From Gammaproteobacteria bacterium (GTDB taxonomy: Bacteria > Pseudomonadota > Gammaproteobacteria > GCA-001735895), in the NCBI GenBank assembly GCA_024638385.1, contig JAHEKJ010000026.1, positions 1 to 36,415 of the forward strand: DNA of 36,415 nucleotides, given 5' to 3'. Made by a program: the position numbers and the translations under genes. Positions 1-36,415 of this stretch are shown piece after piece. The notes beneath the pieces are model-generated. The model did no database searches. It worked only from the letters and a program-made list of their open reading frames with translations, and had not been told where the DNA came from. Numbering within the stretch: the stretch's first letter is position 1; each line of letters opens with the position of its first letter.

Positions 1-1404
1 AACCGGCTGGCCCACGCGCTGGTCGTCGATCTCGGCATCGAGCCCGGCAACCGCGTGCTGATCCGCTCGGCCAACAACCCGGCGATGGTCGCCTGCTGGC
101 TGGCCGCGACCAAGGCCGGCGCGGTGGTCGTCAACACGATGCCGATGCTGCGCGCGGGCGAACTCGCCAAGATCGTCGACAAGGCCGAAATCACGCACGC
201 GCTGTGCGACACCCGGCTGATGGACGAAATCGTCGCCTGCGCCAAGAACAGCAAGTTTCTGAAATCCGTCGTCGGCTTCGACGGCACGTCGAATCACGAC
301 GCCGAGCTCGATCGGCTGGCGCTGGAAAAGCCGGTGACCTTCGACGCGGTCAGGACCGGCCGCGACGACGTCGCGCTGCTCGGCTTCACCAGCGGCACGA
401 CCGGCGTGCCGAAGGCGACGATGCATTTCCACCGCGATCTGCTGATCATCGCCGACGGTTACGCCCGGGAAGTTCTCGGCGTTACGCCCGACGACGTCTT
501 CGTCGGCTCGCCGCCGCTCGCGTTCACCTTCGGCCTCGGCGGGCTGGCCGTGTTCCCGCTGCGCTTCGGCGCGACCGCGACGCTGCTCGAGAACGCGTCG
601 CCGCCGAACCTGATCGAGATCATCGAGAAATACCGCGCGACGGTCTGCTTCACCGCGCCGACCGCGTACCGCGTGATGCTGCGCGCGATGGACGAGGGCG
701 CGGACCTGTCGAGCCTGCGCGCCGCGGTGTCGGCCGGCGAGACGCTGCCGGCGCCGGTCTACGAGGAGTGGATGCAGAAAACCGGCAAACCGATGCTCGA
801 CGGCATCGGCTCGACCGAGATGTTGCACATTTTCATCTCCAACCGATTCGACGACCACCGGCCGGCGTGCACCGGCAAGCCGGTGACCGGCTACGAGGCG
901 CGCATCATCGACGACGACGGCAACGACCTGCCGGCTGGCGAAATCGGGCGGCTCGCGGTGCGCGGCCCGACCGGTTGCCGCTACCTCGCCGACGAGCGCC
1001 AGCGCGACTATATCTGCGACGGCTGGAACGTGACCGGCGACAGCTTCACGATGGATGCGGACGGTTATCTGCACTTCGCCGCGCGCAGCGACGACATGAT
1101 CATCTCGTCGGGTTACAACATCGCCGGTCCCGAGGTCGAGGCCGCGCTGCTTGCGCACGAGGCCGTGGCCGAATGCGCGGTCATAGGCGTGCCGCACGAG
1201 GAGCGCGGCCAGATCGTCGAGGCGCACGTCGTGCTTACCGACGGTCACGAACCCGGCGAAGCTACCGTCAAGCTTCTGCAGGACCACGTCAAGGCGACGA
1301 TCGCGCCGTACAAGTATCCGCGCAGCGTGCGCTTCATCGATGCGTTGCCGAAGACCCAGACCGGCAAGATCCAGCGCTTCAAATTGAGAGAGGAAGCGAT
1401 ATGA
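1..1404 (+). CDS. AMP-dependent acyl/aryl-CoA ligase, 5' end missing (2-aminobenzoate/benzoate-CoA ligase type)
   Basis: The frame is open from the first base, so the N-terminus lies outside the window. About 467 residues are visible of a family that usually has 520-550. The adenylate-forming P-loop TSGTTGVPKA is present, followed by GIGSTE (A5-type motif), the GDS...DGYLHFAARSDDMI hinge region, and a C-terminal lid ending PKTQTGKIQRFKLR with the catalytic Lys of the PxxxxGK motif. Such enzymes activate a carboxylate with ATP and load it onto CoA in the cytosol. The overall pattern looks like the 2-aminobenzoate/benzoate-CoA ligase group, which in other bacteria sits with RidA-family and CoA-thioester aromatic degradation genes. 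The overlapping RidA gene and the nearby beta-oxidation pair fit that. Substrate is inferred, not shown. The stop overlaps the next start (ATGA at 1401-1404), implying translational coupling. Confidence 0.85.
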   Translation, partial: NRLAHALVVDLGIEPGNRVLIRSANNPAMVACWLAATKAGAVVVNTMPMLRAGELAKIVDKAEITHALCDTRLMDEIVACAKNSKFLKSVVGFDGTSNHDAELDRLALEKPVTFDAVRTGRDDVALLGFTSGTTGVPKATMHFHRDLLIIADGYAREVLGVTPDDVFVGSPPLAFTFGLGGLAVFPLRFGATATLLENASPPNLIEIIEKYRATVCFTAPTAYRVMLRAMDEGADLSSLRAAVSAGETLPAPVYEEWMQKTGKPMLDGIGSTEMLHIFISNRFDDHRPACTGKPVTGYEARIIDDDGNDLPAGEIGRLAVRGPTGCRYLADERQRDYICDGWNVTGDSFTMDADGYLHFAARSDDMIISSGYNIAGPEVEAALLAHEAVAECAVIGVPHEERGQIVEAHVVLTDGHEPGEATVKLLQDHVKATIAPYKYPRSVRFIDALPKTQTGKIQRFKLREEAI

Positions 1405-1823
1405 ACAGTCATGACGCCGAATCGCGGCATCGGACAATTCAGCCGCAGGACTGGGCGCCGGCCAGGGGCTACGCCAACGGCGTGCTCGCCGATAACGGCG
1501 TGCTTTACGTCGGCGGCCAGATCGGCTGGAACGCCGATAAGGTCTTCGAAAGCCACGATTTCATCGGCCAGATGCGCCAGGCCCTCGACAACGTACGCAC
1601 GGTCGTCGAAGCCGCCGGCGGCGAGGTCGGCGACATCACGCGGCTGACCTGGTACATCACCGACAAGCGCGAGTACCTCGCGCGCCAGCGCGAAGTGGGC
1701 GAGGTTTACCGGCAGGTCTTCGGTCGGCATTTCCCGGCGATGGCGATGGTCGTCGTCGCCGGCCTGATCGAGGACGACGCGCTCGTCGAGATCGAGGCCA
1801 CCGCGGTGCTGGCGACGAGGTAA
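1401..1823 (+). CDS. RidA/YjgF-family protein lacking the catalytic arginine
   Basis: The protein has 140 residues. The start is the ATG that overlaps the stop of the ligase gene; there is no other good start. It has the YjgF/YER057c/UK114 layout: a GVLYVGGQIGWNAD strand, a helix with QMRQALDNVRTVVEAAGG, and the end LVEIEATAVLATR. RidA proteins form trimers and the archetype hydrolyses reactive enamines/imines from PLP enzymes. The archetype needs an Arg (Arg105 in E. coli) in a PARxxV context; here the same place reads FPAMAMVVVAG, with Met instead of Arg. It is therefore probably not an imine deaminase but one of the divergent RidA subgroups often found in catabolic operons. Coupling to the ligase suggests a role in the same aromatic pathway, which is inference. 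Confidence 0.85.
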   Translation: MNSHDAESRHRTIQPQDWAPARGYANGVLADNGVLYVGGQIGWNADKVFESHDFIGQMRQALDNVRTVVEAAGGEVGDITRLTWYITDKREYLARQREVGEVYRQVFGRHFPAMAMVVVAGLIEDDALVEIEATAVLATR

Positions 1824-1950
1824 CGCCTGGACACCCGCCGATCGAGCGTGGCAGTTCAGCCCTGTAAAATCACCAGGCAGGGCGATGGGTCGCGCAAAAC
1901 CCGAACGAAAGCGTGTCGCGTCGACGCCGGCGCAACCGCGGACGGCCGTG

Positions 1951-2126
1951 AGCATATTTATTAAACTTTACATAATATACATTATGCGCAGTTAAGACCA
2001 AAGGCTGGAATGAATAGGCTAAAGTCGTAATCGTTTAGCGAATTATAAGTTTCAATTCAAAACTGTTAAATCTTGGTTTAAGATTCGTTTTTTTCGGTTA
2101 TAGTCTTGCTTCCCGCAAGGTCGAGG
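1951..2126 (+). promoter_or_regulatory. AT-rich control region upstream of the thiolase/FadJ-like pair, with two inverted repeats
   Basis: The 309-bp gap 1824-2132 has no convincing gene. Its second half is strikingly AT-rich against the surrounding DNA. Two short perfect inverted repeats are visible: CATAAT-4nt-ATTATG at 1971-1986 and AATCTT-5nt-AAGATT at 2069-2085. A possible -10 box TATAGT sits at 2099-2104 with only a weak -35 (TTTAAG, 2077-2082, spacer 16) overlapping the second repeat. A GAGG ribosome binding site at 2123-2126 precedes the ATG at 2133. An operator over the -35 would suit a fatty-acid-responsive repressor, but neither repeat matches an operator I recognise. Confidence 0.5.
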
Positions 2127-2132
2127 ATCGAC

Positions 2133-3440
2133 ATGGCGACAGCCACCCAGAAGTACGCAAAACCCGTATTCATCGTCGACGGTAATCGCACGCCGTTTCT
2201 CAAGGCGCGCGGCAAACCGGGCCCGTTCAAACACGCCGACCTCGGCATCTACGCGTCGCGGCCGCTGCTGCTGCGCATGCCGTTCGAGCCGACCGAGTTC
2301 GACGAAGTCATCTTCGGCGCGACCATGCCGGGCCCCGACGAAGCCAATATCGCGCGCGTGGTCGCGCTCAGGCTCGGCTGCGGCGACCACGTGCCGGCCT
2401 ACACGGTGCAGCGCAACTGCGCGTCGGGCATGCAGGCGCTCGACAACGCGGCGATGTCGATCGCCAGCGGCCGTTCGGAACTGGTGCTCGCCGGCGGCAT
2501 CGAATCGATGAGCCACGCGCCGCTGCTTTTCCACCCGAAAATGGTCGACTGGCTCGCCGCCTGGTGGGCCGCCAGGTCGATCGGCGAGCGACTCAAACTG
2601 CTCGGTCGCTTCAGCCCGCGTTACCTGGCGCCGGTGATCGCGCTGCTGAAAGGCCTGACCGACCCGGTCGTCGGACTCAACATGGGACAAACCGCCGAAA
2701 AGATCGCGCATCGGTTCGGCATCACGCGCGAGCAAATGGACGAATTCGCACTCGCCAGTCACCGGCGGTTGCACCAGGCGCAACAGGATGGCGCGCTCGA
2801 CGAGGTCGTGCCGCTGTACGACGACAAGGGCAACCTCTACGATCACGACGACGGCGTGCGTCCGGATTCTTCGCTCGACAAGCTGGCCAAACTGCGCCCC
2901 GCTTTCGACAAGCCCTACGGCCTGGTCACGCCCGGCAACAGCGCGCAGATAACCGACGGCGCCGCGGCGCTCGTGCTGGCGAGCGAGGCCGCGGTGAAAA
3001 AATACGATCTGCCGGTGCTCGCGCGCCTCGTGAGCTGCAAATGGGCCGCGCTGACACCGGCCGAGATGGGACTCGGCCCGGCGCATGCGATCGCGCCGCT
3101 GCTCGAGGGAATGCGGCTCGAACCCGGGCAAATCGATTACTGGGAAATCAACGAGGCTTTCGCCGCGCAGGTACTCGCCGTGCTGGCGGCGCTGAAGGAC
3201 GATGAATATTGCCGGCAGCATCTCGGCCTGCGCTCGGCGGTCGGCGAAATTCCGCACGAAAGGCTCAATATCCACGGCGGCGGCGTCAGCCTCGGCCACC
3301 CGGTTGGCGCCAGCGGCGCGCGCATCGTGCTGCACCTGGCGCGGGTGCTCGAGCAGCAAAAGGCTGACCGGGGGATCGCGTCGCTATGCATCGGCGGCGG
3401 CCAGGGGGGCGCGATGCTGATCGAGCGGGAGGCCGCATGA
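2133..3440 (+). CDS. fadI: Acetyl-CoA C-acyltransferase (3-ketoacyl-CoA thiolase), FadI-like
   Basis: The protein has 435 residues. An upstream in-frame start exists, but the ATG at 2133 follows a GAGG site and gives the normal thiolase N-terminus (VFIVDGNRTPF). The nucleophilic Cys96 lies in QRNCASGMQA. The His motif GGGVSLGHPVGASGAR and the second Cys in SLCIGGGQGGA near the C-terminus are both intact, as is NEAFAAQ. The enzyme cleaves 3-ketoacyl-CoA with CoA to acetyl-CoA and a shortened acyl-CoA. The stop overlaps the start of the FadJ-like gene (ATGA at 3437-3440), the usual fadI-fadJ arrangement for the two subunits of a beta-oxidation complex. Chain-length specificity cannot be read from sequence. 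Assignment to the FadI rather than FadA group rests on length and partner. Confidence 0.9.
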   Translation: MATATQKYAKPVFIVDGNRTPFLKARGKPGPFKHADLGIYASRPLLLRMPFEPTEFDEVIFGATMPGPDEANIARVVALRLGCGDHVPAYTVQRNCASGMQALDNAAMSIASGRSELVLAGGIESMSHAPLLFHPKMVDWLAAWWAARSIGERLKLLGRFSPRYLAPVIALLKGLTDPVVGLNMGQTAEKIAHRFGITREQMDEFALASHRRLHQAQQDGALDEVVPLYDDKGNLYDHDDGVRPDSSLDKLAKLRPAFDKPYGLVTPGNSAQITDGAAALVLASEAAVKKYDLPVLARLVSCKWAALTPAEMGLGPAHAIAPLLEGMRLEPGQIDYWEINEAFAAQVLAVLAALKDDEYCRQHLGLRSAVGEIPHERLNIHGGGVSLGHPVGASGARIVLHLARVLEQQKADRGIASLCIGGGQGGAMLIEREAA

Positions 3441-5746
3441 GCCCGAATATCGTCGACTGGAAAAGCCATCGCGACGACGATGGCATTCTGTGGCTGGTCC
3501 TCGACAAGCAGGACAGCGACACCAATACGCTTTCGGTCAGCGTGCTCGAACAGCTCGACGCGTTGCTCGACGAGATCGAGAAAGATTTACCGAAAGCGGT
3601 GATCTTCCGCTCGGGCAAGCAATCGGGCTTCATCGCCGGCGCCGACGTCAACGAGTTCCTCGAAGTCACGTCGACCCAGGAAGCGCTGATCATGATCAAG
3701 CGCGGGCAGACCCTGTTCAGCCGCATCGAGGCGCTCGAGTGCGCGACGGTCGCGCTGATCGAAGGGTTTTGCATGGGCGGCGGCACCGAGCTCGCGCTCG
3801 CCTGCGACTACCGCGTTGCGCTCGACGACCGCCGCACCAAGATCGGCCTGCCCGAGGTCAAGCTCGGCATCCATCCGGCCTACGGCGGCGTCGTGCGCGC
3901 GACCGCGATCGTCAATCCGATCCATTCGCTCGAGATGATGCTGTCGGGGCGCGCGCTGTCGGCGCGCCGGGCGAAGGCCATCGGGCTGGTCGACGCGGCC
4001 CAGCCCGAGCGCCAGGTCGAGCGCGCCGCGCGCCAGATCGCGACGCGCAAACCGAAAAAACAATCGATGCCGCTGGCCGGCAATGCCCTGTCGTTGCCCG
4101 GAATTCGCCATCTGCTCGCCGCCTACATGAAGAATCAGGTCGCGAAAAAGGCGCCGCGACAGCACTACCCTGCTCCCTACGCGATCCTCGACGTGTGGGC
4201 GAATTACTACGGTTCGCGCAAGCGCATGATGGAAGAGGAAGCCAACTCGGTCGCGCGCCTGATCCAGGGCGACAAGGTGCGCAACCTGATCCGGGTATTC
4301 TTCCTGCAACAGCGGCTCAAGGGGCTTGGCGACAAAAAAGCCTTTGCGCCGCGCCACGTGCACGTGATCGGCGCCGGCACGATGGGCGGCGACATCGCGG
4401 CCTGGTGCGCGCTGCGCGGATTCGGCGTCACGCTGCAGGATCGCGAGGCGAAGTATCTCGGCAACGCTTTCAAACGCGCGCATCAACTTTACGGGAAACG
4501 CCTCAAATCGCCGGCCGAGCGCAACGCCGCGCTCGACCGGCTGATACCCGACGTGCCCGGCGACGGCGTGCGCCGCGCCGACGTCGTCATCGAGGCGATC
4601 TTCGAGAACGTCGAGGCCAAGCACGCGATCTACGCCGACATCGCGCCGCGCATGCGCCCCGACGCGGTGCTTGCGACCAATACCTCGAGCATCCCGCTGG
4701 AGACGCTGGCGACGGTCCTCGACGAGCCGGACCGGCTGGTCGGCATCCATTTCTTCAACCCGGTCGCGATGATGCCGCTGGTCGAGATCGTGCAAACCGG
4801 TTCCTCGTCCGAACGCGCCGTGCAGCAGGCGATCGCGTTCACCCAGCATATTGGCAAGTTGCCGTTGCCGGTCAGGAGCTCGCCCGGCTTTCTCGTCAAT
4901 CGAATCCTGATGCCGTATCTCGTCGAGGCGTTCCTGCTCTACGACGAGGGTGTCCCGGCCGAGGCCATCGACAAGGCGGCGACCGATTTCGGCATGCCAA
5001 TGGGCCCGGTCGAGCTCGCCGACACGGTCGGTCTCGACATCTGCCAGTCGGTCGCCGACAACCTGTCGCAAGCCTTCGGCATCGATTTACCCAAAGGGCT
5101 CAAACGCTTCGTCGACGCGGGCAAGCTCGGCAAGAAATCGGGCGAAGGTTTCTACCGCTACAAGAACGGCAAGGCGGTCAGGGACCGCGACGCCGATCTC
5201 GGCGACCAGAAGCTGATCCAGCAGCGCCTGATCTACCGCTTTCTGAACGAGGCCGCGGCCTGTCTCGACGAGGGTATCGTCGCCGACCGTGACCTGCTCG
5301 ATGCCGGCATCATCTTCGGCACCGGTTTCGCGCCGTTTCGCGGCGGCCCTATGAACTACTGTCTCGAACTCGGCGTCGACGCGGTAGTACAGACCCTCGG
5401 CGAACTCGAGACGCGCTACGGCGAGCGATTCAAGGCGGTCAAGGGCTGGGCAAAACTGAAGTCGGGGAAATCCGCGACGACGAAATCGGCGCCGGAAGAA
5501 TCGGCTTCGGCCACGGCCGCCGCGAAACCAAAGGCCGGCAAGAGCAAGCAGGCAGCGACCGGTAAAAAAGCCGCGAAGCGCAAGCGGGCCGCGCCGCGCG
5601 CCAAGAGCGCAAAGCGCAAATCCGCCAGCAAGGCGACCCGAAAGTCGCAAGCAACCGAAGCCGCAAAGCCGACCAGTGACGTCGAAGGCGCAAGCGATGC
5701 GGGGCGATCGCCGACCGCGGACGGCACCGGGGACGCGAAAGCCTGA
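3437..5746 (+). CDS. fadJ: FadJ-like multifunctional enoyl-CoA hydratase / 3-hydroxyacyl-CoA dehydrogenase with a basic C-terminal tail
   Basis: The protein has 769 residues; it starts at the ATG overlapping the thiolase stop. The N-terminal crotonase domain (about 1-190) carries Glu118 in GGGTELALACDYR and Glu140 in LPEVKLGIHP, the two hydratase glutamates. A 3-hydroxyacyl-CoA dehydrogenase domain follows: the NAD loop IGAGTMGG at about 311-318, NTSS at 415-418, catalytic His438 in GIHFFNPV, then the C-terminal dehydrogenase helices to about 670. The enzyme hydrates enoyl-CoA and oxidises the hydroxyacyl-CoA for the upstream thiolase. It is odd in having about 95 extra residues (roughly 675-769) of Lys/Ala/Ser-rich low complexity, resembling histone-H1-like or AlgP tails, where FadJ proteins normally end near 715. 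The tail uses the same reading frame without interruption, so it is a true extension of this ORF. Confidence 0.92.
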   Translation: MSPNIVDWKSHRDDDGILWLVLDKQDSDTNTLSVSVLEQLDALLDEIEKDLPKAVIFRSGKQSGFIAGADVNEFLEVTSTQEALIMIKRGQTLFSRIEALECATVALIEGFCMGGGTELALACDYRVALDDRRTKIGLPEVKLGIHPAYGGVVRATAIVNPIHSLEMMLSGRALSARRAKAIGLVDAAQPERQVERAARQIATRKPKKQSMPLAGNALSLPGIRHLLAAYMKNQVAKKAPRQHYPAPYAILDVWANYYGSRKRMMEEEANSVARLIQGDKVRNLIRVFFLQQRLKGLGDKKAFAPRHVHVIGAGTMGGDIAAWCALRGFGVTLQDREAKYLGNAFKRAHQLYGKRLKSPAERNAALDRLIPDVPGDGVRRADVVIEAIFENVEAKHAIYADIAPRMRPDAVLATNTSSIPLETLATVLDEPDRLVGIHFFNPVAMMPLVEIVQTGSSSERAVQQAIAFTQHIGKLPLPVRSSPGFLVNRILMPYLVEAFLLYDEGVPAEAIDKAATDFGMPMGPVELADTVGLDICQSVADNLSQAFGIDLPKGLKRFVDAGKLGKKSGEGFYRYKNGKAVRDRDADLGDQKLIQQRLIYRFLNEAAACLDEGIVADRDLLDAGIIFGTGFAPFRGGPMNYCLELGVDAVVQTLGELETRYGERFKAVKGWAKLKSGKSATTKSAPEESASATAAAKPKAGKSKQAATGKKAAKRKRAAPRAKSAKRKSASKATRKSQATEAAKPTSDVEGASDAGRSPTADGTGDAKA

Positions 5747-5880
5747 ATTCGGTAATCACCGAGGCGCCCCAGATGAGCAGATGCCCGCGCCGGATGCCGT
5801 GACCCGAGTCAGGCCGCACCGCCCTGCTCCTCGGATTCTCGCCAACGCCGCCTGATCGGTCCGGCAGCGGCTCGCGTGGG

Positions 5881-6654
5881 CTAGTCGAGTCCGAACAGGC
5901 GACTGGCGTTGGCGAAGGTCGCGGCGGCGAGTTCGTCGAGTGGCTCGTCACGAATCTCGGCGAGCTTTTCCGCAACCAGCCGCACGCGTCCCGGGTGATT
6001 CGGCTTGCCGCGGTGCGGCGCCGGTGACAGCCACGGCGAGTCGGTCTCGATCAGCAATCGCTCGAGCGGAATCCGGCGCGCCATGTCACGCACGTTTTGC
6101 GCCTGGCCAAACGTCACGATGCCCGAGATCGAAATGTAGAAATTCAGCTCGATCGCGGCGCGCGCCATCTCCCAGTCCTCGGTAAAGCAGTGCAGTACGC
6201 CGCCGACTTCGGCGGCTTGCTGCCGGCGCAGGATATCGAGCGTGTCGTCACGCGCGGCGCGGGTGTGAACCACCAGCGGCAACCTGCATTCACGCGCCGC
6301 GGCGATGTGCGTGACGAAGCGCTCGCGCTGCCAGTCGGGCGCGTCGGGCTGGTGGAAATAATCGAGTCCGGTCTCGCCGATGGCGACGACCTTGTCGCGT
6401 TGCGCGAGCCGGCACAGCTCGTCGACGGTCGGTTCGCGCACGTCGGCATAGTCGGGATGTACCCCCGCGGTGCACCAGACCTGCGGCAGGCCGGCGACGC
6501 GCGCGTGCATCGCTTCGAAGCTGTCGAGATCGACGCCGATGCAGACCATGCGCGTGACGCCTTCGGCCGCGATCGTGTCGATCAGGCAGTCGAAATCACC
6601 TTCGTAATCGGCAAGATCGATGCGATCGAGATGGCAATGCGAATCGAAGAACAC
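5881..6654 (-). CDS. tatD: TatD-family metal-dependent hydrolase/DNase
   Basis: The protein has 257 residues, the standard length for TatD/YcfH. The start MFFDSHCHLD gives the HxH metal pair at His6/His8 at once. Further motifs include AIGETGLDYF, LPLVVHTRAA, GGVLHCFTED and LLIETDSPWL, all metal-site strands of the TIM-barrel amidohydrolase fold. Members act as Mg-dependent 3'-5' nucleases or related hydrolases in the cytosol. It is the last gene of the leftward fabD-to-tatD run, 106 bp downstream of pilZ, a position conserved next to tmk-holB in gammaproteobacteria. The precise member (TatD versus YcfH type) is inferred from that context. Confidence 0.92.
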   Translation of the reverse strand: MFFDSHCHLDRIDLADYEGDFDCLIDTIAAEGVTRMVCIGVDLDSFEAMHARVAGLPQVWCTAGVHPDYADVREPTVDELCRLAQRDKVVAIGETGLDYFHQPDAPDWQRERFVTHIAAARECRLPLVVHTRAARDDTLDILRRQQAAEVGGVLHCFTEDWEMARAAIELNFYISISGIVTFGQAQNVRDMARRIPLERLLIETDSPWLSPAPHRGKPNHPGRVRLVAEKLAEIRDEPLDELAAATFANASRLFGLD

Positions 6655-6760
6655 GGCTTTGGCGGTAGTGACGAGACGGTCGGAATTTTACCGTTTGCGC
6701 GGCTTGTGGTGATAGCGGCGGGAACCGAAAACTTGCGATGGTCGCCAGTTCGAGGCGAGG

Positions 6761-7108
6761 CTACATCGTATGCGTCGGTCGATCGGCCTGCAGCGCGCCG
6801 GCGAGGTAGCCCTCGATCTTGTTGCGCGTGGTGCCGTTGTCCTGCGCGCTGAACTGCACGCCGATGCCGGCGGCCTTGTTGCTCTGCGCACCCTGCGGCG
6901 TGACCCAGATGATCTTGCCCGCGACCGGCAGGCGTTCCTTGTCGTCCATCAGCGACAGCAGCATGAAGACTTCGTCGCCCAGCGAGTATTGCTTGTTGGT
7001 CGGAATGAAGAGCCCGCCGTTCTTGATGTACGGCATGTAGGCCGCATACAACGCGCTCTTGTCCTTGATGTTCAGTGACAGTATGCCTTGACTTCCGGGC
7101 GCTCCCAT
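6761..7108 (-). CDS. pilZ: PilZ-domain type IV pilus assembly protein
   Basis: The protein has 115 residues. It begins MGAPGSQGILSLNIKDKSALYAAY, the pattern of the original PilZ of Pseudomonas/Xanthomonas, and contains a YMPYIKNGGLFIPT strand and GIGVQF near the end. Canonical c-di-GMP-binding PilZ domains have RxxxR and (D/N)xSxxG; here only NGGLF is seen at the second motif and no RxxxR, as in type IV pilus PilZ proteins that do not bind c-di-GMP. It is thought to work with PilB/FimX-type partners in pilus biogenesis. Its ATG shares one base with the holB stop (TGATG), so it is probably translationally coupled. The location between holB and tatD is the usual one in pilus-bearing gammaproteobacteria. 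Confidence 0.92.
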   Translation of the reverse strand: MGAPGSQGILSLNIKDKSALYAAYMPYIKNGGLFIPTNKQYSLGDEVFMLLSLMDDKERLPVAGKIIWVTPQGAQSNKAAGIGVQFSAQDNGTTRNKIEGYLAGALQADRPTHTM

Positions 7109-8103
7109 CAGCTCGCTCTCCGCGTGACGATTTGTTTCAATGATATTAGCACGTCTTCCAGCTGTAGTTGGAAATCGAGGTTGTTTTCGTCAACCTGTAA
7201 CCGGGGTCCGGCGCGCTGCTGCAGGCGCAGCAGTTCCCGGGCGTTTGCCGGATCGGCGCCGGCGAGCGCGCCGCCGCCGGCATCGAGGCCACTGGCCCGG
7301 AAACAGTAGGCGCGCAGGGTCAGGTCGAGCAGGCGCCGCACGGCGTCCGCGTCCTGCGCCAGCAGCGTGCGACACAGGCCGACGACGCCGACATCGCCGC
7401 GGATGAAGCGGCCGAAATTGTGCTTGAATTCGCCGACCAGGCCGGCGAAATCCCCGGCTTCGAGCTCGACGGCCACCACCGGGTCGCCGCGCGCGAAATC
7501 GAGGTAGCGAGTCGCGATGTCGGCCTCGAGACCTCGCTCCGCGAGCCAGGCGAGCGCTTCGTCCGGCCGCGGCCGACGCAGGTTCCAGCACTGGCAGCGG
7601 CTGCGCAGCGTGATCGGAACCCGTCCGGCGTTATGGGTGACGAGCAACAACAGCGTGCCGGGCGCTGGCTCTTCGAGCGTCTTCAGCAACGCATTCGCGC
7701 CGGCCCGGCTAAGACTTTCGGCCGGGTAGATCGCGGCGACCTTGAGGCGCGCATAGCGGCGCGTCAGGCCGAGGTCGTGTATCAGCTCGCGGACCTGCTC
7801 GACTTTTATGTTCTTGCTCTGCTTCTTGCTCTTCTCGTCGACTTCGAGCGTGACCAGGCCAAAGTCGGCATAGGTCCCGGCCAGCAGCAGCCGGCAAGCC
7901 TCGCAGCCGCCGCAGGGCTCCAGCCCGGCGGGCGCATCGCACAGCAGCAACATGACCAGTTGCATGACAAAGTCACCGATATCGCGTTGCCCGGCGTCGG
8001 CGAGCAGGATCGCGTGCGGTAACCGGCCGGCGGTTTTGAGCGCCAGCGCGCGCTCCAGCGTCGCGCGCTGCCACGGCAGGCTCGACGGCGCCGGCAGCGT
8101 CAT
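7108..8103 (-). CDS. holB: DNA polymerase III delta' subunit
   Basis: The protein has 331 residues, starting MTLPAPSSLPWQRATLERAL; this ATG overlaps the tmk stop (ATGA), so a longer upstream reading frame is not used. It has the clamp-loader AAA+ layout: a zinc module with CDAPAGLEPCGGCEACRLL, then KVAAIYPAESLSRAGANALLKTLEEP (the typical delta' walker-B/sensor region) and RVPITLRSRCQCW (SRC motif providing the arginine finger to the neighbouring subunit). As in other HolB proteins, a normal Walker A P-loop is not apparent. It is part of the clamp loader that opens the beta sliding clamp at the replication fork. It lies between tmk and pilZ. Confidence 0.93.
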   Translation of the reverse strand: MTLPAPSSLPWQRATLERALALKTAGRLPHAILLADAGQRDIGDFVMQLVMLLLCDAPAGLEPCGGCEACRLLLAGTYADFGLVTLEVDEKSKKQSKNIKVEQVRELIHDLGLTRRYARLKVAAIYPAESLSRAGANALLKTLEEPAPGTLLLLVTHNAGRVPITLRSRCQCWNLRRPRPDEALAWLAERGLEADIATRYLDFARGDPVVAVELEAGDFAGLVGEFKHNFGRFIRGDVGVVGLCRTLLAQDADAVRRLLDLTLRAYCFRASGLDAGGGALAGADPANARELLRLQQRAGPRLQVDENNLDFQLQLEDVLISLKQIVTRRAS

Positions 8104-8771
8104 CGGGCGACGTCCGTCCGCGCCTCGAGCGCGAGGCCGAAGCGGGCGTTGGTCAAGGCGACGATTTCGCGGCTGATCGCATCCCGGTCCCGGTTGCCGT
8201 CGACGACCCGGTAGCGTTCGGGGTCGCGCCGGGCGATCTCGAGAAATGCGGCGCGAACGTCGGCCTGGTAGGACGGACCCTTCCGTTCGAAACGATTTTC
8301 GTCGTCGCCGCGACGTTCGGCCCGTTCGAGGGCGATGCGCTCGTCGAGGTCGAGAATCAGCACCAGCGCGGGCTCGAACGCGCCGACGACGATTTCGTGC
8401 ACGCGGTCGACGAGCTCGAGGCCGAGGCCGCCGGCAATGCCCTGAAACGCCCGGCTCGAATCGGCGAAGCGATCGCTGACGACCCAGCGACCGGCCTCGA
8501 GCGCGGGCCAGATCGTGTCGCGCAGGTGCGCGCGTCGCGCGGCATAGACCAGCATCAGCTCGGTCATGCTGTCCCACTGGTCGGGTTCGCCCTCGACGAG
8601 CAGGCCGCGAATCCGCTCGGCCGCCGGCGAGCCGCCCGGTTCGCGGGTCAGGACGGTCGGCTCGCCGGCAGCCTCGAAGGCCGCCGCGAGGCGGCGGCTC
8701 TGCACGCCCTTGCCGCTGCCGTCGACGCCTTCGAGCGCGATCAATCGATTGTCATGCACCGCCTGGTTCAT
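8100..8771 (-). CDS. tmk: Thymidylate kinase (dTMP kinase) with a non-consensus P-loop
   Basis: The protein has 223 residues, slightly longer than typical (about 205-215). The family features are TREPGG, DRFADSS and a LID-like segment RRGDDENRFE. It phosphorylates dTMP to dTDP for DNA synthesis. The P-loop at residues 14-22 reads EGVDGSGKG: the Ser/Thr that normally follows the Walker Lys and helps bind Mg is Gly here (codon GGC at about 8705-8710, complement strand), followed by VQ rather than the common TQ. The gene lies 13 bp downstream of mltG and overlaps holB. Neighbourhood and the other motifs make the assignment secure even with the unusual P-loop. Confidence 0.92.
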   Translation of the reverse strand: MNQAVHDNRLIALEGVDGSGKGVQSRRLAAAFEAAGEPTVLTREPGGSPAAERIRGLLVEGEPDQWDSMTELMLVYAARRAHLRDTIWPALEAGRWVVSDRFADSSRAFQGIAGGLGLELVDRVHEIVVGAFEPALVLILDLDERIALERAERRGDDENRFERKGPSYQADVRAAFLEIARRDPERYRVVDGNRDRDAISREIVALTNARFGLALEARTDVAR

Positions 8772-8784
8772 CTGGATTCCAATG

Positions 8785-9792
8785 CTAGCGCTTCAACTGG
8801 TACCGCCTGACGGCCGCGTTATGTTCTTCCAGGGTCGCCGAAAAATGATGCGTGCCGTCGCCCTTGGAGACGAAGTAAAGCGCGTTGGTGCGCGCCGGAT
8901 GCAACGCCGCCCGGATCGAATCCAGCCCCGGCAGCGCGATCGGGGTCGGTGTCAGACCGGCATTGAGGTAGGTATTATACGGCGTATCTCTTTTCAGATC
9001 GCGGAATCGAATATCCCCGTCGAAACCGGCGCCGAGGCCGTAGATTACGGTCGGGTCGGTTTGCAGCCGCATGTTGCGCCGCAGACGTTCCACGAACACG
9101 CCGGCGATCAGCGGTCGTTCGAAGCCGACCGCGGTTTCCTTCTCGATGATCGACGCCAGGATCAGGGCTTCGTAGGAATCGGCGAGCGGCAGGTCGGGAT
9201 CTCGCTGGCTCCATTCGCGCTGCAGATGCGACTCCATGACCTGGTAGGCCCGGCGCAGAAAGTCGAGGTCGGAGGTGCCCTTGGGAAAGCGGTAGGTATC
9301 GGGAAAAAAGCGACCCTCGGGATGCTGGTCGGGATAGCCGAGCAGCGCCATGATTTCGGCATCCGATTTGCCGGCCAGGGTTTGCTCGAGCACCGGGTCG
9401 GCCGCGACCGCCGCCAGCATCTGGCGAAATGTCCAGCCCTCGATGATCGTCAGGTCGTACTGAATCGGGCTGCCGCGGGTGAAGGTTTCGAGCAGATCGT
9501 CGGGAGACTGCTCGCCCTCGATCAGGTATTCGCCGGCTCGTACTCTGGTCTCCACGCCCTTGAGTTTGGCCAGCAGGATGAACAACCACGGGTCGTCGAT
9601 AACGCCTTCGCGGGTCAGGTCCTGCGCGATCGTCTTGATGTTGCTGCCCGAGCGGATCAGGAAAACCGAGTCTTCGCTGGCCAGAGCGACCTTGCTGTGC
9701 TGAAAACGCAGCAGCTGGAAAGTCAGGATCGCCGCGATGATCAATGCGGCCAGCAGGCCCAGGGTCAGCAGTCGCTTGATCAATCGGAGCAT
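8785..9792 (-). CDS. mltG: Endolytic murein transglycosylase MltG (YceG-like)
   Basis: The protein has 335 residues. One N-terminal membrane anchor is seen (about residues 9-28, LTLGLLAALIIAAILTF), with the rest periplasmic. A LysM-like segment (about 40-100) precedes the YceG catalytic domain. The catalytic Glu is expected in ILASIIEKET, at Glu217, and the family motifs EGRFFPDTY and LQTDPTVIYGLG are present. MltG cuts nascent glycan strands and so sets their length. The gene lies between fabF and tmk, 47 bp after fabF. In many gammaproteobacteria pabC sits in this gap; it is missing here. Confidence 0.93.
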   Translation of the reverse strand: MLRLIKRLLTLGLLAALIIAAILTFQLLRFQHSKVALASEDSVFLIRSGSNIKTIAQDLTREGVIDDPWLFILLAKLKGVETRVRAGEYLIEGEQSPDDLLETFTRGSPIQYDLTIIEGWTFRQMLAAVAADPVLEQTLAGKSDAEIMALLGYPDQHPEGRFFPDTYRFPKGTSDLDFLRRAYQVMESHLQREWSQRDPDLPLADSYEALILASIIEKETAVGFERPLIAGVFVERLRRNMRLQTDPTVIYGLGAGFDGDIRFRDLKRDTPYNTYLNAGLTPTPIALPGLDSIRAALHPARTNALYFVSKGDGTHHFSATLEEHNAAVRRYQLKR

Positions 9793-9839
9793 TTACGGGC
9801 GGCGGCGAACGAGGCGTCAGCGCCTCGAATGCCGGGAAG

Positions 9840-11078
9840 CTAGACGCGGGTAAAAACCAGCGTACCGTTGGTGCCGCCGAAGCCGAACGAATTCGACATC
9901 GTGACGCCGAGCCTGGCTTCGCGCGCGGTATGGGCAACGTAGTCGAGATCGCACTCCGGGTCCTGGTTATCGAGATTGATCGTCGGCGGAACGACCTGGT
10001 CACGCAGCGCCAGGATCGAAAAGATCGCCTCGATGCCGCCGGCCGCGCCGAGTAAATGGCCGGTCATCGACTTGGTCGAACTGACCAGCATCTTGTGCGC
10101 GTGGTCGCCGAGCGCGAGCTTGATCGCCGACGTCTCGGCAACGTCGCCGGCCGGCGTCGAGGTGCCGTGAGCATTGATATAGTCGACGTCTTCGGTGTTG
10201 AGGCCGGCATCGCGAAGCGCGTTGAGCATGCAGCGCGCGGCGCCCTCGCCGCCTTCCGACGGAGACGTCATGTGATAGGCGTCGCTGCTCATGCCGTAGC
10301 CGGCCAGTTCGCAATAGATGTTGGCGCCCCGGGCCTTCGCGATTTCGTACTCCTCGAGTACGACGACGCCGGCGCCGTCGCCGAGGACGAAGCCGTCGCG
10401 GTCGACGTCCCACGGCCGGCTGGCCGCTTCCGGATCATCGTTGCGCGTCGACAGCGCGCGCGCCGCGGCGAAGCCGCCGATGCCGAGCGCCGAGGTCGCC
10501 ATTTCCGACCCGCCGGCGATCATGATGTCGGCATCGCCGTAGCAAATCATGCGCGCCGCGTCGCCGATGTTGTGCGCGCCGGTAGTGCAGGCGCTGACGA
10601 TCGAAATATTGGGGCCTTTAAGGCCCTTCATGATCGACAGGTTGCCCGATACCATGTTGATGATAGAACTGGGTACGAAGAACGGCGAAATCTTGCGAGG
10701 GCCGCCGGCTACATAGGCATCGCGGTTTTTTTCGATCGTCGGCAGGCCGCCGATTCCCGAGCCGATCGCGACGCCGATGCGCTCGGCGTTTTCGTCGGTG
10801 ACTTCGAGCCCCGCATCCTCCATTGCCTGGATGCCTGCCGCGATCCCGAAATGGATGAAGATATCCATCTTTCTCATTTCTTTCGGCGACAGGTATTGCG
10901 TGGCGTCGAAATCCTTGACCGAGCCGGAAATTCGGGTCGAGAACTGGCTCGCGTCGAACGCCGTGATCGGCGCGATACCGCTCTTGCCGGCGACAATATT
11001 TTTCCAGGATTCTTCGACCGTGTTACCCACCGGAGTCAACAAGCCGAGTCCGGTTACCACTACGCGACGTTTAGACAA
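9840..11078 (-). CDS. fabF: Beta-ketoacyl-ACP synthase II
   Basis: The protein has 412 residues, the standard FabF length. The Cys-His-His triad is complete: Cys164 in VSACTTG, His in [11 protein letters not shown], and His in [12 protein letters not shown]. FabF elongates acyl-ACP by condensation with malonyl-ACP and is central to cis-vaccenate formation and thermal control of membranes. It follows acpP by 96 bp, with a rho-independent terminator in that gap, so its expression is likely reduced relative to acpP, as in E. coli. Confidence 0.97.
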
Positions 11079-11121
11079 GGTTCGATCCTCTTACAGACGA
11101 CATCTCGGACAGGAAATGAAA

Positions 11122-11153
11122 ATGCCGCTTAGCATTCAACTGATAAGCGGCAT
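11122..11153 (-). terminator. Rho-independent terminator after acpP
   Basis: A perfect 10-bp stem (ATGCCGCTTA at 11122-11131 with TAAGCGGCAT at 11144-11153) encloses a 12-nt loop. On the minus strand it is followed by TTTTCATTT. It lies about 20 bp past the acpP stop and before fabF, a place where other gammaproteobacteria also limit read-through from the very highly expressed acpP. Confidence 0.7.
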
Positions 11154-11174
11154 CCTTTGATTCTTATGATCTGG

Positions 11175-11408
11175 CTACAAATTGGCGTTGACGTAGTCGA
11201 TCGCGAGTTGAACGCTGGTAATCTTTTCGGCTTCCTCGTCGGGAATTTCGGTTTCGAATTCCTCCTCCAGTGCCATTACCAGCTCCACCGTATCGAGCGA
11301 GTCAGCGCCGAGATCATCGACAAAGGATGCCTGGTTCGTTACCTCTTCCTCCTTGACGCCCAATTGTTCGGCAACAATTTTTTTCACACGTTCTTCGACA
11401 GAGCTCAT
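11175..11408 (-). CDS. acpP: Acyl carrier protein
   Basis: The protein has 77 residues and is strongly acidic. The phosphopantetheine site is Ser37 in [19 protein letters not shown]. It carries growing acyl chains as thioesters for the fab enzymes encoded on both sides. A clear ribosome site (CTGGAGAAC) precedes the ATG. The 154 bp upstream (11409-11562) is AT-rich and probably holds acpP's own promoter, with TATAGT on the minus strand as one -10 candidate, but no good -35 is visible, so I do not map it. Confidence 0.98.
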
Positions 11409-11562
11409 TTTGTGATGTTCTCCAGGTTAATGAATCGAAAGCTTGGTAAGGTCAGTTATTGTAGTGAAAAGCCCAGCCAGTTGCTACTATAGCCGATATT
11501 TTTTTTCTGCGCTATATATCTTTTAAAATCAATAGCTTAGTTTCAGTTTCACGCGTGTCGAG

Positions 11563-12303
11563 CTAGGCCATGAACATGCCGCCATTGACGTGAATGGTCT
11601 CGCCGGTGATGTATCCGGCGCTCGGCGAAGCCAGAAAAACGACCGCCGCGGCGACCTCCTCGACGGCGCCGAGGCGCGCCAGCGGGATCTGTTTGGCGAG
11701 TGCCTCGCGCTGCTCCTCGGCGAGTTCGCGCGTCATGTCGGTGTCGATGAATCCGGGCGCGACCGTGTTGACCGTGATCCCGCGCGAGCCGATTTCGCGC
11801 GCCAGCGATTTGCCGAACCCGACCAGTCCGGCCTTGGCCGCGGCGTAGTTGGTCTGCCCCGCATTGCCGGTCGCACCGACTACCGACGAGATGTTGATGA
11901 TGCGACCGGCGCGTTTCTTCATCATCGGTCGCAACACCGCCTTGCTCATGCGATACACCGATGTCAGGTTGGTGTTGATGATGTCGTTCCACTGGTCGTC
12001 CTTCATCATCATCAACAGGTTGTCACGCGTGATGCCGGCATTGTTGATCAGGATGTCGGGCGCGCCGTACTCGTCGGTCACGCGCTTGACGCAGGCGGCC
12101 ACGGATTCGGCATCGCCGACGTCGAGCACCATGCCGCCGCCCTTGACCCCGTTTGCCGACAGGGCCTCGGCGATTCGCGTCGCGCCGGCTTCGCTGGTGG
12201 CGGTGCCGATCACGGTCGCCTCGGCCGCGCCGAGCGCGAGCGCGATCGCATGGCCGATTCCCCGGCTGGCGCCGGTAACGAGCGCTACTTGTTGCGCGAG
12301 CAT
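11563..12303 (-). CDS. fabG: 3-oxoacyl-ACP reductase
   Basis: The protein has 246 residues, a classical short-chain dehydrogenase. The NADPH loop TGASRGIG lies at 10-17, NNAG at 87-90, and the catalytic Ser140, Tyr153 and Lys157 in NISSVVGATG...NYAAAKAG. It reduces 3-ketoacyl-ACP to 3-hydroxyacyl-ACP in fatty-acid elongation. The start lies one base after the fabD stop. A GGAGG site inside the fabD 3' end, six bases upstream, supports this ATG. Confidence 0.97.
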   Translation of the reverse strand: MLAQQVALVTGASRGIGHAIALALGAAEATVIGTATSEAGATRIAEALSANGVKGGGMVLDVGDAESVAACVKRVTDEYGAPDILINNAGITRDNLLMMMKDDQWNDIINTNLTSVYRMSKAVLRPMMKKRAGRIINISSVVGATGNAGQTNYAAAKAGLVGFGKSLAREIGSRGITVNTVAPGFIDTDMTRELAEEQREALAKQIPLARLGAVEEVAAAVVFLASPSAGYITGETIHVNGGMFMA

Positions 12304-12304
12304 G

Positions 12305-13246
12305 TCATGCCTCCGTCAAGTTTTGTCGAGTCGATTCGAGCGACGCCGCGTCGAATATCGCGTGCGCTTCCAGCGCCCTGTCGATGCGCCGCGTCAGGCC
12401 CGCCAGCACCCTGCCGGGGCCACACTCGATCAGGCCGCCGACACCGCGGCGCTGCATCTCGAGCACGCTGGCAACCCACCTGACCGGCTTGAACAACTGT
12501 AGCCGGAGCAGTTCGCGGATTTGCTCGACCGAATCGGCAACCGCGGCGTTCTGATTATGCACCACCGGGATCCCGGGCATTGCCAGCGGAACCTGCGCGA
12601 GCGCCGCGGCCAGCTCTTCTGCTGCCTCGCGCATCAGCGAGCAATGCGACGGCACGCTCACCGGCAGCGCCAGCGCGCGTTTGGCGCCCTGCGATTTGGC
12701 GCGCTCCATCGCCGCCTCGACCGCGCCGCGCTCGCCGGCGATGACGACCTGGCCGGGGGCGTTGAAATTGACCGCCTCGACGACGCCGTCGCCCGCCTCG
12801 TCGCAAGCCGCGATCACCACGTCGTCGTCGAGCCCGATGATCGCCGCCATCGCGCCGGCGCCGGGCGCGACCGCCGACTGCATCAGCCGACCGCGTTGTG
12901 CCACGAGGCGCACCGCATCGCCGAGTTCTAGGCTGCCGGCGCAAACCAGCGCGGTATACTCGCCGAGGCTGTGCCCGGCCATGATCGTCGCCGGCGGCAG
13001 GCCGTCGCCGGCGGTGGCAATGCGATAGCAGGCGACGCCGGCGCACAGCATTGCCGGCTGGGTGACTTCGGTCTGGTTGAGACGATCTTCGGGCCCTTCG
13101 GCCACGAGTTTGCGAAGGTCGTATCCGAGCGTGTCGGAAGCCTCGGCAAAAAGCGCATCGGCGCGCGCCTGGTGCGCGTCCCAGGCGGTCATCATGCCGA
13201 CCGATTGCGACCCCTGGCCGGGGAATACGTAAGCGTAGCTGGTCAT
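12305..13246 (-). CDS. fabD: Malonyl-CoA:ACP transacylase
   Basis: The protein has 313 residues. It has the N-terminal FPGQGSQ motif, the nucleophile Ser93 in GHSLGEY and His201 in SVPSHCSLM. It moves malonyl groups from CoA to ACP for chain extension. It is the first gene of the leftward fab run. The genes usually found just upstream (fabH, plsX, rpmF) are absent; the next gene is the divergent infA. The ribosome site is weak (GCAGTTCG before the ATG). Confidence 0.97.
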   Translation of the reverse strand: MTSYAYVFPGQGSQSVGMMTAWDAHQARADALFAEASDTLGYDLRKLVAEGPEDRLNQTEVTQPAMLCAGVACYRIATAGDGLPPATIMAGHSLGEYTALVCAGSLELGDAVRLVAQRGRLMQSAVAPGAGAMAAIIGLDDDVVIAACDEAGDGVVEAVNFNAPGQVVIAGERGAVEAAMERAKSQGAKRALALPVSVPSHCSLMREAAEELAAALAQVPLAMPGIPVVHNQNAAVADSVEQIRELLRLQLFKPVRWVASVLEMQRRGVGGLIECGPGRVLAGLTRRIDRALEAHAIFDAASLESTRQNLTEA

Positions 13247-13312
13247 CGAACTGCGGGTTTTTTCGAATGCCGAAATGGTATCACAGGGTATCCCGATGCC
13301 CTACCCGGTCTA

Positions 13313-13340
13313 TTGCCTTGGCGGGTAAATAATGGATAAT
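13313..13340 (+). promoter_or_regulatory. Candidate sigma-70 promoter of infA
   Basis: TTGCCT (13313-13318) and GATAAT (13335-13340) are separated by 16 bp, placing transcription start about 20 bp before the infA ATG at 13368. The 121-bp gap 13247-13367 must also serve the divergent fabD run. Confidence 0.5.
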
Positions 13341-13367
13341 GACGCGCTTTGAACAACGAGTGAATTT

Positions 13368-13586
13368 ATGCCCAAAGGCGACCATATCGAGATGCGCGGC
13401 GTGGTGAAGGAAACCCTGCCCAATACCATGTTTCGCGTCGAGCTGGAAAACGGGCATGTCGTGACGGCTCATATCTCCGGTAAAATGCGCAAGCACTACA
13501 TCCGCATTCTGACGGGCGATACGGTTACGGTCGAACTGACGCCCTACGATTTGACCAAAGGCAGAATTACCTTCCGCGATCGCTAG
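13368..13586 (+). CDS. infA: Translation initiation factor IF-1
   Basis: The protein has 72 residues, a single S1/OB-fold domain, nearly the family consensus throughout ([23 protein letters not shown] and the C-terminal [12 protein letters not shown]). IF-1 binds the ribosomal A site and assists IF-2 and IF-3 at initiation. It converges on clpA with the two stop codons overlapping in CTAG (13583-13586), so there is no room for a conventional terminator between them. Confidence 0.99.
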
Positions 13587-15862
13587 TCGACCGACGCCCC
13601 TTCCTTTTTCTTCTTGTTAGATTTGACCACCCGGCAATGCAGCCGGTCGTTCTTGACGTCGATATTGACGCGCCCGCCACCGATGAGACCGCCGAACAGT
13701 AGTTCGTCGGCGAGCACCTGCTTGATCTCGTCCTGGATTACACGCGCCATCGGCCGCGCGCCCATCTTCGGATCGTAACCCTTGTCGGCCAGCCAGCGGC
13801 GCGCGGCGTCCGAAACGGTCATGCTGACTTTCTTCGCCTCGAGCTGCGATTCGAGTTCGATCAGGAACTTGTCGACGACGTTCAGGATCACGTTGGTGTC
13901 GAGCGCCTTGAACTGGATGATTGCGTCGAGGCGATTGCGGAACTCGGGGGTAAAGGTTTTCTTGATCGCCTCGCCCGCGTCGAGGGTGTGATCCTGGAAC
14001 GTGAAACCCATCGACGCGCGGCTCATCTGCTCGGCGCCGGCGTTGGTCGTCATGATCAGAATCGTATTGCGAAAATCGGCCTTGCGGCCGTTGCTGTCGG
14101 TCAGCGTGCCGCTGTCCATGACTTGCAGCAACAGGTTGAAAACGTCGGGGTGGGCCTTCTCGATCTCGTCGAGCAACACCACCGAGTACGGGTGCTTGTT
14201 CAGTTCCTCGGTCAACAGGCCGCCCTGGTCGTAACCGACGTAGCCGGGCGGCGCGCCGATCAGCCGCGAGACGGTATGTCGCTCCATGTACTCCGACATG
14301 TCGAAGCGAATCAGTTCGATTCCCATGATATTCGCGAGCTGGCGGCATACCTCGGTCTTGCCGACCCCGGTGGGGCCGGAAAACAGGAACGAGCCGACCG
14401 GCTTGGCTTCGCGACCGAGGCCCGAGCGCGACATCTTGATCGCCGCGTCGAGCGCGTGAATCGCCTGTTCCTGGCCGAACACGACGCGCGACAGGTTCTT
14501 GCCGAGATTCTTCAGCATGTCGAGATCGGTGGTGCTGACGGTATTCGCCGGGATGCGCGCGATCCGGGCGACGATGTTTTCGATGTCGTGGATGCCGATC
14601 GTCTTCTTGCGCTGCTTGTTCGGCTGCAGGCGGCGCTGCGCGCCGGCCTCGTCGATGACGTCGATGGCCTTGTCGGGCAAATGCCGGTCATTGATGTAGC
14701 GCGCCGCCAATTCGGTCGCCTTGCGCAGTGCTGGCAGCGTGTACTTGACGTTGTGGTGCTCTTCGAAACGCGACTTGAGCCCCTTCAGGATCAGGTAGGT
14801 TTCCTCGCTGCTCGGCTCGGGTACGTCGATCTTCTGAAAGCGTCGCGCGAGCGCGCGGTCCTTCTCGAAGATGCCGCGGAACTCGGCGTAAGTGGTCGAG
14901 CCGATGCACTTGATGTCGCCGTTGGCGAGCACCGGCTTGATCAGGTTGGACGCGTCCATGACGCCGCCCGATGCCGATCCCGCGCCGATGATGGTGTGAA
15001 TCTCGTCGATGAACAGTACCGAACCGGGCTCGCGCGTCAGCTGACCGATGACGGCCTTGAGGCGTTTTTCGAAGTCGCCGCGGTATTTGGTGCCGGCGAC
15101 CAGCGCGCCCAGGTCGAGCGCGTAAACCGTGCTTTGCAGCAAGACCTCGGGCACCTCTTCCTCGACGATCTTGCGCGCCAGCCCCTCGGCGATCGCGGTC
15201 TTGCCGACGCCGGCCTCGCCGACCAGCAGCGGATTGTTCTTGCGCCGCCGGCACAGCGTCTGAATGATGCGCTCGATTTCCTGTTCGCGGCCGATCAGCG
15301 GATCGATCTTGCCGGAGAATGCGAGTTCGTTGAGATTGGTCGCGAACTTTTCCAGCGGATTCGTCGATTCCTGGTCTCCGGGCAGGGTTTCGGCCTCGTG
15401 GGTGAAGGTTTCTTCCTCGGCTTCGTCGTTGACCCGCGTGATGCCGTGCGACAGGTAATTGGTCACGTCGAGGCGCTCGATGTTGTGCTTGTTGAGCAGG
15501 TAAACCGCATGCGAATCCTGCTCGGAGAAAATCGCGACCAGCACATTGGCCCCGGATACTTCGCCGTTGCCTGACGACTGCACGTGGAACAACGCGCGTT
15601 GCAGGACGCGCTGGAAGCCAAGCGTGGGCTGCGTATCGCGGTCTTCGTCGGCCATCAGCAGCGGCGTGTTCTGATCGACGAAGATTTCGAGCTCGGTCTT
15701 CAGGAGCTGGACGTCGCCGCCGCATGCCTCGATGACCGCCGCGGCGGAATCATTGTCGGTCAGCATCAACAGCAGGTGCTCGACCGTGATGAATTCGTGG
15801 CGTTTCTCGTTGGCATCGTGAAAGGCCTTGTTGAGGGATTGTTCCAGTTCTTTGTTCAGCAT
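13583..15862 (-). CDS. clpA: ATP-dependent Clp protease ATP-binding subunit ClpA
   Basis: The protein has 759 residues, the usual ClpA size. The order is an N-domain (about 1-145), an acidic linker, the first AAA+ module with Walker A GEAGVGKT (215-222) and a Walker B FIDEIHT, then the second module with Walker A GPTGVGKT (496-503) and LLDEIEKAH. It unfolds substrates and feeds ClpP. The ClpP-docking loop usually reads IGF/IGL; here MGF at about 618-620. The gene follows clpS by 109 bp, the standard adaptor-unfoldase pair. Its C-terminus is Lys-rich (KSNKKKKEG). Confidence 0.97.
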
Positions 15863-15971
15863 TTTTTTGGCTTAGTGCTCAGTGCCCACGGACTAAATAT
15901 AGCCGATTTGACCTCGAATGTGTGCGAATTGTTCACGCCCTTCCGGAGCCGCTTGTCGCGCTGTCCGTGAC

Positions 15972-16295
15972 CTAGCTTTCCTCCATGTCGCAGAGCAGCG
16001 GATGCTTGTTCTCGCGGGCATAACTGTTGACCTGGGTCACCTTGGTCTCGGCGATATCCCGCGTATAGATACCGCAAACGCCCTTGCCGGTCTTGTGCAC
16101 GTTCAGCATGATGCGGGTCGCGTTTTCGCGATTGTGACCGAAGATGGTCTCGAGCACGTGGACGACGAACTCCATCGGCGTGTAATCGTCGTTCAACAAG
16201 ATGACCTTGTACAGGGGCGGCTTCTTGAGTTTCGGCCGGGTACGCTCGAGTAAAAGCGTATCGTCATCGTCATTATCGAAGCGCTTGTCAGGCAT
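15972..16295 (-). CDS. clpS: ATP-dependent Clp protease adaptor ClpS
   Basis: The protein has 107 residues. A flexible acidic N-terminus is followed by the ClpS core: [23 protein letters not shown], the N-degron pocket, and [34 protein letters not shown]. It delivers N-end-rule substrates to ClpA, encoded immediately downstream. A possible -10 box TATAGT lies on the minus strand at 16320-16325, without a clear -35. Confidence 0.97.
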
Positions 16296-16498
16296 AAAGT
16301 GCTTTTTCCATTAGCAATTACTATAAAATATCGATGGGATTGAAATAATTCAAGGCTTGGCTATCATTTGAAGAAGCCAGCTGGCCAGTAATCCTGTGAA
16401 AAATTCGATCAGGTCTTGACGTATTTTTCATAGGTTTTCTCAATCAACCACGGCCGTCGGCGCTTTGCGGACAACGGCAACGTGAAAGAGGATGAGTC

Positions 16499-16711
16499 AT
16501 GCCCACCGGGACAGTCAAGTGGTTTAGCAATGTGAAGGGTTACGGATTCGTAAACACGGACGAAGACAAGGAGAGCGATATCTTTGCTCACTTTTCGGCA
16601 ATCGAAATGGATGGCTACAAAAAGTTGACTTCGGGACAGAAAATCGAATTCGAAATCGAAGAGGGGCCGAAGGGATTACAGGCCCAGAACATCCGTTCTA
16701 TAGACAGCTAA
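16499..16711 (+). CDS. cspD: Cold-shock domain protein (CspD-type by position)
   Basis: The protein has 70 residues with both RNA-binding motifs: KGYGFV (RNP1) and DIFAHFSAI (RNP2). It binds single-stranded nucleic acid and acts as an RNA chaperone or replication inhibitor. Divergent placement beside clpS-clpA matches cspD in gammaproteobacteria; sequence alone would only say CspA family. GAGG lies seven bases before the ATG. A TTGACG hexamer at 16416-16421 in the 203-bp gap could be a -35, with no good -10. Confidence 0.93.
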   Translation: MPTGTVKWFSNVKGYGFVNTDEDKESDIFAHFSAIEMDGYKKLTSGQKIEFEIEEGPKGLQAQNIRSIDS

Positions 16712-16830
16712 ATCCCCTCCCCGGTCGCCCGGCCGCGCGTTTTCCGTCGGGTAATGATCGACCCGCGGCCACGAGCCGCAAGCTGTTGCGACGCCGTCGC
16801 TCCGACGTCGTAACCGGCCGCCGCAGGCTG

Positions 16831-16858
16831 CTGCCGACAGCCGAAACTGTTGTATAAT
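16831..16858 (+). promoter_or_regulatory. Candidate promoter of icd
   Basis: A perfect TATAAT (16853-16858) with CTGCCG (16831-16836) 16 bp upstream, and 35 bp from the -10 to the ATG at 16894. AGGGGAT before the start is a plausible ribosome site. Confidence 0.55.
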
Positions 16859-16893
16859 CCCCGCGCATTCGGACCATTCCACCAGGGGATGAC

Positions 16894-18153
16894 ATGACCT
16901 ACCAGCACATCAAGATTCCAACCGACGGGCAGAAAATCAGTGCCAATGACGACCTGAGCCTGAGCGTTCCGGACAACCCGATCGTGCCCTACATCGAGGG
17001 CGATGGCATCGGTATCGACATTTCGCCGGTCATGATCGACGTTGTCGACGCGGCCGTCGACATGGCTTACCAGGGCGGTAAAAAAATACACTGGATGGAG
17101 GTTTTCGCCGGCGAGAAGGCGACCTCGATTTACGGCGAGGACGAGTGGCTGCCGGGTGAGACGCTGGAGGCGCTGAAAGAGTTCGTCGTCTCGATAAAGG
17201 GGCCACTGACGACCCCGGTCGGCGGCGGTATTCGATCGCTCAACGTTTCGATCCGCCAACGCCTCGACCTCTATGCCTGCGTCCGTCCGGTACGTTACTT
17301 CCACGGCATCGAGACGCCGCTGAAGCACCCGGAAAACACCAACATGACGATTTTCCGCGAGAATACCGAGGACATTTACGCCGGCATCGAGTGGGAATCC
17401 GGCAGCGACGGCGCGAAAAAGGTCATCCGCTTCCTGACCGAGGAAATGGGGGTTACCAGCATCCGCTTCCCGCAAACCTCGGGCATTGGCGTCAAGCCGG
17501 TTTCGTCGGAAGGCACGCGCCGGCTGGTGCGCAAGGCGCTACAGTACGCCGTCGACAACGATCGCCGCTCGGTCGCGCTGGTGCACAAGGGCAACATCAT
17601 GAAATTCACCGAGGGCGCGTTTCGCAACTGGGGTTACGAGCTGGCGAAAGAGCTTTACGGGGCCAAAGAAATCGACGGCGGCCCGTGGTGTGAATTCGAG
17701 AATCCGAAAACCGGCAACAAGATCACGGTCAAGGACGTCATCGCCGACAATTTTCTGCAACAGATTCTGACGCGGCCGAAGGAGTACGAGGTCATCGCGA
17801 CCCTGAACCTGAACGGCGACTACGTCTCCGACGCGCTCGCGGCCCAGGTCGGCGGTATCGGCATCGCCCCCGGCGCCAACATCGCCGACACGGTCGGCGT
17901 TTTCGAGGCGACCCACGGCACCGCGCCGAAATATGCCGGCCAGAACAAGGTCAATCCCGGATCGATCATCCTGTCGGCCGAGATGATGCTGCGTTACATG
18001 GGCTGGACCGAGGCTGCCGACAACGTCATCCGCGGCATGGAGGGCGCGATCGGCGCCAAGCAGGTGACCTACGATCTCGCGCGCAACGAGCCCAAAGCGA
18101 CCGAGCTGAGTTCATCCGGCTTCGGCGAAGCCGTCATCAAGCACATGGGCTGA
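16894..18153 (+). CDS. icd: NADP-dependent isocitrate dehydrogenase
   Basis: The protein has 419 residues, E. coli-type homodimeric ICDH. The phosphorylatable serine is Ser115 in GGIRSLNVS, and the substrate-binding arginines follow in [15 protein letters not shown]. Later motifs are NITDGPVHKGN-equivalent [16 protein letters not shown] and the metal/NADP region [12 protein letters not shown]. It converts isocitrate to 2-oxoglutarate with NADPH. Keeping Ser115 suggests control by AceK-type phosphorylation at the glyoxylate branch, though aceK is not in the window. Confidence 0.97.
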
Positions 18154-18168
18154 ATGAATATCGCAATT

Positions 18169-18247
18169 AGGGGGACAGTATACCTGACTACCCGAATTCA
18201 GTTGCAAACTGAAATTAAATTAAGGTAGTTAGGTATACTGTCCCCCT
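18169..18247. repeat. REP-like nested hairpin between convergent icd and ppsR
   Basis: Two 24-nt arms, 18169-18192 and 18224-18247, are reverse complements with one mismatch (a G-T pair). Their outer part reads AGGGGGACAGTATACCT. The 31-nt loop contains a second hairpin, TTCAGTT-3nt-AACTGAA at 18197-18213. It sits in the 110-bp gap between the icd and ppsR stops. The GGGGACAGTATAC... outer motif resembles palindromes associated with REP-associated tyrosine transposases (from memory, not searched). It could also act as a two-way transcription terminator, although neither side carries a long T-run. Confidence 0.75.
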
Positions 18248-18263
18248 GTTCCGATCGTTGCGG

Positions 18264-19091
18264 CTATTGCAGTTCGATGCGGTGCAGGCCGGTGTCGCGG
18301 ATGATGTGGGCCGCGATTTCCTCGACTGACATTTGCGCCGTGTTGATGTAGGCGATGTCGTGCCGCAGGAACATGTCCTCGACCGCCTTCAGCTCGTAGC
18401 GGCACTGGTCGATCGATGAATAGCGGCTGTTCGGCCGCCGCGCCTGGCGCATGTTGACCAGCCGGTTCAGGTCCGTCGTGAGCCCGTAGAGGCGGTCGCG
18501 GTGGGCGCGAATCGGCGCCGGCAGCGCGTCCCCTTCCATGTCCTCCTCGGTAATCGGGTAGTTGGCGGCCTTGAGGCCGAACTGCAAGGCGAGGTAGAGA
18601 CAGCTTGGCGTCTTGCCGGAGCGCGACACGCCGATCAGGATGATGTCGGCTTCCGGGTAGGTCCGCGTGCGTCCGCCGTCGTCGTGCAGCATCGCGTAGT
18701 CGATCGCGTCGATGCGCGATTCGTAGACCGAGGGGTTGATGATACGGTGCGATTGCCCCGGTTGGTGGTGCTCGGCCGCGAGCGCCTTCTCGAGGCGCGG
18801 CAGGAAATCGCCGAACGGGTCGATCACGAGCGCCTTGCTCTGGCTGATGATCTTCATCAGGTCGGCGTCGCCCATCGTGCAGATCACGATCGGCAGCTGG
18901 CCGCTGTCGGCCATGCACTGATCGATTTCGTCGCGTACCGTGCTGGCCTTGTCGAAGGTGTCGACGAACGGAATCGTGCGGGTCTGGAACTGATGCCCGG
19001 GAAATTGCGCCAGCAACGACAGGCCCAGGGTCTCGGCGGTAATCGCGGTACCGTTGGAAAGAAAATAGACCTGCCTCGCGTCGTCAGCCAT
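18264..19091 (-). CDS. ppsR: PEP synthase regulatory protein (bifunctional kinase/pyrophosphorylase)
   Basis: The protein has 275 residues, the DUF299/PSRP family. The P-loop GVSRSGKT lies at about 154-161. It inactivates PEP synthase by ADP-dependent phosphorylation of a Thr next to the catalytic His, and reactivates it by Pi-dependent dephosphorylation. Its target ppsA is encoded divergently, and the PpsA here keeps the required Thr-X-His. Only five bases separate this ATG from the end of the inverted-repeat element at 19097-19403, so the likely ribosome site (CAGG on the minus strand, 9 bases upstream) is formed by the end of that element. Confidence 0.95.
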   Translation of the reverse strand: MADDARQVYFLSNGTAITAETLGLSLLAQFPGHQFQTRTIPFVDTFDKASTVRDEIDQCMADSGQLPIVICTMGDADLMKIISQSKALVIDPFGDFLPRLEKALAAEHHQPGQSHRIINPSVYESRIDAIDYAMLHDDGGRTRTYPEADIILIGVSRSGKTPSCLYLALQFGLKAANYPITEEDMEGDALPAPIRAHRDRLYGLTTDLNRLVNMRQARRPNSRYSSIDQCRYELKAVEDMFLRHDIAYINTAQMSVEEIAAHIIRDTGLHRIELQ

Positions 19092-19096
19092 CGTTG

Positions 19097-19403
19097 CTAG
19101 CCTGCATATTGTATGAAGGTAACGAAACCCGGGGGAAACCCCGGTTCAGGTCCGGGGCGGCGTCTGGCAGACAAGGTTCGATTGGCGGCCAGATTCTTGA
19201 TGTGCCGGGTGCGGATCAAGCCATCCCTGGCGCACACCCCTTCGGGGTAGCTTCGCATCGCCGATCCGCATCCTGCGGATTGGTTCTGATTTCGTTCCGG
19301 CACAAACTGTCCCCGGCACGATTTTCGAAAATCTGCTTTATGTGATTGATATCCAGTATATTTCCCATTAGCTTGTGCCGCCTTCTTGCAATATGCAGGC
19401 TAG
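19097..19403. mobile_element. 307-bp MITE-like element with terminal inverted repeats in the ppsR-ppsA control region
   Basis: The ends 19097-19119 and 19381-19403 are 23-nt inverted repeats matching at 21 positions. Each outer edge is CTAG, which could be a 4-bp target duplication. The inside codes for nothing credible but is full of small palindromes: CCGGGG-GAAA-CCCCGG (19129-19144), CCCC-TTC-GGGG near 19238, a 10-bp stem at 19261-19283, a perfect 14-bp palindrome at 19320-19333, and TGCGGATC/GATCCGCA (19210-19217 with 19263-19270). This fits a non-autonomous insertion. A YTAR-type target such as CTAG is known for IS5-group elements; that link is a guess. The alternative is a structured leader region. 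Confidence 0.65.
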
Positions 19404-19420
19404 GGCCCTCGGGATCGAGT

Positions 19421-19429
19421 TGATATACT
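19421..19429 (+). promoter_or_regulatory. Candidate extended -10 promoter of ppsA
   Basis: TGATATACT is an extended -10 (TGnTATACT), with the -10 hexamer at 19424-19429, 53 bp before the ppsA ATG. No good -35 is present; the -35 position falls at the edge of the inverted-repeat element. Confidence 0.45.
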
Positions 19430-19481
19430 AATACACTTCAACGCGGTCGCGTAACTTCAGATCCTTTAGCGAGAGAATTTT

Positions 19482-21857
<2,376 letters not shown>

Positions 21858-22018
21858 GATGGCGGATTACGCCAGCGCCGTCGATGGCATCGATTGCATG
21901 AACGCCGGCGACGTCGATTCGCGGATCGTCGCCAGCCGCCTGTTCGTCGCCGATGCCGGGCAATCGTTCGGCGTAATTTTTGAACCAGGCGCTCGCCCGG
22001 ATGCGCACGGGTGTCGCG

Positions 22019-22477
22019 ATGGCTGAAACCGTGTGGAAACCGAATACGACCGTGGCCGCGCTGTGCGAGCGCGAAGGCCGCTACCTGCTGGTCAGGGAAA
22101 GGGTCAGGGGCCGGATCGTCTATAATCAACCGGCCGGGCATCTAGAGGCCGGCGAGAGCCTGCTCGATGCGGTGATCCGCGAAACCCTCGAGGAAACGCG
22201 CTATCGCTTCGAGCCCGAGACGCTGCAGGGAATCTACCGGTTTTGTCCGCCGGATAACTCGGCCAAAACTTACCTGCGCTTCCTGTTCCGCGGCAGCGTG
22301 GCCGGGAGCGTCGAGGGCGAACTCGATCGAGGTATCATTGCCGCCGAATGGATGACTTACGAAGAAATCCGCGCCTGCAGGGCGCAACACCGTACGCCGG
22401 TCGTGATGCAGTGCATCGACGATGCCCGCGCGTCGCCCGGTTATCCGCTCGACGTCATCAGCCGGGTTTATGCCTGA
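22019..22477 (+). CDS. nudJ: Nudix hydrolase, NudJ-like
   Basis: The protein has 152 residues from the ATG at 22019 (MAETVWKPNTTVA). Upstream in-frame starts exist, but homologues in this position begin near here; the ribosome site is weak. The Nudix box runs from Gly40: G-x5-E46-x7-R54-E55-x-x-E58-E59, with all metal-binding glutamates present, but the Gly after EEx is Arg61. NudJ acts on thiamine pyrimidine pyrophosphate and nucleoside di/triphosphates. It sits ahead of mnmA-hflD as in other gammaproteobacteria, with one extra gene between. The 161-bp gap after ppsA holds no confident feature. Confidence 0.88.
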   Translation: MAETVWKPNTTVAALCEREGRYLLVRERVRGRIVYNQPAGHLEAGESLLDAVIRETLEETRYRFEPETLQGIYRFCPPDNSAKTYLRFLFRGSVAGSVEGELDRGIIAAEWMTYEEIRACRAQHRTPVVMQCIDDARASPGYPLDVISRVYA

Positions 22478-23067
22478 TGCGCGTGACGGGCCTCGTCTGG
22501 ATACTGCTGCTGCTGGGCCTCGCGGCACCGGCCGGCGCGGCCGAGCCCTACTTCGTGCATTGCTACGATTTTCGCTGCAAGAGCTACCAGGAAGTGCGCT
22601 TCGACGCGGCCCAGTGGGCGCGGCTGCGCGCGCTGTTCCAGCCGGCGCAGCCCGATGCCGCGGCCGAGCGGCAGGCGATCCGGCGCGCGATCGCGATGAT
22701 GGAGCGTTTCAGCGGCGCGCTCGCCGGCACCGCCGTCGACAAGGGTGGCAACGCGCACGACTACGCGTTGCCGCGGCAGCAGGACTGTATCGACGAGTCG
22801 ACCAACACCTGGCAGTACCTCGTGGCGCTCGACGAGCTCGGGCTGTTGCGCCACCACGCCGCCGATCTGAAATATCGCCGTATCGTCTGGCTGGCGACCC
22901 ACTGGAGCGCGGCCATCGTCGAGCGCGCGAGCGGCGAACGCTTCGCGGTCGACTCGTGGTACCGCGACAACGGCGAATTGCCGCTGATCCAGCCGCTCGA
23001 CGACTGGCTCGAGCGACTCGACTGGCCGGTCGAGCACAATCCCGAGCTGGCGCCGGTACGGAGCTGA
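22477..23067 (+). CDS. Secreted protein of unknown function with a possible Cys-His-Asp triad
   Basis: The protein has 196 residues. The ATG shares a base with the nudJ stop (TGATG). A signal peptide is clear: MRVTGLVWILLLLGLAAPAGAA, cleaved near residue 22. The mature part has Cys29 and Cys34 (HCYDFRC), which may form a disulfide. Cys104 in QQDCIDESTNTWQYL, His142 in ATHWSAAIVE and Asp159 in FAVDSWYRDNGE occur in the order and spacing of papain-fold/transglutaminase-like enzymes. I do not recognise a named family. It breaks the usual nudJ-mnmA adjacency, and is followed by mnmA after 3 bp. Enzymatic function is inference only. Confidence 0.8.
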   Translation: MRVTGLVWILLLLGLAAPAGAAEPYFVHCYDFRCKSYQEVRFDAAQWARLRALFQPAQPDAAAERQAIRRAIAMMERFSGALAGTAVDKGGNAHDYALPRQQDCIDESTNTWQYLVALDELGLLRHHAADLKYRRIVWLATHWSAAIVERASGERFAVDSWYRDNGELPLIQPLDDWLERLDWPVEHNPELAPVRS

Positions 23068-23070
23068 GAC

Positions 23071-24168
23071 GTGTCCCGCGGCGAGAAAATCATCGTCGGA
23101 CTGTCCGGCGGGGTCGATTCGTCGGTGGCGGCTTACCTGTTGCGCGAACAGGGCTACGACGTCGAGGCCCTGTTCATGAAGAACTGGGAGGAAGACGATG
23201 GCCCCGAGTACTGTTCGGCCGCCGTCGACCTCGCCGATGCGACCCAGGTCTGCGAACGGCTCGGCATTCGCCTGCACACGGTCAATTTCTCGGGCGAATA
23301 CTGGGATCGCGTGTTCGAGCATTTTCTGCACGAGTACCGCGTCGGCCGGACGCCGAACCCGGACATCCTGTGCAATCGCGAAATCAAGTTCAAGGCGTTT
23401 CTCGATCACGCGCAAATACTCGGCGCCAGGCGCATCGCGACCGGCCATTACGTCCGCAGCCGCGTCGTTGACGGCGAACACCAGCTGCTGCGCGGTCGCG
23501 ACCGCAACAAGGACCAGTCGTATTTTCTCTACGCGCTCGATCAGCATCAGATCGCGCACGCGCTGTTTCCGGTCGGTGAGCTCGACAAGGTCGAGGTCCG
23601 CGAGATCGCGCGCGCGCAGAATTTCGTGACCCACGCGAAGAAGGACAGTACCGGTATCTGCTTCATCGGCGAACGCAAGTTTCGCGATTTTCTCGAGCGC
23701 TTCATCCCGGCCAGCCCCGGCAGGATCGTCAGCGTCGAAGGCCGCGACCTCGGTGAGCATGCCGGCCTGATGTATTACACCATCGGCCAACGCCAGGGGC
23801 TCGGCATCGGCGGCCTCGTCGATGGCGACGATGCGCCCTGGTACGTGATCGGCAAGGACCTCGAGTCCAATCGCCTGATCGTCGGCCAGGGCGTCGATCA
23901 CCCGCTGCTGTTTCACCGCCAGTGTCGGCTTGGCGATCTGCACTGGATCGGCGCCGCCGTCGAAGGCCTGCCTTACGATTGCAGCGCGAAGATTCGCTAC
24001 CGCAGCGCGGATTCCGCGTGCCGTATCACGGCCATCGACGGCGATTACGCGAGCGTGGACTTCGCCGAACCCCAGCGCGCGATCACGCCGGGCCAGGCGC
24101 TGGTGTTCTACCGCGGAGAGCAGTGCCTGGGCGGCGGCACGATCGAATCGGCGTTCGACCCGACGTGA
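23071..24168 (+). CDS. mnmA: tRNA-specific 2-thiouridylase
   Basis: The protein has 365 residues with a GTG start preceded by GGAG. The PP-loop ATPase motif [12 protein letters not shown] lies at 10-21. The two catalytic cysteines are Cys101 in [10 protein letters not shown] and Cys197 in STGICFIGE. It adds sulfur to U34 of tRNAs for Lys, Glu and Gln, taking persulfide from the Tus relay. HflD follows, overlapping by 4 bp (GTGA), the conserved arrangement. Confidence 0.97.
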
Positions 24169-24797
24169 ACCGGGTCGAGGAACAGACGCTCGCGCTCGCC
24201 GGCATGTTCCAGGCGGCGGTGCTCGTCGAGGCTCTCGCCAGCGACGGTCACTGCGACCGTGCGGCGCTCGATTGCAGCGTCGACAGCCTGTTCACCTTCG
24301 AAGCTCCGAGCGCGCTCGAGGTCTTCGGCGACGCGAACTGCCTCGCTATCGGCTTCGAGGCCCTGGTAGGCTATCTCGGCGGCCAGGCGCGGCAATCGGG
24401 GCGCAATGTCGCCTATTACGTCATGTCGATGTTCAAGCTCGCGGCTCGCCTGCAGCGAAACCCGGCGCTCGCGGAAACCCTGCACAAGGGCCTCGTCAAG
24501 GCCGAGCGCGGGCAGCGCGAATTCGAACTGCCGCGCGAGCAGCTGATCGGACATCTCGACCGCCTCTACCAGGACAACATCAGCCCGTTACAGCCCCGGA
24601 TCATGGTCCGCGGCGAACCGTCCTGTCTGCGCGATGCCGCGATCGCGGCGCGCATCCGTGCCCTGCTGCTCGCCGGGATTCGCGCCGCGGTGCTCTGGCG
24701 CCAGCTCGATGGCAGCCGCTGGCGCCTGCTCGTCGCGCGCCGACAGTTCGTCGATACCGCGCGGCGCCTGCGCGAATCGGGCCAGGATACGGCGTGA
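24165..24797 (+). CDS. hflD: High frequency lysogenization protein HflD homologue
   Basis: The protein has 210 residues, beginning at a GTG that overlaps the mnmA stop. It is the right length and largely helical: [54 protein letters not shown], and a C-terminal [18 protein letters not shown]. HflD is a peripheral inner-membrane protein named for its effect on lambda CII; its host role is unclear. Assignment rests on this pattern plus mnmA adjacency. purB, which usually follows, is absent; the next gene converges with a 4-bp gap. Confidence 0.92.
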
Positions 24798-24801
24798 ACC
24801 G

Positions 24802-25296
24802 TCAGAGGCCGTGGCGTTCGCGGATGTCGGCGAGCATGCCGCGCGCGGCGGCGTCGATCAGGTCGTAGACGCGGTCGAAGCCGGCGTCGCCAAAATACGG
24901 ATCCGGGACCTCGTCGCGGCCGCCTTCGGGCGCGAACTCGAGCATCAGGTGCGCGCGTGCGCGCGCGTCGTCCGGCCGCAGCGCCAGCATGTCGGCGAGA
25001 TTGCCACGGTCCATCGCCACCACGTAATCGAAATCGATGAAGTCGTTGGTATCGAAACGGCGCGCGCGCAAACCCGCCAGGTCGACGCCGCGCGCCAGGG
25101 CGGTCTGCTGCGAACGCGGGTCCGGCGGCGCGCCGATATGGTAGCCGTGGGTGCCGGCCGAATCGACCTCGATCCGATCGGCGAGCCCGGCCGCGTCGAC
25201 CAGCGCGGCGAAGACGCCATGCGCGGTCGGCGAGCGGCAGATGTTGCCCATGCAAACAAACAAAACCCGGATCGGGGGAGTCGCGTTCATATTCAT
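24802..25296 (-). CDS. Low-molecular-weight protein tyrosine phosphatase
   Basis: The protein has 164 residues. The phosphate-binding loop is VCMGNICRSP, with nucleophile Cys15 and Arg21 (CX5R) plus Ser22. The general acid Asp132 sits in VPDPYFG. It removes phosphate from tyrosine; bacterial homologues often act on capsule kinases or arsenate, but no kinase or capsule gene is nearby. A second ATG two codons downstream is possible, but AAGGCGG lies well placed for the first. It is divergent from the HisA-like fusion gene, the two starts being 94 bp apart. Confidence 0.95.
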   Translation of the reverse strand: MNMNATPPIRVLFVCMGNICRSPTAHGVFAALVDAAGLADRIEVDSAGTHGYHIGAPPDPRSQQTALARGVDLAGLRARRFDTNDFIDFDYVVAMDRGNLADMLALRPDDARARAHLMLEFAPEGGRDEVPDPYFGDAGFDRVYDLIDAAARGMLADIRERHGL

Positions 25297-25348
25297 CTAC
25301 CGCCTTGATACAAAGTCATCGATTCTTGATTCAGGGCAAAATCTTATT

Positions 25349-25357
25349 TGATATACT
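25349..25357 (+). promoter_or_regulatory. Candidate extended -10 promoter of the HisA-like fusion gene
   Basis: TGATATACT, the same extended -10 string as before ppsA, with the hexamer at 25352-25357, 33 bp before the ATG at 25391. TTGATT at 25326-25331 is too far (20 bp spacer) to be a normal -35. Confidence 0.45.
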
Positions 25358-25390
25358 CGCGCGCATAAACCCTCACGCGCGGTGGCCGCC

Positions 25391-26611
25391 ATGATAATCA
25401 TTCCCGAAATCCAGATCCAAGACGGCAAGGTCGTGACCCGGGCCGCGGTCCAGGGCGACGATATCCTGCACGAAATTACGCCGCGCGACGCGGTCCGGCA
25501 GTTCGTCGCCGAGGGTGCGCAGATGCTGCAGCTGGTCGATGTCGATGCGGCCCGTTCCAACCCCACGAACAACGCGGCGCTGATCAGGGAGCTGATCGAC
25601 GAGAACGATATTCCGATCCAGGTCGCCGGCGGAATACGCACGCTGGCGCAGATCAACGACTGGTTCGAAGCCGGCGCGGCGCGGGTCGTGCTCGGCACCA
25701 TTGCGATTACCGATTCACACCTCGTCGTCGAGGCCGCCAATCGCCATCCGGGCGGTGTCATCGTCCACCTGGCGACGCGCGGCGGTTACGTCATGATCGA
25801 CGGCTGGAAAACGCAGACCGCGTTCACACCGCAGGACCTGATTCGCGATTTGCAGATGACCGGCATCGCCGGCGTCATCCATAAGGGCACCGAGCGCCTC
25901 GACTCGGAAATGGAAGAAGTTCTGGCGCTGACCGAGCGGCTTAGCCACGATGTCTCGATTCCGGTCTACTCGAGCGGCACGGTGCGCAACCTCGACGACC
26001 TCGCGCGCCTGCGCTACCTGCCTAACATCAACGGCGCGATCATCAGTAACGCGCTGCTGTCGGGCGACATCAAGCTCAGGGACGCGTTGAAAATCGCGGC
26101 CGAGAAAGAAATCACCCTCGAACCCGAGTCGATCACGCACAATGTCGACATGGGCATTCACCACGGCGTGCGCGCCTACCTGGCGGCCTACAACAGTTCG
26201 CAGGCGTCGAGGGTCTGGAACCAGCAACTGCGCGATACGATCACCGAAGACAATCCCTATCTCGAGATGCTGATCCCGCAGGTCGATCTCGACCTCGATC
26301 TGGAGGCGATGACACCGCGCGAAATCCAGGCGGCCTACGAATCGGAACTCGACCGCGCCGACATCGTCGTAGTCGTCCTCGAGGGCGTCGAGGCCGAGGC
26401 CTGGACCGGTTTCGAGTGCGGCTACGCCCGCGCCCACGGCAAATATATCTACGGCATCACGTCGACCCAGGAAGTCAAGGGCCCGAGCCAGCTACGCTTC
26501 GAGGCGATGTGCGACGAACTGATCTATTTTACGTCCGACGACAATATCACCAAATCGCACGCCGAGATTTCGCACGCGCTGGCGACCCGCGTGATGGTCA
26601 AGAATCAATAG
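25391..26611 (+). CDS. HisA-like TIM barrel fused to a nucleoside 2-deoxyribosyltransferase-like domain
   Basis: The protein has 406 residues from ATG 25391 (a GTG lies three codons earlier). Residues 1-240 follow HisA: MIIIPEIQIQDGKVV, QLVDVDAARSNP, IPIQVAGGIRTLAQI, a phosphate loop at VAGGI and a second at SSGTVRNLDDL. The two HisA catalytic aspartates are lost: IPAID is IPEIQ (Gln8), and the second, in LDxRxG, is Ala128 in HLATRGG. So ProFAR isomerase activity is unlikely. Residues about 255-406 resemble nucleoside 2-deoxyribosyltransferases: RAYLAAYNSSQASRVWNQQL, DRADIVVVVLEG and AWTGFECGYARAHGKYIYGI, where Glu342 matches the family's catalytic Glu. The gene stands alone, with no his genes nearby. 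A role in a nucleotide- or ribosyl-linked reaction is inference. I know of no described function for this fusion. Confidence 0.85.
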   Translation: MIIIPEIQIQDGKVVTRAAVQGDDILHEITPRDAVRQFVAEGAQMLQLVDVDAARSNPTNNAALIRELIDENDIPIQVAGGIRTLAQINDWFEAGAARVVLGTIAITDSHLVVEAANRHPGGVIVHLATRGGYVMIDGWKTQTAFTPQDLIRDLQMTGIAGVIHKGTERLDSEMEEVLALTERLSHDVSIPVYSSGTVRNLDDLARLRYLPNINGAIISNALLSGDIKLRDALKIAAEKEITLEPESITHNVDMGIHHGVRAYLAAYNSSQASRVWNQQLRDTITEDNPYLEMLIPQVDLDLDLEAMTPREIQAAYESELDRADIVVVVLEGVEAEAWTGFECGYARAHGKYIYGITSTQEVKGPSQLRFEAMCDELIYFTSDDNITKSHAEISHALATRVMVKNQ

Positions 26612-26621
26612 CGCCGGAGAC

Positions 26622-26948
26622 TCAGCCGCCAGGATTGATGCACTTGTAGACCTGAAAGCTTTGTTGGCCCTCGTCGACGACCGTCAGCGGCACGATCGTG
26701 TCGCCGCCGAGCCGCGCCGCCGCGTTGCGCGCGACGACGCGCAGTTCCTGCACGATGACGTTGTCGGGGCGCCTGACCCCGGCGATCACCCAGGTGACCG
26801 ATGCGTTGGTCCGGCCAACCAGACGACAACTGTCGACCTCGTCGGGTCCGAGGACGCGGACCTTCTCGCCGTTGGGCGTCAGCTTGAGCGCGGTGGCGCA
26901 GCCGACGAGCAGCAATGCGGCGATGGTCGTGGCGATAATCGTTCTCAT
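26622..26948 (-). CDS. Small outer-membrane-type lipoprotein (DUF4156-like)
   Basis: The protein has 108 residues. A signal with lipobox LLLVGC ends at Cys17. The rest reads NGEKVRVLGPDEVDSCRLVGRTNASVT...NAAARLGGDTIVPL...FQVYKCINPGG, which resembles the DUF4156 family of small lipoproteins; two further cysteines could pair. An upstream reading frame exists, but AGGAGAGG before this ATG (seven bases) fixes the start. It is read leftward after the aldolase gene with a 16-bp gap and converges on the fusion gene with a 10-bp gap. Function is unknown. Confidence 0.82.
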   Translation of the reverse strand: MRTIIATTIAALLLVGCATALKLTPNGEKVRVLGPDEVDSCRLVGRTNASVTWVIAGVRRPDNVIVQELRVVARNAAARLGGDTIVPLTVVDEGQQSFQVYKCINPGG

Positions 26949-26964
26949 CTGGATCCTCTCCTGT

Positions 26965-27861
26965 TTAGGTTCGCGACGCCTGGAAAATGCTCTCGATCGA
27001 GGCATCCAGCGCAGCGTTGAATTCGTCGTCACTTTGTTGCGCCGACAGGCCCTCGGTCAGCGCGCGCGAAAAACTCGCGACCATGCCATTTTGCCGCGCC
27101 AGCCGAGCGTTGGCCTCCTCGCGCGTGTAGCCGCCGGACAAGGCCACGACCTTCAGTACGTTGCGATGCTCGATGCAATCGCGATAGAAGTTGTCGACCT
27201 CGGGCAGGGTCAGCTTGAGCATCACCAGTTCGCCGTCGCCGAGCTGATCGAGATGGGTCAGGATCGCGGTCTTGAGCAATGCCTCGATCGCGCCCTTTTC
27301 CGGGCTCTTGATGTCGACCTCGGGCTCGATGATCGGTACCAGCCCGGCGGCGACGATGCGCCGCCCGATCTCGAACTGCTGATCGACGACCGCATTGACG
27401 CCGTCGGCGTTCGCGCCCTTGATCACCGAGCGCATCTTGGTGCCGAAGACGTTCTTTTGCCGGGCCCGCTCAAGCAGGCCGTCGAGATCCGGCATCGGCT
27501 TCATGACCTGCGCGCCGTCGGCCTCGTCGGCAAGTCCCTTGTCGACTTTCAGAAACGGCACCACCCGCTTGACCTTCCACAGGTAGTCGGGCGTCGCCTG
27601 CGCCTCGACCTCGCGATCCATCGTGTTCTCGAACAGGATCGCACCCATGATGCGATCGCCGGTGAACGCCGGGCTGGTCATGATGCGGGTTCGCATCTGG
27701 TGGATGACGCCGAACATTTCGTCGTCGTTTGCATAGGCGCTGGCGTCGACGCCGTAGTTGGCCAGCGCTTTCGGCGTGCTGCCGCCGCTTTGGTCGAGCG
27801 CGGCGATAAAGCCCGGCTCGTTTCTGATCTTGTCGAGTTGCTGCTGATTAATTTTGCTCAC
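26965..27861 (-). CDS. fda: Fructose-bisphosphate aldolase, class I
   Basis: The protein has 298 residues from a GTG at 27861 preceded by GCAGGAATC; a longer upstream frame is not family-like. The N-terminus QLDKIRNEPGFIAALDQSGGSTPKAL is diagnostic for the bacterial class I type. The acidic EPEVDI is at 179-184, and the Schiff-base Lys is probably Lys216 in VMLKLTLPEV. It reversibly splits fructose 1,6-bisphosphate into DHAP and GAP without a metal. A -10-like TATACT lies on the minus strand at 27911-27916. It sits with fumC, not with other glycolytic genes. Confidence 0.95.
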   Translation of the reverse strand: MSKINQQQLDKIRNEPGFIAALDQSGGSTPKALANYGVDASAYANDDEMFGVIHQMRTRIMTSPAFTGDRIMGAILFENTMDREVEAQATPDYLWKVKRVVPFLKVDKGLADEADGAQVMKPMPDLDGLLERARQKNVFGTKMRSVIKGANADGVNAVVDQQFEIGRRIVAAGLVPIIEPEVDIKSPEKGAIEALLKTAILTHLDQLGDGELVMLKLTLPEVDNFYRDCIEHRNVLKVVALSGGYTREEANARLARQNGMVASFSRALTEGLSAQQSDDEFNAALDASIESIFQASRT

Positions 27862-27962
27862 GATTCCTGCTTCCGAAGTTGGGACGGGACGCCGCATGCG
27901 GCGCAAGCGGAGTATAAACTAGAGTGATTTTCGAATACAGTCGACGCGCTTGCGCGAGGCCG

Positions 27963-28562
27963 TCAGTCTTCCATCCCGACGTAGCCGGGTAACTCCCGAA
28001 CCCGCCCGAGCCAGGCGCCGATGGCGGCATATCCGTCGAGATCGAACCCACCCTCGGGCGCAACGTGGGTGTAGGCATAGAGCGAAATATCGGCGATCGT
28101 GCAGGCCTGGCCGACGAAAAATGCATGACTCGCGAGGTGGCGCTCCATCAGGTCCAGCGCGCGATACCCGGCCTTGACCCGCGATTCGTATTCGGCCGCG
28201 CGCTCGGCCGGCATGTCGAGGTAGAACTTGATGAAGCGCGCGACCGCGATCGCCGGTTCGTGGGTGTACTGCTCGAAAAACTGCCATTCGAGAACGCGCG
28301 TCTGCGCCAACGGCGTCGCAGGCCAGTAAGGACTGCCTTGCGCGAGATAAAACAGTATCGCGTTGGACTCGGTCAGGACTTCGCCGTCGTCGGTTACGCA
28401 AACCGGGATCTGACCATTGGGATTCAGCGACAGAAACTCGCTGCGCCGGGTTTCGCCCTGGACCACGTCGACCGGGATCCACTCGTGTTCGAGCCCGCGC
28501 AGCGCACAGATCAGCTTGAGCTTGTAACAATTACCCGAGCGGGCATCGCCGTATATTTTCAT
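27963..28562 (-). CDS. Glutathione S-transferase family protein
   Basis: The protein has 199 residues. The N-terminal thioredoxin-like domain has SGNCYKLKL (a Ser/Cys active-site region), LNPNGQIPV with the cis-Pro, and ESNAILFYLA for glutathione gamma-Glu binding. The helical C-terminal domain contains FVGQACTIADISLYAY with the N-capping box. Substrate is unknown. It lies 12 bp after the lytic transglycosylase gene, so they may be co-transcribed. Downstream, 27862-27962 holds a perfect palindrome (27890-27903) but no T-run. Confidence 0.9.
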   Translation of the reverse strand: MKIYGDARSGNCYKLKLICALRGLEHEWIPVDVVQGETRRSEFLSLNPNGQIPVCVTDDGEVLTESNAILFYLAQGSPYWPATPLAQTRVLEWQFFEQYTHEPAIAVARFIKFYLDMPAERAAEYESRVKAGYRALDLMERHLASHAFFVGQACTIADISLYAYTHVAPEGGFDLDGYAAIGAWLGRVRELPGYVGMED

Positions 28563-28574
28563 ACCGCGACGATA

Positions 28575-30530
28575 TCAGTATTCGGGCTTTATGACACCCA
28601 TGCGGCTCGACATCAGCGTGCTCTGGCCGAGCGATTTGTCGAACACCGTGGCGTAGGCGAGAACCGCCTGGACGTAGTTACGGGTCTCGCGGAACGGCAC
28701 GGTTTCGACCCACAGGTCGGCCGACATCTGCTCGTCGCGAGGCAGCCAGCGACGCACGTTGCGCGGCCCTGCGTTGTAAGCGGCGGCGGCCAGCGCGACG
28801 TTGTTGTCGAAGCGATTCATGACGCTCTTGAGATAGTGCGTGCCGAAACGGATATTGTTCTCGACGTGCAGGATATCGGACCGACGCGGTCGCTTCATGC
28901 CCAGCGAACGCGCAACGCGGCGTGCGGTGCTCGGCATCAGCTGCATCAGGCCGAGCGCGCCGACATTGGAGCGCGCCAGCGGATCGAACAGGCTCTCGCG
29001 GCGCATGACGCCATAGATCAGCGACGGATCGAGTTCCTTCTTTTGCGCCAGCGCCATGACCTGTCGTTTGTACGGGGTCGGGAAGCGCAGGCTGAAATCG
29101 TTGCGATGCTCGGTTTTCGCGACCGTGCGGATCGCGCTGTCGTGCCACTGCCATTTCGACGCCAGCGTCGCCGCCTGCTTGATCTGATCGTGATCGAGGT
29201 AGCGCAGGGCCTGGAACCACTCGCGCTTGGCGTCAACCAGGCGATCGAGATAAAAAAGCTCGCGCGCGCGCAGCATGTGCGGGTTGTCGACGAGAAAGCT
29301 ATCCTCGTCGACCTCGACGCTGGCGGCGTTTTCCTGTTCGATGTGGTACTTGCGCTCGAGCTTGTCGGCGGCGAGGAAGCCGTAATAGCTGCTCTTGACC
29401 GCAAGCTGCTCGAGCAGGTCGAGCGACTCGACCAGCCTGCCCTCGGCCTCGAGTGCGCGCGACAGCCAGTATTGCCACTCGTTTTCCGCGTGCAGGTGCA
29501 CGGGCATGCGCTTGATCGTTTCGAGCAAACCCGGCCAGTCGCGCCCGCGCAACTGGATGCGCGCGAGCCACAGATGGGCCTGGTCGTTCATGGTCGACGG
29601 CTCGAGGTTCGCCAGCAGGGTCCGTGCCTCGGGCTCGTGCTGGTGGGCGGCCGACAGCGCGATCCGGCGCTGAACCTCGTCGACCTGGTTCTGGGTAAAG
29701 GCGAAGTCGTCGCGCATCAGGTTCCAGAATTCGAGCGCCTTGAGACTGTTCTTGCGCGCGAGGCGGTCGATCGCATGCGCGATGATCGCGCGGTTGCGCG
29801 CCGTGTCGGCGACATCGGCGAGACGTTTCAGCGAGCGCTCGGGGCGCAGGTGGGCACGATACCAGGTTTCGACCACGGCCTGATCGTCGGCTCCGAGCTT
29901 GCGCCCCAGGTAGCGCGCGAGATTGGGTCGCCGGGCCTTGAAGGCTTTTTCGATTCGCAGCCACACGACGGTGTCGGGGTCGGCGTGATTCTCGAGGTAG
30001 TACGCAAACGCCGCATCGCATTGCGACGGTTGCGAATATCCGCGCAACCAGACGCGCGATATCTCGTCGTCGAGCCCGTCGAGGCGCTGGAGTTCGAGCC
30101 GCGCCTGAAACGCGAAGCACTGCAGCCGGGTATTCTCGCGCGAATCCCAGACGCGCAGATAATTCTCCCAGTCGCGGCGTTTCGCCAGCGCCGACAGGTA
30201 CTTGCCGCGCGCGTGATAGACGAAAGGATAGTCGGCGTAGCGATCGAAGAAGCGCTCCGCCTGCGCGGGCTTGACCTTGTGCGCCTGGCGCCTGAACAGG
30301 TCGTACTCGAGGTAGGGTTGCGCCGGGTAACCTTCGAGTTCGCGCAACAGCTGCCTGAATCGGGTGATTTGCTTGCGCTCGAGCGCCTGGCTGGCGTCGT
30401 GGAACAGGCCGCGCTGGTGTTCGAAATTCGAAGCCTGCGCCGGGAGCGGGCCGAGCGTCGCCAGCAGCAGAATCGCTGCAGCTGTTCTGGCAGCCCTCCC
30501 GGGGCTGAGTCTCGAGGAGGCAGGCGCCAA
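28575..30530 (-). CDS. slt: Soluble lytic murein transglycosylase
   Basis: The protein has 651 residues, the usual Slt70 length. The start is TTG at 30530, with TAGGA six bases ahead; no ATG alternative gives a signal peptide. The signal peptide is about 1-33 (ending LPAQA). A long alpha-superhelical ring domain (about 35-480) precedes the goose-lysozyme-like domain: catalytic Glu512 in MRRESLFDP, GLMQLMPSTA (527-536) and AYNAGPRNV (584-592). It cleaves murein in the periplasm, forming 1,6-anhydro ends. It follows fumC by 68 bp. Confidence 0.94.
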   Translation of the reverse strand: MAPASSRLSPGRAARTAAAILLLATLGPLPAQASNFEHQRGLFHDASQALERKQITRFRQLLRELEGYPAQPYLEYDLFRRQAHKVKPAQAERFFDRYADYPFVYHARGKYLSALAKRRDWENYLRVWDSRENTRLQCFAFQARLELQRLDGLDDEISRVWLRGYSQPSQCDAAFAYYLENHADPDTVVWLRIEKAFKARRPNLARYLGRKLGADDQAVVETWYRAHLRPERSLKRLADVADTARNRAIIAHAIDRLARKNSLKALEFWNLMRDDFAFTQNQVDEVQRRIALSAAHQHEPEARTLLANLEPSTMNDQAHLWLARIQLRGRDWPGLLETIKRMPVHLHAENEWQYWLSRALEAEGRLVESLDLLEQLAVKSSYYGFLAADKLERKYHIEQENAASVEVDEDSFLVDNPHMLRARELFYLDRLVDAKREWFQALRYLDHDQIKQAATLASKWQWHDSAIRTVAKTEHRNDFSLRFPTPYKRQVMALAQKKELDPSLIYGVMRRESLFDPLARSNVGALGLMQLMPSTARRVARSLGMKRPRRSDILHVENNIRFGTHYLKSVMNRFDNNVALAAAAYNAGPRNVRRWLPRDEQMSADLWVETVPFRETRNYVQAVLAYATVFDKSLGQSTLMSSRMGVIKPEY

Positions 30531-30598
30531 AAGAAATCCTATTTTTTTCAGAACTTTAGCTAAAAGTCTAGAAGTGAAACATCAACTTGGCAAGCGTT

Positions 30599-31984
30599 TC
30601 ATTCGGCGTCGCCGCGGTGCGGTTCCGCGAGCTTGGCCGGATCCAGCAATTGGCGCAGCTCGGCCTCGTCGATATCCGTCATTTCCAGCGCTACTTCGAG
30701 TATAGATCGGTTTTCGGCGAACGCCCGCTTGCCGATCTCGGCGGCACGCTGATAGCCGATGATCGGGTTCAGCGCGGTCACCAGGATCGGGTTCTGTGCC
30801 AGATGCCGCGATAGCGCTTCGTCGTTGACCTCGAACTGCTCGATCACCGGTGCGAGGCTGCGGCAGGCGTTGCCGAGGATCTCGATGCTCTGCTGCAGGT
30901 TATAGGTAATGACCGGCAACATGACGTTGAGCTGGAAATTGCCCGATTGCGCGGCTTGCGCGATGGTCGCGTCGTTGCCGACGACTTGCGCGGCGACCAT
31001 CGCGACCGCCTCGGGGATGACCGGGTTGACCTTGGCCGGCATGATCGAGCTACCCGGTTGCAGGGCCTTGAGCCTGATCTCGCCGAGTCCCGACAGCGGC
31101 CCGGAATTCATCCAGCGCAAATCGTTGCTGATCTTGGTCAGCGAACTGGCGAGCACGCGCAGTTGCCCGCTCGCTTCGAGCGCGGTATTTTGCGACGCCA
31201 GCGCCTCGAAACGGTTTTCCATCGGCGCGAAGCGAATACCGGTTTCGCGCGCGAGATGGGCGCAGACGCGTTCACCGAAGTCGGCCGCGGTGTTGATACC
31301 CGTGCCGACCGCGGTGCCGCCGATCGCGAGTTGCTGCAATCGCGTCAGCGCGGTCTGGATGCGATAGCGATCGTTGCGAATCTGTGACGCCCAGGCCGAA
31401 ATTTCCTGTGCCAGCGTGACCGGCATCGCGTCCATCAGGTGGGTGCGGCCCGTCTTGATCGTATCCCGGTGGCGCTCCATGCGCTCGAGCAGCGCAGTCT
31501 CGAGCGCCTGTATCGCCGGCAGCAGGTGCTCGTGAATCCGCAGGCTGGCGGCGACGTGGATCGCCGACGGGAAGATATCGTTCGAGCTTTGCCCCATGTT
31601 GACGTGGTCGTTCGGATGCACCGCGCGCGAATCATCGCTGGCGAGCGTCGCCAGCACTTCGTTCGCGTTCATGTTGCTGCTGGTGCCCGAGCCGGTCTGA
31701 AAGACGTCGATACCGAACTGGTCGTGGTGTTCGCCGGCGATTATGCGGGCGGCGGCGGCGCGGATCGCGGCCGCGAATTCGGCGTCGAGCAGGCCGAGAT
31801 CCTCGTTGGCCGCGGCGCAGGCCTGCTTGAGCAGGGCCAGCGCGCGGATCGTCGAGGCCGGCAGCACGAGGTCGCTGAGCCTGAAATTGTCGAGCGCGCG
31901 CTGGGTCTGCGCCTGGTAGAGCGCGTCGGCCGGAATTTCGACCTCGCCCATGCTGTCGCTGACGGTAACCGTTTTGCGGCCCAT
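30599..31984 (-). CDS. fumC: Fumarate hydratase class II
   Basis: The protein has 461 residues. Motifs are QTGSGTSSNMNANEV, HPNDHVNMGQSSND, TGRTHLMDAMPV and the signature GSSIMPAKVNP with the mobile catalytic Ser. It is the iron-free, homotetrameric enzyme interconverting fumarate and malate. This family also holds aspartase and argininosuccinate lyase; the motif set and length favour FumC. No neighbour is a TCA gene. On the minus strand TACAAT at 32016-32021 could be a -10, without a clear -35. Confidence 0.95.
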   Translation of the reverse strand: MGRKTVTVSDSMGEVEIPADALYQAQTQRALDNFRLSDLVLPASTIRALALLKQACAAANEDLGLLDAEFAAAIRAAAARIIAGEHHDQFGIDVFQTGSGTSSNMNANEVLATLASDDSRAVHPNDHVNMGQSSNDIFPSAIHVAASLRIHEHLLPAIQALETALLERMERHRDTIKTGRTHLMDAMPVTLAQEISAWASQIRNDRYRIQTALTRLQQLAIGGTAVGTGINTAADFGERVCAHLARETGIRFAPMENRFEALASQNTALEASGQLRVLASSLTKISNDLRWMNSGPLSGLGEIRLKALQPGSSIMPAKVNPVIPEAVAMVAAQVVGNDATIAQAAQSGNFQLNVMLPVITYNLQQSIEILGNACRSLAPVIEQFEVNDEALSRHLAQNPILVTALNPIIGYQRAAEIGKRAFAENRSILEVALEMTDIDEAELRQLLDPAKLAEPHRGDAE

Positions 31985-32162
31985 GCGGATTTCCGGGACA
32001 CTGTTCGAAGGCGATATTGTAACGACCCGGCCGGCAAATGCACGTGCCTTGCGGAGTTCCGATTATCGGCTTGCGACGCCACAAAAGGCTGCGAACTGGG
32101 CTACAATCTAGACTGTTGCCGGCCGGCGCGCCGGGAAGCATTTTATAATCGAGGTGACCGCA

Positions 32163-32267
32163 ATGGAAAACGAAGATACGGTGGTGTTGACGCCCGAGGA
32201 AAAAGAAAAGATTCTCAAGAAAAAGCCCGAGGACGAGAAGCAGGAAGACGAGGAGAAGGAAGACTAG
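32163..32267 (+). CDS. Possible small acidic protein of 34 residues
   Basis: A short reading frame, MENEDTVVLTPEEKEKILKK then mostly Glu, Asp and Lys. GAGGTG at 32151-32156 is an excellent ribosome site six bases before the ATG, and a perfect TATAAT lies at 32144-32149, though so close that transcription would begin inside the ribosome site. The 178-bp gap after fumC otherwise shows nothing. The charge pattern would give one helix. Not a family I recognise; a chance ORF remains possible. Confidence 0.5.
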   Translation: MENEDTVVLTPEEKEKILKKKPEDEKQEDEEKED

Positions 32268-32288
32268 ACCTGCTCGACGCTACGGCCA

Positions 32289-32618
32289 TCAGCCGGTCAG
32301 GCAACGGATCGCCTTCGCACTCCCCCTGAAATCCTTCATCGACGATTGTTGCGTCTCCAGCACGTAGACGCCGCTGGCGCCGACCTCGGCGGCCTGCCGG
32401 CGCATCTTGTCGACCATCGACTGTAACGACAGATAGCCGCCTGTTACGCGGATATGGGCCAGCGTTTCGAAATCGCAGCGCGGCCGGTCGATGAAATACA
32501 CGATCACATCTTCGCTTGCGAGCGCCGCGCGCGGCTGGCCGACGACCAGTGCCCGTTCGGCGCAAGCCGATCCCAGCAGCAGCATTAAAAGCGTGATTGA
32601 AGTCAGGCGCGCGGTCAT
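32289..32618 (-). CDS. Small exported protein of unknown function
   Basis: The protein has 109 residues from the ATG at 32618. A hydrophobic signal LTSITLLMLLLGSACA could be cleaved after ACA by signal peptidase I; the lipobox is poor (GSAC). The remainder has CDFETLAHIRVTGGYLSLQSMVDKMRRQAAEVGASGVYVLE, resembling the RcsF/DUF-type small outer-envelope lipoproteins in fold only (beta-helix-beta with AxxxGA), and ends KAIRCLTG. It is read leftward, 56 bp after bioA. Confidence 0.7.
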   Translation of the reverse strand: MTARLTSITLLMLLLGSACAERALVVGQPRAALASEDVIVYFIDRPRCDFETLAHIRVTGGYLSLQSMVDKMRRQAAEVGASGVYVLETQQSSMKDFRGSAKAIRCLTG

Positions 32619-32674
32619 ATCGACCAGATTATCGGCCGCACCCCGGGGATCTTGACCGCTCGCCGGCCCGTTCG

Positions 32675-33970
32675 CTACCGCGGCTGCAGGGCGACGACCT
32701 CGGTGACCGCGGCGCACAGGCGATCCAGGTCTGCGGCGTCGATGACGTAAGCCGGCATCAGGTAGACCAGTCGGCCGAACGGCCGTACCCAGACGCCGGC
32801 GTCGACGAATTGCCGGCTGATCGTTCGCATGTCGACCGGTCGCTTCATTTCGACGACGCCGATCGCCCCGAGCACGCGGACTTCGGCGACCTGCGGCAGA
32901 TCGCGACACGGCGCGAGCGCCTCGCCGAGTTGCCGCTCGATGGCTTCGATCCGCGCCGCCCACGGCGATTCCAGCAGCAACTCGATGCTGGCCCGCGCGA
33001 CCGCACAGGCCAGCGGGTTGCCCATGAAGGTCGGGCCGTGCATGAACACGCCCGGGTCACCGGCATCGATCGTCGCGCTGACTTCGGTCGTCGCGATCGT
33101 CGCCGCGAGGCTCAGGTATCCGCCCGTCAGGGCCTTGCCGAGGCACAAAATGTCGGGCGCGATCGGCGCGTGCTCGCAGGCGAACAGCTTGCCGCTGCGG
33201 CCGAATCCGGTGGCAATTTCGTCGGCGATCAGCAGGATTCCGTGAGCGTCGCACAGCTCGCGCGCGCGTCGCAGGAAGTCGGCGGAATAAAAGTACATGC
33301 CGCCCGCGCCCTGCACCACGGGTTCGAGGATCAGCGCGGCGATTTCCGCGTGGTGTCCGGCGAACAATTGCGCCAGCGGAGCGATGTCCTCGTCGCTGCA
33401 AGGCTCGCCGAAGCGGCTACGCGGTCGCTCGACGAAATGCTGCTGCGCGAGCACCGACGTGAATAACCGGTGCATGCCGGTGACCGGGTCGCAAACCGAC
33501 ATCGCGCCGAGCGTATCGCCATGGTAGCCGCCGCGCAGCGTCGCAAAACGTTGCTTGCCGCCCTGCCCGCGCGCCTGCCAGTACTGTAGCGCCATTTTCA
33601 TCGCGACTTCGACGGCGACCGAGCCGGAATCGCAGATGAAGACCGATTGCAACGGTTCGGGAACGATCGTCAGCAGCGTCTCGACCAGCGAGACCGCCGG
33701 TTCGTGGGTCAGGCCGCCGAACATCACGTGCGCCATGCGCTCGAGCTGGGATTCGAGCGCGGCGTTGAGCCGCGGATGATTGTAACCGTGGATCGCGCAC
33801 CACCAGGACGCCATGCCGTCGATCAGCTCGCGCCCGTCGGCGAGGTAGAGGCGCACCCCGCGGGCGGATTCGACCGGGAAAACCGGCAGTTCGGAATGCA
33901 TCGCGCTATACGGATGCCAGATGTGCGCGCGGTCGATCTCGAGCAGGCGCTGCGTAGCAGGGTCGTTCAT
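32675..33970 (-). CDS. bioA: Adenosylmethionine-8-amino-7-oxononanoate aminotransferase
   Basis: The protein has 431 residues, a class III PLP aminotransferase. IWHPYSAM at 17-24 is typical of BioA. The PLP Lys is Lys279 in CLGKALTGGYLSLAAT, Asp250 lies in LLIADEIATGFGRSG, and GGYHGDTLGAMS carries the aromatic stack. It uses S-adenosylmethionine as amino donor in the biotin pathway. No bioBFCD is in the window, so this is a detached copy. Confidence 0.96.
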   Translation of the reverse strand: MNDPATQRLLEIDRAHIWHPYSAMHSELPVFPVESARGVRLYLADGRELIDGMASWWCAIHGYNHPRLNAALESQLERMAHVMFGGLTHEPAVSLVETLLTIVPEPLQSVFICDSGSVAVEVAMKMALQYWQARGQGGKQRFATLRGGYHGDTLGAMSVCDPVTGMHRLFTSVLAQQHFVERPRSRFGEPCSDEDIAPLAQLFAGHHAEIAALILEPVVQGAGGMYFYSADFLRRARELCDAHGILLIADEIATGFGRSGKLFACEHAPIAPDILCLGKALTGGYLSLAATIATTEVSATIDAGDPGVFMHGPTFMGNPLACAVARASIELLLESPWAARIEAIERQLGEALAPCRDLPQVAEVRVLGAIGVVEMKRPVDMRTISRQFVDAGVWVRPFGRLVYLMPAYVIDAADLDRLCAAVTEVVALQPR

Positions 33971-34026
33971 GGCGGCGATTGTAAGTAAATTGTTCGCGCC
34001 GGGTCCAATCGGCGTCGTAGCGCGCG

Positions 34027-34659
34027 TCAGGCGTCCTGGTGGCGTGGCGACCAGCCGGCGTCGAAACGCGCGACCGCGTCGACGAACAGTTCGGCGCCGC
34101 GCACGGCGCAGCGGCGCTCGAGCGTCGCGCGATCGACCGGGCCGCCGGCGTCGATGCGCGCCTGCGCGACGATGTCACCGCGGTCGAAGCGTTGCTCGAG
34201 CAGATGCAGGGTCACGCCGAAATCCGGGTCTTCGGCAGCGATCTGGGCGCCGAGCGGATCGGGCCCGCGGTAAGCCGGCAACAGCGACGGGTGCAGGTTC
34301 AGCGCGGCCTTGCGCGCGGCGCGAATCAGCGGTTCGCCGATCCGGTAGGGCCAGCAGGCGACGAGGATGAAATCGATTCGCCGCGCGGCGAAACTCGCGG
34401 CAAAACGCTCCTGATCGGCGGCGGGTGCGTGGTCGATAGCGCAGTCGCCGACCAGTGCGGCAAATTCGCCGGCTTCCTCGCCTGCCAGCAGGTCGATTTC
34501 GTCGATCGGTTTGGCCGCCGGTGAATAAGTCGGCACGACGATCCGCCGCGGCCGGCAGCCGAGTTGCCGCAGCGCGCGCAAGGCTTCGCAGGAAAACGCT
34601 GCCCCGGTGGCGAACAGCGCGAAATCGATGTCCGTCGGGTGCGGGTCAGGCCTCGTCAT
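34027..34659 (-). CDS. Formyltransferase-domain protein, Fmt-like but lacking the C-terminal domain
   Basis: The protein has 210 residues from ATG 34659 (a GTG sits just before). The formyltransferase fold is seen in [17 protein letters not shown], with the catalytic Asn121 and His123, and FDRGDIV with Asp159, giving the N-H-D triad of Fmt/GART. True Fmt has about 315 residues and an added OB-fold domain that binds tRNA; it is absent here. The start overlaps the def stop by 14 bp, so they are co-translated. Pairing with def hints at a formyl-methionine or formylated-amine role, but the acceptor is unknown. Confidence 0.88.
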
Positions 34660-35197
34660 CACAGGGTTGCAGCTCGATCACGCCCTGCCCGATCAAGGTG
34701 TCGAGGTAGCCGAAGCGACGCAGGTCGGCAATACGGAACGGGTACAGGATGCCGTCGAGGTGATCGCACTCGTGCTGCACGACGCGCGCGTGGAAGCCGC
34801 TCGCCTCGCGCTCGATCGGTTTGCCGTGCTGGTCGAAACCGCGGTAGCGGATGTCGCGGTAACGCGACACCACGCCGCGCATGCCGGGCACGCTGAGGCA
34901 GCCTTCCCAGCCGTCTTCGCGGGCGTCGCCGAGCGCTTCGATCTCGGGGTTGATCAGCACGGTCTCGGGCACCGGCGGCGCGTCGGGGTAGCGCGGATTG
35001 GTTTGGTAGCCGAAGATCACGACCCGCTGCGTGACGCCGATTTGCGGCGCGGCGAGCCCGGCGCCGTTCTCGGCCGCCATCGTGTCCCACATGTCTTCGA
35101 GCAGCGGCGCGAGCGTTTCCGCGTCGATCGGCGCGACCGGCCGGGAGACTTCGAGCAGGCGGGGATCGCCCATTTTGAGGACTTCTCTGATGGCCAT
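34646..35197 (-). CDS. def: Peptide deformylase
   Basis: The protein has 183 residues from ATG 35197, with AGGAG eight bases upstream; a longer frame extends across the promoter of the divergent gene and is rejected. All three motifs are present: [18 protein letters not shown] with the metal Cys, and QHECDHLDG (HExxH). It removes the formyl group from nascent proteins. It overlaps the formyltransferase-domain gene, an arrangement reminiscent of def-fmt. Confidence 0.95.
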
Positions 35198-35218
35198 GGC
35201 GTGGGCTCCTTGGGGCGT

Positions 35219-35247
35219 TTGATTGTGCCAGATATCGGTGTTATAAC
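35219..35247 (+). promoter_or_regulatory. Candidate sigma-70 promoter of the agmatinase-family gene
   Basis: TTGATT (35219-35224) and TATAAC (35242-35247) are separated by 17 bp. GGAGG at 35264-35268 precedes the ATG at 35274. This is the cleanest promoter match in the window. Confidence 0.6.
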
Positions 35248-35273
35248 CAATCGATCCCGCCCCGGAGGACGCC

Positions 35274-36224
35274 ATGGCGCAACCCCCGCCGATCGAACCC
35301 GTCAGCGGCACCATCGTGCCGCGCTTCGCCGGCGCCGCGACCTTTTGCCGGCTGCCCGAATTGCGCGACGTGCCGTATTGCGACGTCGCGATCCTCGGCG
35401 TGCCGTTCGACGCCGGCACCAGCTACCGGCCGGGCGCGCGTTTCGGCCCGCAGGCCATCCGCCAGGCGTCGCGCCACCTGCGCACCAATTTTCACCCGGC
35501 CTACGACACCGAACCGTTCAGGACCCTGCAGGTCGCCGACGCCGGCGACGTCGCCTGCAATCCGTACAACATCGAGGAAGCAATCGGGCAAATCGAGGCC
35601 GCCGCCGGCGAAGTGCTCGAACGGGCGCCGGCGCTGGTCAGCCTCGGCGGCGATCACACGATCGCGGTGCCGCTGCTACGCGCCGTCAACCGGGTCGCCG
35701 GCCGCGTCGCGCTGGTGCATTTCGACGCGCATCTCGATACCTGGGATACCTATTTCGGCGCGCCCTACACCCACGGCACGCCGTTTCGCCGCGCCGCCGA
35801 GGAAAACCTGTTCGACGACGCCGCGTCGATGCACGTCGGCATCCGCGGTCCGCTCTACAGCCGCGACGACCTCGAACGCGACGCCGAACTCGGCTTCAAG
35901 GTCGTGCACTGCGACGAACTGCAAAGCCACGGCGTCGACCACGTCGTCGAGCGCATTCGCGCGCGCGTCGGCGAGCAACCGCTTTATCTTTCGATCGACA
36001 TCGACGTGCTCGATCCGGCGCACGCGCCCGGCACCGGCACGCCCGAAATCGCCGGACTCACGAGCCGCGAGCTGGTCAACATCGTCCGCGGATTACAGGG
36101 CCTGAACCTGGTCGGCGCCGACATAGTCGAGGTTGCGCCGGCCTACGATCACGCCGAGATCACGTCGCTGGCCGCGGCGACGATCGCCTTCGAGATGGTC
36201 AACCTGGTGGCCTGCCGCGCCTAG
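35274..36224 (+). CDS. speB: Agmatinase/ureohydrolase family protein
   Basis: The protein has 316 residues. The binuclear Mn ligands are present: His128 in LGGDHTI, Asp151, His153 and Asp155 in HFDAHLDTW, and Asp242 and Asp244 in [19 protein letters not shown]. It hydrolyses a guanidino compound to urea and an amine. Agmatine is the default guess, but guanidinobutyrase and guanidinopropionase look alike and no speA is nearby. Its stop overlaps that of the convergent transporter gene (CTAG, 36221-36224). Confidence 0.9.
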
Positions 36225-36415
36225 CCCGGCGGCGGTATCGGTTGCGATTCCTCGCGCAGCGTGCGTTGCGCGAACCAGGCCACCGACGCGAGCAGCATCG
36301 CGCCGCCGATCAGCGTGTTGACCGACGGCGTCTCGCTGATCACGAGCCAGACCCACAGCGGCCCGAGAATGCTCTCGAGCAGGTAGACCAGCTGGACCTC
36401 GGCCGAATTGGCGTA
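36221..36415 (-). CDS. DMT/EamA-family transporter, C-terminal fragment (continues past the window)
   Basis: Sixty-four residues are visible. They begin YANSAEVQLVYLLESILGPLWVWL, typical of the ninth to tenth helix of EamA permeases (A-xxL-E-P/S-xxG-P), then ISETPSVNTLIGGAMLLASV and a short polar tail ending in IPPPG. EamA proteins export or import small metabolites; the substrate is unknown. It converges on the agmatinase-family gene. Confidence 0.75.
   Translation of the reverse strand, partial: YANSAEVQLVYLLESILGPLWVWLVISETPSVNTLIGGAMLLASVAWFAQRTLREESQPIPPPG

Follow-up and report, generated by a model that had tools for sequence, protein, structure and literature searches.

Relatives of the two domains

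HisA is a standard model for (βα)8 barrels that gain functions (HisA, PriA, and TrpF). The ProFAR isomerases HisA and PriA (PF00977 and TIGR00007) form the barrel family to which, by sequence, the N-terminal half of the fusion protein analyzed in this study belongs. According to a portion of PMC9088769, the distal, non-reactive phosphate of ProFAR is gripped by R83 and S103 of HisA, the imidazole is stacked by W145, and the catalytic acid is D176. The C-terminal half belongs with the nucleoside 2-deoxyribosyltransferases (NDTs) and the DNPH1-type nucleotide N-glycosidases (PF05014). In AvNRT, Asp79 lies six residues before the catalytic Glu and binds O5′ together with the Asn of an NLM motif (a portion of PMC7308715), while DNPH1 has a triad of Y24, D80, and E104, in which D80 is the acid and E104 is the nucleophile (a portion of PMC10603095). 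A PfkB kinase-NDT architecture is named in a portion of PMC13329287. Such fusions were found here in other Pseudomonadota (L094, L116, L117, L118, and L119; 405-436 aa; PF00294 and PF05014 by Pfam). Their NDT domain likewise lies at the C-terminal end of a larger phosphate-binding enzyme. However, they differ from the HisA-NDT fusion in their kinase partner, in retaining the canonical D-D-E residues, and in forming a separate NDT clade. No description of a HisA-NDT fusion was found in the open-licence literature searched. Both of its domains come from known families, and neither half has every defining feature tested.

Organization of the fusion gene

The window is the whole stretch of DNA analyzed, 36,415 nucleotides in length (contig JAHEKJ010000026.1 of GCA_024638385.1, positions 1 to 36,415, forward strand). 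One ORF at 25391..26611 (+) encodes the fusion protein of 406 aa. It starts with the ATG at 25391; there is a GTG codon 9 bases 5′ of this ATG, and the relatives of the fusion have the start region M-x-I-I-P-E-I-Q in common. An earlier reading of the DNA without database searches (the sequence-only reading) had proposed that a HisA-like barrel and an NDT-like domain are joined in this gene. Profile searches bore this out. Residues 3-227 (25397..26071, +), the HisA-like (βα)8 barrel, match Pfam His_biosynth with 147.6 bits (cutoff 23.6), and residues 263-361 (26177..26473, +) match Nuc_deoxyrib_tr with 39.1 bits (cutoff 28.8). Residues 228-262 (26072..26176, +), between the two Pfam matches, comprise a linker and the beginning of the C-terminal part. 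The C-terminal half by itself scored 41.6 bits against Nuc_deoxyrib_tr (PF05014; gathering cutoff 28.8), which points to the NDT family at the level of sequence similarity.

Is this protein the HisA of the cell? With the equivalog model TIGR00007 of NCBIfam, the fusion protein scored 150.5 bits, which is under the cutoff of 228.95, unlike HisA and PriA. In the same genome, HisH, HisA, HisF, and a HisE domain are encoded together on contig C37; all four pass an NCBIfam cutoff, and this canonical HisA scored 264.7 bits against the same TIGR00007 cutoff. Since the his cluster lies on another contig and its HisA passes the cutoff that the fusion fails, the fusion protein is not the cell's HisA. 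The alternative that the genome lacks another hisA gene is thereby ruled out.

Distribution, kinship, and selection

Among the 41 genomes of the order examined, the fusion was found in 24 of 31 from the window's genus and in none of 10 from two sister genera; G018 and G023, both counted among the 24, have it in pieces that lie in two frames. In a draw of 369 genomes of the class, four have the C-terminal half. Three of them belong to the genus, while the fourth, G253, is a distant gammaproteobacterium of another family and has a 433-residue protein with both domains. The fusion is conserved. When the C-terminal half of G253 was used as the query, three genomes of a 369-genome draw matched. The family and order of G253 comprise two genomes, one of which has the fusion. 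In a draw of 398 genomes of the phylum, the window's own genome was the only match. A scan of named genome contigs gave 23 loci from Gammaproteobacteria/Proteobacteria MAGs and the Olavius algarvensis Gamma 3 endosymbiont, a sulphur-oxidizing worm symbiont (a portion of PMC9587655). The fusion is carried by a group of mostly uncultured Gammaproteobacteria.

On average, pairs of the 22 genus members are 77% identical in the barrel and 74% in the C-terminal half; the identity to G253 is 45% and 33%, respectively. dN/dS could be computed for seven of eight genus pairs and was 0.03-0.18 in the barrel and 0.04-0.09 in the C-terminal half; these values are rough because dS exceeds 1 in many comparisons. 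A pseudogene or an assembly artefact is unlikely, since the halves share one frame in 24 distinct sequences and dN/dS is low. The fusion is real, and purifying selection acts on it.

In a barrel tree with 21 canonical HisAs and seven methyltransferase-fused barrels, 23 fusions including that of G253 form one clade (100/98), although long branches make the deep order of this tree unreliable. In the NDT tree, which includes 22 other NDT sequences, the C-terminal halves of six fusions group in a single clade (100/100). The simplest reading is a single origin of the fusion, followed by divergence or transfer. A mobile or defence origin was considered and found no support: the C-terminal half matched no phage record and no plasmid record, the scan of viral contigs with the G253 protein gave no relative, and neither the window protein nor that of G253 (L059) matched any of the 5027 PADLOC models at E 0.01. 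Ten of 71 plasmid records match the HisA half only, up to 58% of the query.

The methyltransferase-fused barrels represent another case in the same genus in which a HisA-derived barrel is joined to a second domain. The window's genome has one of 504 aa on contig C157 (L003, 1480-2994, +), and this fusion or a fragment of it occurs in 15 of the 31 genomes of the genus, among them G019 and G024, both of which are without the NDT fusion. In contrast to the HisA-NDT barrels, these barrels form a separate clade, having His at the D8 position and keeping Asp128 in 7/7 aligned. A link between the two fusions by co-occurrence was without support; the presence of one does not track the other.

Remodeling of the barrel

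The barrel positions were mapped via the Salmonella HisA structure 5a5w and counted in 24 distinct fusions, or in 22 genus rows for the C-half phosphate site and the new residues. Canonical HisA has Asp at the D7, D129, and D176 positions in 21/21 sequences. In the window protein, Gln8 (25412..25414, +) aligns with the catalytic Asp7 and Ala128 (25772..25774, +) with Asp129, just as the sequence-only reading had stated. Its count of two replaced acids fell short by one, for Leu170 (25898..25900, +) aligns with the catalytic Asp176 (role in a portion of PMC9088769). Among the 24 fusions, 21 have Gln at the D7 position, L047 has His, G253 has Glu, and one truncated row lacks the position. At the D129 position, G253 has Asp and the other 23 have Ala, Thr, Ser, or Val; at the D176 position, 16 have Leu, six Met, one Asn, and one Phe.

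In common with HisA and PriA, the phosphate site in the N-terminal half of the barrel is intact (GGIR at 80-83 and GT at 102-103). The distal-phosphate gripper is kept (R83 in 23/24 fusions and T103 in 23/24), and so is Trp139, which corresponds to W145 of Salmonella HisA, in 21/24 (Leu or Gly in the other three). In contrast, the phosphate site in the C-terminal half of the barrel has been rewritten. SGG is changed to SGT in 22/22 genus fusions, Gly219 to Ser in 21/22, and Arg220 to His in 21 or Asn in one. G253 also has SGT yet retains Gly219-Arg220. Thus, of the two phosphate loops that had been reported as present, only that of the N-terminal half is unaltered, and the proposed retention of phosphate binding would fit one of the two sites. 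Since R83, T103, and the Trp are kept while the acids and the C-half site are changed, the AICAR-ribotide side of the barrel, as judged from the alignment, is kept and the rearrangement side is altered.

The barrel is probably unable to perform its old isomerase job. A ProFAR isomerase that is ordinary, though divergent, and carries an accessory domain would agree with the overall similarity of the barrel to HisA, but the alteration of all three acid positions and of the C-half phosphate site, the failed TIGR00007 cutoff, and the canonical HisA in the genome make it scarcely credible.

On the other hand, the barrel has gained residues. Glu6 is found in 22/22 genus fusions (Ala in the 21 HisAs) and His126 in 21/22 (Gly, Ser, or Ala in the 21 HisAs), each lying two residues ahead of a lost Asp on its strand. 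Lys165 is found in 21/22, with Arg in L047, while HisA has Thr in 21/21; this Thr presumably has a catalytic role. From that presumed role and from strand alternation, I infer that the side chains of Glu6, His126, and Lys165 face the pocket. The G253 barrel has Asp6 and Glu8, but Asn126 and Thr165. I argue for remodeling rather than decay, because these fusion-specific residues are nearly invariant. The protein appears to be a natural example of a HisA-derived barrel that lost its isomerase residues, kept one substrate half-site, and gained a glycosidase-type domain. The order of these changes may be studied through the G253 protein, since it still has one of the lost Asp residues and a part of the C-half site.

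The new residues raise the question of a two-step enzyme. In such an enzyme, the NDT half would release a sugar phosphate, and the barrel would process it or a linked intermediate with Glu6, His126, and Lys165. The near-invariance of the three residues against Ala, Gly/Ser/Ala, and Thr in HisA, and the location of two of them near the lost acids, are consistent with this idea. However, G253 lacks the His and the Lys, L047 has Arg165, and the pocket-facing orientation is itself predicted. I consider a two-step enzyme unlikely. In a more elaborate form, a barrel cut down to the AICAR-ribotide half-site and given the new catalytic set would bind AICAR ribotide or a related monophosphate, the N-ribosyl bond would be cleaved via Glu342 without the usual acid, and the sugar phosphate would be handled in the barrel. 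This form is less likely still; if it were true, the fusion would serve to dispose of or to sense purine/histidine intermediates, a step of which no description was found in the literature searched.

The C-terminal domain

The 24 fusions were compared with 22 other NDT-family sequences. Besides the domain match above the cutoff, the fusions share with PF05014 enzymes the Glu that aligns with the NDT nucleophile, Glu342 (26414..26416, +), and Tyr263. Each is present in 24/24 fusions, and the Glu and the Tyr are each present in 21/22 of the other sequences. Thus, the catalytic-type Glu noted in the sequence-only reading is in place. Unlike PF05014 enzymes, the fusions carry the barrel and have Tyr316 (26336..26338, +) in 24/24, in a column that is Asp or Asn in 19/22 of the others and that I take to be the column of DNPH1 D80. 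The position six residues before Glu342 is Asp in 22/22 of the other sequences, while in the 24 fusions it is Glu in 19, Lys in two, and Asp, Thr, and Ala in one each. Since an acid still occupies this position in 20/24 fusions, some recognition of O5′ may be retained. None of the six aligned fusions has the Asn or the Met of the NLM-type motif; among the others, Asn is found in 15/22 and Met in 20/22.

The sequence-only reading had singled out LEG in place of the usual LDG as a departure. This is not telling: the fusions have LEG in 17, LDG in six, and LDE in one, and the middle residue in the 22 other NDT sequences is Asp in 10, Thr in six, Asn in four, and Ser in two. Tyr316 is the clearer departure from the family. 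The idea of a base/ribose enzyme is plausible given the conservation of Glu342 and Tyr263 in 24/24 fusions and is weakened by Tyr316. With Tyr in place of Asp/Asn in all 24 fusions, catalysis in the C-terminal half may be lost, and the altered residues (Tyr316 and the NLM-type Asn and Met) make ordinary deoxynucleoside transfer look unlikely for this domain.

A nucleophile kept without its acid invites another explanation. Cationic leaving groups generally need no acid catalyst. The fusion might thus be a glycohydrolase for a cationic leaving group (of the NMN, NAD, or N7-alkylpurine type), needing a nucleophile and no acid; this would account for Glu342 being kept while the Asp/Asn at position 316 is lost in 24/24 fusions. 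ADP-ribosyl cyclase-like enzymes belong to the same Pfam clan, according to a portion of PMC7308715. However, the protein gave no match to NAD-cleaving families in Pfam and NCBIfam at the thresholds used, and the genomic context lends no support, so that such a glycohydrolase is very unlikely.

Several minor features of this domain were also seen. Cys343 (26417-26419), right after Glu342, and Cys374 (26510-26512) are each present in 24/24 fusions, while Cys is found at these positions in 1/22 and 4/22 of the other NDT sequences, respectively. L115 (genome G536) is an NDT-family sequence with Gln replacing the nucleophile Glu.

Possible function

I tentatively favor, at somewhat less than an even chance, a nucleotide-binding barrel that lacks isomerase activity and is coupled to a divergent N-glycosidase. 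The fusion would be a vertically inherited, stand-alone protein with no role in histidine synthesis. Its barrel would bind a nucleoside 5′-monophosphate or a similar phosphoribosyl compound without isomerizing it, using the kept half-site as in the AICAR-ribotide half of HisA: Arg83 and Thr103 for the distal phosphate and Trp139 for the ring. The C-terminal domain would act on an N-ribosyl bond, breaking or transferring it through a covalent glycosyl-Glu342 step. Since Tyr316 replaces Asp/Asn and the NLM-type motif is absent, its substrate may be other than an ordinary deoxynucleoside. The barrel might either feed the substrate to the C-terminal domain or gate it. If the barrel binds AICAR ribotide, histidine and purine intermediates would be linked to N-ribosyl chemistry.

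A close rival, possible but less probable, is a sensor or regulator. Both halves would be catalytically silent ligand-binding domains acting on a partner protein, for example to detect AICAR ribotide or a different purine/histidine intermediate. The altered catalysis-linked residues in both halves and the retained gripper half-site speak for a sensor, but it would leave unexplained both the retention of Glu342 and Tyr263 in all fusions and the gain of near-invariant Glu6, His126, and Lys165. Moreover, Pfam and NCBIfam profile searches of the protein gave no match to a DNA-binding or signalling domain. The sequence-only reading had offered both an unfamiliar ribosyl reaction and a sensor; these still lead, and its interpretation is supported in part.

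Gene neighborhood

The fusion gene is divergent from a tyrosine phosphatase gene, as described before. It is of the low-molecular-weight phosphotyrosine phosphatase type (24802..25296, −; LMWPc, 127.5 bits). On the other side, profile searches identified a convergent gene for a DUF4156 protein (26622..27032, −) and a class I fructose-bisphosphate aldolase-like gene (26965..27906, −). Farther upstream in the window are genes for isocitrate dehydrogenase, a kinase/pyrophosphorylase, and phosphoenolpyruvate synthase (19482-21857), and mnmA and hflD, in an order that recurs in the longer loci. Of the 23 loci, many of which are short, 13 show mnmA, 13 the phosphatase gene, 20 the DUF4156 gene, and 18 the aldolase gene. 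No his genes were found among the neighbor genes checked around the fusion, in agreement with the sequence-only reading, and most neighbor genes have no purine, histidine, or nucleoside link. No functional operon was found at the window locus. The promoter-like box that had been assigned to the gene is unsupported, since a consensus scan of 25200-26750 gave 0 sigma-70-like promoters. Rfam gave nothing in 24600-26800.

Among the seven genus genomes without the fusion, two have the aldolase gene and the other five are incomplete assemblies. In G027, other genes follow the aldolase-DUF4156 pair. The G024 contig stops about 1 kb past the pair, with no match to the fusion up to there.

Some fusions lie at other genomic sites. 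L044, L046, and L048 have none of the tabulated fusion-flank genes, save a weak 32% aminotransferase match in L048, and the flank of L047 has only the DUF4156 gene and a transglycosylase gene in common with the window locus. A molybdopterin oxidoreductase gene lies close to the fusion in L044 (2615-6961) and L047 (7649-9706), and L044 also has a nitrate-reductase-delta-like gene and an NrfD gene near the fusion. A gene for a BLUF blue-light sensor is located close to the fusion of G253 (L059, 546-983, +).
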